A stretch of DNA of 64,000 nt from Chloroflexota bacterium. GTDB lineage: Bacteria > Chloroflexota > Anaerolineae > UBA1429. Position numbers and translations under genes: made by a program. The notes under the pieces were generated by a model. That model made no database searches. It was not told the origin of the DNA and worked only from the letters and a program-made list of their open reading frames with translations. Every line of letters starts with the position of its first letter. The stretch's first letter is position 1. The stretch lies in contig JAAYDC010000001.1 of NCBI GenBank assembly GCA_012729455.1, positions 1 to 64,000 of the forward strand, in the 5' to 3' direction. Positions 1-64,000 of this stretch are shown piece by piece.

Positions 1-1460
1 TCTTGCCGCATATGTTTTGCCCACGCCAGGAGCCCCTTGTAAAATAATGTTCTTCTTATTCATGATGAGTGACACTAGTTTATTGTACTCATCCTCATCC
101 ATATAAACTTCTCTGAGAAAATCATCGGCGCTATATGGGGGGTAAGCTATTGCCTTTTCATCGGTGGCATCCTCAATGTCGCTCTCAAATAACTGATTTA
201 GCTTTCTAACATAATCCGTATAAGGCGTAATATCTGTAAGGGTTTTCGTAACGGCATGCCCTAGATGAGGCCATTCACCTTTACGCGTCCAGTTGATCTT
301 CCTGACGTTTTTATATCTGAACGCGTTGTATCAAACTTATATTCAGAAGTAACAACGCCACGACCCAGCATTTGGGACTTACCTTTTTTAGCGAAAACAA
401 TATCTCCCGGCTTCATTTCATTCGCAAACTGCCATGTTGCATGTGCGATGTTCATATACGAATACTCTGTGCCGTAGCATTCTTTCATCCGAGTTTTCAT
501 CTCATCTTTGGATGAATAGTCAGACAAATCGCCAATATCTCCCCAGCCAATAGCAACGATACCTTCTTTATAGAACTCCTCCCACATACGCGCACCAACC
601 CCGGGGGAGTATATCCAGTAACTGACAGTGTCAACATTATCATCTGCAATGGCTGCACCTGTATTCACTTGTTTGACCTGCGACTCAGTTGCCTTCTGTT
701 CTTGATTAACTTTCTCAGATACAGTCCATGCAAAATAGGACAACTCCGGCAGATTTGAATACCTATATGCTCCGCCCTTTATAGCATTAACAAAAGCAAC
801 ACAGATCAAGTCATAGGTCCTGCCGTCGGGTAGGTTGTCTAACCCTTTAATCATATCAATACAATCACTAGGCATATTCGCTCGTACTTTGATGAACCAT
901 CTATTGCGGGAATCGAGGTTTACGAACTTAAATGGGCGTATCCAAAACAAGCCCATTGTAAGCTTCCAGCAATTTCCTTTCAGGTCTTTTACCAAGTCAT
1001 ATGCTTTAATAAATGCTTCACGGGAAGCCTGTGTTTCATTATCCGCATACGATATTGCCGCTTCAAAAACTTTCCAAAGGTTATCAATGTCATGTTCGCC
1101 ACGATCAGGATCGCCGACAAATCGATAGAATGTAGGACTACGGTTGTTTAAAACAGGAATCCCATCAAAGCTATCCGGCACTCTTGCAGAGATGGAAAAC
1201 TCTTTTGCGATACCCTGTAGAATCGTATTGGCATTACTACTGATGACCACCTCCCTCCTAGTGAAAAGACCGAAAACCGTAAAAGGATCCATATCAGCAA
1301 TCGAATCGCTACTATCTACCTTTGGAAAATTTATGTCAATAGATTTATAGACTGACTGTAAGCGGGCTATTAGCGTCTTTCTGTCCGTCTTGTATGCAAG
1401 CAGCTTTGTTGCGAATTCCGTGTAAAATCGAACCCAAGTCATGTACTCTTTATTATCCAT
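1..1460 (-). pseudogene. mcrB: McrB-like AAA+ restriction subunit, frameshifted and cut by window edge
   Basis: Reading leftward from ATG at 1460 (AGGAG eight bases upstream), the first frame encodes about 400 residues. An N-terminal region of about 280 residues has no recognised motif. It is followed by an EVE/PUA-like domain (WIYSPG near residue 280, MKPGDIVFAKKG, LGRGVV). That frame stops at 261. The adjacent frame continues the same domain from about 315 down to base 1 (NWTRKGEWPHLGHAV) and reaches a Walker A motif, GAPGVGKT, at 13-36. One missing T near 312-317 (GATATAAAAAC where GATTATAAAAAC would keep frame) explains the switch. McrB proteins are GTP-dependent motors that work with the McrC nuclease against modified DNA. 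The gene is AT-rich compared with its surroundings, suggesting transfer. It could be real decay or a sequencing indel. The motor domain and any mcrC lie outside the window. Confidence 0.8.
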
Positions 1461-1726
1461 TATGGTCTCTCCTACTATTAGTTTCATTATGACAATACTG
1501 ACTACTCGTTATTCTAAAAAGCCGTTTGGGGAGTTGACGCAGATAGGAGTTAATCGAACCAATAGTGTTCTCCATCTGCACCAAAGTTCTAACATCATTT
1601 GAGCTTGCTATACAGGGGATTTCCTCTCATTCAGCATGAATCTCTCCTCTCACTCGCCCCGATGGCACGTTCCGCCATATTCTGACGCATTCACAACATG
1701 TGTGCAACTGGTAGTATATCTCACTG

Positions 1727-2120
1727 CTGAATAACCAGCTTAGCAGCAGTGTACCAGCCGAACTGGGTAACCTGATAAATCTGACAGCTCTTTACCTGGC
1801 CGATAACCAGCTTGGCGGAAACATTTCTGAAGAATCAGGCAACTTGACGTTGATGTTGAATATGAATAGCCATAACCATTTGCGGGGAAATGTTCCCGCC
1901 AGCATCACCAAACTGACACGTTTGTGTGTGGGGGGGGGAAGATTGTTTTTAAGACGACACTACAGATTTTGGCTACAACCTGCTTAATGTGCCCCAGCCT
2001 GACCCGCTTCAGTCATTTATGTATGAGGTGGCATGGCTGCCACTCCTTTATTCATCACATATCCATGTCTGGCTATCTTTATGCCGGCTTATCTCATCTG
2101 GAGACGCTGTTCGGTGTTAA
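1727..2120 (+). pseudogene. remnant of a leucine-rich-repeat protein
   Basis: No intact gene is present here, but translation from 1727 gives two plant-type leucine-rich repeats in tandem (LTALYLADNQLGGNI, then LRGNVPASITKLTRL). In another frame, from 1953 to a TAA at 2118-2120, comes a tail reading DFGYNLLNVPQPDPLQSF, which resembles the segment that follows the last repeat in Chloroflexota LRR proteins. The frame changes at a G homopolymer near 1930-1938. Upstream, another repeat (LVVYLTAE) is in a third frame. No start codon or ribosome site is visible. The bases between 1461 and 1726 hold nothing I can identify. This is read as the decayed 3' end of a secreted LRR protein. Confidence 0.6.
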
Positions 2121-2193
2121 GACAACAGCAGGCGCGACACCAATATGTTTCAGAGGCGTGCGGGAGCGTAATGTGTTCGCGTGCCTCTTTTCA

Positions 2194-2577
2194 GGTGGAG
2201 ATGGCGGGAATCGAACCCGCGTCCAAAAAGTTCGGCCAGAGATATACTACAAGCTTAGTTACCGTTTGGTTCTCGCAATCCGGCACCCCGGCAACAGGGT
2301 GTTCAGCTGCCAGCCGATGTTTCTTTGTCAGCGCTTATCGGCATCGTGCTGACGCAATCCGATTTTGTCGACGCCTGCTTCCGTCCTCTCGGATAAAGTA
2401 CGTGGCAGACGTGGCTGACGCTGTCAGCCAGTGGCTCGTCTAGCTGTTGTTAGGCAGCCAGAGCGAAAGCCGGAGCATAAGTGTTGTTGGCACTTGTCTT
2501 GTTGCCCATTTTAACGCGGTTAGGCGCCTCGGCTTGCAATCGCGGACCAGCCCTCCCTGTCGAAGCCTGTCATCCCC
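2194..2577 (-). ncRNA. ssrA: transfer-messenger RNA (tmRNA)
   Basis: Reading leftward, the RNA starts GGGGAUGACAGGCUUCGAC and ends GGUUCGAUUCCCGCCAUCUCCACC. The ends pair into a seven-base acceptor stem beside a T-arm, the hallmark of one-piece tmRNA. The tag reading frame at 2453-2491 encodes ANNTYAPAFALAA and is followed by TAA at 2450-2452. The ALAA ending is the usual signal for Clp/Lon-type proteases. tmRNA rescues stalled ribosomes together with SmpB. The final A of CCA is not encoded (the base after ACC is T), so CCA repair is implied. Length is about 384 bases, normal for the family. Confidence 0.95.
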
Positions 2578-2585
2578 GTAGCTAT

Positions 2586-2615
2586 AGTATACCACCTGGA
2601 GCAGACTCCAGGCAA
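2586..2615 (-). promoter_or_regulatory. ssrA promoter
   Basis: On the minus strand TTGCCT (2615-2610) is separated by 18 bases from TATACT (2591-2586). Eight bases follow before the first G of the tmRNA at 2577. Spacing and sequence fit a sigma70-type promoter placed correctly for the mature 5' end. Confidence 0.75.
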
Positions 2616-2703
2616 GAACCTGATTCGTCACGCTGACATTCTGTTCTCCGAGTTGCCCTATCCCCCGAACCATCCTACACTATGGCGACATACGGAGGCG
2701 AGC

Positions 2704-3573
2704 ATGCAAACATCAGTCGGAATCATCGGCGGCAGCGGACTCTACGATATGCCAGGTCTGGTCGGTCGCCAAAACGTCACCGTCGAGACACCCTACGGCG
2801 CTCCCAGCGACGAACTGGTCACTGGCACCATTGGCGGTGTGCCGGTTGCCTTTCTGCCGCGCCATGGCCGCGGGCACCGCATCAGCCCCAGCGAGCTGCC
2901 CTCGCAGGCCAACGTCTGGGCGATGAAGCAGCTGGGCGTTACCCACCTGCTCTCGATCAGTGCGGTGGGCAGCCTGCGCCAGCACCTCGCCCCGCGCGAT
3001 GTGGTTATCCCCGATCAGCTGATCGACCGCACCAAGGGCGTGCGCCCGCCCAGCTTTTTTGATCGTGGCTTGGTGGTGCACATCTCCATGGCCGACCCCT
3101 ACTGCCCCGAACTGTGCCAGGCCTGCTTCCAGGCGGCCGAATCTGCCGGTGCGCACGCCCACAACGGCGGCACGCTGGTAGTCATGGAAGGCCCACAGTT
3201 TTCAACACGTGCCGAGAGCCACTTTTATCGTCAGATCGGCGGCGATCTGATCGGCATGACCGCCCTGCCCGAGGCCAAGCTGGCGCGTGAAGCCGAGCTA
3301 TGCTACACCACCGTGGCGATGGTTACCGATTACGACTGCTGGCACGAAGAAGAAGAGGTCGTCAGCTCGAGCATGGTGGTCGAAAATCTGCGCGCTAACG
3401 TCGATCTGGCCAAAGCCCTGGTCCAGCGGGTAGTGCCAGCAATTGCCCAGTTGCCGCATACGTGCGGCTGCCAGCACGCCCTTGAGCATGCCATTATCAC
3501 TGCGCGCGAGGCTATCCCGCCCGAGCGCGCCCGCCAGCTGGATCTGCTGGTCGGCAAGTATCTGCGCAGTTGA
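2704..3573 (+). CDS. mtnP: S-methyl-5'-thioadenosine phosphorylase
   Basis: The 289-residue protein belongs to the PNP/MTAP phosphorylase family. It cleaves 5'-methylthioadenosine with phosphate to adenine and methylthioribose-1-phosphate, the first step of methionine salvage in the cytosol. Visible motifs are IIGGSGLYD near the N-terminus (phosphate loop), PRHGRGH around residue 55, MEGPQFSTRAE near 160 and the purine-contacting TDYDCW near 207, where Asp favours 6-aminopurines and thus MTA over inosine. Start is ATG 2704 with GGAGG ten bases upstream; a longer in-frame start at 2653 lacks a ribosome site. The released adenine could be recaptured by apt at 6392. It is divergent from ssrA. 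Confidence 0.93.
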   Translation: MQTSVGIIGGSGLYDMPGLVGRQNVTVETPYGAPSDELVTGTIGGVPVAFLPRHGRGHRISPSELPSQANVWAMKQLGVTHLLSISAVGSLRQHLAPRDVVIPDQLIDRTKGVRPPSFFDRGLVVHISMADPYCPELCQACFQAAESAGAHAHNGGTLVVMEGPQFSTRAESHFYRQIGGDLIGMTALPEAKLAREAELCYTTVAMVTDYDCWHEEEEVVSSSMVVENLRANVDLAKALVQRVVPAIAQLPHTCGCQHALEHAIITAREAIPPERARQLDLLVGKYLRS

Positions 3574-3583
3574 TGCTCCGGCT

Positions 3584-4873
3584 TTAAAACCAGGAAGGAT
3601 CCAGCCAGAAGGGCCGTTCGCGCCATAAAGCCGCCAGGGTCGGCTTGGCGTCGATCATCGCCTGGGCGATCTTTTCGACCTCGCTTTCGCGCTCTTCCGG
3701 CGTCATCGGCAGCACGTCGCGGATATAGGTCGCCGCACGCGCATAATACAGGGGCAGGAACGCCTCGGCGACCTTGTCGGGGTCACCCTCGCCGCAATTA
3801 TAGATAAAGGCAAAGCGCAGCACGGTGCGCACCCACATATCCAGCGAATAATGAAACGCGCTGTCATCTGCATCCGCCAGCTGTCGGAGGGTCACGATAT
3901 CCCGCGGCGGCAGCACCTTGGCCCATTCTGCCTCGAACTGCTGTAATCCCTCGGTAAACGATGCCCGCAACGCTGGCAGACAGTCGCTGCAGGTTTGGCT
4001 GGGCGCCACGGTGTCGCTCGGGATCTGCAGCACCGTCTGCGGCGTGATATGCCCGATCCACAGCCTGTGATAGGTAGTCAGATAGCGAAAGAGTGTGCTG
4101 ATGGTATGCAGCAGCCTCAGGTCACCCAGCGCGCCCGGATCTCCGGAGGGCTCACCGCGCGCCCCCAGCTCTACCTGCTGGATACGCAGACGGTCGATCA
4201 GAGCATCCAGCGCCACCCACAGGTTGATGCCAAAGCGCGAGATATCTGTTTCCCAGATATCCTGGCGCACCATCCGTTCGGCAACTGGCACCGCGATGCA
4301 GAACTCGGACGGCAGCGGATTGCGCAGCGAGGCATTCACAAAGGCACGGATAAAGGGGTAAACCACGTTATCGGTAAATGCGCTGGCATATGGGGTCGTC
4401 TCAAAGGTGCCGATCACCAGGTCGACGCCATCCAGGATCGGCTGCACCAGCTTTGGGATCCACACCGGCTTGATGCCCGGCACACGCGCCTCCAGCACCA
4501 GGCACGCGCGCGCGCGCGCCAGCGCGGCAGCCTCGAAGATGGCGCGAATGGCGTTGCCTTTGCCGATCGGTCCGACATAGGTGGTGATCAGCTTGGTCAG
4601 GTTGGACGGCATAGCGGCTTCTGACACCAGGTGCGTGGTGTTATCCGACGACCCGCCATCGGCATTGATCAGCAGGACACGATAGTTGGGCAGATGGGTG
4701 GCGACTCCCTTGGCGACCGCACGCAGCACCTCGCCGATCGTGCGCCCATTGCGGTGGCTGGGTATGCCGATGACGATATCCACCTGGCCAATCTCGCGCA
4801 GCGCTTGCAGCGCAGTTGCATCCAGGCTGGATGAGTGGTTGGTATACAGTTCACTGCGTTGCGTGCTCTCCAT
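3584..4873 (-). CDS. GT-A family glycosyltransferase, glucosylglycerate/mannosylglycerate synthase-like
   Basis: A 429-residue protein with a GT2/GT81-like N-terminal half: VDIVIGIPSHRNGRTI (about residues 31-46), NADGGSSD (about 70) and PIGKGNAIRAIF (about 101), the layout of GT-A enzymes such as glucosyl-3-phosphoglycerate and mannosylglycerate synthases. The C-terminal half is helical with DPSWF at the end. The place where relatives carry the metal-binding DAD motif reads LVLEARVPGIKP, so the usual DxD is not conserved. It starts three bases after the solute-binding gene's stop, with AGGT before ATG, and so forms one operon with it. Likely substrate is a sugar nucleotide plus glycerate or a related acceptor. 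Exact specificity cannot be told. Confidence 0.65.
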   Translation of the reverse strand: MESTQRSELYTNHSSSLDATALQALREIGQVDIVIGIPSHRNGRTIGEVLRAVAKGVATHLPNYRVLLINADGGSSDNTTHLVSEAAMPSNLTKLITTYVGPIGKGNAIRAIFEAAALARARACLVLEARVPGIKPVWIPKLVQPILDGVDLVIGTFETTPYASAFTDNVVYPFIRAFVNASLRNPLPSEFCIAVPVAERMVRQDIWETDISRFGINLWVALDALIDRLRIQQVELGARGEPSGDPGALGDLRLLHTISTLFRYLTTYHRLWIGHITPQTVLQIPSDTVAPSQTCSDCLPALRASFTEGLQQFEAEWAKVLPPRDIVTLRQLADADDSAFHYSLDMWVRTVLRFAFIYNCGEGDPDKVAEAFLPLYYARAATYIRDVLPMTPEERESEVEKIAQAMIDAKPTLAALWRERPFWLDPSWF

Positions 4874-4876
4874 CTT

Positions 4877-6184
4877 CTACCTCATCGCTTCAATAGCCTT
4901 GCCAAGACTCTCGGTTGCCTCTTCCGGGCTCACCTGTTGGCGCAATACCCCATCCACCGCCTGGCCGATCAATGGCCGGATCACCTGCTGCGCCCTGCCG
5001 TCGGGCAGTGTATCTGCGGTTGCCAGGAGTGTCTCGAACAAAGCACGCTGCTGTGCATCGCTGACCGCAAGTTCGAGCGCTTGGCGCTGGGCTGGCAACA
5101 GGAGGCATTCGCCGGCGCACTGCGCCGCGAGTTCGGGCGCCAACATCAGGCGCAGATAATCAAGCGCCAGGGTGCGGCGTTCTGCATCAGCGGTGGTGAC
5201 CACCCAAACCAGCGTGCGCGTCAGCGTAGCGGGTTTGCCGTTGATGGTCGGCACAGTAGCGATCCCAACACCGCCAGCAGAAAAGCGGTTGGCACGATAT
5301 ACCGAATAGGGCAACACAGCCAGGTTCACCTGGTTGCGTTGCAGGGCATCTGCGCAATCCTGATACGTCGACATCTCTAGCGACGAGGCCGTCACCACCT
5401 TGTTGGTGATGTAGGCATCCAGCGTGCGCAATACCTGGCCTGTTTTAGACAAATCCAAGGTGGCAGTTGAGCCATCGTTGAAAATCCCTCCAAGTGCCGT
5501 GTATTGGAGCATAAACGCGTCGCTCAGGTCTCCCACGGGCACTGCTGCCGGGAACGCCATCTGGCTCGTGCCGGGCATGGTCGCGGCCCAGGAACGCGGC
5601 GGCGTGGCGTGCGAAGCGGTATCATATGCCAGGATGAGCGGATCTGTCAGATACGGTACTGCCATGTGGTCCTGGTCTTTACGCAACGCCAGTGCATAGA
5701 TGACTTGCCAGGTGTCTTTCGGCAGATAGGGATCGAGCGGATAAGCGATGCCTGCCTCCGCCAGACGCGGCAGGTCGGCAGCATCCACCAGTGCCAGGTC
5801 GGGCATGAGCGCGGGTGCGGCCGCGTAAGTCGCCAGCAACAGACCCAACATTCCGCCCGCGCCTGTCATCCCCTTTGGCTGGATACGTACCTGGCGGCCA
5901 GACTGTTGGTTTTCGAACGCCTGGATGGCAACATCCAGGTAACTGCCCTCCATTTCGCCGGGCACCAACTCGGCTGGCAGCCATACCGTCAATGGCCTGG
6001 GTTCCGTGCCGTCCGGCTCACCGGCATCGGCGGTGGGGGCGGCGGCTGGCGCTGCGGTTGGCTGTGCTGTGCTCACTGGTTCGGGTTGGGGCGGTGTCTC
6101 CGACCGCGTGGCACACCCAGCGAGCAGCATGATCACCAGCACTGCTATGAGCCAGCCAGCCCTTGTTATCGGGCTAAAGGACAA
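4877..6184 (-). CDS. extracellular solute-binding lipoprotein (ABC sugar type)
   Basis: With the TTG start at 6184 (AGGAG five bases upstream) the protein has 435 residues and a clean lipoprotein signal: a short n-region with Arg, a hydrophobic core and LLAGC. An Ala/Pro/Thr linker of about 40 residues follows, then a family-1 periplasmic binding fold with the features of carbohydrate ABC binding proteins (QAFENQQSGRQVRI, LDPYLP, AVPYLTDPLILAYD). A longer TTG start at 6244 has no ribosome site. It would sit on the outer face of the membrane and feed a permease, but no permease genes are adjacent. It is co-transcribed with the downstream glycosyltransferase, a pairing that might point to uptake of a compatible-solute precursor (inference). 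Confidence 0.75.
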   Translation of the reverse strand: MSFSPITRAGWLIAVLVIMLLAGCATRSETPPQPEPVSTAQPTAAPAAAPTADAGEPDGTEPRPLTVWLPAELVPGEMEGSYLDVAIQAFENQQSGRQVRIQPKGMTGAGGMLGLLLATYAAAPALMPDLALVDAADLPRLAEAGIAYPLDPYLPKDTWQVIYALALRKDQDHMAVPYLTDPLILAYDTASHATPPRSWAATMPGTSQMAFPAAVPVGDLSDAFMLQYTALGGIFNDGSTATLDLSKTGQVLRTLDAYITNKVVTASSLEMSTYQDCADALQRNQVNLAVLPYSVYRANRFSAGGVGIATVPTINGKPATLTRTLVWVVTTADAERRTLALDYLRLMLAPELAAQCAGECLLLPAQRQALELAVSDAQQRALFETLLATADTLPDGRAQQVIRPLIGQAVDGVLRQQVSPEEATESLGKAIEAMR

Positions 6185-6301
6185 GATGGCTCCTGAGGCA
6201 GATTTGCGCAGCACAAATAACCTCACAGTGTTTAGTTCGAACAAACTTCAGCGACTGATTATACCACAGAACGATCGATAACGGTACTGCTGGGCGGGTT
6301 T

Positions 6302-6329
6302 TTGACGCACCTTATCAAGTGAATAGAAT
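6302..6329 (+). promoter_or_regulatory. candidate promoter of apt
   Basis: TTGACG at 6302-6307, a 16-base spacer and TAGAAT at 6324-6329 lie about 60 bases before the apt start codon. It is a good sigma70-type match and the region is otherwise AT-rich. Confidence 0.5.
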
Positions 6330-6391
6330 AGCTCGAAAGGGTTGTATAGGCATAGTACACTCGTTAGTTATTAACATAGTGGAGGCGGCAT

Positions 6392-6904
6392 ATGGATCTG
6401 GCAGCCTACATTCGCTCGATTCCCGACTTTCCTCAGCCCGGCGTCCTGTTTCGTGATATCACCACCCTGCTCAAGGATCCGTGTGCGTTTCAGGCGGCTA
6501 TTGATGTGCTCTATAGCAAAATAGAGGACCAAACCATCGATGTCGTCGCAGCGATCGAATCACGCGGCTTTATCCTCGGGGCACCCTTGGCGCTCAAACT
6601 AGGCTGCAGTTTTGTGCCGGTGCGCAAACCGGGCAAATTGCCTGCTGCTGCGATCCGTGCCGAGTACAGTCTCGAGTATGGCACCAACGCCCTTGAGCTG
6701 CACGTTGATGCGATCCATCCGGGCCAGCGTGTGCTTGTGGTCGACGATCTGTTGGCGACAGGCGGTTCGGCCCAGGCAGCTGTGTCGCTTATCGAGCAAC
6801 TGGGCGGGAACGTGATTGGTGCGCTGTTTCTCATCGAGTTGACCGATCTGTGCGGTGCCGATAAACTGCAGGGCTGCCCGACCTGGTCGGTGATCCGTTA
6901 CTGA
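6392..6904 (+). CDS. apt: adenine phosphoribosyltransferase
   Basis: A 170-residue, full-length type I phosphoribosyltransferase that converts adenine and PRPP to AMP. Landmarks are PDFPQPGVLFRDITTLL at residues 11-27, IESRGFILGAPLA near 53, VRKPGKLP near 76 and the PRPP-binding VLVVDDLLATGGS near 113-125. GGAGG stands seven bases before ATG. The gene is followed after ten bases by a DksA/TraR zinc-finger gene and probably shares its transcript. Functionally it completes the salvage of adenine released by MtnP. Confidence 0.95.
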   Translation: MDLAAYIRSIPDFPQPGVLFRDITTLLKDPCAFQAAIDVLYSKIEDQTIDVVAAIESRGFILGAPLALKLGCSFVPVRKPGKLPAAAIRAEYSLEYGTNALELHVDAIHPGQRVLVVDDLLATGGSAQAAVSLIEQLGGNVIGALFLIELTDLCGADKLQGCPTWSVIRY

Positions 6905-6914
6905 GGGAGGAAGA

Positions 6915-7385
6915 ATGGCAAAACAAACCAAAGCGGTTGCCAAGTTAAAAAAGCTACGCAACGATACTTTGGCGGATATAGAGGATCTCCGGACTCAGAT
7001 GCAGGCCGAGATCGAGCCGGCCTCCGATTCGGATGACGATTCGGTGGATGTAGCTAGTGACATTTACGAGCGCGGCAAGATGCTCTCGCTCATCCAGAGC
7101 CTGGAAGACAAGCTGCACAACATCGAACATGCCATTACGATCGCCAATTCTGGTAGATATGGCAAGTGCGAAAGCTGCGGGATTAAAATTCCTGGCGAGC
7201 GCCTGGAGATCCTGCCCGAAACAACCCTGTGCGTGGCATGTGCCAACAAGCTTGAACAGGGTATCCGCCGTCAGCGTATCCAGATGGCTGATGACACCCC
7301 ACGGGAGTATGATGACGACAGCGACGACGAATATGGCGCCGATGATGATGACGATTTCGAGGAAGAGGCCGACAACGAGCTGTGA
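6915..7385 (+). CDS. DksA/TraR-type C4 zinc-finger protein
   Basis: The 156-residue protein has an N-terminal Lys-rich coiled coil (about residues 1-75, including SLIQSLEDKLHNIEHAI), a C4 zinc finger CESC-x17-CVAC (about residues 90-112) and a strongly acidic Asp/Glu tail. DksA-like proteins enter the secondary channel of RNA polymerase and modulate initiation, often with ppGpp. The finger keeps four cysteines. The polyacidic C-terminus of about 35 residues is unusual for the family. GGAGG precedes ATG, and a hairpin at 7407-7450 ends the transcript. A regulator of ribosomal or stress genes is plausible, but its target cannot be read here. Confidence 0.75.
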   Translation: MAKQTKAVAKLKKLRNDTLADIEDLRTQMQAEIEPASDSDDDSVDVASDIYERGKMLSLIQSLEDKLHNIEHAITIANSGRYGKCESCGIKIPGERLEILPETTLCVACANKLEQGIRRQRIQMADDTPREYDDDSDDEYGADDDDDFEEEADNEL

Positions 7386-7406
7386 TGGCGGCTTACTCAC
7401 CAGTTT

Positions 7407-7450
7407 CGGAAACGACGGCTTGCCTTGACAAGGCAGCCGTTTCGTTTTAT
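7407..7450 (+). terminator. terminator after the DksA-like gene
   Basis: An imperfect GC-rich hairpin whose 3' arm is AAGGCAGCCGTTTCG (7430-7444) is followed by TTTTAT. It lies 22 bases downstream of the stop codon. Confidence 0.65.
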
Positions 7451-7499
7451 CATCCTAAGTTGAACAACCGCCGTGCAATAACCTCGCTTACCGCACCGG

Positions 7500-7527
7500 T
7501 TGCAGCGATCCACTGAGAGAGTACAAT
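7500..7527 (+). promoter_or_regulatory. candidate promoter of the por operon
   Basis: TTGCAG at 7500-7505 and TACAAT at 7522-7527 are spaced by 16 bases, about 65 bases ahead of the first por start codon. Confidence 0.45.
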
Positions 7528-7591
7528 CACATGCGGTCGGGCCTTGTGCGGCCGCCATGCAAAAATGATTCTATACAGGGAGGTATATGCG

Positions 7592-8164
7592 ATGAGCCAG
7601 ATGACAGAGGTCCGCTGGCACGGACGTGCTGGCCAAGGTGTGGTGACGGCGGGCGAGCTGCTCGGTGAATCCGCCATGCACGAGGGCAAGTATTTCCAGT
7701 CCTTTCCGGAATACGGCGCCGAGCGAATGGGCGCGCCGATCAAATCGTACACGCGCGTGTCGAGCGACCCGATCGAGTACCACAGCCCCATCCTTGAGCC
7801 TGATATCGTCATCGTGGTCAACCCCAACCTCTTATCGGTGGTGGATGTTGCCGAAGGGATCAAGCCTAACGGTATCATGATCGTCAACACCACCGATACG
7901 CCCGACAAGGTGCGCAAACAGGTCAAATACAACGACGGCGACGTCTGGTGTGTGGACGCCTCCAAGATCGCCATGGAAGAGCTCAAGCGCGATATTCCCA
8001 GCACGATGATGCTGGCGGTATTTGCCAAGGCTACTGGGCTGATCAATATCGCTGCTACGATCGAGCTGACACGCGAAAAGCTTTCCGGGCGCCTGCGTCC
8101 TGAAGTGGTTGAGGCGAACATACGGGCGTTGCAGCGTTGCTTTGACGAATGCGTTCAGGGCTAG
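7592..8164 (+). CDS. porG: 2-oxoacid:ferredoxin oxidoreductase, gamma subunit
   Basis: A 190-residue gamma subunit of the pyruvate/2-ketoisovalerate ferredoxin oxidoreductase family: RWHGRAGQGVVTAGELL at the N-terminus, FPEYGAERMGAP near 45 and a Rossmann-like core. Together with the delta, alpha and beta subunits that follow it forms the soluble complex that oxidises a 2-oxoacid to acyl-CoA, CO2 and reduced ferredoxin, or runs in reverse. Start chosen at ATG 7592, which has GGGAGG eight bases upstream; an in-frame ATG at 7544 does not. The order gamma-delta-alpha-beta is that of archaeal and Thermotoga-type four-subunit enzymes. Confidence 0.9.
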   Translation: MSQMTEVRWHGRAGQGVVTAGELLGESAMHEGKYFQSFPEYGAERMGAPIKSYTRVSSDPIEYHSPILEPDIVIVVNPNLLSVVDVAEGIKPNGIMIVNTTDTPDKVRKQVKYNDGDVWCVDASKIAMEELKRDIPSTMMLAVFAKATGLINIAATIELTREKLSGRLRPEVVEANIRALQRCFDECVQG

Positions 8165-8199
8165 CTGCCCAACGCACCACATAGATGAATGGAGGACCA

Positions 8200-8553
8200 A
8201 TGAAGGAGTATAAAGCCCCGCGGCTTGACCGTCCGTGGACCGAAGTGAACCCAGGTGGCATTGTGCTCGAACCCGGCGTCTCGGTGACATATGTCACTGG
8301 TACCTGGCGCACCATGCAGCCCGTGCGCGACCATGCACAGTGCACCCAGTGCCTGATCTGCTGGATCATGTGCCCGGATGGCGCGATCCCAATCGTAGAT
8401 GGCAAGGTTTCGGGGTTCGACCTGGTGCACTGCAAGGGTTGTGGTATCTGCGCTGCGGAATGCCCTGTCAACATCAAAAAACCGCACAGCGAAACGGGCG
8501 AAATGGGTAAAGCGATCCAGATGGTGCCCGAACCCGCTGAGAGCGACGCATGA
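8200..8553 (+). CDS. porD: 2-oxoacid:ferredoxin oxidoreductase, delta subunit (2x 4Fe-4S ferredoxin)
   Basis: A 117-residue ferredoxin-like subunit with two 4Fe-4S motifs, CTQCLICWIMCP (about residues 48-59) and CKGCGICAAECP (about 79-90). It carries electrons from the thiamine-diphosphate site of the beta subunit to external ferredoxin. The N-terminal 35 residues (KEYKAPRLDRPWTEVNPG) match the extension seen in Por delta subunits. GGAGG precedes ATG 8200. It begins 35 bases after porG and ends 13 bases before porA, so the operon is tight. Confidence 0.9.
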   Translation: MKEYKAPRLDRPWTEVNPGGIVLEPGVSVTYVTGTWRTMQPVRDHAQCTQCLICWIMCPDGAIPIVDGKVSGFDLVHCKGCGICAAECPVNIKKPHSETGEMGKAIQMVPEPAESDA

Positions 8554-8566
8554 GGTTGGAGGTAAA

Positions 8567-9763
8567 ATGGTAGAAAGCAAGTTCCTGCCCCTGGATGGCG
8601 CTACATCGGTTTCGCAAGCGATGCGCCAGATTAACCCAGACGTCGTGGCGGCATACCCCATCACCCCGCAGACGGCTGTGGTACAAAACTTTTCACAATA
8701 TGTCGCCGATGGCATTGTCAACACCGAGTTTATCCCGGTCGAGAGCGAGCACGCCGCCATGAGCGCCTGTGTGGGTGCTTCGGCTGCCGGCGGGCGCGTG
8801 ATGACCGCGACTGCTGCTAACGGTTTAGCGCTGATGTGGGAGATGCTCTACATCGCCGCAGGCATGAGGTTGCCGATTGTGCTGACGGTGGTCAACCGCG
8901 CACTTTCCAGCCCGCTGAACATCCACTGCGACCACTCGGATGCGATGGGCGCGCGCGATTCCGGATGGATCCAGATCTATGCCGAAACCGGCCAGGAAGC
9001 CTACGACAATACGATCCAGGCAATCCGCATTGCTGAGCATCCCGACCTGCTGCTGCCGGTGATGAGCTGCCAGGATGGCTTTATCACGGGTCACGGCGTC
9101 GAGCGCGTCGGCATCCTGCCGGATTCCGACATCAAGGATTTCGTCGGTGAATACAAGCCGCGCTATGCCCTACTCAACATCGACGAACCCGTCACCTTTG
9201 GCGCGTGGGATTTCACCGACTATTACTTTGAGCACAAACGGCAGCAAAGTGAAGTAATCAACAACTCCCTGCCGATTATCGAGAGCGTCTTCAAGGAATA
9301 CGAAAAGCTCTCTGGTCGCCCGCAACCCGTGCTGGATATGTGGGGTATGGATGACGCCGAGTATGCCATCATCGTGCTGAGCTCTACGGCCGGCACCAGC
9401 CGCGCTGTTGCGCGCCGCTGGCGTGAAAAGGGCGTCAAGGTGGGGGTGGTCAAACCGCGCCTCTACCGCCCCTTCCCCGAGCAATACCTGTTGGAAGCTA
9501 TTAAAAACTGCAAGGCCGTGGCTGTGCTCGACCGCGCCATTTCCTTTGGTGCGCCGCTGAGCCAGGGCCCGCTCTTTACCGATACGACCGCTGCGCTTTA
9601 CAATGCCGGCATTAGCGGTCTGCCTGTGGTCAACTATATCTTTGGCCTGGGCGGCCGTGATATCCTGCCCGACCACATTGGGTCAGTCTTTAGCGACCTG
9701 CAGAAAATCGCCAGCGACGGTCAGCGCGGGACGATGGTCCGCTATCTTGGGCTGCGCGAGTGA
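8567..9763 (+). CDS. porA: 2-oxoacid:ferredoxin oxidoreductase, alpha subunit
   Basis: The 398-residue alpha subunit combines the pyrimidine-binding domain (AAYPITPQT near residue 30, PVESEHAAMSACVGASAAG near 60) with the transketolase-C-like domain (VLDMWGMDDAEYAIIVLSSTAG near 260). Substrate-contacting YPITPQT is conserved. Pyruvate is the likely substrate, but 2-oxoisovalerate cannot be excluded from sequence alone. Start ATG 8567 has TTGGAGG immediately upstream; the reading frame extends back to 8399 only because it overlaps porD. Confidence 0.9.
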   Translation: MVESKFLPLDGATSVSQAMRQINPDVVAAYPITPQTAVVQNFSQYVADGIVNTEFIPVESEHAAMSACVGASAAGGRVMTATAANGLALMWEMLYIAAGMRLPIVLTVVNRALSSPLNIHCDHSDAMGARDSGWIQIYAETGQEAYDNTIQAIRIAEHPDLLLPVMSCQDGFITGHGVERVGILPDSDIKDFVGEYKPRYALLNIDEPVTFGAWDFTDYYFEHKRQQSEVINNSLPIIESVFKEYEKLSGRPQPVLDMWGMDDAEYAIIVLSSTAGTSRAVARRWREKGVKVGVVKPRLYRPFPEQYLLEAIKNCKAVAVLDRAISFGAPLSQGPLFTDTTAALYNAGISGLPVVNYIFGLGGRDILPDHIGSVFSDLQKIASDGQRGTMVRYLGLRE

Positions 9764-9775
9764 CGAGGAGATAAC

Positions 9776-10720
9776 ATGACAGAAAGAATTCGCATCAGTC
9801 TGAAGGATATCGTCAACAACGAAGAGCGCATGGCTTCCGGCCACCGCCTGTGCGGCGGCTGCGGTGAGCCAACTGTAATGCGCATGATCCTGCACGCGGT
9901 GGAAGGGCCTGTTGTCGTCTCGACAGCCACCGGCTGTCTGGAGGTCTCGACCACGGTTTACCCCACCACAGCCTGGCGCTTGCCCTGGATTCACTCGGCC
10001 TTTGAAAACGCCGCTACCACCATCTCGGGCGTAGAGGCTGCCTATCTGGCGCTCAAGCGTTCCGGCAAGATCCCTGCCGACCAGGATATCAAGTTCCTGG
10101 CGGTGGGCGGAGATGGCGCCAGCTACGACATTGGCTTTCAGTGGATTTCGGGCGCGCTCGAACGCGGCCACAAATTCGTTTATGTGTGCCTGAATAACGA
10201 AGCTTATATGAATACCGGTATCCAGCGCTCTGGGGCAACCCCGCTGGGCGCCAACACCACCACCAGCCCGGTCGGTGACGTGTTGCAGGGCAAAACCCAA
10301 TGGCGTAAGCCCTTTACGCGCATCATGGCAGCGCACGATATACCGTATGTGGCGCAAGCCTCGCCGCACAACTATCGTGACCTGATGATGAAGGCAAAAA
10401 AAGCCTTTGCTGCAGATGGCCCCGCCGTGTTGAACGTGCTGGCGCCCTGCCCGCGTGGCTGGCGCACCGAAAGCGACCAGACCATGGCACTGACCAAACT
10501 GGCCGCCGATACATGCTACTGGCCTCTCTATGAAGTCGACCGTGGCAAGACGATCGTCAACTACAAACCGCGTGAAAAGCAGCCGGTGAGCGAGTGGCTC
10601 AAGGCGCAAGGACGCTTCCGCCATCTCTTCCGCCCAGCCAACGCCGGCATCGTCGAAGAGGTCCAGGAACACATCGACCGCGAATGGGAACGGCTCCTCA
10701 AGGAAGAGGCCGCCGGTTAA
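9776..10720 (+). CDS. porB: 2-oxoacid:ferredoxin oxidoreductase, beta subunit (TPP-binding)
   Basis: This 314-residue subunit holds thiamine diphosphate and a 4Fe-4S cluster. The GDG-N diphosphate motif is GGDGASYDIGFQ (about residues 110-121) followed by NNEAYMNTGIQRSGATP (about 141-157). LCGGCGEP near 25 and the later TATGC and APCPRGW supply cluster cysteines, as in other Por beta subunits. It starts 13 bases after porA with GAGGAG before ATG, and the operon ends at the strong terminator at 10726-10757. The complex links acetyl-CoA and pyruvate to ferredoxin, typical of anaerobic metabolism. Confidence 0.93.
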   Translation: MTERIRISLKDIVNNEERMASGHRLCGGCGEPTVMRMILHAVEGPVVVSTATGCLEVSTTVYPTTAWRLPWIHSAFENAATTISGVEAAYLALKRSGKIPADQDIKFLAVGGDGASYDIGFQWISGALERGHKFVYVCLNNEAYMNTGIQRSGATPLGANTTTSPVGDVLQGKTQWRKPFTRIMAAHDIPYVAQASPHNYRDLMMKAKKAFAADGPAVLNVLAPCPRGWRTESDQTMALTKLAADTCYWPLYEVDRGKTIVNYKPREKQPVSEWLKAQGRFRHLFRPANAGIVEEVQEHIDREWERLLKEEAAG

Positions 10721-10725
10721 GGATC

Positions 10726-10757
10726 AGAGCCCTCCCCAGTAGGAGGGCTCTTTTTTG
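10726..10757 (+). terminator. terminator of the por operon
   Basis: Perfect ten-base stem AGAGCCCTCC / GGAGGGCTCT around a six-base loop, followed by six T. It is a textbook intrinsic terminator starting six bases after the porB stop. Confidence 0.92.
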
Positions 10758-10793
10758 CGTCTATGCTATATTCGAGGCGGAGGGTTGAGCCTG

Positions 10794-11456
10794 ATGTCGT
10801 ATTCTAAAAACGTGCATGTGTCGCAGCACCCGCTGGTGCGACACAAGCTGTCGCTCTTGCGCGATACTGCCACCGAGCCGAAAAAGTTCCGCGAACTGAT
10901 CCGCGAGATCTCCATGCTGTTGGGCTATGAGGCCACCAACGACCTTCTGACGATCGAAACCGATGTGCGCACCCCGCTGGCAATTGCCAAGGGCTGCGAG
11001 CTGGCCGACCGCATAGGCCTGGTGCCGATTCTGCGGGCGGGCCTGGGCATGGTCGAGGGTATCTGGGAGCTGATGCCGGGTGCCGAAGTTTGGCACATCG
11101 GCCTTTACCGCGACCACAACACCCTGCAGCCCGTGCAGTATTACAACAAGCTGCCCGTTACCCCCACCGTACAGGTTTGCCTGGTGCTAGATCCGATGCT
11201 CGCTACTGGCGGCTCAGCTGTTGCAACCATCGATATCCTGAAAAAGTGGGGCGCCAAACGCATCAAATTCGTGGGGATCATCGCCGCGCCCGAGGGCATC
11301 AAACTGCTGAGTGAGGCGCACCCGGATGTCGATATCTACCTGAGCGCCGTGGATGACCACCTGACACCGCACCCCATTGCCGAAAGCGACCCGCCGCAAG
11401 GTTACATCGTTCCTGGTTTAGGGGATGCCGGCGATCGTCAGTTTGGTACTGGCTGA
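10794..11456 (+). CDS. upp: uracil phosphoribosyltransferase
   Basis: 220 residues, converting uracil and PRPP to UMP. Visible motifs: [18 protein letters not shown] at the N-terminus, RAGLGMVEG near 80, the PRPP loop [13 protein letters not shown] near 130 and the uracil-binding [16 protein letters not shown] at the C-terminus. A short insertion ([15 protein letters not shown]) precedes this last motif compared with the common form. The start is ATG 10794; an alternative TTG six bases upstream also lies downstream of GGAGGG. The gene follows the por terminator and so has its own promoter or is read through. Confidence 0.92.
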
Positions 11457-11483
11457 ACTATAATTTAATGCGGTGAGGATCAA

Positions 11484-12524
11484 ATGCCCGCCGAGTTTTA
11501 TTATTATGTAATCTTTTTCGCGCTTGCCTTTGGCTTGACGGCGTTGATCACCCCATGGGTGGTTAAGCTGGGGCAACGCTTGGACATCGTGGCGGTGCCA
11601 GGCGGCCGGCGTGTGCATCGCGGGCGCATCACACGCATCGGCGGTCTGGCGCTTTACCCGCCCTTTGTGATCGCCTGCTTGGGCACCCTGTTTTTGCCCC
11701 GCCAGGATCCACTCGAGACCACCCGTATCCTCGGCATGCTGGCGGGGGTCACAGTTGTTTTTGTGATGGGTATGCTCGACGACAAATACCGCCTGCCGCC
11801 TTGGGCGCAATCGTTGGCGCTGGTGATCGCGGTGGTGATCGCTCTGATGACCAAGGTCTTTATCGAGCTCTATAACGACCCGTTTACCAACCAGTTGGTA
11901 AAACTCGACTGGATCCTGGCGATCCCGATCACCGCGTTTTGGTTGATCGGCATGTCGTCAACGGTCAATTTTCTGGACGGCCTGGATGGCCTGGCCACTG
12001 GTGTGGTTGGCATCAGCGCGGTGGTGCTTTTTATCCATATGTTGCGCCTGGAGCAATACAGCGTGGCGGTGCTGCCGCTCATACTGCTGGGCTGCTGTGC
12101 AGGCTTTTTGATCTATAACTTTACGCCGGCACGCATCTTTTTAGGGGGCGGTGCCTACCAGCTGGGCTTCACTCTGGGGGCGCTGGCGATCATCTCGGGT
12201 GCAAAGGTTGCCACGGTGCTGTTGGTGGTGTGGCTGCCAGTCATGGATGTGGTATGGTTGATCTATTCGCGCTGGCGGCGCCACCAGCCCGTCAACCTGG
12301 GCGACCGCGGCCACCTTCATATGCGCCTGCAGGATCTTGGCTGGCCCACCAGCCGAATCGTGCTGATGTATTACGGCGTGACAGCAATCCTGGGCGCAGC
12401 GGCGCTCCTGATCTCGTCGCGCCTGCTGAAACTGGCTGTGTTGGGCAGCCTGGGGATCGCCATCCTGATCGCACTGGCGTTTCTGGCGCACAAAACCGGC
12501 GACGTCACTCCCACTGGCGACTAG
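11484..12524 (+). CDS. WecA/TagO/MraY-type polyprenyl-phosphate sugar-1-phosphate transferase
   Basis: 346 residues with about ten membrane helices. Family motifs present are GMLDDKYRLPP (about residues 95-105, catalytic Asp pair), NFLDGLDGLATG (about 161-172) and GDRGHLHMRL (about 272-281). Such enzymes move HexNAc-1-phosphate from a UDP-sugar to undecaprenyl phosphate to start cell-wall polymer or glycan synthesis. The segment that normally reads FMGDSGS is FLGGGAYQLGF here, so a conserved acidic residue is missing and the loop is one residue shorter. Overall membrane layout and the other motifs are intact. It is located 27 bases after upp and ends two bases before the convergent mobB. Confidence 0.8.
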   Translation: MPAEFYYYVIFFALAFGLTALITPWVVKLGQRLDIVAVPGGRRVHRGRITRIGGLALYPPFVIACLGTLFLPRQDPLETTRILGMLAGVTVVFVMGMLDDKYRLPPWAQSLALVIAVVIALMTKVFIELYNDPFTNQLVKLDWILAIPITAFWLIGMSSTVNFLDGLDGLATGVVGISAVVLFIHMLRLEQYSVAVLPLILLGCCAGFLIYNFTPARIFLGGGAYQLGFTLGALAIISGAKVATVLLVVWLPVMDVVWLIYSRWRRHQPVNLGDRGHLHMRLQDLGWPTSRIVLMYYGVTAILGAAALLISSRLLKLAVLGSLGIAILIALAFLAHKTGDVTPTGD

Positions 12525-12525
12525 C

Positions 12526-13026
12526 TTAGCGCCAAGGGCGCACGAGCACGCCGCGGGCGTATAAAAGGTCAGCTGCCCCGCGATAGTCGCCACTTGCGAG
12601 CACGGTATAGCCACGCGTTTCATCGGGTAGCTCACGCACCACAGCAGCCAGCAGCTGGTCGCGCGGCGAAACCGGCTCGCCCTTGACCAGCACCTCAAAG
12701 CGCGGCAGCGGTACGCTGCGATAACCTTCGACGACAATCACCCCAGTCGATGGTGGCACCCGGGCTGCCAGCTCCCACAGGTTGGGCTCTGGCGGTTGTG
12801 GCAGCAGGATCGCGCTGCCATACGGCCCGGCAATCGCCACAAAGGCACAGCCTGCTTCACTGTAAAGCGCTGTATCGGTGCCGGAGTGGTCCAGCTGCAG
12901 CGGCTGGCTGGTGTGCTTGACGACCGCCACCGAAAAGCCATCCGCCCGCAGCTCTCGGATCAAGCCCAACGCAAAAGTGGTTTTTCCAGCCTGATGCTCC
13001 CCGCCGATGCCTACTACTGGGATCAT
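12526..13026 (-). CDS. mobB: molybdopterin-guanine dinucleotide biosynthesis adaptor MobB
   Basis: A 166-residue P-loop protein: VVGIGGEHQAGKTTFALGLI (Walker A, residues 4-23), VAVVKHTSQP near 34 and DHSGTDTALYSEAGC near 46, all characteristic of MobB, which binds GTP and assists MobA in attaching GMP to molybdopterin. ATG overlaps the TGA of the upstream sialidase-like gene by the ATGA arrangement, so translation is probably coupled. MobA and other molybdopterin genes are not in the window. Its presence implies at least one molybdenum enzyme in the organism. Confidence 0.82.
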   Translation of the reverse strand: MIPVVGIGGEHQAGKTTFALGLIRELRADGFSVAVVKHTSQPLQLDHSGTDTALYSEAGCAFVAIAGPYGSAILLPQPPEPNLWELAARVPPSTGVIVVEGYRSVPLPRFEVLVKGEPVSPRDQLLAAVVRELPDETRGYTVLASGDYRGAADLLYARGVLVRPWR

Positions 13027-14117
13027 GGCGTGGTTACCTCAGCCTGGTAAAGGTCTGTGCCGTTGGACTCAAAGATCAGGCGGAAAGTGCGGCCGACTGT
13101 TGTCAGATTGCCGGTATCGCTGGGGTTACACATCGTCCAATAAGGGAACGACATATCGGTGCGTTCCGGGTTAAAAGGCGTCGATTCGCCAAAACTGACA
13201 GGATCGTCGCTAAAGGCAATCTGAAGACTGCCCTTACCGGCGCGCCACAGCGGACCGTTATAGCTCGAGAGCAGATACTTGTTGAGGTACTCGGAATATA
13301 CCACGCAGGGCTCGCAGGCGTTGCGGCACACGGGTGTTTCCTGACCGAGGTTGCCCGGCTCGCTGAAGGCGCCATTATAGAATTTGGTCCAGCTGCCAGA
13401 AACACCATTGCTCGCTTTGGGCGCGCGGGCGGCGTAAATGTGGCTGCCGCCATGGCCGCTCTTGGTGTAATAGATGTAGAGGAAATCCTCCTTGTCGTCG
13501 ACATAGAGGGTCATATCGCCTGCGCCAAGGGTAAAAGCATTCGGATCCTGCCCACCCGTCAAGTTCTCCTCGGGGTGAAAGGCAGTCGTCCAGCATGGCT
13601 CAGGCGAGCTGATGATCCAGCCGCCAAAATCCCAGGTGCGGCCATAGTCATGCGAGATGATCACCCCCAAGTGGCGAAAGTCGGGCTCGCCTTCTCTAAA
13701 GCCGTGCGCGGTGTACGAGGTCTTGCCGGCGCCCCAGCCAGTCTCGTTGTGGATATAGGCGTAAAAGGTGTCGTCAGCATGGTCGATCCACAACCCCATT
13801 GCCCACAACCCGCCGCGTGCCAGCACGCCTTCGGGGTAGCTGGCGCCGTTGAAAGCATAACCGGCGGCTCCCAGGTTAAAGTTAAAGCGCACATGCCCGA
13901 GCTTGCATAGGTCGTCGACGGAACGGCCGCTCCAAAGCGTTATGCCGCCTATGCGTGTATGTCCAAAGAGCACCCACAGCTTGCCGCTGCGATCGCGCCC
14001 CATGGCGATCATCGAATCGTGGCAAACCCCGTTGGCATTCGTCCAGGGGGTAGTGCGGATCTCGCTGATCTGCCAGCCTTGCTGCACGAGTGAAGGTCCG
14101 GACATGTGCTCTTTCAT
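13023..14117 (-). CDS. sialidase-like beta-propeller protein of unknown substrate
   Basis: A 364-residue protein whose repeats resemble sialidase/GH43-type propellers: VIISHDYGRTWDFGG (an Asp-box-like S-x-D-x-G-x-T-W), EEFLYIYYTKSG-like blades near 215 and YLLSSYNGP near 295. No signal peptide is visible, so a cytoplasmic role is likely. No complete catalytic set could be assigned by eye, so this may be a glycosidase, a phosphorylase-like propeller or a lectin. ATG 14117 has AGGAG five bases upstream; an earlier in-frame start at 14162 lies inside the upstream gene. It lies eight bases after the URO-D-like gene and overlaps mobB, making a three-gene operon. Confidence 0.5.
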   Translation of the reverse strand: MKEHMSGPSLVQQGWQISEIRTTPWTNANGVCHDSMIAMGRDRSGKLWVLFGHTRIGGITLWSGRSVDDLCKLGHVRFNFNLGAAGYAFNGASYPEGVLARGGLWAMGLWIDHADDTFYAYIHNETGWGAGKTSYTAHGFREGEPDFRHLGVIISHDYGRTWDFGGWIISSPEPCWTTAFHPEENLTGGQDPNAFTLGAGDMTLYVDDKEDFLYIYYTKSGHGGSHIYAARAPKASNGVSGSWTKFYNGAFSEPGNLGQETPVCRNACEPCVVYSEYLNKYLLSSYNGPLWRAGKGSLQIAFSDDPVSFGESTPFNPERTDMSFPYWTMCNPSDTGNLTTVGRTFRLIFESNGTDLYQAEVTTP

Positions 14118-14125
14118 CTTGGCTC

Positions 14126-15343
14126 CTATTCGTTGACCACTTGTTGGGCGATGGTGCTCCACATGCTAAAGCGCTCGGGGTGGTTTTCGCAGGTATGCGT
14201 ATCCTTCAGAATCATTTCCAGCGTGCAGCCATTGCTGCAGGCTGCCTTTACCGCCATCTGCAGGTTGGCACGCACAGCTGCCTCGTCAAAGGTGCCCACC
14301 AGTTGAGCAGGATGCGGCTTCCACGAGACGATCGCGCGCGGACCGATAATTTCGCAGCAGCGCACCACGTCCGCAAAGGGCGAGATCGAGATGCGGCGGA
14401 TGTTCGGGATGGCCAGCACGTCCTCAAGCTTGTTGGTGAGGTCCTCGCAGCAGCCGTAGCCCGTCAGGCCAAAGGGCTCCAGCAGGCGCTTTTCGTACGC
14501 GAGGATGAACTCGGCGTGCATCTCTGGCGAGACCTCGGCCATCTCCTGCGCCTCCGCAGAAGCCCACATGTCAGCCAGACGCACCTCGCCGCTGTAACCC
14601 GGCGCTGGCAGCTGGTTGGTCCAGCCGTTGCCGCCCGAGGAGTGGTAGGTGTTGTCGTTGTTGAGCTCGAGCAGGCCCAACTGTTGGTACTGTTCGATGA
14701 TGCCGCGGTTGCCAGCTTCGAGGATCGACATGGCGCGGTGCAGCATGGCGGGGTCGTCGTACATGTCCCACATCACCTGGTCGAGCCCGCGCAGCTGGCA
14801 GTAGAGGTTCATCAAATGAAACGAAATGTGGCTGACACCGCGTTGGCGCACATCCAGCAGCACACCATAACGCTCCTGGGCGTGCGCCAGGGCTGCGTCG
14901 CTGGCAGCCTCGTCGACGCTGACCTGCGGTGCAGTGAGCTTGTCCAGATCCGCCTCGCTCTTGATTACCGGATCAAAGCCCCACGCGCCGGTCTCCTGCG
15001 GACTGGCAGTGTGCTGTATGTTCAGCCCCCAGCTGCTGTGGTTGACCGACTTTGGCACATTCCAGAGTGCTTCGTGCACTGTATCGTCGTAAATATGATC
15101 ATAGGCATAGATGCGCGCGCGCAAACTCCACTCTTCGGCGCGCGCGCGTTCGTCCTCACATTCCAGGACGCTATTGGGTAATAACTCGCGCCAGGCCCCT
15201 TCGGGGAATACCAATATCATAGCGCGGCCGGGCTGCAAATCGTTGTGAGCAGCCCATTGCTGCTTGCGCTGAGTCATGCGTTCATCAGCACCGATTTCGG
15301 CGACGCGTTTGGCAAGATCCTGCAGGATAGCTTCGTCGTTCAT
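14126..15343 (-). CDS. uroporphyrinogen decarboxylase-like (URO-D superfamily) protein
   Basis: A 405-residue TIM-barrel protein of the URO-D superfamily: SHISFHLMNLYCQLRGLDQVMWDM near the middle, YGCCEDLTNKL near 295 and ISISPFADV near 320. The C-terminal stretch LEMILKDTHTCENHPERF carries a His-x-Cys pair. Members outside heme synthesis are mostly corrinoid-type methyltransferases or uncharacterised. No hemE context exists here. It is next to a sialidase-like gene and a Gfo/Idh/MocA gene, so a role with methylated or modified sugars is possible but unproven. No clear ribosome site precedes ATG 15343. A second, broken member lies at 43837-44936. Confidence 0.65.
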   Translation of the reverse strand: MNDEAILQDLAKRVAEIGADERMTQRKQQWAAHNDLQPGRAMILVFPEGAWRELLPNSVLECEDERARAEEWSLRARIYAYDHIYDDTVHEALWNVPKSVNHSSWGLNIQHTASPQETGAWGFDPVIKSEADLDKLTAPQVSVDEAASDAALAHAQERYGVLLDVRQRGVSHISFHLMNLYCQLRGLDQVMWDMYDDPAMLHRAMSILEAGNRGIIEQYQQLGLLELNNDNTYHSSGGNGWTNQLPAPGYSGEVRLADMWASAEAQEMAEVSPEMHAEFILAYEKRLLEPFGLTGYGCCEDLTNKLEDVLAIPNIRRISISPFADVVRCCEIIGPRAIVSWKPHPAQLVGTFDEAAVRANLQMAVKAACSNGCTLEMILKDTHTCENHPERFSMWSTIAQQVVNE

Positions 15344-15481
15344 TTAGTTATACTCACTATCTTATATCCGGTGATGTACTCAACTTTTCCTTAACCTTCT
15401 GGGGCATTATGGCACAACCTAATACGGATGACAACCGCTCCGGATCCTGCTACAATCCGGGTAACTGGTCACGGAGGCAAG

Positions 15482-16516
15482 ATGGATAAGCTACGTATCG
15501 CTATTGTGGGCTTTCGGCATGGACACATATACGACCTGCTCAAGCGCGTTCAGCAACATCCTGATATTGAACTGATAGCGTGTTGTGAGGAAGACCTCGC
15601 CACACGCCAGGCATTGGCGGCTGCTGGCGAAGTGCGCATTACCCACGCCGACTATCTGCAGATGCTTGACGAGGTGGAGCTGGATGCCATCGGTATCGGC
15701 GACTACTTTGGCAAACGCGGTGCGTTGGCGATCGCTGCCCTGGAACGCGGCAAGCACATCATCGCCGATAAACCGCTGGCTACCCGGATTGCTGAGGTCG
15801 AACGCATCATTGAGCTGTCGGCACATAACCGTCTGTGCGTGGGATGCATGCTCGATTTGCGCGATAATGGCACCTTTCGGCACCTGCGCGAGGTGGTGCG
15901 CAGCGGCCAGCTCGGGGAGGTCAAAGCGATCTCATTCAATGGCCAACACCCGCTCAACGCCGCATCCCGCCCGGCGTGGTATTTTGAAAATGGCAAGCAT
16001 GGCGGCACGATCAACGATATCGGCATTCATGCCTTTGACGTGCTGCCGTGGATTACCAGTCTAGATTGGGAGCACGTGGGTTGTGCGCGCGTCTGGGCGG
16101 CGCACCCTCAGGTGCCCGATTTTGCCGGTGCAGGCCAGGTTCTGCTCACGATGTCGAATGGCTGCGGAGTCATCGGGGATGTCTCGTACCTCACGCCGGA
16201 TAGTTTTGCCTACCGCAACCCGCAATACTGGCGAATAACAATCTGGGGCGAGTCAGGGATAGCCGAAACCTCGATCAACACGCCAGAGATCAGTCTGGCG
16301 TTGGCGGGCGAGAACCAGCTGCGGAGCCTGCCGCCGGCTGAGGCGAATCCCGGCGGTTATCTGGAGGCTTTTCTGCACGACATCGCCGGCAGCAGCCAAC
16401 CCGGCGAACTCGACACCGCCCAGGTATTGGCAGCCGCCCTGGTGGGCGTGCGCGTTCAGTATGCAGCCGACGCGGGTCTGCCGGGTTACTCGCTGCAGAG
16501 CAGCCTATTGCGCTAG
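15482..16516 (+). CDS. Gfo/Idh/MocA family NAD(P)-dependent oxidoreductase
   Basis: 344 residues: N-terminal Rossmann fold (LRIAIVGFRHGHIYDLL, residues 4-20), the conserved DKPLA motif near residue 99 and a C-terminal domain with GGTINDIGIHAFDVLPW near 176, whose Asp and His are the usual catalytic or substrate-binding positions. Members oxidise sugars, inositols or sugar acids. ACGGAGG stands before ATG 15482; the upstream in-frame ATG at 15428 lacks a ribosome site. It is divergent from the URO-D-like gene, with a shared AT-rich intergenic region of about 140 bases that should hold both promoters. Confidence 0.85.
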   Translation: MDKLRIAIVGFRHGHIYDLLKRVQQHPDIELIACCEEDLATRQALAAAGEVRITHADYLQMLDEVELDAIGIGDYFGKRGALAIAALERGKHIIADKPLATRIAEVERIIELSAHNRLCVGCMLDLRDNGTFRHLREVVRSGQLGEVKAISFNGQHPLNAASRPAWYFENGKHGGTINDIGIHAFDVLPWITSLDWEHVGCARVWAAHPQVPDFAGAGQVLLTMSNGCGVIGDVSYLTPDSFAYRNPQYWRITIWGESGIAETSINTPEISLALAGENQLRSLPPAEANPGGYLEAFLHDIAGSSQPGELDTAQVLAAALVGVRVQYAADAGLPGYSLQSSLLR

Positions 16517-16530
16517 AGGCTGCTGGCTGT

Positions 16531-17568
16531 TTAGAGCACGCTGGCCAGCAACTGACTGACCAGTGCCTCAAAGGCCTCCGAGCGGTACGTTTCGAGCGCA
16601 CCGCTATCGCCCAGCGCGGCAATGCTTGCGTCGATCGGCAGCTGGCCGAGGAGCTGCGTATCGAGATCGTGCGCGAGTTCGGCAGCGTGCGAAGGGCCAA
16701 AGACCTCCAGGCGCTCTCCGCACTTGCACTGAGCATAGCTCATATTTTCAATAATCCCCGCTATCGGGATGTTCAGCTGGGCGGCCATCGAGGCGGCCTT
16801 ACGTACTACCATACCCGAGAGGCTCTGCGGGGAGGTCACCAGCACAACGGCATTCAACGGTAGCGACTGCATGACCGTCAGCGAGGCGTCCGACGTGCCG
16901 GGCGGCACGTCGACGATCAAATAATCCAACTCGCCCCACACCACATCGCCCCAAAACTGCTTGATGGCGCCGGCGATCAGTGGCCCGCGCCAGATAACTG
17001 CCTGGTTCGGATCTTCCAGCAGCAGGTTGATCGACATCAGTTTGATGCCGCTTGCTGTCTCGACCGGCAGGATGCCAAGCTCATTGGTGCGCGGATGCTG
17101 GAACTCGCTCAGCAGCATCTTGGGGATACTCGGTCCGGTGATATCGGCATCTAGCACACCCACGCTGTAGCCGTGGCGGCGCAAGTTCGTTGCCAATAGC
17201 ACGCTTACCGACGACTTGCCTACCCCGCCCTTGCCTGATGCGACCGCAATAACATGCTTGATGTAGTTGCTGGCCTCGGCCGAGCCGGCTTGCGGGGCGC
17301 CAAAAATTAGCTGTTTTTCTTGAGCGGTCATCTCGCGCACGGCAATCTGTACATCGCGAACGCCTTCCAGCGCCAGCAGCCGCTCGCGAGCGTCCTGCTG
17401 CATCTGGTTGCGCATCGGGCAAGCCATGGTCGTCAATGCCAGCGTAAAGTAGACAACCCCGTCCTCAATGCGGATATCGCGCGCCATTCCAAGTTCGAGG
17501 ATGCTTTTATGTAAATCCGGATCCATCACCTGATTCAGGGCTGTCCGGATCGAATTGAGTGAAGCCAT
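16531..17568 (-). CDS. mrp: Mrp/ApbC family iron-sulfur cluster carrier ATPase
   Basis: 345 residues: an N-terminal DUF59/MIP18-like domain (residues 1-80), then a P-loop ATPase with the deviant Walker A SGKGGVGKSS near 104, DADITGPSIPKM near 132, the PPGTSD motif near 216 and the C-terminal CKC pair (AQCKCGE, about 277) that bridges a 4Fe-4S cluster in the dimer. It carries and transfers Fe-S clusters, fitting an organism with Por and homoaconitase. ATG 17568 is chosen over a TTG seven codons upstream. A TATAAT at 17610-17605 on the minus strand is a possible -10 element. It converges with the Gfo/Idh/MocA gene, 14 bases apart. Confidence 0.9.
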   Translation of the reverse strand: MASLNSIRTALNQVMDPDLHKSILELGMARDIRIEDGVVYFTLALTTMACPMRNQMQQDARERLLALEGVRDVQIAVREMTAQEKQLIFGAPQAGSAEASNYIKHVIAVASGKGGVGKSSVSVLLATNLRRHGYSVGVLDADITGPSIPKMLLSEFQHPRTNELGILPVETASGIKLMSINLLLEDPNQAVIWRGPLIAGAIKQFWGDVVWGELDYLIVDVPPGTSDASLTVMQSLPLNAVVLVTSPQSLSGMVVRKAASMAAQLNIPIAGIIENMSYAQCKCGERLEVFGPSHAAELAHDLDTQLLGQLPIDASIAALGDSGALETYRSEAFEALVSQLLASVL

Positions 17569-17615
17569 CTTTGAAACCCTACCTTTCAATCGGAATTACC
17601 GCCCATTATAACACA

Positions 17616-17652
17616 GCAGGCGCCCGACCCGAAAAGCGGATCAGGCGCCTGC
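17616..17652 (-). terminator. hairpin between the DUF4838 gene and mrp
   Basis: Perfect nine-base inverted repeat GCAGGCGCC / GGCGCCTGC with a 19-base interval, located 17 bases after the DUF4838 stop. Only a weak T-rich stretch follows, so termination may be partial. The TATAAT of mrp lies just beyond it. Confidence 0.5.
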
Positions 17653-17668
17653 TACGTATTATGGAGTC

Positions 17669-20044
17669 TTAGGAAAGCTTGATTTCCTGGGTAAAGGCAA
17701 CTGTTTCTTCGGCTGCCAGGGTCTGCGGCTCAAACGTCAGTACCAGGTTGATACCGCGGTCGGCCCGCGAGCCGTGCACGCTGGCACTCGCCAGTGCCTG
17801 GTTCTTCCACGACTGCGTCAGCTTGGTTTTGCCGAGGGTCGCCTGCCACTGCGCCTCACCGAAATCCTCTGGTGTGAGGGTATGGGTCGTACCTACCTCA
17901 GGGATACCGAGCTTGCCCGGCTTGCCGTCGCTGGTTTTATAGGAAACCACTGGGTCTGGCCCATCCGGCCAGGTCAGTTCGAGGGCACTGCGCGGTGCGA
18001 TCGATGCGGCGGACTTGGTATTGGCGTACTCGGTGGTAATCGTCAGCACGACGCCTTTGAGGGCGTACTTGCGCTTTACCTGGATGCCGTCGCGTGTGGT
18101 GAGTTCCACCGTGGCGTTATCGCCTGTCGCACTGCCGGTGTAGACCTCACGCGAGCCCATGCCGCGATCCTGGATACCGAACGACTCGTAAAAACCTGCG
18201 CCATTGGGGTAGCCGCGGTCGCCAGCCATCACCTGGCGCAGTACATTCAAGCCTTGGGCCTTGTTAACCAGCGACACGATGCGCCCGCCCAGTTCCGGCA
18301 CGATGTCGGCGCGCACTGCATCGCTTTCGAGCGTCAGCACCGGATATTTGGTGCGTGTGGTGATGCGCTGGAAAAAGCGCCATCTGGGCTCGGATTCGCG
18401 GATTTCGCCCACCCCATACTGCTCGACCTTGGTCTTGAGCGTGTTATAAAGTTTGTAGTCAACTGCTTGAGTGCATTGATACAGCCCATCCTTGACCTCA
18501 TGACGCGGCAGAGACCGCATCAGGAGCACATAATCCAGCCCCAAGCGCGCGCGCTGCACCATCTCGAGCGTCAGCAGGTTACGCGCCACTGCCCGCTCGG
18601 CCTTGTCAAAGAGTTTGGTGCCCTGCGCGAGGATCTCGTCCGACAAATAGGGCGAACGCGGGCTATCCCAGATGCGCACGTGCCACTCGTGTTTACGCAC
18701 CGGCTCGTGAATCAGGTCGAGCCACTGGTGGATGTAGGGCGCCGCCTTGCCGTACACACCGTCGATAAACTCGTCGATGATCGGCTTGGCATCGCGGTCT
18801 GTGTGCCACATCATCTTGGCCATCAGATACGATTCGAGCTCGCTCTGCGCGCACATGCCGCCCGGCCCATAACCTCCCTCGTAAAACAGGCCGACCGTGC
18901 CATACTTTTTAAAGAGCGGAATATCGGCGATGACCTCGTCGAGGTTGGGGAACGGCTGCAGGTAGTGGGCAAAGTTGGTCGAGTAGTGCCACACGTACAG
19001 CTGGTCGGTGATGGCATTCCAGGCCTTTAGGTTGGCAAAGGCAGCCTCGTTGGCCTTGCAGCCATCCAGCGGGTGCCCAAAGCAGGCATAAATCGGTGCC
19101 AGGCGGATGCGCACATTCGGCAAGGGCTTGACATGCTTGGGCGGCTTTTCGGTCCATTGATATGCCAGGGTATCGATCAGCAGGTGCGGATATTCCTTGC
19201 CGATCTCTTCCGCGATAGCATTGACAAAGCGCAGTACCACGCCAGAGGCAGCCCCCTCCTCTTCTTCGACGGCGCGGCAGTTGTCGCACTGGCAGTTAAA
19301 GTAAACGTCGTTCTGCGAGACGGTAAAGATGGTGGCGTTGGGGTTTTCGGCAATCCAGCGCCTCAGGTTGCCGAGTGCGATCCGCAGCACGTCCGGGTTG
19401 GTCAGGCAGATCTGGTACATGCCTTTCATACGCTTGCCGTCGATCAACGAAAAGTACTCGGGATGCTCGTCGAAATACTCCTCGGGCGGTACCAGGTCAT
19501 TAAAGTTGTGCACAAAGAATTTACCGTAAGAGATCTGCCCGCCGACCGATTCATCTAAGTGGTGGTGATCGCCATTGACGCGGTTGCGCACTGCCCAGTT
19601 CTTTTCGAACGCTTCGGTATAGAACGGCTCGCGATACTCGAAATCGGGCTTTTCGTGGATATTCAGCGGACCCACCGAGACGGTGCGTTTCTGGGGCACA
19701 CGCGTGATGCGGCTGGTGAACCAGCGCACCCCGAGGATCTCGTCCAGCAAATAGTAGCAGCCATACAGCGTGCCGCGTTTGCCGCCGCCCGAGATTACCA
19801 GGCGCTTGCCGGTGGTGAGCAGGGTGAATTCCTCTTCTGCCAGCTTGTCGGAACGTTCCAGGACGATCATGTACCCGTTGGCGGACTTATCCGAACTGAT
19901 CGGCAGGATAGCGCCTGACATCTCGGCCAGGTATTGCTGCAGTTCATTAGCGCCGCGCCTGATCGGGGCGGGTGCGTCTGCGGGACACACAATCGTAAAT
20001 CGCGAAATTCCGTTGTTGACGAGGGTCAGTCGGCTGCTTGCCAT
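17669..20044 (-). CDS. DUF4838 domain glycosidase-like protein
   Basis: A 791-residue protein with an N-terminal alpha-glucuronidase-like domain (GANELQQYLAEMSGAILPI near residue 31; TLYGCYYLLDEILGVRWF near 92), a central DUF4838 TIM barrel (NDVYFNCQCDNCRAVEEEEG near 240, GLFYEGGYGPGG near 375) and a C-terminal beta-sandwich of about 230 residues. DUF4838 proteins are related to GH67-type enzymes and are assumed to act on uronic-acid or plant glycans. There is no signal peptide. AAAGGA lies eight bases before ATG. The CxCxxC cluster in NCQCDNC is typical of the family. Substrate unknown. Confidence 0.7.
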   Translation of the reverse strand: MASSRLTLVNNGISRFTIVCPADAPAPIRRGANELQQYLAEMSGAILPISSDKSANGYMIVLERSDKLAEEEFTLLTTGKRLVISGGGKRGTLYGCYYLLDEILGVRWFTSRITRVPQKRTVSVGPLNIHEKPDFEYREPFYTEAFEKNWAVRNRVNGDHHHLDESVGGQISYGKFFVHNFNDLVPPEEYFDEHPEYFSLIDGKRMKGMYQICLTNPDVLRIALGNLRRWIAENPNATIFTVSQNDVYFNCQCDNCRAVEEEEGAASGVVLRFVNAIAEEIGKEYPHLLIDTLAYQWTEKPPKHVKPLPNVRIRLAPIYACFGHPLDGCKANEAAFANLKAWNAITDQLYVWHYSTNFAHYLQPFPNLDEVIADIPLFKKYGTVGLFYEGGYGPGGMCAQSELESYLMAKMMWHTDRDAKPIIDEFIDGVYGKAAPYIHQWLDLIHEPVRKHEWHVRIWDSPRSPYLSDEILAQGTKLFDKAERAVARNLLTLEMVQRARLGLDYVLLMRSLPRHEVKDGLYQCTQAVDYKLYNTLKTKVEQYGVGEIRESEPRWRFFQRITTRTKYPVLTLESDAVRADIVPELGGRIVSLVNKAQGLNVLRQVMAGDRGYPNGAGFYESFGIQDRGMGSREVYTGSATGDNATVELTTRDGIQVKRKYALKGVVLTITTEYANTKSAASIAPRSALELTWPDGPDPVVSYKTSDGKPGKLGIPEVGTTHTLTPEDFGEAQWQATLGKTKLTQSWKNQALASASVHGSRADRGINLVLTFEPQTLAAEETVAFTQEIKLS

Positions 20045-20128
20045 GTTATATCCTTTCGTCGATGTGATTGATCCACAAGGCTTAACGGGATTCTAGCGTG
20101 CTCGATGACATATTACCAGCGCCCGGCC

Positions 20129-20968
20129 TCAGCGGCAGCGCAGCGTGCGATAGAAAAATGCATCCACCAACTGATCGACCTCGCCCGTCAGCCAGGGCAG
20201 GTCGGTTACGCGGTGTTCGTAGCTGAGGTGGTCGCCGCCGTGCACCACGTGCAGCTGCACGTCGGCGCCGGCCTGCCAGAGAGCCTCGTAAAGTGCCACC
20301 GACTGGCTCAGCAACACGGTGGTGTCCTTGTCACCATGCACGATCAGCATCGGCGCGGCTTTGCGCGAGGCATAGGTGACCGGACTGGCGCGCCGTGCAA
20401 CGTCAGGGTCAACCGCCGGGTCAGCTCCCAAAAAGCGCTGCCACCAGCAGGGCTCACCGCCCCAAGGCGGATCCGCCGGGTAGCCCGGCAGACGCTCAAG
20501 GTCGGCCGGGCCATAATAGTTACACACTGCCTGCACCGCACTGGAGATCCCTGGTGTGCCCGAATCGCCCTCGAGATCGGCAACACCGGCCGTCAGCCCC
20601 AGCATGGCTACCAGATGTCCGCCAGCCGAGTCGCCCCAGGCGCCGATGCGTTCAGGATCATAGCCATAGGCGGCGGCGTTGGCGCGCAGCCAGCGCACCG
20701 CAGCTTTGCAATCATGCAGGCAGGCTGGGAAGGGCGCCTGGTGAATCAGTCGGTAGTCGATGCTGGCCACCGCATATTCCTGCGCGAGCATGCGCATGGC
20801 ATATGGGCACCAGTGGCGATCGAGCCCTGCCCAGCCGCCGCCGTGCACATAGACGATCAGCTGTACCTGGCGGATCGGGTTGAGCGGTACATACAGGTCC
20901 AGCAGCAACTCTTTGCCATCTGCCTGACCATAGACTAGGTCAGCACGCTTAACAAATCCCTGATACAT
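20129..20968 (-). CDS. alpha/beta hydrolase of the esterase/lipase (HSL-like) group
   Basis: 279 residues with the oxyanion motif HGGGW near residue 41, nucleophile elbow GDSAGG near 112, acid GDKD near 217 and GGDHLSYEH near 250. All elements of a serine esterase are present and no signal peptide is seen. It probably deacylates a small ester or acetylated sugar in the cytoplasm. The ATG at 20968 follows GGAGGTAAAG; the longer reading frame back to 21019 is not supported. It is divergently arranged with the GNAT gene, and an inverted repeat lies between them. Confidence 0.8.
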   Translation of the reverse strand: MYQGFVKRADLVYGQADGKELLLDLYVPLNPIRQVQLIVYVHGGGWAGLDRHWCPYAMRMLAQEYAVASIDYRLIHQAPFPACLHDCKAAVRWLRANAAAYGYDPERIGAWGDSAGGHLVAMLGLTAGVADLEGDSGTPGISSAVQAVCNYYGPADLERLPGYPADPPWGGEPCWWQRFLGADPAVDPDVARRASPVTYASRKAAPMLIVHGDKDTTVLLSQSVALYEALWQAGADVQLHVVHGGDHLSYEHRVTDLPWLTGEVDQLVDAFFYRTLRCR

Positions 20969-21069
20969 GTTCTTTACCTCCGTCAGGGGTTGTGTAACAA
21001 AAGCGCGCCGAGATGTCAACCAGATAGATTGACGCAGCTCTGGAAATCATTTATAAAGGTGGTGAATAG

Positions 21070-21086
21070 TGTCAACATATATGACA
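21070..21086. promoter_or_regulatory. inverted repeat, candidate operator
   Basis: TGTCA-ACATATA-TGACA in the gap between the divergent esterase gene (start 20968) and the GNAT gene (start 21103). A looser copy (TGTCA with TGACG) is at 21014-21032. The position suits a shared regulator, but none is identified. Confidence 0.35.
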
Positions 21087-21102
21087 GACAAGGGCTTGAC
21101 GG

Positions 21103-22041
21103 ATGGAAATCCGAGCGGCAACCCTGGACGATATCACCGCGATCACCGAAGTTCACAAGCGTGACGTTGCCACATGGTATCGCGGTTTTGGCGACGATGA
21201 GATCGTCGCGCCCTACGATCAGTTGTGTGTCTTTGAGCGCTATATGGCAGGTGGGCCGTGGATGAGCGTCGAAACCTGCGCGATCCACGTCAACCAGCTT
21301 TTGTTACACGAGCTGCCGCCGATTGTGGCCGTGCTGGATGGCAAGGTGGTGGCAGAATCCGAGTTTTACATCGGTGATGAGGGCGCCCCATACGGAGTTG
21401 TGCTGGATATCTCGGTGCTTTACGTGCATCCCGACGCGCAGGGCCGCGGAGTGGGCGGTGCGATGATCAAATACCTGATCGACCGCGCCCAACGCCGTCA
21501 GTGCCGCTCCATGACGGTGGTGCCCGGCCCGCGCGGCTTTTATCAGCACTATGGCTTTAACGAAGTCCACGACCGCCCGCATCTGCTGGTGAACGCACGC
21601 ACCACCAACCACCCCTACACCATGGAAGAACTCGGCAACGAAACGCCCTATCGCGTCGTTTCGGGCATTCCCATGCCGATCGGCCGTTACACCTCAGGGC
21701 GTCAGGAGTGGGAGCGCCATAAGATGATCACCTATCACCTGCCCGAGCTGTCGCACTGTATGCACCGCCGTATCCGGCTGAGGAACGACTCTGGCGAGGC
21801 GATCGCAATCCTCGCCCAGCATTCGCCCTTTGACCGCGCCCTGATCGCGCACGCCTGGACCGACAGTATGCCAATCAACGAGCTGGTGACGATCCTGCGC
21901 AACGAGTGCGTCAACTCGGGCTTTTCCCAGCTCAGGCTGCTGATCGACCCGCAGATCGTGCGCACCCCGTTGGCAATCGAGCCTGTCGAAGAGACCTCGA
22001 CGCCCTGCATGATGCGCTGGCTCAAACCGCGCCTGCACTGA
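21103..22041 (+). CDS. GNAT family N-acetyltransferase
   Basis: A 312-residue protein whose first half is a GNAT fold: ISVLYVHPDAQGRGVGGAMIKYLIDRA (about residues 104-130) contains the acetyl-CoA-binding Q/RxxGxG/A motif, and PRGFYQHYGF near 143 is the usual C-terminal motif of the fold. The second half of about 140 residues has no recognised domain. The substrate is unknown. Only a weak ribosome site precedes ATG. It is followed after 23 bases by an alpha/beta hydrolase, so the two are probably co-transcribed. Confidence 0.75.
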   Translation: MEIRAATLDDITAITEVHKRDVATWYRGFGDDEIVAPYDQLCVFERYMAGGPWMSVETCAIHVNQLLLHELPPIVAVLDGKVVAESEFYIGDEGAPYGVVLDISVLYVHPDAQGRGVGGAMIKYLIDRAQRRQCRSMTVVPGPRGFYQHYGFNEVHDRPHLLVNARTTNHPYTMEELGNETPYRVVSGIPMPIGRYTSGRQEWERHKMITYHLPELSHCMHRRIRLRNDSGEAIAILAQHSPFDRALIAHAWTDSMPINELVTILRNECVNSGFSQLRLLIDPQIVRTPLAIEPVEETSTPCMMRWLKPRLH

Positions 22042-22064
22042 CACATTTCTCACAGGAGATGACC

Positions 22065-23120
22065 ATGAGCGACGCACCCGTGCGTGAATACACCTTACAC
22101 CCGTACTTTCATCGGCGCTGGGAACACGTCGGCCGCGCTTTAGCGCTGGATACCAGCAGCCTGCTGGCCTATCAAGCCTGGCGATTGCGTGCGATCGCCC
22201 GCTTAAAGGAGCTGATCGGTTACGACACGCTCGAGAGCTGCGATCTGTCGCCAGTGGTAACCGAACGCCTCGAGATGGATGGCTACATTCGCGAGCGAAT
22301 CGAGCTGCAGGTCGAGCCGGAGCTGTGGATGCCGGTCTATGCCCTGTTGCCGGCAGGCAAGGCAAGCTACCCAGCCGCGATCGCCCCGCACGGTCATGGC
22401 AGCGGCGGCAAGTACGCCGTGGCAGGCCGGCGCGATATCCCCGAGATCGCAGGCACGATTGAAGAGCACAACTATGACTATGGCGTGCAGCTGACGCAGC
22501 GCGGCATCGCCGCCTTTTGCCCCGACGCGCGCGGCTTTGGTGAGCGTCAGGAGCTCTCGGTGCGCAACAGCCTGCTGAATTCCTCGTGCCGCGATATCAA
22601 TGCCATGGCCTACCCGCTTGGGCAAACCATCACCGGCATGTGGGCTTATGACCTGCACCGCCTGGCGGATTACATCCAGACCCGCTCCGACTGCCAGCCC
22701 GGCAAGCTGGCTTGCGTGGGGCTATCAGGCGGCGGGTTGCAGACCTTGTGGGCGACCGCCCTGGATGAGCGTATCCGCTGTGCGGTCATCAGCGGTTACT
22801 TTTATGGTTATCGCGAGTCGCTTTTGGAGATGTGCGAAAACTGCTGGTGCAACTATGTGCCGCACCTCTACGAGACGATGGATATGGGAGACATCGCAGC
22901 GTTGATCGCCCCGCGCCCGCTGATGATCGAATCGGGCGACGAGGACCCCCTGAACGGCGCCAGCGGTCTGGCGAATGTTACCAGCCAGGTCGAGATCACG
23001 CGGCGAGCCTATCGCTTAATGGGTGCCAATGACCAGCTTTATCACAGTGTCGGTCACGGCGCGCATCGCTGGTACGGCCACGAAGCGCTGCCCTGGCTGG
23101 TCGAACAACTGAGCGCCTAG
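22065..23120 (+). CDS. alpha/beta hydrolase, acetyl-xylan-esterase/dienelactone-hydrolase-like
   Basis: A 351-residue hydrolase with PAAIAPHGHGSGG (oxyanion region, near residue 105), GVQLTQRGIAAFCPDARGFGER near 145, nucleophile elbow GLSGGG near 222, acid region ESGDEDPLNG near 288 and His in GHGAHRW near 330. It belongs to the large-insert esterase families found beside glycan-degradation genes. Start ATG 22065 is preceded by AGGAG at a good distance; an ATG six bases earlier is too close. It overlaps by four bases the 3' end of the convergent MFS gene. Likely a cytoplasmic carbohydrate esterase (inference). Confidence 0.75.
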   Translation: MSDAPVREYTLHPYFHRRWEHVGRALALDTSSLLAYQAWRLRAIARLKELIGYDTLESCDLSPVVTERLEMDGYIRERIELQVEPELWMPVYALLPAGKASYPAAIAPHGHGSGGKYAVAGRRDIPEIAGTIEEHNYDYGVQLTQRGIAAFCPDARGFGERQELSVRNSLLNSSCRDINAMAYPLGQTITGMWAYDLHRLADYIQTRSDCQPGKLACVGLSGGGLQTLWATALDERIRCAVISGYFYGYRESLLEMCENCWCNYVPHLYETMDMGDIAALIAPRPLMIESGDEDPLNGASGLANVTSQVEITRRAYRLMGANDQLYHSVGHGAHRWYGHEALPWLVEQLSA

Positions 23121-24313
23121 GGCTGTTGCACCGGTTCTTCGGCCGGGTTGCGCAGAAGGGTCGTCAGCACCACCCCCACCAGCATGGCTACGACCGCCGT
23201 CGCTACCAGCATCGGGCGGATGCCCATCTCCTCTGCCAGCCAGCCCGAGATAGCCGGGCCAAAGAACATGCCAAAGGCATATATCGACTGGTGCAGGCCC
23301 ATCGCTGAGGTGCGCTGCGATTCGTCTACGCGCTGAATGCTCATGCCCATCAGCACGGGCGCACTGATGCCCTGCGAGAGGCCGATCAGCAGCTGAAAGA
23401 CCAGCAGCCATACCAGTGACCTCGATAGGGCGCTGGTCGCTACGCCCACTGCCAGCATGATAAAAGTTATGTGGATAGTGCGCTTTTGGCCCAGGCGACG
23501 CACCAACAAGGAGGTGGCCATCAGGTTGCCGACGATCACAATCGCCACGTTGGCGCTGACCATGATCGACTGGGTATAGTCGGTTGCCCCCAACTCTTCT
23601 GCCAGGATCGGCAAAAAGCCAAAGATGGCCGCCCAAGTGGCATATTGGCTCACGGTGGCGAGGATGGTCGGCAGCATCACATCGCGGCGCGTAAACAGCC
23701 CCGCCAGGGCGCGCAGCGAGGGCGCCTTGGGCGGACGCGGTTCTTCACGTGCCGTCAAAACCAGTACAAAGGCCAGACCGGCCGATCCGGCTGCCAGGAA
23801 AAAGGGCAGGCTGTAGCCGCCGTTATTGTTGAGCCAGCCGGTCGATCCGGTGGCAAAAAGGCGCCCAACCGATCCAAAGAGGGTCAACAGCGCCGTTGCG
23901 CGCACCGTCTCATGCGGTTTAAAGAGGCGGTTAAAGACGACTACCAGCGGTACCCACGTGCCGGCTGCCAGCCCGCTGATGGCGCGTCCGATCAGCATGC
24001 CGTTGATGGTGCCCGAAGTTCCCATCACCAGTGCGGCAGTGGCCGAAAGCACAAACCCGGCGAGAATAAAGGGCTTGCGCCGGCCGATCCAATCCGAGAC
24101 AATGCCCAGCGGTAGACGGATGATGGCCTGCCACAGGCCATACATGGAGAGCACCATTCCCACGCGTGCCAGGTCGCTGGTTTTGCTGGCGGTATAAGTT
24201 GGTAATGTTGGCACGTAAAAGTACAGCGACATCCAATAGAGCGCCACAGTTACGCCATATATCCACACTAGGCGCTTGTTCTGGCGCTCATCCTGCAAGG
24301 GTTTCTCTGTCAT
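23117..24313 (-). CDS. major facilitator superfamily transporter
   Basis: A 398-residue integral membrane protein with twelve predicted helices. The MFS signature between helices 2 and 3 is LGIVSDWIGRRKPF (about residues 68-81). Helix 4 carries GRAISGLAAGTW, and the two halves are joined by a basic loop (REEPRPPKAPS near 190). It resembles drug/proton antiporters and sugar efflux transporters, but the substrate cannot be told. ATG 24313 is preceded by AGGAG. It is divergent from the lys leader region. Confidence 0.85.
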   Translation of the reverse strand: MTEKPLQDERQNKRLVWIYGVTVALYWMSLYFYVPTLPTYTASKTSDLARVGMVLSMYGLWQAIIRLPLGIVSDWIGRRKPFILAGFVLSATAALVMGTSGTINGMLIGRAISGLAAGTWVPLVVVFNRLFKPHETVRATALLTLFGSVGRLFATGSTGWLNNNGGYSLPFFLAAGSAGLAFVLVLTAREEPRPPKAPSLRALAGLFTRRDVMLPTILATVSQYATWAAIFGFLPILAEELGATDYTQSIMVSANVAIVIVGNLMATSLLVRRLGQKRTIHITFIMLAVGVATSALSRSLVWLLVFQLLIGLSQGISAPVLMGMSIQRVDESQRTSAMGLHQSIYAFGMFFGPAISGWLAEEMGIRPMLVATAVVAMLVGVVLTTLLRNPAEEPVQQP

Positions 24314-24373
24314 ACCAGCTCCTTGATGCAATTCGGGCTATCATGCGCCACTCGTATGAAAATAGCAAGCGTT

Positions 24374-24402
24374 TTGACATGTATCTGCATCTATGCTATT
24401 GT
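24374..24402 (+). promoter_or_regulatory. promoter of the lysine operon
   Basis: Consensus TTGACA at 24374-24379, a 17-base spacer and TATTGT at 24397-24402 with an extended -10 TG at 24394-24395. Transcription would begin near 24409, giving a leader of about 180 bases before lysW. It is one of the best promoter matches in the window. Confidence 0.8.
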
Positions 24403-24444
24403 AAGGCAAGTTCAGGTGGAGCTAGAAACACAGCCGTGCTGACC

Positions 24445-24492
24445 ATGATTCTATCCGATGGCATAAAGCATAAGAAAAAGATGCCGACGTAA
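24445..24492 (+). CDS. Lys-rich leader peptide of the lysine operon
   Basis: A 15-codon ORF, MILSDGIKHKKKMPT, contains four lysine codons within six (AAG CAT AAG AAA AAG, preceded by ATA). It lies between a strong promoter and an intrinsic terminator just before lysW. This is the standard layout of ribosome-mediated attenuation, where charged tRNA-Lys would decide whether the terminator forms. The Lys codons sit in the loop of a possible hairpin GGCAT / ATGCC. An AGGTGGAG at 24414-24421 is the only ribosome-site-like sequence; it is rather far from ATG 24445 and 14 bases from an in-frame GTG at 24436, so the exact start is uncertain. Confidence 0.6.
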   Translation: MILSDGIKHKKKMPT

Positions 24493-24533
24493 GTCTGGCC
24501 GGCTTGCTCATACCTACAACGAGCGTACAAAAG

Positions 24534-24568
24534 GCAGCTACTCCAGATGAAAGGAGAGCTGCTTTTTT
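24534..24568 (+). terminator. intrinsic terminator/attenuator before lysW
   Basis: Stem GCAGCTACTCC / GGAGAGCTGC with one bulged A, an eight-base loop and six T. It ends 22 bases before the lysW start codon and downstream of the operon promoter, so it must be bypassed for lys expression. A competing antiterminator could not be assigned by eye. Confidence 0.8.
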
Positions 24569-24590
24569 ATTATCACAGGGAGAAACCAAC

Positions 24591-24764
24591 ATGGCGAACG
24601 CAAACTGTCCCGAATGTGAAGGCGTGATCGAGTTGGCTGACGGCAGCTTTGTGGCTGGCGAGATCATCGACTGCCCTGACTGCGGTGTCGAACTCGAGAT
24701 AACCTCGGTTCAACCGCTGACGCTCGAACTGGCACCCGAAGAAGAAGAGGATTGGGGAGAATAG
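24591..24764 (+). CDS. lysW: amino-group carrier protein LysW
   Basis: A 57-residue acidic protein with two zinc-binding CPxC pairs (CPECEG near residue 6, CPDCG near 28) and the C-terminal EDWGE signature. The terminal Glu gamma-carboxyl or alpha-amino group carries 2-aminoadipate while LysX, LysZ, LysY and LysJ act on it. The intermediate is released as lysine by LysK. GGGAG lies eight bases before ATG. It is the first gene after the attenuator, so its translation directly follows the leader. In organisms with a LysW system the same carrier may also serve ornithine/arginine synthesis. Confidence 0.96.
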   Translation: MANANCPECEGVIELADGSFVAGEIIDCPDCGVELEITSVQPLTLELAPEEEEDWGE

Positions 24765-24770
24765 TAACGC

Positions 24771-25916
24771 ATGGCGATCCAGCGTTTTTCGATCATCGAG
24801 TCGACACTTCGCGAAGGCGAGCAGTTTGTCGGTGCCAACTTTACTACCGAACAAAAGGTGCGCATTGCAGAGACACTCGACCGCTTTGGCGTCGAGTACC
24901 TCGAGTTGACCTCGCCAGCCGCTTCACCGCAGAGTCTCGAGGATTTGCGCACCATCACCGGGCTTGGCCTGAAAGCCAAGATCCTTACGCATGTGCGCTG
25001 CACGCTGGATGATGCAAAACTGGCTGCCCAGACCGGCGTGGATGGCATCGATGTTGTGATCGGCACTTCGTCGGTGTTGCGCAAGTTCAGCCTGGGAAAG
25101 AGCATTGATGAGATCATGGTGCTGGCCACCGATGTGGTCAAATACATCCGCGACCAGGGCCTGGAAGTACGCTTTTCGACAGAAGACTCGTTTCGTTCCG
25201 AGATGGATGACATCTTGGCGATCTATGAGCAAGTCGACAAACTCGGTGTGAACCGCGTAGGTATCGCCGATACCGTCGGCGTTGCCAACCCACTGCAGGT
25301 CTACAAGCTGGTCTCTACTTTGCGTAGCCGGGTTAGCTGCGACATCGAGTTCCACGGCCACAACGACACGGGCTGCGCCATCGCCAACGCTTTCTGCGCG
25401 CTGGAAGCTGGCGCTACCCATATTGATACCAGCGTGCTGGGCATCGGTGAGCGTAACGGCATCCCCTCGCTGGGAGGGATGGTGGCGCGCATGTATGTCA
25501 CCGACCGCGCCAGTGTAAGCAAGTACAACCTGCCGGTGATCGGCGAGCTCGATCACATGGTGGCCGAGATGGTGGGGGTCGATATCCCCTTTAACAACTA
25601 TATTACGGGCATCACCGCCTTTACCCACAAGGCCGGCATCCACGCCAAAGCTGTGCTGAACAACCCCGAGACCTATGAGATCCTCTCGCCAAAGGATTTC
25701 GGGTTGACGCGCTACATCAGCATCGCCCACCGTCTGACAGGCTGGAATGCGATCAAGTCGCGCGCTGAACAGCTTGGGCTGGCGATCCCGGATACCGAGA
25801 TCAAAGCGCTCACCGCGCACATCAAAGAGATGGCCGATCAGCGCGCCCTGACGCTCGATGACGTCGATAGCGTGCTCAAGACCTGGATCGATGCGCATCC
25901 GATAGGAGGTGCCTGA
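24771..25916 (+). CDS. lysS: homocitrate synthase
   Basis: A 381-residue member of the DRE-TIM metallolyase family that condenses 2-oxoglutarate with acetyl-CoA to homocitrate, the entry step of the aminoadipate route. The first motif reads [16 protein letters not shown] (residues 8-23), HVRC is near 75, and the metal-binding [14 protein letters not shown] is near 197-210. [12 protein letters not shown] (about 286) is the flexible-region motif of the homocitrate and isopropylmalate synthase group. It begins six bases after lysW and its TGA is directly followed by the GTG of lysT. Feedback inhibition by lysine is common in this family. Confidence 0.93.
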
Positions 25917-27176
25917 GTGAGCCCTGTCGACCAACCTACCCACGGCCGCACCCTGGCCGAGCAGATCCTGGGGCATGCCGCCGGCCAGGACGTGCGCGCC
26001 GGCGACCTGGTGATCGTGCCAGTCGACCGCTGCATGACGCACGACTCGCTGACTCCCGAGATCATCGATGCCCTGCACAACAATCTGGGGGTCGAGCACG
26101 TGTATGACCCAGAACGCGTGGCCGTGATCATGGATCACGTCGCGCCGGCTGCCAGTGTGGCTACCGCTAATGCCCAGGCGCGCACGCGCAAATGGGTGCG
26201 CGAACAGGGTATTCGCAACTTTTTCGAGGTTGGTGCGGGCGTGTGCCATCAGGTACTGATCGAAGAACGCCTCGTCCTGCCCGGACAGGTGGCGATCGGC
26301 TCGGATTCGCACGCCACCATGTACGGCGCCATCGGTGCTTTTGGTACTGGCATGGGCACTGGCGACCTGGCACTCGCCCTTGCCAGCGGACGCACCTGGC
26401 TGCGGGTGCCCGAGTCGATCAAGGTCAGCATTAGTGGGCGCTTTCGCCCCTATGTGAGCCCCAAGGATATTTCGCTCTATTTGTGCGGGCTGCTGGGGCT
26501 GGATGGCGCCACCTATCAGGCGGTCGAGTTCCACGGCGTCGACTGGCTGTCGCTCGAAGGGCGTGAGGTGCTCTCCGGCATGAGCACCGAGATCGGTGCC
26601 AAAGCCGGGCTGGTGGTGCCTGATGGCGTGGTAGCCGAGACCTATGATGTGCCAGGCTGGCTTTATGCCGACCCGCAGGCACAGTATCGCCGTGAAATTG
26701 TAGTCGATCTGAACAAGCTCGGATCGCAGGTGGCGATCCCTCCCGAGGTCGACCACATTGCCTCCGCAGGCGATTTGCGCGATGTCAAGGTTGATCAGGT
26801 GTTTGTGGGCACCTGCACCAACGGCCGCTTGGAGGATCTGCACGCCCTGGCCAACATATTGCGTGGGCACAAAGTGGCACCGCATGTGCGCTTGCTGGTG
26901 ATCCCGGCTTCGCAACGCATCCTGCAGCAGGCTGTTGCCGACGGCACCCTTTCGGTGCTGCTGGCGGCGGGCGCCACGCTTGGCACCCCTGGCTGCGGTC
27001 CCTGCATCGGCCGCCATATGGGCGTCATCGGTGCCGGCGAAGTGTGCCTTTCGACCGCCAACCGTAATTTCCGCGGCCGCATGGGCGATCCGGATGCCAG
27101 CGTCTACCTGGCATCGCCCGAAGTGGCCGGCGCCACCGCCCTGCGCGGTTATATCAGCGACCCATCAGAGCTGTAA
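25917..27176 (+). CDS. lysT: homoaconitase large subunit
   Basis: 419 residues, of the aconitase/isopropylmalate isomerase large-subunit type. Motifs: VDRCMTHDSLTPEII near residue 36, GSDSHATMYGAIGAFGTGMGTGD near 122-144, and three cluster cysteines in VGTCTNGR (near 300) and GCGPCIGRH (near 361). It isomerises homocitrate to homoisocitrate with LysU. GTG start is set by GGAGGT eight bases upstream and abuts the stop of lysS. The context with LysW and homoisocitrate dehydrogenase favours homoaconitase over leucine biosynthesis. Confidence 0.92.
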   Translation: MSPVDQPTHGRTLAEQILGHAAGQDVRAGDLVIVPVDRCMTHDSLTPEIIDALHNNLGVEHVYDPERVAVIMDHVAPAASVATANAQARTRKWVREQGIRNFFEVGAGVCHQVLIEERLVLPGQVAIGSDSHATMYGAIGAFGTGMGTGDLALALASGRTWLRVPESIKVSISGRFRPYVSPKDISLYLCGLLGLDGATYQAVEFHGVDWLSLEGREVLSGMSTEIGAKAGLVVPDGVVAETYDVPGWLYADPQAQYRREIVVDLNKLGSQVAIPPEVDHIASAGDLRDVKVDQVFVGTCTNGRLEDLHALANILRGHKVAPHVRLLVIPASQRILQQAVADGTLSVLLAAGATLGTPGCGPCIGRHMGVIGAGEVCLSTANRNFRGRMGDPDASVYLASPEVAGATALRGYISDPSEL

Positions 27177-27193
27177 ACTCGAGGAGCATAGCT

Positions 27194-27694
27194 TTGGCCA
27201 GAATATGGTTGTTCCCTGACGATATCGACACTGACCAGATCGTACCCGGGCGCTATGCCCCCTATATGACTTCCGAGGCCGAGCTGGGCAAGTATCCCTT
27301 TATCGAGTATCGCCCCGAGTTCGCCGCTAAAGTACAGCCCGGCGACCTGATCGTGGCTGGCAGCAACTTTGGCTGTGGTTCGTCGCGCGAATATGCCCCC
27401 CGCGCCCTGGTGGCGGTGGGTATCGCTGCGATTATCGCGCCCAGCTTTAGCCGCATCTTTTACCGCAATGCTCTGAATCTCGGGCTCAAGCTCTTTGAGG
27501 CCGATTTGGTGCGCGATCTCTCCGATGGCGAGCACGTGGTGTATGACGACGCATCATTCACTATCCGTACCGGTGCAGGCATCCTACACACCCTGCCCCA
27601 ACCGCCTGACTGGCTGCGACAAACCTGGGTAGAAGGCGGTATTGTGAGCTATTACCGCAAATACCAGCGTCTGCCGGTGGGAGGCGCGGAGTGA
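27194..27694 (+). CDS. lysU: homoaconitase small subunit
   Basis: 166 residues, the swivel-domain subunit of homoaconitase. Characteristic segments are [15 protein letters not shown] (residues 7-21), [17 protein letters not shown] near 56-72 and [19 protein letters not shown] near 79-97. TTG start with GAGGAG upstream. Its last codons overlap the GTG of the dehydrogenase gene by four bases. The YMTS segment in place of the YLR found in LeuD is expected for LysU-type subunits. Confidence 0.92.
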
Positions 27695-28692
27695 GCTACC
27701 GTGTCTGCCTGATTGCCGGCGACGGCATCGGCCGAGAGGTTGTCCCTGCTGCCCAGCAGGTGCTAAGCGCCACTGGCCTGGCGTTTAACTTTACCAGTGC
27801 CGAGGCCGGTTGGGAAACCTTTCAACGCCACGGCACATCGCTGCCGGAGGCAACTCTCACCGCTGTCACCGAGGCTCAAGCGACCCTTTTTGGAGCGGTT
27901 TCGTCGCCGCTCAACCCCGTGGAGGGATACCGCAGCCCGATCGTGGCCATGCGGCGCGCCCTTAACCTGTACGCCAACCTGCGGCCGGTCATTTCGGCGC
28001 CCATCGCCGGCTCAAAGCCAGGTATCGACATGCTGATCGTGCGCGAAAACACCGAGGGCCTGTATGCTAGCCACGAGCGCGCCAGCCAAGAGGAAGCCGT
28101 TACCGAGCGTGTCATCACGCGCGCTGCCTCGCAGCGCATTGTGCGGTTGGCATTCCAGCTGGCGCGTCAGCGCCGCAAGCTGGTGACGGTCGTGCACAAG
28201 GCCAACGTGCTGCGCGCTACCTGCGGACTCTTTCGGCGCACCGCCTTTGAGGTGGCGGCCGAATTCCCCGAGGTGACTGCCGAGGAAGCCCTGGTGGATT
28301 CACTGGCGATGCGACTGATCCTCGGGCCCGAGCACTATGATGTGATCGTCACCACCAATCTATTTGGCGACATCCTCTCGGACGAGGCTGCCGCGCTGGT
28401 TGGCGGGCTCGGACTGGCGCCTTCTGCCAATGTGGGTGACCGGCAGGGGCTCTTTGAGCCGGTGCACGGCTCGGCACCCGATATCGCGGGCAAGGGGATT
28501 GCCAGTCCGCTGGCAACTATCCTGGCGGCCGCCATGCTGCTAGACCATCTAGGGGAGCCTGTACAGGCTGAGAGGGTGCGCACCGCCGTGATGCGCGTCC
28601 TGCAAGGTTCGGACCTCACCCCCGATCTGGGCGGCAATGCCAGCACGTCGCAGGTGACGGCTGCGGTTATTTCTGCGCTGAATGCGAATTAA
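27691..28692 (+). CDS. homoisocitrate dehydrogenase
   Basis: A 333-residue beta-decarboxylating dehydrogenase: [13 protein letters not shown] (residues 9-21), the substrate loop LYANLRPV near 94, [10 protein letters not shown] near 114, KANVLR near 170, [20 protein letters not shown] near 221-240 and [14 protein letters not shown] near 253-266. It oxidises homoisocitrate to 2-oxoadipate with NAD+. The segment after VRENTEGLY is of the homoisocitrate/isocitrate kind rather than LeuB. GTG start overlaps lysU. 2-Oxoadipate must then be transaminated, but no LysN-type aminotransferase is in the operon. Confidence 0.9.
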
Positions 28693-28713
28693 CGAGATCT
28701 ACGGAGGAAGAGA

Positions 28714-29568
28714 ATGCGCGTTGGGATGCTGATGTCACGCGTGCGTGTGGAAGAGAAACTCCTCATCGAGGGCTTTGCGCGCGCTGGTCAAGAGGTCGAC
28801 CTGATCGATGACCGCGAACTGGTGCTCGATATCAGTGACCCCTCCCGCCTTAACGGCTATGACGTGATTATCGAACGCTGCATTAACCATTCCAGGGCGG
28901 TTACTATCCTCGAGCTGCTGGAAGCGTGGGGTGTGCCGGCGGTGAACAACTTTACAGTCGCCAACATATGCGGCAGCAAGTTCTCGACCACCAAAGCCCT
29001 GATTGCGAACGGTGTGCCCAGCCCGCGTACGCTGCTAGCATTTACCCCCGAATCTGCGCTGGAGGCGATCGAGACCCTCGGGTATCCGGCTGTGCTCAAG
29101 CCGGCGGTCGGATCATGGGGCAGGCTGCTGGCGCGTGTCAACGACCGCGACGCGGCTGAAGCAATTCTGGAGCACAAGAGCGTGCTGGGCTCGTATCAGC
29201 ACTCGATTTTCTACATCCAGGAATACATCGACAAACCCATGCGCGATATCCGCAGCTTTGTGGTGGGCGGCGAAAACATCTGCGCCATCTACCGCACCTC
29301 GCCGCACTGGATCACCAACACGGCGCGCGGCGGACAGGCCTCCAACTGCCCGATCATCCCCGAGATCGAGGCGCTTTCGCTGGCAGCTGCACGGGCGGTG
29401 GGCGGCGGCATGGTAGCGATTGACCTGCTGGAAAAGCCCAACGGCGAGCTGGTGGTCAACGAGGTCAACTATACCATGGAGTTTCGCAACAGCATCGATA
29501 CCACGGGTGTCGATATCCCGTCTAAAATGATTGACTATGTGCTGCGCGTCGGTAGAGGTGCACAATGA
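28714..29568 (+). CDS. lysX: LysW:2-aminoadipate ligase
   Basis: 284 residues, an ATP-grasp (RimK-like) ligase that joins the alpha-amino group of 2-aminoadipate to the C-terminal Glu of LysW. Seen: [10 protein letters not shown] near residue 50, [23 protein letters not shown] near 70-92, [16 protein letters not shown] near 128, [14 protein letters not shown] near 168, [13 protein letters not shown] near 201 and [13 protein letters not shown] near 249. The last two are typical LysX/ArgX signatures. GGAGGAAG precedes ATG, and the stop overlaps lysY by ATGA. Confidence 0.94.
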
Positions 29569-30629
29569 CAATCAAGGTTGCTATTCTGGGAGCCTCTGGA
29601 TACGCTGGCGGCGAGGTTTTGAGGCTGCTGCTGGATCACCCTGAAGTGGAGGTCTCGCAGGTCACATCCGAGCGCAACGCTGGCCGTTATGTCTATAGCC
29701 TGCACCCCAACCTGCGCAAGCGCACCAACCTGCAGTTTGTCCCATCGGCCGCCCTTGAGCCCTGTGATGTGCTCTTCAGCGCCCTGCCGCACGGCGAAGC
29801 CATGGAGCGCATCGAGCGCCTGAGCGAGTTGGCGCCCAAGCTGATCGACCTCTCGGCCGATTTTCGCCTGCATAGTTCAGATGATTATGTCAAATGGTAT
29901 GATCGCCCTCACGCCAATCCCTCCTGGCTAGAGCGTTTTGTCTATGGGCTGCCCGAGATCAACCGCGAAGCGATCCGAGGTGCTGATTTCGTCTCGGGAG
30001 TTGGCTGCAATGCCACAGTGACTAATCTCGCGTTGTGGCCGCTCTTCCGTGCCGATCTGGCCGACCGCAGCCACGGGGTGATCGTCGAGGTCAAGGCAGG
30101 CTCCTCAGAAGGGGGCGCTCAGGCGACCCCCTCCTCGCACCATCCCGATCGCAGCCACGCGGTGCGCTCGTTCGCGCCTGTCGGCCATCGCCACACTGCC
30201 GAGGTGCTGCAGGCTTTGGGCGCCGCACAGGATCCGCTGGCGGTGCATATGTCGGTGACCTCGATCGAGCTGGTGCGCGGGGTGCTGGCGACCGCGCATG
30301 TATTCGTCAAACCCGAGCTGCTCGAACAGGGCTTTGCCCTCAAGGACCTGTGGAAAGCCTACCGCGGTGCCTATGGCGAGGAGCCCTTTATCCGTCTGGT
30401 GCGCGAGCAAAAGGGCGTGTATCGCTTCCCCGAGCCGAAAATCCTGGCAGGCAGCAACTATGCCGATGTCGGCTTTGACTATGACCCGGCCACCGGGCGC
30501 GTGGTGGCAATTGCTGCGCTTGATAACCTGATGAAGGGCGCGGCTGGCACCGCCGTGCAGTGCATGAACCTGATGTGCGGCTTTGAAGAGACCACGGGGC
30601 TGACCTTTAGCGGTCTGCATCCCGCCTGA
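29565..30629 (+). CDS. lysY: LysW-2-aminoadipate 6-phosphate reductase
   Basis: 354 residues, an ArgC homologue: [20 protein letters not shown] (residues 9-28), catalytic Cys in [17 protein letters not shown] near 144-160, and [20 protein letters not shown] near 174-193 with the conserved His. It reduces the carrier-bound acyl phosphate to the semialdehyde with NADPH. In this operon, between lysX and lysZ, the substrate is LysW-aminoadipyl phosphate rather than N-acetylglutamyl phosphate. In some LysW organisms one enzyme serves both lysine and arginine. Confidence 0.93.
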
Positions 30630-30639
30630 GGAGGCAACC

Positions 30640-31446
30640 ATGATCGTTGTCAAGGTCGGCGGCAGCGTCGGCATCGACCTGGCAGCACTGTGCCAGGATA
30701 TCGGCGAACTTGTCAGGAACGGACAGCAGCTCGTATTGGTGCATGGCGGTTCAGCGCGCACCAATGAGGTTGCAGCTCAACTGGGACATCCGCCGCAGTT
30801 TGTCACCTCGGTGTCTGGCTTTACCTCGCGCCGCACCGACCGCGAGACACTGCGTATTTTTGAGATGGTTTACTGCGGCGAGGTGAACAAGGGCATAGTC
30901 GAAATGCTGCAAGCCCAGGGCGTCAACGCGGTTGGCTTGTCAGGTATCGATGGCAGACTGCTGAGCGGCCGGCGCAAGGAAGCCATCAAGATCGTGGATG
31001 AGCGCGGTCGGCGTATGGTGCTGCGCGACGACTATACCGGCACGGTCGAGCAGGTCAATACCAGCCTGATCGAGCTGCTGCTAGAAAATGGCTATTTGCC
31101 TGTGATCACACCGCCGGCAATCTCCGACCAGAATGAGGCCATCAATGTTGACGGTGACCGCGCTGCAGCGCTGATCGCATCGAGCTTGAAAGCAGAAAAG
31201 CTGATAATCCTCTCCAACGTGCCGGGCTTGTTGCGCAACTTTCCGGACGAATCCAGCCTGATCCGCCAGATCGACGCAGCCCAGGTTGGCCAGTTCATGG
31301 AGCATGCTCAGGGGCGCATGCGCATCAAGGTGCTGGGGGCGATCGAGGCGATCGAGCAGGGCGTGCGTCAGGTCGTTTTTGCGGATGGCCGCATCGCAAA
31401 ACCGCTCAGTGCGGCGCTGGCCGGTGGCGGCACGGTGATCGGATAA
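30640..31446 (+). CDS. lysZ: LysW-2-aminoadipate 6-kinase
   Basis: 268 residues of the amino acid kinase family (ArgB homologue): VVKVGGSVG at residues 3-11, [13 protein letters not shown] near 32, [26 protein letters not shown] near 83-108, and the nucleotide site near LSNVPGLL (about 190). It phosphorylates the side-chain carboxylate of carrier-bound aminoadipate. ATG 30640 follows GAGGAGGCAACC. Spacing to lysY is ten bases and to lysJ twenty, consistent with one transcript. Confidence 0.94.
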
Positions 31447-31466
31447 CACTAGCAGGGGAGACAAGC

Positions 31467-32624
31467 ATGGATAGCATTACACGCGAAAATCGCTACACCA
31501 GCGGGGTTTACCCCAAACGCGAGCTCGCTTTGGTGCGCGGCGAGGGCGCTACGGTGTGGGATGAGGCTGGCCGCAGCTATATCGATTGCGTCGGCGGGCA
31601 TGGCGTGGCGATCGTGGGGCATTGCCATCCGCAGGTCAGTGCGGCGATCTGTGCCCAAGCGCAGCGTCTGATTACCTGCCCAGAGATCTTTTACAACGAT
31701 GTGCGCGCCCAGCTCGAAGAGCGCCTCTGCCAGATCGCACCGGCTGGGCTCGAGCACGTCTACCTGTGTAATTCCGGCACCGAGGCGGTCGAGGCAGCAT
31801 TCAAGTTTGCGCGTTTGGCCACCGGGCGCACCGGCATTGTGGCGGCGATGCGCTCTTTCCATGGGCGCACCATGGGTGCCCTTTCCGCCACCTGGGAGCC
31901 CAACTACCGCACCCCCTTCAATCCGCTCCTGCCGGACGTGCAGCACGTGCCCTACAACAAGCTGTCTGCCCTCGACGATGTTCTGGATGACAGCACGGCT
32001 GCGCTGATCCTCGAGGTAGTGCAGGGCGAGGGCGGCGTCAACCTGGGCGATGCCGACTATCTGCGCGGTGCCCAGGCGCTCTGCCGCGAGCGCGGCGTGT
32101 TGCTGATTATCGACGAGGTGCAGACCGGCTTTGGCCGCACTGGCAAGTTGTGGGCCTGTGAGCATGCCGGGTTGCAGCCCGACCTGCTCTGCTGCGCCAA
32201 GGGCATTGCCGGCGGGGTGCCGATGGGTGCCGTGCTGCTGGGAGAGCGCGTCATTAACCTGCGTCCGGGCGTACATGGCTCGACCTTTGGCGGTAATCCG
32301 TTGGCCTGTGCCGCGTCGCTGGCTGCCATTGCGGTCATTACCGGTGAGGACTTGCCCGGTATGGCAGCTGCCAAAGGTACATGGCTGCTGGAGCGTCTGC
32401 GCAAGATCGAGGCACCGCTGATCCGTGAGGTGCGCGGGCTTGGGCTGATCGTGGGCATTGAGCTGCGCCAAAAAGCCACCCCCTACCTGAAGGCTCTAAT
32501 GACCGAAGGGTTGCTGGCATTGCCAGCCGGCAGCACCGTCATTCGACTCTTGCCGCCGCTGGTGATCAGCCAGAACGAGCTGGAGCGCGCCAGCGAGATC
32601 ATCGAACGGGTGCTGACAGTCTGA
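31467..32624 (+). CDS. lysJ: LysW-2-aminoadipate semialdehyde aminotransferase
   Basis: 385 residues, class III PLP aminotransferase (ArgD-like): [18 protein letters not shown] near 35-52, [17 protein letters not shown] near 96-112, [12 protein letters not shown] near 130, [10 protein letters not shown] near 182, [15 protein letters not shown] near 215-229 and the PLP lysine in [14 protein letters not shown] near 245. It transfers an amino group, usually from glutamate, to make LysW-lysine. TGA overlaps the ATG of lysK by one base. Confidence 0.94.
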
Positions 32625-33688
32625 TGCAGATCTCGAACGACGCCGAAGCCTGCGAGTTCCTGCAAGAACTGGTAGCGATTCCGTCGCTTTCGGGCAATGA
32701 AGCAGCCGCAGCAGAATGCTTTGTGCGCGAGATGACCATGTACGGCTCTGAAGCCAACATAGACGCGGCCGGCAATGCCGTGGCGCGCTTTGGCACGGGC
32801 CAGCGCCAGCTGGTGCTGTTGGGGCATATTGACACCGTGCCCGGTGAGGTGCCGGTGCGTCGTGAGGGCTCTCGCCTGTATGGACGCGGTGCGGTGGATG
32901 CCAAAGGTCCTCTGGCAGCAATGGCGATGGCTGCTGCACGCTGCGGGGCGCGCGAAGGCTGGCAGGTGGTCGTAGCCGGCGCCACCGAAGAAGAGGCTGC
33001 CACTTCGCGTGGGGCGCGCTATCTGGCCACCCAGTTGGCGCCTGAATACTGCATCATCGGCGAACCCAGCGGCTGGAACCGCATCACACTCGGATACAAG
33101 GGGCGTCTGCTGCTGCACTATCGTCTCGAGCAGCCCAGCGGACATTCTGCAGGGCAGCAGACCAATGCGGTGGAAGAAGCGGTGCGTTTCTGGAACCACC
33201 TGCAATCCTGGTGTGAGGGTTACAACGCCGGCACCGAAGGGCGTTTTGCGGCGATCGACCCGGCTCTACAGCGCATCAACAGCGATTCGGACGGCCTGTG
33301 CGACAGCGTGACGATACAAATCAGCCTGCGCCTACCGCCTGAGGCGCCTCTGGAAGCGCTGCGCAGCCAAATCGACAGCTGGCGCGGAGACGCCTGCATC
33401 GACGAATCTGGTAAAGAGGAGGCGGTGGTAGAGGAAAAGCGCAGCCCCCTGACAGCCGCCTTTCTGGGAGCCATCCGCAGCGAGGGTGCCCGCCCTGCCT
33501 TTGTCTTTAAGACAGGCACCTCGGATATGAACGTGGTCGCGCCAGTGTGGCGCTGTCCGATAGTCGCCTACGGACCGGGTGATTCGGCGCTCGACCACAC
33601 CCCCGACGAACACATCGACCTGGACGAGTACCTCGCCAGCATCCGTGTGCTGCAGGCCGTGATCGAACGCCTCACCACAGCTATATAG
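32624..33688 (+). CDS. lysK: LysW-lysine hydrolase
   Basis: 354 residues of the M20 zinc amidohydrolase family: LLGHIDTVPGEVPVR near 66 (His and Asp metal ligands), GRGAVDAKGPLAAM near 87-100, ATEEEAATSRGARYL near 120-134 (catalytic Glu pair), IIGEPSGWN near 143 and the late FKTGTSDMNV near 292. It splits lysine from the LysW C-terminus and regenerates the carrier. It is the last gene of the operon; its end overlaps by eight bases the convergent GH106-like gene, and no intrinsic terminator is visible between them. Confidence 0.93.
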   Translation: MQISNDAEACEFLQELVAIPSLSGNEAAAAECFVREMTMYGSEANIDAAGNAVARFGTGQRQLVLLGHIDTVPGEVPVRREGSRLYGRGAVDAKGPLAAMAMAAARCGAREGWQVVVAGATEEEAATSRGARYLATQLAPEYCIIGEPSGWNRITLGYKGRLLLHYRLEQPSGHSAGQQTNAVEEAVRFWNHLQSWCEGYNAGTEGRFAAIDPALQRINSDSDGLCDSVTIQISLRLPPEAPLEALRSQIDSWRGDACIDESGKEEAVVEEKRSPLTAAFLGAIRSEGARPAFVFKTGTSDMNVVAPVWRCPIVAYGPGDSALDHTPDEHIDLDEYLASIRVLQAVIERLTTAI

Positions 33689-35825
33689 CCTGCACCACAA
33701 AGGCCGCCCTGAAGGGCGCCAGCTCCAGGGGCACCCCCTGTGAGGGCGGTACCTCCAGTACAGTAATTGTACCAGTTTCAGGATCCCACAGCTTACCCTG
33801 GGCCATATCGACCTGCACGGTCGCCTTAACGGGCTGATCGGAACGGTTCAGGAACATCCAGCTGATGCGGCCATCCGCCAGTTTCCGTTTGGAGTAGACG
33901 ATCGGCGCGTCAGCCGGCGTGACCGTCAGCGGGCTGAGCTGCCAGGCTGCCAGCTGTGCCAGGGCGGCGTCGATATCAGCTACCAGCACGGCTTGCCCGC
34001 CGGCAGGGCTCGCGCGCATCTCGCCCAAAGCCCCAAACATCTCGCCTGCCAAGGTGCTCACCCGGCCAGCTTGGGCTGTCTCAGCCTCGTACTGCGGGGC
34101 GACGCCCACGGCCAGAACCTTGCCGCCGGCGATCCACAGGTCGTATGCCGCCTGCATACTCTGCGCGGCGATGTATTGCATGCGTGGGATGATCAGGCAG
34201 CTGAGGCTCAGCGGCCCAGTCGCCAGCTCCCCGTCGGAGCTGCTGGCGGCGGCCAGCGCCGGGCGATCCAGGATGGTGAAATCAAAGCGCTGGTTAATGA
34301 GCGTCTTGCCGAGGTTCTGATACAGGTCGTCGATGCGGATCACTTCCTCAGGTTCCTGGCGGTCATAGTATGTGACGCGCTGGGTGATAAAATGTGCCCA
34401 GGCAGCTTCGATCGGATACACCAAACCGATCTCACCCTGCCAGCGGGCATCCTGGACGAGTATGCCCAGACGTCCAAGATAGGCGTTCAGGTCGGACCAG
34501 TCGCGCTTTGGGTCCGGTGCATCAGCGTCCCACTCGAGCTTGCGCTCATCCCAGCCATAGTAAGAGGTGATCACGTTGACGCCCAGCAGGTACTGCCAGC
34601 CAAAGATGCCCTTGATTTCAGTGTCACTCACCATTGGCTGCTTGGTGACGCGCTGCACGTGGTCGGAAGTCTCACTCATCACACGCGCGCCGTCGTTGAG
34701 CTCTGCTACAGAGCTGAGCAGCTTGGCGTGCAACGGCGCATCGCCGAATTTGAGTCGGGTGGTAAGCTGATCGATGCTGGGCCAATCCAGCCGGCGGGCA
34801 GACTGCATAAAGTCGCCATAGTAGTAGGTATGCGCTACGATCGATTCTTCCAGCAGCTGATGCCCGCTGGAGGCGATGCCATGCGCCTTGGCCCAGCGCT
34901 GAATCAAGCCAAAGTAGCGTTCCTCCACCAGGTCCGAGATCAGCTGCCAAAAGCGGTAGCGTGCCAGTGCCTGAGCCTGCCCCTGCCCCACAAACAAAAG
35001 CGGAAGCAGCGGAAGGAGCGCCTCGCCCCAGCGCTCCTGATAGCGCTCAGTGATGTCATAGCACCAGGGGATGACCGGTGCCGGCTGCGGGTCGCCGATC
35101 AAAAAGCCGGTCATCAGAGAAGGTTCGTCGGTAAAGAGCGCCTCAAAGACCTCGCCAACTCCCATCCCAAGGCCTGAACGCAGGCGCGCTTCGTAGGTCT
35201 CATGGGTCAGCGAGAGGAATTTGGCCATAGCGCGGTCGTCGATGATGTTGATATAGGGCTGATGCTTGTGCACATTGGCAGCCGCGTGGGTGCCCTCGTA
35301 GAGCGGATGGCGCACAAAAGCCATCAGCACACTGGGGACATCGCCAGCTTGCCAGCGCAAGCGTCGGTCTTCCGGGGAGACGGCAAGCGCCTGAGCAGGC
35401 CAGCGCACCTCGTCGCCATCCAGCGGCGCCCAGCAGGCATACACCAATTCTCCTGCTGGCAGGTCCAGTGTCAGCTCGCCCGTGCCACAGGTATGATAGT
35501 AAGCGACTCCCTCAGACTGGAATTCCGGGTTGCCGGCTTGTGTCAATCCGCCCGCAAGACCTGAGGGGTAGCCCTCTTCGTCGTAGAGCCACAGCACCAT
35601 GCCAAGCGCACGCGCCTGCTGCAAGCCGTCGATGAAATCGGCCCAATACTTTTCGTTGCGCAGGTAGTCTTTGAACGATACGTTGGTGATAATGCCGCCA
35701 AAGCCCCGCTCCAGCAGCGCCTCAAAAAGTTCCTGGCGCTCGGCATGGCTTTCGGGCATCCCATGGATGATCTGCAAAACACGTCGTTGGTTAGCAGGTG
35801 TACAGAACTCGTTTTCCAGGCGCAT
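33681..35825 (-). CDS. GH106-like glycoside hydrolase
   Basis: A 714-residue protein with the signature LWLYDEEGYPSGLAGG near residue 81-96, which occurs in alpha-L-rhamnosidase family GH106 and its relatives. A TIM barrel follows (EVFEALFTDEPSLMTGF near 221-237, SGHQLLEESIV near 320) and a beta-rich C-terminal third. No signal peptide is present. It is shorter than typical GH106 enzymes (about 900-1100 residues), lacking extra beta domains. The acidic residues in LFTDEPS are candidate catalytic positions, by inference. Start ATG 35825 with GGAGGG upstream. Substrate not determinable. Confidence 0.55.
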   Translation of the reverse strand: MRLENEFCTPANQRRVLQIIHGMPESHAERQELFEALLERGFGGIITNVSFKDYLRNEKYWADFIDGLQQARALGMVLWLYDEEGYPSGLAGGLTQAGNPEFQSEGVAYYHTCGTGELTLDLPAGELVYACWAPLDGDEVRWPAQALAVSPEDRRLRWQAGDVPSVLMAFVRHPLYEGTHAAANVHKHQPYINIIDDRAMAKFLSLTHETYEARLRSGLGMGVGEVFEALFTDEPSLMTGFLIGDPQPAPVIPWCYDITERYQERWGEALLPLLPLLFVGQGQAQALARYRFWQLISDLVEERYFGLIQRWAKAHGIASSGHQLLEESIVAHTYYYGDFMQSARRLDWPSIDQLTTRLKFGDAPLHAKLLSSVAELNDGARVMSETSDHVQRVTKQPMVSDTEIKGIFGWQYLLGVNVITSYYGWDERKLEWDADAPDPKRDWSDLNAYLGRLGILVQDARWQGEIGLVYPIEAAWAHFITQRVTYYDRQEPEEVIRIDDLYQNLGKTLINQRFDFTILDRPALAAASSSDGELATGPLSLSCLIIPRMQYIAAQSMQAAYDLWIAGGKVLAVGVAPQYEAETAQAGRVSTLAGEMFGALGEMRASPAGGQAVLVADIDAALAQLAAWQLSPLTVTPADAPIVYSKRKLADGRISWMFLNRSDQPVKATVQVDMAQGKLWDPETGTITVLEVPPSQGVPLELAPFRAAFVVQAI

Positions 35826-35840
35826 AGCCACCCTCCAGGT

Positions 35841-36182
35841 TTAGAAAATGATTAACGCTCCGACTGCCAGCAAGATCGCCATGACAATCGGCACAGTACA
35901 ACCCCACGGCAGGCACCCCCCGCCAGTGGTACGCGAGCGCCCAGAGCGTTTATCGGCGCCGGTTCCGCCGCTGCGTCCGCCGATTACCGGCAGGCGGATG
36001 CGGCGCTCCTGTGGTGACGGTGATCCGCCGCCAGAGGTTGACTTGCTGCGCCCGCTGCTTGAGCGCTTTGAAAAGTCACCTCCGCTGACGCGTTTCGAGC
36101 TTCCCGATGAAACCGGCCTGGATGCAGCAGACGATGAAGTCTTGCCGCCCTTGGATCCGCCGAATCTGCTTTTCGATGACAT
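35841..36182 (-). CDS. Ser/Gly-rich basic protein with C-terminal membrane helix
   Basis: A predicted 113-residue protein. The first 85 residues are low-complexity and rich in Ser, Gly, Lys and Arg (for example GGKTSSSAASRPVSSGSS), with no recognised domain. The end, CLPWGCTVPIVMAILLAVGALIIF, is a single transmembrane segment. It would be tail-anchored with a disordered, positively charged cytoplasmic domain. It lies 15 bases upstream of the GH106-like gene on the same strand, with a weak GGGGGTG before ATG 36182. Coding is supported only by a ribosome site and a clear membrane segment, so it could be a chance ORF. Confidence 0.4.
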   Translation of the reverse strand: MSSKSRFGGSKGGKTSSSAASRPVSSGSSKRVSGGDFSKRSSSGRSKSTSGGGSPSPQERRIRLPVIGGRSGGTGADKRSGRSRTTGGGCLPWGCTVPIVMAILLAVGALIIF

Positions 36183-36314
36183 TGACACCCCCCGGATGAC
36201 CCCGCTACTGATTATATGATACCATGTTTTATGCCGGTGACCAGCCTCTGTTTGACACTGCTACCTCAGCTGCTGTAAGGTATACACATCCCACAGCTAT
36301 GAGAGGGATCACGC

Positions 36315-37163
36315 ATGGATGTTCGCACACTATACCAGGCGATCCTGCAGCGCAAGTCGGTGCGCCGTTTCAAGCCAGAGCTCGATGACGCAGTTGTGCG
36401 GCAGGTTCAGATGCTCTGTCAGGAGACAGTTGGCCTGGTGCAGGATAACACATTTGATGCACAGGTGGTCGCTTTGGGCCCGCAGCACAACCTGAACCAG
36501 GTGTTTGGAGCATACGGGCGCCTGGTCACACCGCCTTATGTGATCGTGCCGACGATCACGGGTACCTTTCACCTGCTGGTTGATTTGGGCTACCGCTCCC
36601 AGCAGCTCGCTATGCACCTTACGCAGCTTGGGCTTGGGACCTGTTTTGTGGGCACTCTCGGTTACGACCGCCAGATGCAAGACCTCTTTAATCTTTCGCC
36701 AGATCATCATCATGCGGCAGTGATTGCCTTTGGGCATCCCGCGGACAACACACCGGGGCGTATCTATAATACCATGGCGCGGCTGCTGGTAGGCGCTAAC
36801 AACAAGCTGCCGGCCGACCAGCTCTACAGCGAGGATTTCACCAACTACATCCAACCGCCCCCAAACTGGGCGCCGTTGATCGAGGCGGCGCGCTCTTCGC
36901 CATCGGCGCGCAACGCCCAGCCCTGGCGCTTTTATGGCAGCGGCAACCATCTGTTTCTGTTCTGCGAGCGGCGCAATGTGCGTTACGGTCAATCGACCGG
37001 TGCTTTTTACAAATTCTTTGATAGCGGTATCTGCCTGGCCAATATCCATCTTGCCGTACAGGCACTGGGCCTGCACAGCACGACGCGCCTGTTCAGAGAA
37101 CCCGACGAAGGCTTGCCCGATTATCCTGCCAACCTCCAACCGATAGCAGAGGTGACGATATAA
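36315..37163 (+). CDS. nitroreductase family FMN protein
   Basis: 282 residues. The N-terminal half has the nitroreductase start AILQRKSVRRFKPE (residues 9-22), and a second nitroreductase-type segment SSPSARNAQPWRFY lies near 200, so the FMN-binding halves are covered by one chain. LTQLGLGTCFVGTLG near 103 and SGICLANIHLAVQALGL near 240 are typical helices. The family reduces nitro compounds or quinones, or acts as FMN-dependent dehalogenase or dehydrogenase. AGAGGG precedes ATG. Substrate unknown. The next gene starts 24 bases downstream. Confidence 0.8.
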   Translation: MDVRTLYQAILQRKSVRRFKPELDDAVVRQVQMLCQETVGLVQDNTFDAQVVALGPQHNLNQVFGAYGRLVTPPYVIVPTITGTFHLLVDLGYRSQQLAMHLTQLGLGTCFVGTLGYDRQMQDLFNLSPDHHHAAVIAFGHPADNTPGRIYNTMARLLVGANNKLPADQLYSEDFTNYIQPPPNWAPLIEAARSSPSARNAQPWRFYGSGNHLFLFCERRNVRYGQSTGAFYKFFDSGICLANIHLAVQALGLHSTTRLFREPDEGLPDYPANLQPIAEVTI

Positions 37164-37186
37164 CTACCAGGCTGTCTGCCCGCATA

Positions 37187-38905
37187 TTGCGTACAGGGAT
37201 GCTGGTCCTGTTGGCGCTTACCATACTGCTCGGGCCACTGGCTTGCACCCAGCCACCGGCGATTTCTACGCCTGAACCTATCCCAAATAGTGCTACTCCT
37301 GTACCCGATGCTACTGTGACAGAGTCGCCAGTCCCGACGGCTGAACCGACCAGCGAGCCAACCGATTTCCCCACCGCGCAACCATATCCGACATTTAGTC
37401 CCAATGGAGCGTTGCAGACCATGCTGAAAAACCCGACCTCGCCCGAAAACCGCTTTCTGTATCTGACAGTGTGGAGCTTTCAGGTCAGCAAGCCCGATGA
37501 CCTACACCTGTATGCTCAGCAGGCCAAAAAGGCCGGGTTCCAGGGCATTGGGTTGATCATCAACTGGGATCGCATCCAGCCCGAGCGCGGTAAATTCGAC
37601 TGGACCTGGCTGGACGAGTGTCTCGACATCCTGGTAGAAGAAGACGTGCAGCTGGCGCTGGGGCTGATGTTCTGGACCGGTCCATTGCCCTGGGCCGACG
37701 AATTGTGCGTGATGCAGACCGCTCAGGGGCAACCGTATGTGTTTGATAGCCAGCGCGGCTCAACGCTCTGCCTCAACAACCCGGAGACGCTCTCAGTCGC
37801 GCGGGATACCATCGCTGCCTGGGCGGAGCACACCAGTCAGCGCTATGGCAAGCGTATTGTCAAGTATAGTACTCACTTTTCGGTGTATGGTGAGGTAGAG
37901 TATTCACCGGTGGGCATTGCGCTCGATTTTTCGCCATCCGAACAGGCCGCCTTCCGTGCCTATATGCACGCGCGCGCAGGCGGACTGGAGGCAATCAACC
38001 GCGATTATAACCTGGAGCTGGCTGATTGGGCTGCCTTTGACGCCATGCCGGTGACGGATCTGGTCGCTATCAGCCGCTACGACTGGATGCAGTTCAAGAC
38101 CGCCACACTCGTCAACATTAACCGAATGGTAGTGAGCACCGTTCGCGAATACGCCCCCGACACGCTGGTGGCGATGCAGGTCGGCAGCATCTGGGATGAA
38201 GCAGCTGCAACGGCGCGCGGCACCTACGACGCCTACCGCATCTCGCGCGAGGTCGACATGCTGCATATCGACGACGCTCCCGGATGGCCGCATGATTTCT
38301 CGCTGGATATGACCTCCAGCCTGACACCCGGCCGCCTGCTGGCCCAGGAACTGGACGGCGCACAGCATAAAGGCGCCCTGCCTGATGCCTATTTGCGCCA
38401 GGCGGAGATGACCGGCGCGGCGGCAGTACATACGATGAACACGGCCAACTGGTCGGCAGGCGCCTTTATCGAATGGCGTAAAAGGCTGTTTGATTTTTAT
38501 CCCGAGCTCTTTTTGCATGGCGCCGTGCGCCCAGCAGCTCCGCAGGAGCGCGCCATCCTGTTCAACACCGCGGATTTCATCACCCGTCAGCCGAGCGGTG
38601 CCCAGTCGCTGGTACTGGAGAGCACCTACCGGAGCCTGAGCGGAGAGGCCGGCGAACGAGTGCGCTTTGTCAGCGACAGTATGATCCTGGAGAACCCTGC
38701 ACTGCTTTCCGAGCTGACGGAGGGCTTATACCTGGGCGATGCCGGCACGATGCGCTTTGAGGTTGCGGTTGCGGAGGCGCTGGCCAGTGCCGAGTGTCCA
38801 ATCTATGCCGACCGCGCAGTGCCCAAGATCAGTGACCCATTCGGACACGCGCTGCCCGGCGACCTCGAGGAACGCCTCGTGGCGCGTATCCAGGTGGCGC
38901 CGTAG
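37187..38905 (+). CDS. GH42-like beta-galactosidase-type lipoprotein
   Basis: A 572-residue protein with a lipoprotein signal (hydrophobic core then LLGPLAC near residue 20), a Thr/Pro linker of about 50 residues and a TIM barrel resembling GH42: AKKAGFQGIGLIINWDRIQPERGKFDWTWLD (about 120-150), LALGLMFWTGP near 158, YSTHFSVYGEVEY near 226 with a plausible acid/base Glu, and YDWMQFKTATL near 287. Exported and anchored, it could act on oligosaccharides outside the cytoplasmic membrane. The start is uncertain: TTG 37187 is chosen for the reading frame, but no good ribosome site is visible and ATG 37199 is an alternative. Confidence 0.6.
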   Translation: MRTGMLVLLALTILLGPLACTQPPAISTPEPIPNSATPVPDATVTESPVPTAEPTSEPTDFPTAQPYPTFSPNGALQTMLKNPTSPENRFLYLTVWSFQVSKPDDLHLYAQQAKKAGFQGIGLIINWDRIQPERGKFDWTWLDECLDILVEEDVQLALGLMFWTGPLPWADELCVMQTAQGQPYVFDSQRGSTLCLNNPETLSVARDTIAAWAEHTSQRYGKRIVKYSTHFSVYGEVEYSPVGIALDFSPSEQAAFRAYMHARAGGLEAINRDYNLELADWAAFDAMPVTDLVAISRYDWMQFKTATLVNINRMVVSTVREYAPDTLVAMQVGSIWDEAAATARGTYDAYRISREVDMLHIDDAPGWPHDFSLDMTSSLTPGRLLAQELDGAQHKGALPDAYLRQAEMTGAAAVHTMNTANWSAGAFIEWRKRLFDFYPELFLHGAVRPAAPQERAILFNTADFITRQPSGAQSLVLESTYRSLSGEAGERVRFVSDSMILENPALLSELTEGLYLGDAGTMRFEVAVAEALASAECPIYADRAVPKISDPFGHALPGDLEERLVARIQVAP

Positions 38906-38931
38906 GTTTACAGCACCTGCGTGTGTGAATC

Positions 38932-38956
38932 GAATAACACCCGGTCCGGTGTATTC
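38932..38956. other. hairpin downstream of the GH42-like gene
   Basis: GAATAACACC / GGTGTATTC inverted repeat with one bulge and a short loop (cggtcc), 26 bases after the stop codon. There is no T-run, so its role as terminator is doubtful. Confidence 0.3.
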
Positions 38957-39065
38957 AAGTAGGAAGCGCCATAGAGCGGAGAGGGGTTCCTTTTACGCTC
39001 TCTTATAGATGGTTCGGCAAACGGCTGCGTCATCTTGACAGCTGCAGGACGTACCAGATATCAAG

Positions 39066-39707
39066 TTACTTTCCATTTCTCGCATAAAAACTGTTTATGA
39101 CTTGGGCTAGTTTTTCAGGTGCTTGTGTATTGACTTCGTGCCCTGCACCATCGATAACTTGAAGCTCTGCATTAGAAATAATACTGGCTAGTGCTACGGA
39201 CGCATCCCTGTTGGCTTTGTCTTTGCTTCCATACACAACCAGAGTAGGACATTCGATCTTGTGAATGGAATCGGACAAGTCCAGTTCTGTTATTGACTTG
39301 GTAAGCGCAATAAAATCCTCTTTCCTCAATCCACTGTTCTCGAACATTGAATTCGGCATGAATCGGAATATCATTTTTTGAAGTTTTAATAGTGTTTTTT
39401 GCATTTTATATTGTGCCGCGATTAAAACCAACGATTTTACTTTATCCGGATGGTCAGCCGCATAATTAAGAGCGAGTACCCCGCCCAGAGATAATCCACA
39501 AAGATTTACGAAGCCATCTTTTTCATTTAACAGATTAGATAAAGAGGAATATACGGAACTGTATGTAGCTACATTTCCTTCAAGGTTTATAAGCTTTGCA
39601 ATATCTGGACATATCACATATTCGTTCAGTTCTAGTCGAGACAAAACACCATCCCAGCTGCTTGGAGTTTGCCCCATACCGTGTATATAAACGCTTTTCG
39701 TTTTCAC
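39066..39707 (-). CDS. alpha/beta hydrolase, probably horizontally acquired
   Basis: 213 residues, a compact alpha/beta hydrolase: YIHGMGQTPSSWDGV (residues 7-21, oxyanion region), nucleophile elbow GLSLGG near 70, acid GSKDKANRD near 160 and the His in DGAGHEVN near 185. The set is complete for a small esterase or peptidase-like hydrolase. Base use stands out: the gene and its flanks (about 39066-39820) are AT-rich with many AAA, ATT and TTA codons, unlike the GC-rich neighbours, suggesting recent transfer. No strong ribosome site was seen before ATG. The 110 bases upstream of the start hold nothing recognisable. Confidence 0.7.
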   Translation of the reverse strand: MKTKSVYIHGMGQTPSSWDGVLSRLELNEYVICPDIAKLINLEGNVATYSSVYSSLSNLLNEKDGFVNLCGLSLGGVLALNYAADHPDKVKSLVLIAAQYKMQKTLLKLQKMIFRFMPNSMFENSGLRKEDFIALTKSITELDLSDSIHKIECPTLVVYGSKDKANRDASVALASIISNAELQVIDGAGHEVNTQAPEKLAQVINSFYARNGK

Positions 39708-39819
39708 ACTACTATGTAAACCTATAATTCACCATTTATAACTGCCGATTCTCATTTATCGCACTCTCTAATGGATACAAGTATGTCTTGTGTAAAAACT
39801 ATCCTACGGACTTGGTATT

Positions 39820-41058
39820 CTATCGCATTTCCATCAGCTGATCGCGGCTGGTTATTTCGACCACCCGGTTAAGGAAATCAGCCAATGATGGCGAGGTACG
39901 TCGCAGTGCACGCAACTGGTCACCAAGCGGGTCGCTCGAGGCCGGCGAATCGCCATAGGTGCCATAGAAGGCGAAATAAGCTTGGTTGAGTTTGCGGATA
40001 TAGTAGCCCTGTTCTTTGAAATCATCACGCCGCTCGCGCATGTAGCGTTCGGCTTCCTCGACTTGGCCCCCCGCAAGCAAGGCATCGACATGCAGGCGCG
40101 TAGCGTGCATCTCGGCCCGAAAGTCAAACTCCTCCGAGGAGGCCAACCCTGTCCCGCTACTAGGCTGGCGGGAAACCAGTGCGGCATAGTGGGCGTCGTA
40201 CACCCGGTCGGCGATCTCCTGGCTGACTATGCCGGCGACCGTCTCGTTGATCGCCGCGATGCCATAATCGGGCTTGATGCGCGTGAGATCCAATACATAG
40301 CGCCAACCCAATGGCGTAAAGGCCAGATACTGGTGCAGCCATTCTTCGCTGATGGTGCGCAGCATCCAACGCAGGTCGGCATCCTCGGCCACAAAGGAGG
40401 GATAGGTCGCCCCGAAACCACCCAGCGGCACTACCAGTGCCGAAAAATCCTGTTTGTCGATGCTCCCTTCAAGGGCCACGATCGTCGCCAGGTCGAGGTT
40501 CTGCTGCAGCATGGCCTCATAGCTGGATTCGATGCGATCGCGCGGCGATACCACCAGCAGAAGCGGCAGGGTATCCAGCTTGAACCACACTGGAGGCAAA
40601 GTCGTTCCGAGCCGCACATAGCGATCGGCGGGGGTATAGATGCCCTCATCCTGCAAGGCAGCCGTTACCTGGGCGGCCAGAATGCGTTCCACCTGCGGTT
40701 TGATGCTGGCAATCTCGTCGCGCAGCGACTGAAGCTCATCTATGCTGGCGCTTGCAGAAGTGCTCTCCTGATCCAGCTGCGCTTGCAGACTAGCAGCGGT
40801 GCGCTGCAGGCTGATGTAGCGTAATACCAGGCGGCTGGCGTCCTCTTCGCTGTTCGGTAGTGCGACGGTCGGCTGCGCGGATCCGCACAGTGCCGCCAGC
40901 TCCCAGCGCACGAAATCAAAGCGATAGGGCGCCACCAGCGCGTCCAGGGCAGAGAACGCACCCGCACGCTTTTGGCACCCCAGGCAATTGCATAGCAAAG
41001 CCAGCATCGCCAGCAGCCTCAGGAAAGCTACTCGGCGGTGCTGGCCTTGGATTTGCAT
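39820..41058 (-). CDS. predicted lipoprotein with gluzincin-like motif, function unknown
   Basis: A 412-residue protein. The N-terminal basic stretch, hydrophobic core and CLGC form a lipoprotein signal. Residues 70-150 include a coiled coil (SIDELQSLRDEIASIKPQVERI). In the C-terminal half SEEWLHQYLAFTPLG and, about 28 residues later, INETVAGIV recall the HExxH...NExxE ligands of gluzincin zinc peptidases, but the first His is Glu here. So either the active site is altered or the resemblance is accidental. Start ATG 41058 has GGAG upstream and begins 14 bases after the alpha-mannosidase stop, so the two genes are probably co-transcribed. Confidence 0.5.
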   Translation of the reverse strand: MQIQGQHRRVAFLRLLAMLALLCNCLGCQKRAGAFSALDALVAPYRFDFVRWELAALCGSAQPTVALPNSEEDASRLVLRYISLQRTAASLQAQLDQESTSASASIDELQSLRDEIASIKPQVERILAAQVTAALQDEGIYTPADRYVRLGTTLPPVWFKLDTLPLLLVVSPRDRIESSYEAMLQQNLDLATIVALEGSIDKQDFSALVVPLGGFGATYPSFVAEDADLRWMLRTISEEWLHQYLAFTPLGWRYVLDLTRIKPDYGIAAINETVAGIVSQEIADRVYDAHYAALVSRQPSSGTGLASSEEFDFRAEMHATRLHVDALLAGGQVEEAERYMRERRDDFKEQGYYIRKLNQAYFAFYGTYGDSPASSDPLGDQLRALRRTSPSLADFLNRVVEITSRDQLMEMR

Positions 41059-41072
41059 CGACGCTCCGACGC

Positions 41073-43775
41073 TCAGCTCATACAAATGGTTACAAATTGC
41101 TTTGCACCCAGCGGCACGCACAGGCACTTGCTCAGCTGTTCGGTTTTGCCCAGCGGCTGGCTTTCCAGGTTGACCAACCCCCATTTGGTATAGCGCGCCA
41201 TGACAGACGCATCCAGATTCACTTGGATATCGGCCGTCTGCTCGTTGGGGTTGAACATGCGCAGCTCGAGGCTGCCATCCAGCTGTTGAATGCTGGTGAC
41301 CACTGCCGGCGCCGAAACGCTCAGCAGGCTGCCCGAGGGCGCCAGTTCGACGGGTGTGCGGTAGTAGCGCACGTCGCGCGTCTCGAACTGGACGACATGC
41401 AGCCCCGCCAGCAGGCGCTGGGCGCGGTCAAACAGGTCACTGCGTTCCGGAGCTCCTGTGAGCGGTACGATCAGGTAGCGGAATTTGAGCGTGTCGTTGA
41501 GCTGGCCATCAGGCTCGCCGCGGGTGAACACTGTGCGGCGCGTTCCGCGGAAGAGGGTCAGTGCGATGGGCCGATCGGGCAGGTCGCGCACGGCCGATTC
41601 AAGCAGCCCATCCGAGATCACCGCCAGGCCGCGCGTCGCGTCGTGGACTGCCGTCCACGACTGCTGGGCTTTGCCCTCGATCTCGAGTTCTTTGTAGGTG
41701 TGGTTATCAGCGCGCAGCGCAATCGGGCGCTCCACCACATCATAGGGTGTATCCGACAAATAGGTCGCGGTATCTGCACCGCTGGGGAAGAGCACACGCA
41801 TGCGGTGGTCTTTGGCTACATTATCGATGCGCGTCTCGACTTCGACACAGGTCTGTTTGGGGCGTAAACTGACAAAGCTGTCGATCACGACCTCGCACAT
41901 GCTTGCTGAGCGCTGCATCGAGGCAAAATCAAACTCGGAAGGCAGCTGTAAGCGCGTGCGCACACGGAAGGTTGTGAGCATGGGTCCATCGTGCACCAGG
42001 GCGATCTCGGCCTGGGCGCCGCGCGAGCTAAAGATCTGGTCGTTAACGGCTTGCCCCCAATACCAGCCATCGCCGATATCGGCGGAATCGTCAAAGGTGA
42101 GCAAGCGCTCGTAACGCTGATTGTTGCGCTTGTCGAGGATGTTGAGCGTGCCGTTGGGTTCGATCTCGACACGCACGAACTCGTTCTCCATGGCGCATTC
42201 CGAAGTGGCCAGCCCCGGCACAGCCGGATGACGCGTAAAGCGCTCGTTGTCATAGCAGGCGCGCACCGTAAGGGTGGTATAGCCCTGTGCCCCTACCGCC
42301 AATGGCAGGCTGACGCGTACATGGTTGGCAGAGTAAGCTTGCGGAAAGTGCCAAGCGGCGATGCGCTTGTGCAGCTGGCTCATGGTTTGGCCCAGACGTT
42401 GGTAGGGGATCTCGTTATCATCCGCGTCATAGATGCGAAAAGCCGGCTTGGGCTCAAAGCCAAAGAACTCGTTAAAGGTTGGCCAGGCGACGGGGATCTC
42501 TAGGTCAAGCTCGACGGTCGTATCGATGGCGCGTGCCAGAGGGTTGAACACCACGACCCTTAGCTCATCGCTGGCTGGCTCACCTGCCACATTGGCAGCG
42601 ATGCTGCGGGCTGCCTCGACCGTAATACGCTCGGCGATGCCGCGCGTCTGGTGATAGCGATACTGCATGTCGCGGTGCACCGCGTCGATGCTGCAGCCGC
42701 AGATCGAATCGTGCGGGTGGTTCTGCAACAGCCACTTCCAGGCCACATCCAGGTAGCCCTGCGGATACTCGCGCCCGATCAGCAAGTTGGCGTAGGTGTT
42801 GAGCGGTTCAGCCCACGAGCACAAGGCAGCCTGGCAGGCTGCGTTCTCCTGGCGGATCCAGACGCGGCTCGAAAGCACGCCCGGGATCAGCCACTGGTTG
42901 TCGACCTGGCCGTCGCTAATGGCAGCCGGCTCGCGCAGTTCGCCAACCACCTTTTTGGTGACACGATCGCGCTGCGGCAAGGCTTCCTTCAGGTAGGTAT
43001 CCAGGCTGGTGTGCACGATATCAAACAGCTCGCGGTCAGCCATACGTGCCTCGAGCACCTTGTAGGCGAAAGGATCCCACTCCTGGTGGTCGCCGCCATC
43101 AAACAGCAGGATCGGGTCGATCTCGGTGGCATCCGCCTCTTCCTGCAGGTACTCGTCGAGGTTGTGCGCCGCCAGCGCGGCATCAAAGGGGATCGAGGCA
43201 TCGCGCGTCTGGCGCACTTTGGAGCAATAGCTACAGTATCCGTTATGCCCAAAGCGATAAGCCAACACCTCGCTGCCATCCGGGCTCTGCCAGATAAAAT
43301 GGCGGGGGCTGGTCTGGTTGCTGCCGCGCCACACAAATGCTGCCTGTATGCCAAATCCACTCAGGATCTGCGGAAGCTGGCTGTTGTGTCCAAACAAATC
43401 GCACACAAAACCGCCCTCTGAAGGCATACCGCCATAGCTGCGCACAATCTTGCGCCCCATCCGCAGGTTGCGGATGAGCGACTCGCCCGAGACGAGGAAC
43501 TCGTCCGGCAGCACATACCAGGGCCCGGCGACGATTTGTCCGCTCTGCACAGCTTGTTCGATCTCGGCGCGCTTTTCGGGGCGGATCTCCAGATAATCAT
43601 CCAGAACAATCACCTGACCGTCGGTCTGTAAGGGCCCCTTCAGACGGCCGTCCTCCCAGCCCGCCAGCACGCGGTCGATCAGCTGGACCAAGCGGTAGCG
43701 AAAATCCTGAAAGGTCTGATACCATTCGCGGTCCCAGTGGGTGCTGAGGACATAGTGACAGCGTCTGGTTTGCAT
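41073..43775 (-). CDS. alpha-mannosidase, family GH38
   Basis: 900 residues: N-terminal catalytic domain with STHWDREWYQTFQDFRYRLVQLID (His/Asp zinc ligands), GGFVCDLFGHNSQLPQIL near 117 carrying the nucleophile Asp, and LLFDGGDHQEWDP near 215; then helical and large beta domains. GH38 removes alpha-linked mannose from oligosaccharides in a zinc-dependent reaction. There is no signal peptide, so it acts in the cytoplasm after uptake. ATG 43775 is preceded by GGAGGA; the 77 extra codons upstream have no family similarity. It lies next to the broken URO-D-like gene and the lipoprotein gene. Confidence 0.9.
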   Translation of the reverse strand: MQTRRCHYVLSTHWDREWYQTFQDFRYRLVQLIDRVLAGWEDGRLKGPLQTDGQVIVLDDYLEIRPEKRAEIEQAVQSGQIVAGPWYVLPDEFLVSGESLIRNLRMGRKIVRSYGGMPSEGGFVCDLFGHNSQLPQILSGFGIQAAFVWRGSNQTSPRHFIWQSPDGSEVLAYRFGHNGYCSYCSKVRQTRDASIPFDAALAAHNLDEYLQEEADATEIDPILLFDGGDHQEWDPFAYKVLEARMADRELFDIVHTSLDTYLKEALPQRDRVTKKVVGELREPAAISDGQVDNQWLIPGVLSSRVWIRQENAACQAALCSWAEPLNTYANLLIGREYPQGYLDVAWKWLLQNHPHDSICGCSIDAVHRDMQYRYHQTRGIAERITVEAARSIAANVAGEPASDELRVVVFNPLARAIDTTVELDLEIPVAWPTFNEFFGFEPKPAFRIYDADDNEIPYQRLGQTMSQLHKRIAAWHFPQAYSANHVRVSLPLAVGAQGYTTLTVRACYDNERFTRHPAVPGLATSECAMENEFVRVEIEPNGTLNILDKRNNQRYERLLTFDDSADIGDGWYWGQAVNDQIFSSRGAQAEIALVHDGPMLTTFRVRTRLQLPSEFDFASMQRSASMCEVVIDSFVSLRPKQTCVEVETRIDNVAKDHRMRVLFPSGADTATYLSDTPYDVVERPIALRADNHTYKELEIEGKAQQSWTAVHDATRGLAVISDGLLESAVRDLPDRPIALTLFRGTRRTVFTRGEPDGQLNDTLKFRYLIVPLTGAPERSDLFDRAQRLLAGLHVVQFETRDVRYYRTPVELAPSGSLLSVSAPAVVTSIQQLDGSLELRMFNPNEQTADIQVNLDASVMARYTKWGLVNLESQPLGKTEQLSKCLCVPLGAKQFVTICMS

Positions 43776-43836
43776 AATGGACTCCTCCACAGGTGCTGTG
43801 GTTAGCGTACCTGCTAGCAGAATGCCTGTCAAGTGC

Positions 43837-44936
43837 TTAGATGCGGCCTTGGGTGCGGTAGTAAGCCAGGCCATCCACCAGGGTGCGGATATTCTCCCAG
43901 CTGACGCCCGGAGCCACCGAGCTGGAGCAGCCCAGGAAGAGCCCGGTGCATGGGCCATACTCGACAAGCTCGCGCAGCTCACGGCGCACATCGTCGGGGC
44001 TGCCAAAGGGCAGCGTGCGCGTCACCAAGCGCCCGCGATAATGATCATGGCGCCTCCCTGTCGGTCTCGCAGGGCGCAGATGCCGGGGTAGTCCATGCCA
44101 TCCTCGTACTGAAAGCCCTGAAAACCGCTCACACCCGCCTCTAGCAGCATCGGCAGCATGCCCATCAGGTTGCCGTCACAATGCCAGATCAGGCGGATGC
44201 CGGCACGGTCCAGCTCGTCGAGACTGCGCGCCAGATGCGGCAGCCAGATGCGCACCAGTTCGCTCAGGCGCGGCAACGTGCCGCGCGAATCGGCCATGTC
44301 GTGGTCGAGGCGGCAGGTTGGCTTGCCGATAGGCTGCCAGTGCGGCGCGATTGTTGAGCACTGCCAGATCGGCCTGCAACGCAAAGCAGCGTTCCATTAC
44401 CTCGGGATAGAGCGCAAAAGCCGAAAAGTAGGGCACATAGCCGTAGCTGTAGTATTCCAGAGTCGGAAAGCTGATAAAGCCGTAACCGCTTTTGAGGATA
44501 TCCTCACCCAGCATGGCTTGGGTAGCGTTCTCCTGATCGATAATATGGCGCACACGCGCGTCGTGATCAAAACGCTGGATTTGCGCACTGATCTCGGGCA
44601 TCAGATAGCGCTCCATATGCGTCACGACCGCCTCGGGTGAGTCGATGCGTATGCCATCCACCACCACTTCAACGGCGCCGGTGGTAGCTGAGAGAGTATG
44701 CCCGATGTAACCCTGCGGGCCGATCTCGAGCGGGTTGCGCGGGATCCATTGATCCAACAGACAGGTGCTGATGGCGCGCTGCATCGTCAGGTAGGTGGCT
44801 TCCGGGTCGCGCACATAACTGCCGGGTTCGCAGCCCGCCAGGCGCTCGATGTGGCTGTGATCCATGATGTTCAGGAGCCACGAAGGAATCCCATCAGTGG
44901 GTTGCTGGTGGATGGCGGCGAGGGCCAGTGCGGCAT
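43837..44936 (-). pseudogene. URO-D-superfamily gene broken by frameshifts
   Basis: Homologous segments of one URO-D-like protein occur in successive frames. The first, running from about 44937 to 44310, has LALAAIHQQPTDGIP, then MDHSHIERLAG, and FPTLEYYSYGYVPYF near residue 150. After about 44310 the frame changes and reads LDHDMADSRGTLPRLSELV and GIRLIWHCDGNLMG. At about 44035 it changes again, ending LVTRTLPFGSPDDVRREL and VSWENIRTLVDGL. The only upstream ATG (44936) is one base out of frame with the first segment. So two, probably three, one-base indels break the gene. Function would be as for the intact member at 14126. Whether the breaks are natural or assembly errors cannot be decided here. 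Confidence 0.75.
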
Positions 44937-45165
44937 TGGAGTGTAGTATTATTCGCTTTTGATGTGCGTAAACAGGTCGTGCTCAACTGCATCCGGCCAG
45001 CTGAGCCGGACGGCAACAGATAGCGGCCAGTTATAGCTTGAATTGTCCGACCTGCTCTGACATATCAAACCCTTCATAACGCTTACGCAGTCTACATCAT
45101 CGCGCACTACGCCGACAAACGATAACGCCAGTGGCAAATTCAGCGCGGCTGCGTATACTGCCCTT

Positions 45166-45930
45166 ATGACAGAACCTGATGTAACTCCACAGTCGAACTT
45201 GAATGATGTGCCCGAACCAGCTGCCTGGCCCGAGCGTGATGTCAGGCGCCCTGGCTGGTTTATGACGGTACTGCGCTCACCGCTCAGTGCCACCCTAGTC
45301 TTTCTCCTGCTGGTAGTAGTGGCGGCCCTGGCAGGCGCAGGCCTGCCCGAGCACGTTATCGCACCGCACACACCGCGTGATCCCGGTGTGCTAAACGTCT
45401 CGGTAGTGACAAACACCCCCAATCCGACTGCGACCATCGCCACGGCGGCATCGAGCCCCACCGCCAGCGCTACGCCAGCACCCTTACCGACGGACGACTG
45501 GCTCACAGGCAGATACCTGCCGCGCCCGGAGGGCAAGTGGATTGAGATCGATCTAACGAATCAGCGCCTGATTGCCCACGAGGACGCGAACAGCGCTTTT
45601 ACCATCACGATCGCCTCGGTGATCAGCCTGCCCGAGGCTGCCGTGGGGCGCTTTCAGGTGAGTGCCAAGTATCGCCAGGACGACTTTAGCGGTCCGGGCT
45701 ACCTGCTGCCCAAGGTACCGTGGGTGGTCGAGATCAGCCCCGATGTAAGTATCCTCGGGGCGTATTGGCTGGAGCACTTTGGCAAGCCGGTGCCCAACGG
45801 CTCAATTAACTTGCCGCCGGACGAGGCCGCCAGGCTGTTCGAGTGGGTCGACCCGCCTCTGCCAGAGGGCAGCGAATCGGTAGCTTCGAGCGAGGCTAAT
45901 CCCGGCGGCTGGGTATTGATCCATCGCTAG
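45166..45930 (+). CDS. L,D-transpeptidase (YkuD)-like protein lacking catalytic Cys
   Basis: 254 residues: basic N-terminus, one membrane helix (SATLVFLLLVVVAALAGAGL, about 42-61), a Thr/Pro-rich linker, then a YkuD-like fold (WIEIDLTNQRLIAHED near 125-140, GPGYLLPKVPWVVEIS near 177, GGWVLIHR at the end). In active enzymes the site reads HxxxF...SHGCxN. Here it is YWLEHFGKPVPNGSINL (about 203-219), so both His and Cys are replaced. It is likely a non-catalytic cell-wall-binding or regulatory homologue, by inference. The TATACT at 45154-45159 lies only six bases before ATG, with no ribosome site, suggesting a leaderless transcript. Confidence 0.7.
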   Translation: MTEPDVTPQSNLNDVPEPAAWPERDVRRPGWFMTVLRSPLSATLVFLLLVVVAALAGAGLPEHVIAPHTPRDPGVLNVSVVTNTPNPTATIATAASSPTASATPAPLPTDDWLTGRYLPRPEGKWIEIDLTNQRLIAHEDANSAFTITIASVISLPEAAVGRFQVSAKYRQDDFSGPGYLLPKVPWVVEISPDVSILGAYWLEHFGKPVPNGSINLPPDEAARLFEWVDPPLPEGSESVASSEANPGGWVLIHR

Positions 45931-45944
45931 GGCTATGCTATACT
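45916..45944 (+). promoter_or_regulatory. promoter of the pyr operon
   Basis: TTGATC at 45916-45921, 17-base spacer, TATACT at 45939-45944 with an extended -10 TG at 45936-45937. The -35 overlaps the 3' end of the L,D-transpeptidase-like gene. Start of transcription is expected near 45951. Confidence 0.7.
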
Positions 45945-45961
45945 AGCTGCATGCCAATCAA

Positions 45962-45975
45962 GCATAAGCTTATGC
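45962..45975. repeat. 14-base perfect palindrome in the pyr leader
   Basis: GCATAAGCTTATGC lies about 12 bases after the expected transcription start. Its left half GCATAA could also pair with a second TTATGC at 46021-46026, just after the terminator, which would be an alternative fold. Confidence 0.5.
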
Positions 45976-45984
45976 CTCGACTTC

Positions 45985-46022
45985 AAGCCCCTCGGCGATC
46001 CGCCGATAAGAGGGGCTTTTTT
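45985..46022 (+). terminator. intrinsic terminator in the pyr leader (possible attenuator)
   Basis: Stem AAGCCCCTC / GAGGGGCTT with an inner GGCG-atc-CGCC stem, followed by a T-run (TTTTTT). It lies downstream of the pyr promoter and about 25 bases before pyrC, so it may attenuate the operon rather than only end the upstream gene. No PyrR-type binding sequence was recognised. Confidence 0.75.
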
Positions 46023-46047
46023 ATGCCTGCTTGCCGGTAGGTTGCGC

Positions 46048-47124
46048 ATGAGTTCCAGCATAACACTGCCGGGGCTGATCGATTGCCACGTGCATCTGCG
46101 CGAGCCGGGTGCCGAGTATAAGGAGGGCATTCTTCGCGGCACGCAGGCGGCGCTGGCTGGCGGATTCACCACTATCCTCGAAATGCCCAATACTCGCCCT
46201 GCCTGTGATTCACCTGAAGCCCTGTACCATAAACAAAGCCTCTACGCAAGCCAGGCTTGTTGCAACTATGCGCTCTTTGTCGGCTATGATCCGGCACAGC
46301 ACGAGAAACTCACGGCCATGGCGCCGCATACCGCCGGGTTAAAACTGTACCTTGACCACACTTATAACGGCCAACCGCTCTCGCCCAGCCTGCTGGATGC
46401 CATCATGGAGGCCTGGCCTGGCCCGGGACCGGTGGCGGTGCATGCAGAGAGTGAGACGATCTCGGCGGCGATCGCCGTGGCGGCGCGTCATGGTCAGCAC
46501 GTGCACATCTGCCATGTGCCGCATGCCGACGACCTACTAGTGATCGACCGTGCGCGCCAGGCAGGCGCCCATGTGACCTGCGAAGTTGCACCTCACCACC
46601 TGCTGCTCGATTCCAACGATGAAGTGCACCTGGGTGCCTTTGGTCAAATGAAACCGCCGTTGGTGAGCCCCGCAGAGCGCGCCGCGTTTTGGCAGCGTAT
46701 CGATCTGGTCGACCTGATCGCCTCCGATCATGCCCCCCATACACGCGCCGAAAAACTGAGTGAGACACCTCCGCCGGGCGTGCCGGGGCTCGAGACCATC
46801 CTGCCGCTCATGCTGCAGGCCGTCGACGAAGGGTTGTTAACCCTCGAACGGCTGGTCGAGCTCCTCTATCATGCGCCAGTACGGATCTATAGCCTTCCGC
46901 CGGATACCGGCAGCATTCAGGTGGCGATTGAACGTTATCAGGTTCCCGAGCAAGGGTTCATGACGCGCTGCGACTGGTCGCCCTACAGCAGACGTTGGGT
47001 AACCGGGCGTGTCTGCGAGGTTACTCTTAACCAGCAAACTATCTGGCGCGATGGCCAGCTGCTCGTGCAGCCCGGCACTGGACGCGATATCCGGCACATT
47101 ACCACTTCAGAGGAGGCAACATGA
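46048..47124 (+). CDS. pyrC: dihydroorotase
   Basis: 358 residues, class I-like dihydroorotase: [17 protein letters not shown] near residue 12 (zinc-binding His pair), [14 protein letters not shown] near 47, [12 protein letters not shown] near 94 with the candidate carboxylated Lys, [10 protein letters not shown] near 150, and [11 protein letters not shown] near 228. It closes carbamoyl-aspartate to dihydroorotate. ATG 46048 with AGG upstream; it overlaps pyrB by four bases (ATGA). First gene of a five-gene pyrimidine operon preceded by a leader terminator. Confidence 0.92.
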
Positions 47125-48101
47125 CACCCGATACGAACGTACGTAAGACCGTGGGCCTGGCAGCAGACCGCCAGCAAAGCTTTTATGGGCGCGATATCGT
47201 TTCGGTTCGCCAGTTCACCCGCGATGATCTCAACTATATCTTTACCGTCTCGGACGAAATGCGCAGTCTGGTGCACCGCGTGGGCGCTACGGACCTTCTG
47301 AAAGGCCACATCCTTGCTAACCTGTTTTACGAGCCCTCAACGCGTACTTTTGCCTCGTTTGCGGCAGCCATGCAGCGTCTGGGCGGCTCGACCATCCCAA
47401 TCCACGGCGTGCAGTATTCCTCCGTCAGCAAGGGTGAGTCGCTGCCCGATACCGTCCGTTCGCTGGCGTGCTATGCCGATGTCATCGTGCTGCGTCACCC
47501 CGAGGTGGGGGCATCCGAAGTCGCAGCGCGCTACAGCAGCAAGCCGGTCATCAGCGCCGGCGACGGTGTTGGCGAGCATCCCACCCAAGGCTTGCTCGAT
47601 CTCTACACCATCTATGCCGAGTTGGGCACCGTCGATGAGCTGAACGTGACGATGGTAGGCGATCTGCGCAACGGCCGCACGGTGCACTCGCTGGCCAGGT
47701 TACTGAGCATGTATCGTGTCAACCTTACGCTGGTATCGCCCGCTATCCTGCGTCTGCCTGCGCAGCTAAAACAGGAACTGGTGGATGCCGGCCTGAGTGT
47801 GCGCGAGACGGACCGCGTCGAGAATGTGATCAGTGAATCCGACGTGGTGTATGTTACGCGCGTGCAGCGCGAGCGCTTTGAAGATATGCACGAATACGAG
47901 GCTGTGCGCGACAGCTATGAGATTACCCCCGAGTTGATGGCCAATGCCAAAGAAAAGATGGCCCTCATGCATCCTCTGCCGCGTGTGAATGAGATTCATT
48001 ACGATGTCGACGATGATCCGCGCGCTGCCTATTTCCGTCAGATGGAAAACGGCATGTACATCCGCATGGCGCTGCTGGCTGCCGTGCTGGGAAAGGCTTA
48101 A
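47121..48101 (+). CDS. pyrB: aspartate carbamoyltransferase catalytic subunit
   Basis: 326 residues: [21 protein letters not shown] (about 70-90, carbamoyl-phosphate site), [12 protein letters not shown] near 100, [12 protein letters not shown]-like segment near 120, [17 protein letters not shown] near 153, [12 protein letters not shown] near 180 and [10 protein letters not shown] near 285. It makes carbamoyl-aspartate. No pyrI regulatory chain is present in the operon. The protein continues directly into pyrFE three bases after its stop. Confidence 0.95.
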
Positions 48102-48104
48102 GCG

Positions 48105-49544
48105 ATGGGCTTTTGGGAGAAACTGCGCGCCAGTATCGCAAAACGCAACAGCCTGTTGTGTGTGGGGCTGGATCCGGTGCCCGAGAAGATCCCCAGCCGT
48201 TATGGCAGCGTTGCCGAATTCGGGCACGCCATCATCGCGGCAACGGCTGAGGTTGCCTGCTGCTATAAACCCAACCTGGCCTTTTACGAGGCGCTCGGCA
48301 CGGATGGCATGGCGATCCTGGCGGATACGCTGCAGGCCGTGCCGTCCGATATCCCTGTAATTCTTGATGGTAAACGCAACGACATCGCCAACACGGCGGA
48401 TGCCTATGCGCGCTCAGCCTACGACGTGCTGGGTGGCGATGCCCTGACGGTCAACCCCTACCTGGGGGCAGATGGCGTGCGCCCCTTTATGCAGCGTGCC
48501 GGCAAGGGGGTCTTTATCCTATGCAAGACCTCGAACCCCTCCGCGGGCGAGCTGCAGGATTGGTCCTCGCAGGGAGTGCCTCTGTACGCGCATGTGGCTG
48601 AACTGGCTAACCAGTGGGCAGGCGACGGTGAGGTTGGCCTGGTCATAGGGGCTACCTACCCCGAGGCGATCGCTGAAATTCGTGCCCAGTACCCCAATAG
48701 CTGGTTCCTGATCCCAGGGGTGGGAACCCAGGGCGGCGAGGTAGCGCCTGTGCTGCGCGCCGGCTTGCGCGACGATGGCTTTGGCGTGCTGATCAACGCC
48801 TCGCGCGCGGTATTGTATGCTGATGATCCAGCCCGTGCAGCGCGTGAGCTGCGCGATACCATTAACCGTGAGAGTGTATCGTCGGTTGAACAATCGTCCG
48901 TTGACGATCAGCGCGTGCGCATCGCTCAGCAGAGCATTGATCGCCTGGCACGCGGCTTGTTCGAAAGCCACTGTGTTCAGTTTGGTGATTTTATGCTGCA
49001 CTCGGGCGCACATTCGCCCATCTATATCGACCTGCGGTTGCTGGTATCGACACCGGCGCTCCTGCAGGAGGCCGCCGGCCACTATGCCCGCCTGCTCAAG
49101 GGGCTGCACTATGACCGCCTTGCGGCGATTCCCTACGCCGCACTCCCGATCGGCACCGCTGTGGCACTCCAAACCGGCGATCCGCTGATCTATCCGAGGC
49201 GCGATGCCAAGGGATATGGCACGCAGCGCCAGATCGAGGGCACATTCAAAGCCGGCGAGCGCGTGGTGTTGCTCGATGACCTGATCTCGAGCGGCGAGAG
49301 CAAGATCGAGGCCATTCAGCCGCTGGTAGCTGCCGGTTTAGTGGTGGAGGATATCGTAGTGCTGATTGACCGCCAGCAAGGCGGAGCCGAAGAGTTGGCC
49401 CAGAAAGGCCTGCGCCTGCACACCGCTGTCACCCTCAGCGAGCTACTCGCGTCGCTTGAACGCCAGCAACTGGTCAGTGGAGAGGAGGTTGCCCGCGTGC
49501 ATCAATTCCTGGCCAGCTACCGCCGCGCGGGCGCCCCGCAATGA
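48105..49544 (+). CDS. pyrFE: bifunctional OMP decarboxylase - orotate phosphoribosyltransferase
   Basis: 479 residues. Residues 1-270 are an OMP decarboxylase: LCVGLDPVPEKIP near 18, KPNLAFYEALG near 55, the catalytic DGKRNDIANTADAYA near 88-102 and GVGTQGG near 205. A Ser-rich linker near 265-275 leads to the phosphoribosyltransferase: FGDFMLHSGAHSPIYIDLR near 300, IPYAALPIGTAVAL near 345 and the PRPP motif VVLLDDLISSGESK near 385. The order, decarboxylase first, is the reverse of animal UMP synthase. It joins the last two steps to UMP. Confidence 0.93.
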   Translation: MGFWEKLRASIAKRNSLLCVGLDPVPEKIPSRYGSVAEFGHAIIAATAEVACCYKPNLAFYEALGTDGMAILADTLQAVPSDIPVILDGKRNDIANTADAYARSAYDVLGGDALTVNPYLGADGVRPFMQRAGKGVFILCKTSNPSAGELQDWSSQGVPLYAHVAELANQWAGDGEVGLVIGATYPEAIAEIRAQYPNSWFLIPGVGTQGGEVAPVLRAGLRDDGFGVLINASRAVLYADDPARAARELRDTINRESVSSVEQSSVDDQRVRIAQQSIDRLARGLFESHCVQFGDFMLHSGAHSPIYIDLRLLVSTPALLQEAAGHYARLLKGLHYDRLAAIPYAALPIGTAVALQTGDPLIYPRRDAKGYGTQRQIEGTFKAGERVVLLDDLISSGESKIEAIQPLVAAGLVVEDIVVLIDRQQGGAEELAQKGLRLHTAVTLSELLASLERQQLVSGEEVARVHQFLASYRRAGAPQ

Positions 49545-50473
49545 GCCCTTCGCTGGCAGTTGATCTGGCCGGCTTGCGGTTGGCTAACCCACTGGTGCTC
49601 GCCTCTGGCATCTGGGGCTGTGCAGCTGAGACGCTCGTGCGCGCCGCGCGAGCGGGCGCCGGAGCTGTAACCAGCAAGTCCTGCAGTGTGGCGCCGCGCA
49701 CAGGTCATCCCAACCCGACGGTGCTGCCCTGGGCGGGCGGATTGATCAACGCCGTCGGACTGGCCAATCCCGGGGCAGCCGAGGAGCGCCTGATCCTGCA
49801 GGAAGCGCACAAGAGCCTGATACCACTCGGTGTATCGCTGATCGCCAGTATTTTCGGCTCGACGCCTGATGATTATGCAGAGGCGGCCGAGTTGGTGGCT
49901 GGCGCACAGCCCGAGATCCTGGAGGTCAACATTTCGTGCCCCAACGTGGCCAGCGAATTTGGCCTGCCCTTTGCCCTTGAGCCTGATGCTGCTGCCGCTG
50001 TTACCCGCGCTGTACGCGCTGCCTATGCCGGGCGTGTCTTTATCAAGCTCTCGCCTAACGCGGTCAACATCGTCGAGGTGGCGGCAGCCGCAGCAGAAGC
50101 TGGCGCAGATGGCTTTACCGCCGTCAACACCCTCGGACCGGGCATGCTGATCGATATTACAGCGCGCCGGCCGATCCTTTCCAACCGCGTGGGCGGTGTA
50201 TCGGGTGCGGCATTACGGCCCATCGCGCTGCGTTGTATCCATGATGTGACGCGCGCCATCGGCCTGCCGGTGATCGGCACAGGCGGGGTGGATAGCGGTG
50301 AGGCTGCCATACAGATGATTATGGCGGGTGCCAGTGCGGTGGGGGTTGGCTCTGCCCTGTTGGGTGAAGGCGACGCCGTGTTTAGCCGCCTGCAGCGCGA
50401 GATGCTCACCATCATGCAGCACGAGGGGATTGCCAGCCTTGAAGAAATCCGGGGGTGCGCACATGCTGGATAA
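49541..50473 (+). CDS. pyrD: dihydroorotate dehydrogenase, class 1B catalytic subunit
   Basis: 310 residues, FMN enzyme: LANPLVLASGIWG near 13, GAVTSKSCSVAPRTGHPNP near 42-60, INAVGLANPG near 69, EVNISCPNV near 125 with the catalytic Cys of the class 1 enzymes, FIKLSPN near 166 and GTGGVDSGEAAIQMIMAGASAVGVGSALL near 246-274. The downstream PyrK makes it class 1B, passing electrons to NAD+. Start overlaps pyrFE by ATGA, and its end overlaps pyrK by 11 bases. Confidence 0.93.
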   Translation: MSPSLAVDLAGLRLANPLVLASGIWGCAAETLVRAARAGAGAVTSKSCSVAPRTGHPNPTVLPWAGGLINAVGLANPGAAEERLILQEAHKSLIPLGVSLIASIFGSTPDDYAEAAELVAGAQPEILEVNISCPNVASEFGLPFALEPDAAAAVTRAVRAAYAGRVFIKLSPNAVNIVEVAAAAAEAGADGFTAVNTLGPGMLIDITARRPILSNRVGGVSGAALRPIALRCIHDVTRAIGLPVIGTGGVDSGEAAIQMIMAGASAVGVGSALLGEGDAVFSRLQREMLTIMQHEGIASLEEIRGCAHAG

Positions 50474-51200
50474 CATCTACCAGGTGATGCGCGTCACCGA
50501 GCGCATACCGGAGGGAAAGTGCGGTGCCACCCTGGTTCTGGACGGTGAGTTGCCGTGCCAGGCCGGACAATTCGTGATGGTATGGCTGCCGGGCGTCGAG
50601 GAACGTCCCTTTACGTTGGTCAACGACACACCGGTCACCCTGACCGTCGCGGCAATCGGGCCCCTGACGCGCGCACTGGCTGGGCTCGAGGTGGGCGCGC
50701 GGGTGTGGCTGCGCGGTCCTTACGGCCACGGGTTTCCTCCTCCCGGCCGACGGCTGCTGGTGCTGGGGGGCGGCAGCGGAATCGCCTCGTTGGCGCTGCT
50801 GGCACGCCGTGCGCTGGCTGAGGGCGCCGAGGTGCGCACCTATATCGGGGCGCGCACGACCGATCTGTTGATGCTGCCTTGGTATCCGCATTGGAGCACA
50901 CTGACTCTGACGACCGACGACGGCAGCCAAGGGATTCACGGCAATGTGCTGCAGGCTGCTGCGGAGCAGTTCGCGTGGGCGGATGGCATCTACGCCTGCG
51001 GCCCCGAGCCGATGCTGGCAGCCCTGGCGCGCAGTCGCCGATCAGATTGGCCTCCATGCTGGATCAACCTCGAGCGCGTGATGCGTTGCGGCATCGGTGT
51101 GTGTGGCAGCTGCCACTGCGGTAGCCACCTGGTATGTGCCGATGGGCCCGTCTTTAACCTCGAACAGGTGACTGCGGAGCTACTCGCGCCACCACATTGA
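50463..51200 (+). CDS. pyrK: dihydroorotate dehydrogenase electron-transfer subunit
   Basis: 245 residues of the ferredoxin-NADP reductase family: FVMVWLPGVEERPFTL near 35-50 (FAD-binding RPFS-type motif), LVLGGGSGIASLALLAR near 99, YACGPEPMLAAL near 179, and the 2Fe-2S cysteines in MRCGIGVCGSCHCG plus a later LVCADG. It moves electrons from PyrD's FMN to NAD+. Start ATG 50463 lies inside the end of pyrD; a longer frame from 50328 would lie fully within pyrD. Last gene of the pyr operon. Confidence 0.92.
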   Translation: MLDNIYQVMRVTERIPEGKCGATLVLDGELPCQAGQFVMVWLPGVEERPFTLVNDTPVTLTVAAIGPLTRALAGLEVGARVWLRGPYGHGFPPPGRRLLVLGGGSGIASLALLARRALAEGAEVRTYIGARTTDLLMLPWYPHWSTLTLTTDDGSQGIHGNVLQAAAEQFAWADGIYACGPEPMLAALARSRRSDWPPCWINLERVMRCGIGVCGSCHCGSHLVCADGPVFNLEQVTAELLAPPH

Positions 51201-51279
51201 GCGCTTTTGGCAGTCTTTGGGTAGTTTTTGATAGCTGCCACCAGCCACAATAAGGGCATCATATGAGGGGAGATGCATT

Positions 51280-52638
51280 ATGACACTACGCTCTGAACTA
51301 TCTGAGATAGCCAACGATGCCCCGGCCCTGGAACAGGCCTATCGGCATGCCCTGGAGGCCGACCAGGAAGGTGCCTTTATCGCCGAGATCATCGCTCTGG
51401 CAAATGAACACCCAGATAACATATTGCTGGCAACCTGGATGGCGCGCCTTGAGCCTGCCAAGGCTGCGTCTCGAGCAGCACGACCGCGCATTCTCTGGCC
51501 AGTACTCGTGATTGTAGGCCTGGTCATGTCGGTACTCTTTTACTTTGGTCTGGATGACGCCGTGCTCGAGCTGCCATCAGCCCAGTTCTGGCTGCCGTTG
51601 GCCTTTGTCGCGGTGGTTGCTGCGGGGGTCTCCGTTTACCTTGTAGCAGCACGGCGACGGCTATGGGGCTGGACGGCGCTCGTGTTGGGGGTGCTGGTGG
51701 TGTTGGGCGCCTATGCTGTGCTTTTTATGATGCGCATCGAGCAGGGTAACCAGGATTCGCTCCTTCCGCTGCAATACCAGGATCTGGCGCCGGTCCATTT
51801 TGCCGGACTGGCCTTTTTAGCCGTCCTGTGGGCAGTTGGCGGACATCATACTGCGCCTGGCGGCCGGCATGCGATTATCATCAAGGTCTTTGAGACGGCT
51901 ATCACCATCGGGTTGTTGCAGGCTGTCCTGACGGCCGCGGTCCTGCTCTGGGGCACATTGTTTACCATACAGGGCCTGCCTTTCCTTTTCTTTGATGCGG
52001 ATACTCCGCTTTGGATAAAGCTCCGCCGTTTTGCAGCCGTGACAGGCGTTACATTCGTTGTATTGCTCTCGACGGCGTTCAGCTACAACGCGCACACCGC
52101 GCCCGAGGAGCAGGATTTCAGCAGCGGGATTTCGATAGTGGTGAGCTTTATGCTGCGCATCCTGCTGCTTGTGAGTGTGGTGGGGCTGGCTGCGGTTGCG
52201 GTGGTAATCCCCTTTACCTTTATGGAACCCTTTAATTCGCGCGATGTGCTCATCGCTTATAACATGCTGCAGTTTGCCGTGGTAGCCGTAGTGGTGGGCA
52301 TTGTCCCGCCGTTGCAGGCCCAGGATTCCCTGCGCACCAACAAGACGGTGCGCGCAGGGGTACTGATCCTGATCATCCTCACCGTGCTGGTGAGTTTGTA
52401 CGCGCTGGCAGCGGTGGTCTACCGCACCGCACTGACGGGTCTGACCCCCAACCGTATCACGGTTATTACCTGGAATGCCGTGAACATTGCCCTGCTGGCG
52501 TTAGCCGGTTGGCGCATCTTGCGCACCGGGAAGAACGGATGGGTGGCCGCCATCTCGCGCACTATCCACGTGGGTCTGCTGGTATACACTATCAGTGCCA
52601 CGATGCTGCTGGTGGTGCTACCGCTCGTATTTCATTAA
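51280..52638 (+). CDS. polytopic membrane protein of unknown function (DUF4153-like)
   Basis: 452 residues. The first 70 or so are soluble and helical (ALEQAYRHALEADQEGAF), followed by about eleven transmembrane helices. The C-terminal part (SLYALAAVVYRTALTGLTPNRITVITWN) recalls DUF4153/DUF4173-type membrane proteins. No transporter or enzyme motif was seen. AGGGGAG is placed before ATG. It starts about 80 bases after pyrK, and the HAD gene follows after five bases, so the two are probably linked. A nearby 43-residue ORF resembles its N-terminal segment. Confidence 0.5.
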   Translation: MTLRSELSEIANDAPALEQAYRHALEADQEGAFIAEIIALANEHPDNILLATWMARLEPAKAASRAARPRILWPVLVIVGLVMSVLFYFGLDDAVLELPSAQFWLPLAFVAVVAAGVSVYLVAARRRLWGWTALVLGVLVVLGAYAVLFMMRIEQGNQDSLLPLQYQDLAPVHFAGLAFLAVLWAVGGHHTAPGGRHAIIIKVFETAITIGLLQAVLTAAVLLWGTLFTIQGLPFLFFDADTPLWIKLRRFAAVTGVTFVVLLSTAFSYNAHTAPEEQDFSSGISIVVSFMLRILLLVSVVGLAAVAVVIPFTFMEPFNSRDVLIAYNMLQFAVVAVVVGIVPPLQAQDSLRTNKTVRAGVLILIILTVLVSLYALAAVVYRTALTGLTPNRITVITWNAVNIALLALAGWRILRTGKNGWVAAISRTIHVGLLVYTISATMLLVVLPLVFH

Positions 52639-52643
52639 GGGCT

Positions 52644-53363
52644 ATGTCAGGCATCCATACCCTGCTGATTGACGCAGACGATACCCTCTGGGAGAACAAC
52701 ATCTACTATGAACGCTGCTCTCAGGCACTGGTCGAGCAGCTCGCGCCTCTGGGGATCGCTGCCGACGATGTGATGCGCGCCATCCGCCGCCACAAGCTCG
52801 AAGTGATTCCCGATTATGGATACGGCCCGCGCGGATACATTGAGGCGCTCGGGCGCAGCGCCTTGCAGTTGGCGCAGGAAAAGGGCCTGGCGATCGGGCC
52901 TGACTTTCTTGAGCGCTCACGCAGCTGCGGTGCCATGATGCTGCACCCGCCGCTGGAACTGCTGCCAGGCGTAAGAGAGAGCCTGCGAACGCTGGCAGCT
53001 AGTTACAGGCTGGTGTTGGTGACCAAGGGCGACAACGAACTGCAGCGGCGCAAACTGGAACGTTCCGGGTTGGCAGAGCATTTTGAGGGCGTGTATGTGC
53101 TCGAGGAAAAGGACCTTGCCGCATACCAGCGTGTTGCAGCCGACTTGGGTACTGATCCGGGTTCGATCTGCATGGTGGGCAACAGCCCCAAATCGGATAT
53201 CAACCCTGCCATTGAGGCCGGTATGTGGGCGGTGCTGATCGAGCACCCCCATACCTGGGAGGCTGAGCAGGAGGCCGTGGTCATCTCGCCCCGCATGTTC
53301 CGCTGCAACAGCTTTGGCGAGCTGCCGGATTGTCTGCGCAGCATGGCACAGTTTAGCACCTGA
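52644..53363 (+). CDS. HAD-superfamily hydrolase
   Basis: 239 residues: motif I DADDTLW (residues 9-15, nucleophile Asp and acid/base Asp), motif II LVTKGD near 124, Lys in RRKLERSGL near 133 and motif IV CMVGNSPKSDINPAIEAG near 175-192. The cap is a small helical one inserted after motif I. Substrate is a small phosphorylated metabolite or phosphoprotein, unknown. Start ATG 52644 lies five bases after the membrane-protein stop, with only a weak AAGGG; the longer in-frame ORF upstream overlaps that gene. Confidence 0.8.
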   Translation: MSGIHTLLIDADDTLWENNIYYERCSQALVEQLAPLGIAADDVMRAIRRHKLEVIPDYGYGPRGYIEALGRSALQLAQEKGLAIGPDFLERSRSCGAMMLHPPLELLPGVRESLRTLAASYRLVLVTKGDNELQRRKLERSGLAEHFEGVYVLEEKDLAAYQRVAADLGTDPGSICMVGNSPKSDINPAIEAGMWAVLIEHPHTWEAEQEAVVISPRMFRCNSFGELPDCLRSMAQFST

Positions 53364-53374
53364 AAGGAGACACA

Positions 53375-53506
53375 ATGGAGCCCCCGCTCGATCTGACAGG
53401 CAAAATCAGTGATGTGGCGGCTCTCGAGGCACTCTATCAGCAGGCTCAGGATGAGAGCCAATTATCTACATCCTGCGAGCGCTCTAGACTCCTTTCATCC
53501 TGTTAG
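53375..53506 (+). CDS. 43-residue ORF, possible truncated paralogue
   Basis: ATG 53375 is preceded by AAAGGAGA at ideal distance, 11 bases after the HAD stop. It encodes 43 residues (including LTGKISDVAALEALYQQAQD) and stops inside a hairpin at 53500-53537. The first half resembles the N-terminal segment of the 452-residue membrane protein at 51280 (ALEQAYRHALEAD), whereas the last 13 residues (CERSRLLSSC) look random. It could be a small protein or the remains of a gene cut by deletion. Confidence 0.4.
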   Translation: MEPPLDLTGKISDVAALEALYQQAQDESQLSTSCERSRLLSSC

Positions 53507-53537
53507 CTGGCGTCTATCATACACGCCACGCTAACAG
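53500..53537. other. strong hairpin upstream of the HD gene
   Basis: CTGTTAGCTGGCGT pairs with ACGCCA-c-GCTAACAG (one bulged C), nine-base loop. No T-run follows. It sits 18 bases before the GTG of the HD-domain gene and contains the stop of the 43-residue ORF, so it may separate two transcripts or act on translation. Confidence 0.5.
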
Positions 53538-53554
53538 ACAGCTGGAGGCTGCCC

Positions 53555-54553
53555 GTGACTGGAAGCAAAGTGAATTGGGTGCGCATCGCGCCCATGTTCA
53601 CCGAGTTGTTGCGCGAAACCTGCGCCCTGTGGGAGCCAGGCTGGGTCTCGTATAACTGGCGCGCCTACAGCTGTGACCACAGCCTGCGGGTGAGGAACCT
53701 GGCGGTGCATCTGGCACGTGAGACAGGCGCGGACGTGGCTGTGTGCGATTGTGCCGGGCTGCTGCACGACCTGACCAAACTCTACGACGGCGATTACCTC
53801 ACCGACGCACAGGGCAAGCGCCTCACGAACGCGAACGGTTTTTGGATCAGCGCCACCCGTTCGCCGCTCGCACAAAACCGTGTGACCAAACGCTATGACG
53901 AGATGCAGCTGGCTGGCCAAGTGCATAGCCGCTCGGGTGCTGTGCTGGCACGCAGCCTGCTCGACGAAGCCGGTTGCGCGGCTGCTTTCAGCGAGCGCGT
54001 GGCGGAAGCGATCGCACAGCACCTCGGTCCCTCCGTTGATGCCTCAATCGAGGCGTTCTGCCTCTACGATGCCGACCTGATCGACGCCAACATCGGCCTG
54101 CCGGCCTTTATACGCTTCCTGTACATCAATCAGCACTTTTATGATATGCGCCGTGCCGACGAGTCGGAGCCCACGCTTGACCAATTACTCGAGCGAGAAC
54201 CGGGTGTCTTTTTACGTTCCTTTCTGGGTGAAGCGACGCCGCGCTGGATGGCCGGCAAACGCAGCGATTTTATCCCGCAGCTGCGTACTGCTGCAGCCCG
54301 CGATCTGGCTACACATAGGCAGACGCGCCTGGAAGAGATCGTGACAGCGATGCAGTCCGAGACGCTCTCTGCGCCCGGTTTCGCCGCCAATGGCGGCAGC
54401 GGTTTGCTTCTGCGGCTACTGGCGTATGGCGGAGAACCCGAGATCAATCGCGAACTCGAGGAGCTGGAAGGCGCGCTGGCACAGGGCAACTGGCGAGCAA
54501 GTGCCCGCGACCTGGTACAGTATGCCAACCGGGAGGTGCTGGGAGTTTTCTAG
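53555..54553 (+). CDS. HD-domain metal-dependent phosphohydrolase
   Basis: 332 residues with an HD superfamily core: DHSLRVRNLAVHLARE (His, residues 41-56), GLLHDLTKLYDGDYLT (His-Asp pair, near 69-84), AIAQHLGPS near 150 and LYDADLIDANIG near 168. These give the four metal ligands. The last 130 residues are helical with no known motif. Substrates in this group are nucleotides or cyclic nucleotides; here unknown. GTG start with GGAGG six bases upstream. Its last four bases overlap the convergent amidohydrolase gene. Confidence 0.75.
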   Translation: MTGSKVNWVRIAPMFTELLRETCALWEPGWVSYNWRAYSCDHSLRVRNLAVHLARETGADVAVCDCAGLLHDLTKLYDGDYLTDAQGKRLTNANGFWISATRSPLAQNRVTKRYDEMQLAGQVHSRSGAVLARSLLDEAGCAAAFSERVAEAIAQHLGPSVDASIEAFCLYDADLIDANIGLPAFIRFLYINQHFYDMRRADESEPTLDQLLEREPGVFLRSFLGEATPRWMAGKRSDFIPQLRTAAARDLATHRQTRLEEIVTAMQSETLSAPGFAANGGSGLLLRLLAYGGEPEINRELEELEGALAQGNWRASARDLVQYANREVLGVF

Positions 54554-55305
54554 AGCCCCAGCACGCGGCTGATGTTGCCGCCGCATACCAGCGCCTTTTC
54601 GCTCGGCGATAAATCTTGGTACACCACCTGACGGATGCCCCACTCATAGCGCAGTGGGGTAAAGGGGCTATCAGAGCCAAAGCAGACCCGGTCGGCACCC
54701 AGCTGGCGTAGCGCCTGCAGCACCTTGCGATAGTCAGCCTCGGAATCGATCAGATACCAGTTGGGGTACCGCTCAGCCAGTTCGATGACGGTATCGTACA
54801 GCCCGGGCATGCCCGCTCCGCCCATATGCACCAGCAGGATCTTTAACTCGGGGAACAGGTCCGAGATGCGTGCGACGCGCAGGGGATGGGTACGCTCATA
54901 GTCGTTGGCGCCGCAGTGCAGTGCGAGCACCAGCCCGGCTGAGGCGATCCGTTCGATTAACGGCATGGCCAACTGCGGGTCATCGATGGCGTACTGGTCG
55001 CGCGCGCCATTGAGCTTGACGCCGCGCACCCCATATTCGGCAATGCAGCGCTCCAGCTCGGATTTGGCCGCCGACAGCCCCAAGCGGGGGTTGATGCCGC
55101 CAAAGGGAATAATACGGCTGGGGTAGCTCTGCGAGCCGCGGTAGATGGCGCGGTTATCGGCTGCCACCTCGCGCGTATAGGTCAGCATCGGCCAGCACAC
55201 TGCCTGGTCGATACCGGCGCCATCCATGCGCTTTAGCAGCTCGTCAACCCCAATCTCAAAGCCGACCGGCGCGGCAGAGATGTGGCAATCAGCATCAACG
55301 ATCAT
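54550..55305 (-). CDS. amidohydrolase-2 family TIM-barrel protein
   Basis: 251 residues: VDADCHISAAP at the N-terminus (the D-x-H motif is D-C-H), ALHCGAN near 130, LLVHMGGAGMPG near 157 and CFGSDSPFTPLRYEWG near 205, the usual metal and catalytic positions of amidohydrolase_2 proteins. They hydrolyse or decarboxylate small ring compounds such as lactones; the substrate is unknown. AAGGAG precedes ATG. It begins 12 bases after the stop of the FAD oxidoreductase, so the pair likely forms an operon. Confidence 0.8.
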   Translation of the reverse strand: MIVDADCHISAAPVGFEIGVDELLKRMDGAGIDQAVCWPMLTYTREVAADNRAIYRGSQSYPSRIIPFGGINPRLGLSAAKSELERCIAEYGVRGVKLNGARDQYAIDDPQLAMPLIERIASAGLVLALHCGANDYERTHPLRVARISDLFPELKILLVHMGGAGMPGLYDTVIELAERYPNWYLIDSEADYRKVLQALRQLGADRVCFGSDSPFTPLRYEWGIRQVVYQDLSPSEKALVCGGNISRVLGL

Positions 55306-55316
55306 GCGATAACTCC

Positions 55317-56621
55317 TTACAACATCACATCGTCAGCCACCAGTTGGCGGCGCAGCGCATCGATATCCATGTCACTTGGGAGCACGCCGGCGCGGCAGGC
55401 CATCGCGGCGGCTACTCCAGCGGCTTGACCCGTTACCATGGCCGGCGGAATCAAGCGGATTGCCTGTTGGCCATAGTCATCTGCCCAGATGCAGCGCCCG
55501 GCTACCAGCAGGCCTGGTGTGGTCTCGGGCACCAGGCAGCCATAGGCCACGCGGTAGACGCCATCCGGGCAGTTGCTGTTTCCGGCCTGGCCGATAGTAT
55601 CGGCAGGATGAGCACCAGCGCGCATCTCGGCCTTGTTCAGTTGGGCTCGGCCTCGGATGCGGCGGCTATCACGCACGCCCAGCTGCGAGGCGAATTGCAG
55701 TAACATGGCATCTTCAAAGCCTGGGATATGGCGCTTGTGAAATTCGAGCGAATCCCACAGCTGCCGGCGCAAGGTCACCTCCGCATAGGTGAGGTGTTCC
55801 CTATCGAGAGCGTTCAGGCTGCCGCGAAAGTATTCGACTGCGTTGCCCGGCTCACGCGCCGCAGCCGGAGTGGCTTCTTCAGGATGGCGCTGGGTCAACC
55901 CCAGGATGTTGATCCAGTACACCCCTGCGCCGCTGTGCGGTGTAAGCCCCGGCCAAAAGGCATACCCTCCCTGTTCCTGCAGCTGACGATGCAGTTCCTG
56001 CAGGGCTTCGGGCTGCTCACGACGGAAGCGATCATATGTGACGCGGTCAATTCCGCCGACTTTGAGGTTCAGGCCGATCGCCTGGGTATGCAGCTCATAG
56101 GCGGCACCTGCCAGAGCGGCCAGGTCGCCATCGCCCGTAGCATCGATGCACACTTTGGCATACCAGGCCTCGCGTCCTTGCTTGCTTTCGGTGATCACCC
56201 CGCGAACAGCACAGTTTTCCATAATAGCGCGCACTGCCCAGCTATGCAGGCGCAGTGACACGCCTGCCTGCAGGCACATGTCATCGGCCACTACCTTGAG
56301 CACTTCGGAATCGGCGTGAATTGCCAGGGGATGTTCCTCGGCCAAGCCGCCCAGCGCACGGCAGCGCTCTAGGGCTTCCCAAGGCAAGCCGCCGATGGCG
56401 CGTTGACCGCTACGCTTGGCCAGAGAATCCATGTACAATACCAGTCCTCCAGTCGCAAGGCCGCCCAAGCATCCATAACGTTCGATAAGAGTCACCTGTG
56501 CGCCGTTGCGCGCCGCAGCCACCGCGGCGATGAATCCGGCTGGACCGCCGCCGATTACCAGCACATCGCATTCGCCGGATATCGGCAGATCCTGAGCGCT
56601 CTCATGATAGGTTGCTTGCAT
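55317..56621 (-). CDS. FAD-dependent oxidoreductase (FAD_oxidored family)
   Basis: 434 residues: dinucleotide-binding CDVLVIGGGPAGFIAAVAAARNGA (about 18-40), ERYGCLGGLATGG near 45-57, CIDATGDGDLAALAGA near 155-170 and a C-terminal FAD contact VAGRCIWADDYGQQAIRLIPPAMVTGQAAGVAAAMA near 370-405. The family appears in carbohydrate and xenobiotic clusters, and its donors are uncharacterised. Start ATG 56621 has GAGGTG upstream; a TATAAT at 56645-56640 would leave a very short leader. An upstream extension of the reading frame has no family similarity. Confidence 0.8.
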   Translation of the reverse strand: MQATYHESAQDLPISGECDVLVIGGGPAGFIAAVAAARNGAQVTLIERYGCLGGLATGGLVLYMDSLAKRSGQRAIGGLPWEALERCRALGGLAEEHPLAIHADSEVLKVVADDMCLQAGVSLRLHSWAVRAIMENCAVRGVITESKQGREAWYAKVCIDATGDGDLAALAGAAYELHTQAIGLNLKVGGIDRVTYDRFRREQPEALQELHRQLQEQGGYAFWPGLTPHSGAGVYWINILGLTQRHPEEATPAAAREPGNAVEYFRGSLNALDREHLTYAEVTLRRQLWDSLEFHKRHIPGFEDAMLLQFASQLGVRDSRRIRGRAQLNKAEMRAGAHPADTIGQAGNSNCPDGVYRVAYGCLVPETTPGLLVAGRCIWADDYGQQAIRLIPPAMVTGQAAGVAAAMACRAGVLPSDMDIDALRRQLVADDVML

Positions 56622-56696
56622 CGCTTTCACCTCAGCATTATTATAGCCCTTCATGGTGGTGCGGCAAGCAAAATGCTGCCTTGAGGAGGGTATCGC

Positions 56697-57983
56697 ATGT
56701 CGGTTAAACCCCTGCGCCGTTTGCTGCCCTGGGCTCTGATACTCCTGATCGCCGCGCTGAGCTACTGGCGCGCTCCTAACCTGTTCCACGACCCGCGAAT
56801 CTGGGCAGAAGAGGGTGCTGTCTACCTGAGCACCGCCTACTATTCGGGCTTTTGGCGGGCATTGGTTGTACCGCATCAGGGATACTATGCCCTGGTGCCC
56901 AATGTGGCTACCCTCCTGGCGCTGGGAGCCGGCATCCCGCGCGCGGCAATGATCACGACCTTGGTGGCCTTTATTGTGCAGCTGCTGCCAATCGCGCTAA
57001 TCGCTTTCAGCCGTTCACAGTGGTGGCAGCGCCCTGCCGTGCGCCTCATAGGCGTGCTGATCGTGCTGTTGGCAGCCTCGAGCGGCGAGGTCTGGCTGAA
57101 CACGATCAATTCGCAGTTCTACCTGGCGGTGGCAACCTTTTTGATCCTGGCGGAAGATGGCGTCGATGAAACGCCCGTGCGCAGCCTCATTTATGCCGCT
57201 ATCCTGCTAATGGCTGGGTTAACGGCCTGGTATCCTGTTTTATGCTGCCGGCTTTTATCTGGAAGGCCGCGCAGCTGCGCACTCGCGGTACCTGGTGGCA
57301 GGCAGCCGCCCTGGGACTGGCCACATTGTTGCAGGGCCTGGTTTACCTGCTGGCGAGCAATTCCGAATTGACCCTCAGCGCGCGCCTAGGCCAGCTCGAT
57401 CTCACCACGGTGATCGCGGTGCTGCTCAACCGCACCGTGGTGGCAACGATCGCTGGGCAAAGTGCTGCCAGAGTGACCGGCGAGTGGCTGGCAACGGCCT
57501 ACGCAAAAGGCGCGCGCGTTTTGCCCATCCTGATGATCCTTGCCTTGGTCATTCATATGACCATATTAGTGATCGCGGCATCGGGAGATCGCCGGCGCCT
57601 GATACCGCTGATCGGTGCATATCTGGTGGTCGCCATTTTGTCGATCTTGAGTGCCTGGGTCGGGCCAGACCAGCACAAGATCGTGCTGGTGCCTCCGGGT
57701 GCCGCAATTCGTTACTTTTACGCCCCCTCTGCCGATGCTGCTGCTGATCCTGCTGTTTGGAACGCTGACGAGCGGCGCTGACCGCCGGCAGTGCCTGTTG
57801 GATACACTCCTGATAATTGGGCTGGTTACTGGTGCGCTGCACTTTGGGCCGGATATGCGTGATTTTAACCAGCCTAGCTGGCCCAGTTATCGTCGCCAGG
57901 TAGAGCGCTGGCAGCTCAACCCTCAGCAAGAGATCATGTTGTGGCCTGCACTATGGAAAATGACTCTCAAACCTCAGCTATAA
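56697..57983 (+). pseudogene. polytopic membrane protein broken by two frameshifts
   Basis: Starting at ATG 56697 (GAGGAGGG upstream), a multi-helix protein reads WRAPNLFHDPRIWAEEGAVYL and MITTLVAFIVQLLPIALIAF until about 57223. There one G is missing (ACGGCC for ACGGGCC), and the frame continues as GLVSCFMLPAFIWKAAQL and SELTLSARLGQLDL. Near 57717-57722 an extra C in CCCCCT shifts it again to LPMLLLILLFGTL, ending at 57983. The joined protein of about 428 residues resembles membrane glycosyltransferase-like proteins with early Asp/Glu residues (HDPRIWAEEG), but assignment is weak. Both indels are in homopolymers, so sequencing error is possible. Confidence 0.7.
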
Positions 57984-58013
57984 TAGTTATGTAAAGACTT
58001 TACGCCCTGTGAA

Positions 58014-58042
58014 TTGCATTCTGTGCGCGAACGGGGTATTCT
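58014..58042 (+). promoter_or_regulatory. promoter of glk
   Basis: TTGCAT at 58014-58019, 17-base spacer, TATTCT at 58037-58042, about 27 bases before the glk start codon. Confidence 0.6.
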
Positions 58043-58069
58043 GGGTATATCATGTTCGCGGAGTGAGCT

Positions 58070-59071
58070 ATGTTGCTCTTGGCCGATGTCGGTGGCACCA
58101 AGACGGCCCTGGCGGTAGTTGATCCGGCGCGTGACCTGCACCGGCATCTCACCGAGCTGCAGGTGCAATCTGCCGATTTCGGCAGCTTTAACGATATGCT
58201 CGAGTTCGTGCTCGCTAAAGTCAGCTACCCCATTGAATACCTAGCCATGGGGGTGCCGGGGCCGGTGGCCGACGAGCGTGTGGTTGGCACCAACTTGCCA
58301 TGGGAAGTCGACAGCCGAAAAGTTCGCGCACGCTTTGGATTCAAGGGTGTCACCCTGCTCAACGACCTGGAGGCTATCTCGAGCGCTATCCCGCTCCTGA
58401 CCGAGCATGATGTCATTGCGCTCAACGACGTGCCCCCCAAAGCAGGCGGCTCAATCGCCGTGGTAGCGCCAGGCACTGGCTTGGGCGAAGGTTACCTCAC
58501 CTGGGATGGCAAGCGTTACCGAGCACATCCTTCAGAGGGCGGGCATGCCAATTTCGGGCCGGATTCGCACCTGCAGTACGAGCTCGCCAACTGGCTATGG
58601 GCCAGATATGGGCATGTCTCTAATGAGCGCGTCTGTTCGGGGCGCGGGATGCCTAACCTGTACCAGTTCCTGAAGGAAGAAAAACAGATGCCTGAGCCTG
58701 CCTGGCTCAGCCAGGCGCTGCTGGGTGTGGATGACCCGACGCCCATCATCGTGCAGGAAGCCATGCGGCCTGAGGGCGCCGATCCGTTATGCCGCGCTAC
58801 TCTTGAGCTCTTTGTCGAGATCCTCGGCGCCGAAGCCGGCGACTTGGCACTCTCACTGCTGGCGACGGGCGGGGTTTATCTGGCGGGTGGTATCCCACCG
58901 CGCATTGTGAGCGAGCTGCAGCGCGGCGGCTTTATGCAGGCGTTCCGCGCCAAAGGGCGCGTGCAGTATGTAATGGAAGATATCCCCGTTTATGTGGTGC
59001 TGGATCCGCGCATCGCCCTGCTGGGTGTGGCGAGCCGCGCCCTAGAGACGATGACGATGGATGACCAATAA
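58070..59071 (+). CDS. glk: glucokinase (ROK-unrelated Glk type)
   Basis: 333 residues: phosphate-1 motif LLADVGGTKTALAVVD at residues 2-17, GVPGPVADERVVGTNLPWEV near 61-80, LLNDLEAISSAIP near 95 and VVAPGTGLGEGYLTWDG near 128-144, then HPSEGGHANFGP near 151 with ligands of glucose and GGVYLAGGIPPRI near 265. The arrangement is that of proteobacterial-type Glk using ATP. A GGAG-like sequence precedes ATG. It has its own promoter and is followed 20 bases later by transaldolase. Confidence 0.88.
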   Translation: MLLLADVGGTKTALAVVDPARDLHRHLTELQVQSADFGSFNDMLEFVLAKVSYPIEYLAMGVPGPVADERVVGTNLPWEVDSRKVRARFGFKGVTLLNDLEAISSAIPLLTEHDVIALNDVPPKAGGSIAVVAPGTGLGEGYLTWDGKRYRAHPSEGGHANFGPDSHLQYELANWLWARYGHVSNERVCSGRGMPNLYQFLKEEKQMPEPAWLSQALLGVDDPTPIIVQEAMRPEGADPLCRATLELFVEILGAEAGDLALSLLATGGVYLAGGIPPRIVSELQRGGFMQAFRAKGRVQYVMEDIPVYVVLDPRIALLGVASRALETMTMDDQ

Positions 59072-59091
59072 TTCACCATGGAGGTTCAAGA

Positions 59092-60183
59092 ATGACGCGT
59101 CTACATGATCTGTATGCCCAGGGGCAGTCGGTGTGGATCGACTATATCCGCCGCTCGTTCCTGCGCGATGGCGGCCTGCAGGATTGGCTCGATAAGGGCG
59201 CCCGCGGGGTCACCAGCAACCCGACCATCTTTAACAAGGCCATCACTGGCAGTGATGACTATGACGACGAGCTGAGCCGCGTGGCCGATTCGTCGATGAC
59301 CACTGAAGAGATTTACCGACTGTTGGCCTTGCAGGATATCGCCGAGGCGGCCGACATTGAGCGCAGCCTTTGGGAATCGAGCTGCGCCGGCGACGGTTTT
59401 GTCAGCATCGAGGTCAGCCCGCTGCTGGCGCATGACACCCCCGGCACCATCGCCGAGGCGCGCGGCATTGTCGCCGAGCTGCAACGCCCCAACGTGATGA
59501 TCAAGGTGCCCGCTACGCCGGCAGGCATCCCCGCCATCGAGCAGCTTATCGCGAATGGCACTAACGTCAACGTGACGCTCATTTTTAGCCGTGAGGCTTA
59601 TGCGGCCGCCGCCGAGGCCTATATCCGCGGCCTGGAGCAGCGCCTCGCGCGCAACCAGGATATCAGCAAGGTGGCCTCTGTGGCGAGTGTGTTCGTCTCG
59701 CGTCTGGATACCCTGGCAGACAGCTTATTGCCCGGCCTGGGAGCCCCGGAGCTGTGCGGCAAGCTGGCGCTCGCCAATGCCAAGCTGACCTATGCCGACT
59801 TTGAAATCATCTTTTCCGGGGAGCGCTGGCAGCGCTTGGTAGATGCCGGCGCGCGCGTACAGCGCCCGTTGTGGGCCTCCACTGGCACCAAGAACCCGGA
59901 TTACCGCGATACGCTCTATGTTGACGAGCTGGTTGGCCCGCATACCGTCAACACCATCCCGCCCGCCACCCTCGACGCCGTCTTTGACCACGGCTCGACC
60001 GAGCGCACCATCGAGAAAGGCCTCGACGAGGCGCGCAGTGATATGGATAAACTCGCCAGCCTTGGAGTTTCGCTGGACGATTGGACCGACCGCCTGCTGA
60101 CGGAAGGGGTTGCATCCTTCAGCGACGCCTATAATGCCCTAATTAACGGCATTGCGCTCAAGCGCAACCAACTGCGCAACTGA
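59092..60183 (+). CDS. tal: transaldolase
   Basis: 363 residues, class I aldolase-fold enzyme of the non-oxidative pentose-phosphate pathway. It transfers dihydroxyacetone between sedoheptulose-7-P and glyceraldehyde-3-P. GARGVTSNPTIFNKAI near residue 36-51 and the Schiff-base Lys in NVMIKVPATPAG near 127-138 are diagnostic, with NVTLIFS near 160 and ASTGTKNP near 262. It belongs to the longer (about 360-370 residue) bacterial class. GGAGG precedes ATG. The next ORF begins seven bases after its stop. Confidence 0.94.
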   Translation: MTRLHDLYAQGQSVWIDYIRRSFLRDGGLQDWLDKGARGVTSNPTIFNKAITGSDDYDDELSRVADSSMTTEEIYRLLALQDIAEAADIERSLWESSCAGDGFVSIEVSPLLAHDTPGTIAEARGIVAELQRPNVMIKVPATPAGIPAIEQLIANGTNVNVTLIFSREAYAAAAEAYIRGLEQRLARNQDISKVASVASVFVSRLDTLADSLLPGLGAPELCGKLALANAKLTYADFEIIFSGERWQRLVDAGARVQRPLWASTGTKNPDYRDTLYVDELVGPHTVNTIPPATLDAVFDHGSTERTIEKGLDEARSDMDKLASLGVSLDDWTDRLLTEGVASFSDAYNALINGIALKRNQLRN

Positions 60184-60190
60184 ACATGAT

Positions 60191-60919
60191 ATGCAGTTAG
60201 ATGGTCGAACCGCCCTCGTTACCGGGGGCTGTGTTCGCGTAGGACGTGCCATTGCTGTCGCTCTGGCGAGCAAGGGCGCTCGGGTCGCGCTGCATTACTT
60301 TAGCTCGGCCGATGCAGCGCATGCCGTGGCCGACGAGATCCGCGCGCTGGGCAGCAGCTGCGTGCTGGTACAGGCTGATCTGGCCAGGCCGGAGGCACCA
60401 GCGCGGCTGGTGCGCACCTCCGTCGAGGCATTGGACGGGCTGGATATCCTCATCAACAACGCGGCCATTTTCCCGGAAGGTGGCTGGCAGGATACCACGC
60501 TGCAGGTTTGGGATGAGGTGTTTGCCATCAACCTGCGCGCGCCCTTTTTCCTGGCACAGGCCTTTGGATTGAGCCTGACTGGTGATGCGCGCGGACACAT
60601 CATCAACGTGGCCGACTGGCGCGCTCTGCGCCCGGGTGTCGGCCATACCGCCTATACGCTCGCCAAAGCCGGCCTGGTGGCGATGACCTATAGCCTGGCA
60701 CAGAGCATGGCGCCGGCGGTGCAGGTCAACGCGGTGGCGCCCGGCGCAGTGCTGCCGCCTCCTGGCGGCGACCAGAGTTACCTTGACAAGCTGGCCGCCC
60801 AGGTTCCGCTTAAGCGCTACGGTAGTCCGCTGGATGTGGCGCAGGCAGTCGTGTATCTGCTCGAATCTGACTTTGTGACCGGTGAAGTGCTGCACATCAC
60901 CGGCGGGCAGCAGCTGTAG
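60191..60919 (+). CDS. short-chain dehydrogenase, FolM/pteridine-reductase-like
   Basis: 242 residues: TGGCVRVGRAIAVALASKGARVAL (residues 9-32, TGxxxRxG variant typical of pteridine reductases), LINNAAIF near 86 and the catalytic Ser/Asp-Tyr-Lys region (NVADWRALRPGVGHTAYTLAKAGLVAM), where the Tyr-x3-Lys is present and the usual Ser is Asp. This substitution is common in FolM/PTR1-like enzymes that reduce dihydropteridines. No ribosome site before ATG 60191. Next to a folB relic and folE, so a role in tetrahydropterin or folate metabolism is reasonable. Confidence 0.7.
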   Translation: MQLDGRTALVTGGCVRVGRAIAVALASKGARVALHYFSSADAAHAVADEIRALGSSCVLVQADLARPEAPARLVRTSVEALDGLDILINNAAIFPEGGWQDTTLQVWDEVFAINLRAPFFLAQAFGLSLTGDARGHIINVADWRALRPGVGHTAYTLAKAGLVAMTYSLAQSMAPAVQVNAVAPGAVLPPPGGDQSYLDKLAAQVPLKRYGSPLDVAQAVVYLLESDFVTGEVLHITGGQQL

Positions 60920-60929
60920 GCCTATCGCG

Positions 60930-61013
60930 ATGAACCATCTGCTCATCAAAGACCTGCTGGAGCACACCATCATCGGCATCATACAGGAGAGTTATGTCAC
61001 CCCTGAACGTTGA
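60930..61013 (+). pseudogene. folB: stub of dihydroneopterin aldolase
   Basis: A 27-codon ORF begins [17 protein letters not shown], which matches the start of FolB-type proteins (conserved Ile-x-x-Leu...IIGI), and then departs into unrelated residues ([10 protein letters not shown]) before TGA at 61011. The ORF ends inside folE, whose ATG is at 60994. The sequence GGAG in CAGGAGAG just before folE lies in the stub. It looks like the relic of a folB copy lost by a deletion that fused its 5' end to the folE start region. Confidence 0.55.
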
Positions 61014-61629
61014 CCCATCCGGATTTGATGTCTTTCGTACCGAGTTGGATGATGATCCACAGGCGAGCTCGGGCGACATCGCCCGTGCGGTGCGTACCAT
61101 CCTCGAAACCATTGGCGAGGACGTCTACCGTCCTGGCCTGCAGCGCACGCCTGAGCGCGTGGCGCGCATGTACGAAGAGCTTACCGCCGGCTACCATGTC
61201 GACCCGGTGAAGCTGGTGAATGATGCCATCTTTGACGTGCACTATGACCAGATGGTGGTGGTGCGCGATATCGACTTTCACAGCCTGTGCGAACATCACA
61301 TGCTGCCCTTTGTCGGACGGGCACACGTCGGCTACCTGCCGCGCGGCAAGGTGATCGGCCTGAGCAAGATTCCGCGCATTGTCGAGATGTTCGCACGCCG
61401 CCTGCAGCTGCAGGAGCGTATGACCCAGCAGATCGCCGAGTTTCTCGAACAGACCCTCAACCCTTACGGCGTGGCGGTGGTGGTCGAAGGCTCGCATATG
61501 TGCAACGGCATGCGCGGCGTCAAAAAACCCAACGCGCGCATGGTCACCAGCGCCATGCTGGGTGCCTTTCGCAAGGATCAGTCCACGCGCGCCGAGTTCC
61601 TGCAGTTCATCGGACGCGAAACAACCTGA
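60994..61629 (+). CDS. folE: GTP cyclohydrolase I
   Basis: 211 residues. It converts GTP to dihydroneopterin triphosphate, first step to folate and pterins. [20 protein letters not shown] near 44-63, [22 protein letters not shown] near 93-114 (Cys and His zinc ligands) and [10 protein letters not shown] near 164 (second zinc Cys) with the C-terminal [11 protein letters not shown] are all present, so it is the zinc type. AGGAG precedes ATG. It is grouped with the FolM-like reductase and the folB relic. Confidence 0.93.
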
Positions 61630-61643
61630 TCGGCGCAAAAAGA

Positions 61644-61669
61644 AGAGGGCTGCCGACTGGCAGCCCTCT
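61644..61669. terminator. bidirectional hairpin between folE and the Gfo/Idh/MocA gene
   Basis: Perfect 11-base stem AGAGGGCTGCC / GGCAGCCCTCT with loop gact. Read on the minus strand it is followed by TCTTTTTG, so it ends the gene at 61689-62732; on the plus strand only a weak tail follows. Confidence 0.8.
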
Positions 61670-61688
61670 ATGTTGTAGTAATCAGCGA

Positions 61689-62732
61689 TTAAACCGCTAC
61701 TTTACAGCCCGTTTCTACTGAACGGTAGGCTCCCGCCAGGATGCGCACTTCGTTAATCGCCAACTGCTGCGGCACCACCAGCTCTTCTTCGCCCAGGATG
61801 GCGCGAACAAAGTTGCCGGGCACGCGCTCAACATGGTCTCGCGAAGGATCGACGCGATAGATGCGCTGTTCGCGATCCGATTCGTTACGTATCGTGATCT
61901 TGTTTTGAGTGTCTTCAACGAAAATGTAACCGTGTTCGCCCTGGATGAGCATCTGATGCATACCGCAGCGTGCCGGAGTGTTGCCGTTGGCCGACATGGT
62001 CCCTAACAGACCGTTCTCAAAGCGGATCGACACCGCGTCCACAACATCGACGGCCACATCCTGCTTATCCATAAAGGCAAACACTTCAAGGGGCTGAGAT
62101 TCTGTCAGCCAGAGCATCGAGCCCACCACGTGTGATGCCTGGGCGTGCGCTTCGCCGCCGCCAGATACTTCTGGGTCGGCATAAGAACTCGCGCTGGGCA
62201 GCGGAAAGCCTTCTTTGGTTTCGCCAAACATGCCCTTGAGGTCTGAGCGAAACAGGTCGATCACGCGCTGCGAAAAGTGGGCTTGCACCAGAAACAGCTT
62301 GCCAAGCTCCTCGCGGATTAACTGGCGTGCACGCGTCATAGCTGGAAGGAAAATGAGCGGGTGGCAAACGGTGATGAACTTGCCGCGCGCTTGGGCCAGC
62401 TCACCCAACTCGATTGCCTGCTCGGCGTGCAGCATAAAGGGCTTTTCGACGAGCACGTTCAGGTCATGCTCGAGGGCATATTTCGCCTGTGAATAGTGCA
62501 TGTTGGGCGTCGAGGACACCACGACGCCATCCAGCTCGGTGCTGTCGATCATCTCTTCGTAGTTGGTGAATGCGCGCTTTACGCCGTATTTTTCGGCGCG
62601 CTGTTTGACCTTGGCCTCAGTGCGCGACCAGATCGCCGCGACCTCGGCTTTCTCATCCTTCAGCAGGGGCTCCAAATGTCCTACAGTGCCCCACCATCCA
62701 ACGCCTGAAACTGCAATACGTGCCTTCTTCAT
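61689..62732 (-). CDS. Gfo/Idh/MocA family oxidoreductase
   Basis: 347 residues: ARIAVSGVGWWGTVGHLEPL at the N-terminus (nucleotide-binding loop), VVSSTPNMHYSQAKYALEHDLNVLVEKPFMLH near 70-101 with the conserved EKP, and GGEAHAQASHVVGSMLWL near 195 as C-domain active-site region. It oxidises a sugar or cyclitol with NAD(P), substrate unknown. Start ATG 62732 has GGAGAG upstream; a longer frame from 62774 is not supported. A terminator hairpin lies 20 bases after its stop. Confidence 0.87.
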   Translation of the reverse strand: MKKARIAVSGVGWWGTVGHLEPLLKDEKAEVAAIWSRTEAKVKQRAEKYGVKRAFTNYEEMIDSTELDGVVVSSTPNMHYSQAKYALEHDLNVLVEKPFMLHAEQAIELGELAQARGKFITVCHPLIFLPAMTRARQLIREELGKLFLVQAHFSQRVIDLFRSDLKGMFGETKEGFPLPSASSYADPEVSGGGEAHAQASHVVGSMLWLTESQPLEVFAFMDKQDVAVDVVDAVSIRFENGLLGTMSANGNTPARCGMHQMLIQGEHGYIFVEDTQNKITIRNESDREQRIYRVDPSRDHVERVPGNFVRAILGEEELVVPQQLAINEVRILAGAYRSVETGCKVAV

Positions 62733-62814
62733 CTTCTCTCCGAGCCACTCTGATATTGGGATGCAATCCCTCAAACTCGCGCTCTAGTGTAGTCTAGTCA
62801 ATCGCCACGTAAAC

Positions 62815-63813
62815 TCAAGCGCGATCCAGCAGCTTGCGATAGTGTGCAACAAGCAGATCCATGCGCGCGTTGCCCTCGGGGTTAACCTGACGACGCCTCG
62901 CATCTGCGTCGTACCAGGCAAGCGATCTGCGCATCCCCTCGGCAAAGCTGACGCGAGGTGCAAACTCGGGCACAGCCGCCTTGATCTTGTCATTGATATA
63001 GACACAGCTGTACATTTTATCGCCCAGCAAAGTAGGCCCCCAGGCTGGCACCAGTGTCGCGATCACCTCGGACGGCAGGTGCACGATCTGAGCTTGTACA
63101 CCCGCCGCCGTGGCGATGGTGTGATAGATCGTATCCCAGTTGAGCACCTCGTCGGAGGTGATGTGGTAAGCCTGACCAAGTACTTGAGGGTTCCCGATCA
63201 ATCCGCACAACCCTACGGCAAAGTCGCTGGCGTGTGTCATGGTCCATAACGACTGTCCGTCGCCATGCACTACCACTGGCACACCGCGCCGCATGCGCTC
63301 GACGACCAAATATCCGTGTCCGCCTACGCTGACTGGGATCCAGGTCTGGTCGTAGGTATACGATGGCCGCACAATGGTATAGGGTATGCCAGTCGCGGAA
63401 GCACTGTTCTGCAGCAGGGCTTCGCAGGCGATTTTATCGAGCGCATATTGCCAAAAGGGGTTACCATGCGGTGTATCTTCGGTAATGCGGTAGCATGTTG
63501 GCGGCTTCTGGTATACGACGGCTGAGCTGATAAACAGATACTGCCCGGTCTTGCCTCTAAAGGCCGTCAAAGCCAGCTCCAGTTGGTCAGCGGTATAGCC
63601 GATAAAGTCGACCACCGCGTCCGGCCGTAATTCGGCCGCGCGCTCGAGGTCGGCGAGCTGGTAGCGATCGCCGCGCAGGTAGTTTACGCCGGGACGCGTC
63701 TGCGCTTCAGTGCGCCCGCGCGTCATGATCGTGACCTGTTGGCCCAGTGCCAGTGAGCGTGCGACGCAGGCGTTGCTGATGTTGCCAGTACCGCCCAAAT
63801 ATAGGATATGCAT
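62815..63813 (-). CDS. NAD-dependent epimerase/dehydratase (extended SDR)
   Basis: 332 residues: ILYLGGTGNISNACVARSLALG (residues 2-23, GxxGxxG), VNYLRGDR near 45, FISSAVVYQKPPTC near 95 and YALDKIACEAL near 122 with Tyr-x3-Lys. A C-terminal part (YDADARRRQVNP) is typical of bacterial extended SDRs. Probably a sugar-nucleotide or reductase-type enzyme, substrate unknown. Two ATGs are adjacent (63816, 63813); the second has better spacing from GGGAGG. It is divergent from the partial peptidase gene. Confidence 0.82.
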   Translation of the reverse strand: MHILYLGGTGNISNACVARSLALGQQVTIMTRGRTEAQTRPGVNYLRGDRYQLADLERAAELRPDAVVDFIGYTADQLELALTAFRGKTGQYLFISSAVVYQKPPTCYRITEDTPHGNPFWQYALDKIACEALLQNSASATGIPYTIVRPSYTYDQTWIPVSVGGHGYLVVERMRRGVPVVVHGDGQSLWTMTHASDFAVGLCGLIGNPQVLGQAYHITSDEVLNWDTIYHTIATAAGVQAQIVHLPSEVIATLVPAWGPTLLGDKMYSCVYINDKIKAAVPEFAPRVSFAEGMRRSLAWYDADARRRQVNPEGNARMDLLVAHYRKLLDRA

Positions 63814-63915
63814 CATTACCTCCCTGGTAGAGTGTCCCCATTATAGCCGGTTTGCCTAAATGCTGGCTAAAGAGTAAAACAGCATCAACCCGAGCCGCAC
63901 ATATCGAGGTGAACC

Positions 63916-64000
63916 ATGAAACTGACTGTTGACCAGGATAAAATCGTTGCGTTTTTGGTGGATCTGCTCAACACACCCAGCCCAACCGGCTATCACGAAG
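63916..64000 (+). CDS. peptidase M42/M20-like protein, N-terminal part (cut by window end)
   Basis: ATG 63916 with GAGGTG upstream opens a frame of 28 codons to the window end: MKLTVDQDKIVAFLVDLLNT, then PSPTGYHE. The LLNTPSPTGY start is shared by M42 (glutamyl aminopeptidase/endoglucanase M-like) and M20 metallopeptidases. The zinc ligands would follow beyond the edge, so the choice between the families is open. Confidence 0.55.
   Translation, partial: MKLTVDQDKIVAFLVDLLNTPSPTGYHE

Follow-up and report, generated by a model that had tools for sequence, protein, structure and literature searches.

The lysine biosynthesis operon that begins with lysW in the 64,000-nucleotide stretch of DNA from an uncultured member of the Chloroflexota analyzed here (contig JAAYDC010000001.1, positions 1 to 64,000; hereafter, the window) is very probably controlled by a ribosome-mediated transcription attenuator of the trp/his type, which would sense charged tRNA-Lys and act on the whole lysW-hcs-lysTU-...-lysK operon. 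A preliminary description of the window had proposed such attenuation, and the proposal is now supported by the conservation of the element at 13 of 13 loci in the family, by similar leaders across the class, and by covariation of an antiterminator. The evidence consists of sequence parts, their conservation, strand complementarity with covariation, and a codon identity that tracks the product of the operon. Beyond the window, it is likely that leader-peptide attenuators are widespread on LysW operons in the Anaerolineae, with Lys codons before operons carrying homocitrate synthase, Arg codons before argX-argG-argH operons, and several loci carrying two Lys attenuators.

A lysine-codon leader and a terminator precede the lysW operon

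The LysW-dependent lysine operon occupies 24591-33688 of the window, with all genes on the forward strand. Its first gene, lysW (24591-24764; NCBIfam TIGR01206, above cut-off), is followed by the gene for homocitrate synthase of the alpha-aminoadipate route to lysine (24771-25916; TIGR02146, 477.7 bits against a cut-off of 413.6) and, at 25917-33688, by profile matches for the homoaconitase large and small subunits, homoisocitrate dehydrogenase, LysX, LysY (argC family), LysZ, LysJ, and LysK; within this last segment, the LysX, [LysW]-aminoadipate kinase, and [LysW]-lysine hydrolase models matched above cut-off. Elsewhere, the window carries a tmRNA gene (2193-2577, reverse strand; Rfam RF00023).

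A promoter scan found a sigma-70-type promoter at 24374-24402 on the forward strand (TTGACA-17-TATTGT, 10 of 12 bases matching the consensus) with the extended -10 element TATGC, as the preliminary description had stated. The 15-codon leader open reading frame (ORF) described there was likewise recovered by inspection of the sequence and alignment to relatives: it runs on the forward strand from ATG 24445 to the TAA stop at 24490-24492 (24445-24492) and encodes MILSDGIKHKKKMPT, with Lys codons at 24466, 24472, 24475, and 24478, i.e., at four of the six codons of I-K-H-K-K-K. No Shine-Dalgarno sequence was seen at the usual spacing from ATG 24445; the alternative start candidate, GTG 24436, has a GGAG 14 nt upstream. 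The automatic ORF finder overlooked this leader, whose frame is open far upstream.

On the forward strand, the leader transcript can be divided into four regions. Region 1 holds the regulatory codons AAG CAT AAG AAA AAG (24466-24480), and several Lys codons occur here in 14/14 family members. Region 2, GTCTGGCCGGCTTGCTC (24493-24509), is the 5' strand of the antiterminator, and region 3, GGCAGCTACTCCAGAT (24533-24548), identified by strand pairing, is both the 3' strand of the antiterminator and the 5' arm of the terminator. Regions 3 and 4 form the intrinsic terminator (24533-24568; GGCAGCT-A-CTCC/GGAG-AGCTGC followed by T6), which ends 22 nt upstream of the lysW ATG at 24591, just where the preliminary description had placed a strong terminator, and which has a counterpart in 14/14 family members. 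Its folding energy is -17.8 kcal/mol; shuffled versions average -7.8, and 1 of 1000 does equally well. A simple terminator scanner did not pick it up, probably owing to the bulged A.

A terminator lying between genes can always be taken for the point where transcription from upstream ends or for a constitutive brake, in which case the Lys codons would be there by chance. The probability of this is negligible in our judgment, since the upstream gene (23117-24331) lies on the opposite strand, the promoter directly precedes the leader, and a short ORF with at least four Lys codons in six appeared in only 0.44% of 5000 dinucleotide shuffles of 24403-24590 and in 2 of 1358 half-overlapping 188-nt tiles covering both strands of the window; it is also contradicted by the class-wide conservation and covariation described below.

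Read as an attenuator, the element would work as follows. When lysine is short, a ribosome translating the leader would stall on the Lys codons and leave region 2 free to pair with region 3 as the RNA polymerase makes it; this 2:3 pairing would preclude the terminator, and the operon would be transcribed. With ample lysine, the ribosome would reach the stop codon and its footprint would cover region 2, so that region 3 would pair with region 4 and transcription would end 22 nt before lysW. In relatives, a leader free of ribosomes would pair regions 1 and 2 with each other across the Lys codons (GAGCAAG/CTTGCTC).

The leader is conserved in the family and the class

We searched for lysW in 15 genomes of the family (metagenome assemblies where named; matches to named collections put the relatives in the Anaerolineae) and found it in 14, with 13 loci, the window excluded, at which lysW is followed by homocitrate synthase. 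Conservation of the Lys-codon ORF in relatives proved complete in this sample: a leader ORF with Lys codons and a terminator were present at all 13 loci, which represent 12 genera. A promoter of the form TTGACA-like/17/TANNNT lies upstream of the leader in 14/14 family members, with an extended -10 in 13. The family's leader ORFs mostly follow the pattern ..K(K/R)SKxKKP..SG-stop, ending in Ser-Gly-stop ahead of the terminator, and the last 17 codons of the 14 leaders include 58 Lys codons (56 AAG and 2 AAA). Several relatives have a Shine-Dalgarno sequence with a start codon (e.g., L003, L006, L007, L008, and L012). Similar leaders occur in at least 11 more families of the class; among the few non-Anaerolineae genomes sampled, no Lys leader was found upstream of lysW.

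Apart from the window's 2-nt loss, alignment gaps within the codon block measure 3 or 6 nt; the spacer upstream of the terminator, by contrast, varies freely in the family alignment. Such a contrast marks a translated frame. The pattern bears on a further explanation, that the element is a riboswitch or T-box binding lysine or tRNA-Lys directly and that the ORF is accidental. Strong structure (folding z-score of -2.9) and a terminator before a lysine operon would be expected of such an element, too. We nevertheless consider it very improbable: the codon-block indels keep the frame and the in-frame stop is retained in 13/13 relatives, no Rfam covariance model, the lysine riboswitch (L-box) and T-box models included, matched in the window leader or in the 13 relatives, no conserved aptamer-like core is evident beyond the codons and the alternative pairs, and before arginine operons Arg codons replace the Lys codons with the layout unchanged (see below).

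Two further features of these leaders were observed. In several family members, the spacer between regions 2 and 3 holds a small hairpin whose letters differ from relative to relative (e.g., CCTCGCATCTGAGG in L014, TACGCGCAAAGCGTA in L007, and CCTCATTCGTGAGG in L003) and which probably brings regions 2 and 3 together or pauses the polymerase. Between the terminator and lysW, six relatives (L004, L008, L009, L010, L012, and L013) share a conserved segment, CCCGCAGTGTYG(CYCCGGTGATGG), that is absent in the window and is found with mismatches in L003 and L005. This segment is complementary over 12-13 nt to the homocitrate synthase gene downstream, at approximately codons 7-14 (control segments share at most 7-10 nt), and a C/T difference in it tracks a G/A difference in that gene; a long-range RNA interaction around lysW is one possible reason, an ancient inverted repeat another.

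An antiterminator covaries with the terminator

The preliminary description left the antiterminator unclear. We found it at the stop-codon segment (24493-24509 in the window), which pairs with the 5' arm of the terminator (24533-24548); the two structures are mutually exclusive, and the antiterminator covaries across relatives, with the window having a weaker, 13-bp version. In relatives, region 2 spans the last codons up to CTTGCTC, which lies just past the stop and doubles as the 3' arm of a pause hairpin, pairing with GAGCAAG within the Lys codons (region 1:2). In L011, for example, region 2 (CTCTGGTCTGGTTAGGCTTGCTC) pairs over approximately 20 bp with region 3 (GAGCAGCTTTCCCCAGACCAG), which can alternatively pair with region 4 as the terminator. 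The same 2:3 helix is built from different letters in L003 (CACTGGTCTGG/CCAGACCAGTG), L012 (CTCCGGTCTGG/CCAGACCGGAG), L008 (ACGGTCTGG/CCAGACCGT), and L035 (GGAAGGGTT/AGCCCTTCC).

RNAalifold run on a MAFFT alignment recovered the pause hairpin and the terminator; since it cannot display two alternative pairings and the alignment is wrong in the terminator loop, we relied on swapped-strand tests. These bore out the covarying stems sought in relatives. Within the family, cognate antiterminator duplexes averaged -16.9 kcal/mol compared with -14.3 for swapped strands (permutation P < 5e-5, relatedness not being fully corrected for), and among 12 families with Lys leaders, represented by one sequence each, the values were -19.5 and -16.0 kcal/mol (P = 0.0002). 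Canonical 2:3 pairs numbered 165 of 238, against 149.7 in permutations (P = 5e-5), and the six outer positions gave P = 7.5e-4. The pause hairpin of the GAGCAAG/CTTGCTC type pairs in 12-13 of the 13 relatives, with modest covariation (P = 0.033). A different hairpin, GGCAT/ATGCC, had been suggested to enclose the Lys codons; its letters are present in the window, but it was rejected as the conserved pause hairpin, since the relatives use GAGCAAG/CTTGCTC.

Folding with the ribosome footprint masked was consistent with a switch. With the ribosome on the last Lys codons, the predicted probability of the antiterminator was near 0.8-1.0 in 10 of 13 relatives; with the ribosome at the stop, it was 0 in all 13. 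The antiterminator forms without a ribosome as well in 4 of the 10 that switch (L004, L006, L011, and L012), so the informative contrast in those four is that between the Lys codons and the stop. This simple folding model gave no switching in L007 and L013, and L010 switched at one codon only.

The window copy is diverged

The window's copy is the most diverged in the family: region 1 is altered, the pause hairpin is degenerate, and the 2:3 duplex, at 13 bp and about -15 kcal/mol, is the weakest in the family, its cognate pairing ranking 13th of 14. Compared with the nearest relative, L002, the window has lost 2 nt (TACAAGTCTGGCTAG to TAAGTCTGGCC), and the stop consequently now lies before region 2 rather than inside it.

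These changes, together with the unusual start context, would fit an element in decay that still terminates transcription while its lysine-dependent switch has become weak or been lost. We regard this as unlikely, though it is the most credible of the alternatives. The Lys codons (four in six), regions 2 and 3, the terminator, and the promoter are all retained, and the leaders L034, L035, and L048 also have their stop before region 2. Ribosome-masked folding of the window leader gave a divided result. With region 3 just transcribed, 10.5 of approximately 13 expected 2:3 pairs remained when a ribosome was stalled at the last Lys codon, and 0 when it stood at the stop, in agreement with the proposed switch; in the longer transcript, a 5' segment (GGTGGAGCTAG, 24409-24440) competes, and the antiterminator was robust only if that segment was kept from pairing. 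On the strength of these models, we think that the window's attenuator works, less sharply than the leaders of its relatives.

Leader codons follow the product of the operon

Beyond the family, 10 more loci have a Lys leader (KKxxKKPDxGSG-stop and similar) with homocitrate synthase at most 9 kb downstream on the same contig, so that, with the 14 in the family, a Lys leader and homocitrate synthase share one operon at 24 loci. At three loci in family f16, the gene found 5-6 kb downstream resembles homocitrate synthase but scores below the curated cut-off, and at six Lys-leader loci (L034, L035, L065, L103, L111, and L113) no homocitrate synthase was located on the same contig.

Arg codons take the place of the Lys codons at nine loci (L015, L038, L044, L057, L074, L082, L094, L097, and L107), in forms such as IRRARAK..., RARKRAKRG..., and RVRRARTS.... 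Many Arg-rich candidates are chance frames in GC-rich DNA, and we kept only those backed by a complementary pair or by an arginine operon; the Arg leaders that were checked do have complementary 2:3 strands. Homocitrate synthase was absent from the stretch of operon seen at all nine of these loci, and a search with TIGR02146 at 1e-20 gave no match in five of the Arg-leader genomes. The two Arg-leader operons that were read along their whole length, in family f10 and in family f9 (the genes of the latter assigned by reading translations), have the composition lysW-argX-argX'-argC-argB-argD-argE plus argG and argH. Both kinds of leader occur together in genome G014, the Lys leader (L006) preceding lysW-homocitrate synthase and the Arg leader (L015/L209) preceding a second cluster, with lysW and lysX.

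At four other loci (L036, L037, L041, and L042, partly in family f43), an ORF with the conserved start MQRRSxxR lies upstream of lysW and is itself preceded by a conserved stretch (GCGTCAATATCACCCGCG...); no terminator is obvious before lysW. This is perhaps another type of Arg-codon leader control.

Some loci carry two Lys attenuators in series

Two complete Lys attenuators stand in series at five loci (L027/L129, L065/L167, L102, L113, and L137), each copy having a complementary pair that differs from that of the other. Both would have to be passed in turn, which would be expected to give a steeper response.

Relation to known systems

Attenuators of the trp/his/thr/leu type are documented mainly in Proteobacteria and Actinobacteria, and his leaders have been reported in bacilli. 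The elements described here resemble them in having a leader ORF with runs of regulatory codons, four alternating RNA regions, and a terminator before the first biosynthetic gene; they differ in phylum, in their specificity for Lys or Arg, in standing in tandem at some loci, and in a region 2 that in most relatives overlaps the last codons and the stop of the leader. The mechanism would be the classical trp/his type, while the swap between Lys and Arg codons and the tandem copies are unusual. In Thermus thermophilus, the lysine gene cluster is reportedly controlled by leader-peptide attenuation through a Lys-codon leader; that system likewise has its leader upstream of an alpha-aminoadipate lysine cluster, but it belongs to a different phylum. 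In other bacteria, lysine riboswitches and T-boxes likewise regulate lysine genes through premature termination, whereas the Chloroflexota leader matches neither covariance model and is proposed to sense by codons.

The authors of one report on a leader peptide system in bacilli state that, until that case, they knew of amino-acid leader peptides in Proteobacteria and Actinobacteria only (PMC2965389). The preliminary description knew of no such leader in Chloroflexota, and the papers that we searched likewise describe none, an absence that is not proof of novelty.

Our results would extend classical attenuation to the Chloroflexota, for both lysine and arginine. The product of a LysW cluster is often not settled by annotation of its paralogous enzymes, and as the LysW system serves either amino acid, the leader codons could be used as an independent marker of what a cluster makes. 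Through the exchange between Lys and Arg codons and through the tandem copies, one could study how an RNA sensor changes its specificity. If the picture holds, two Lys attenuators in series should sharpen the response, and the switching of attenuator specificity after duplication of the LysW system would be directly traceable in the Anaerolineae.
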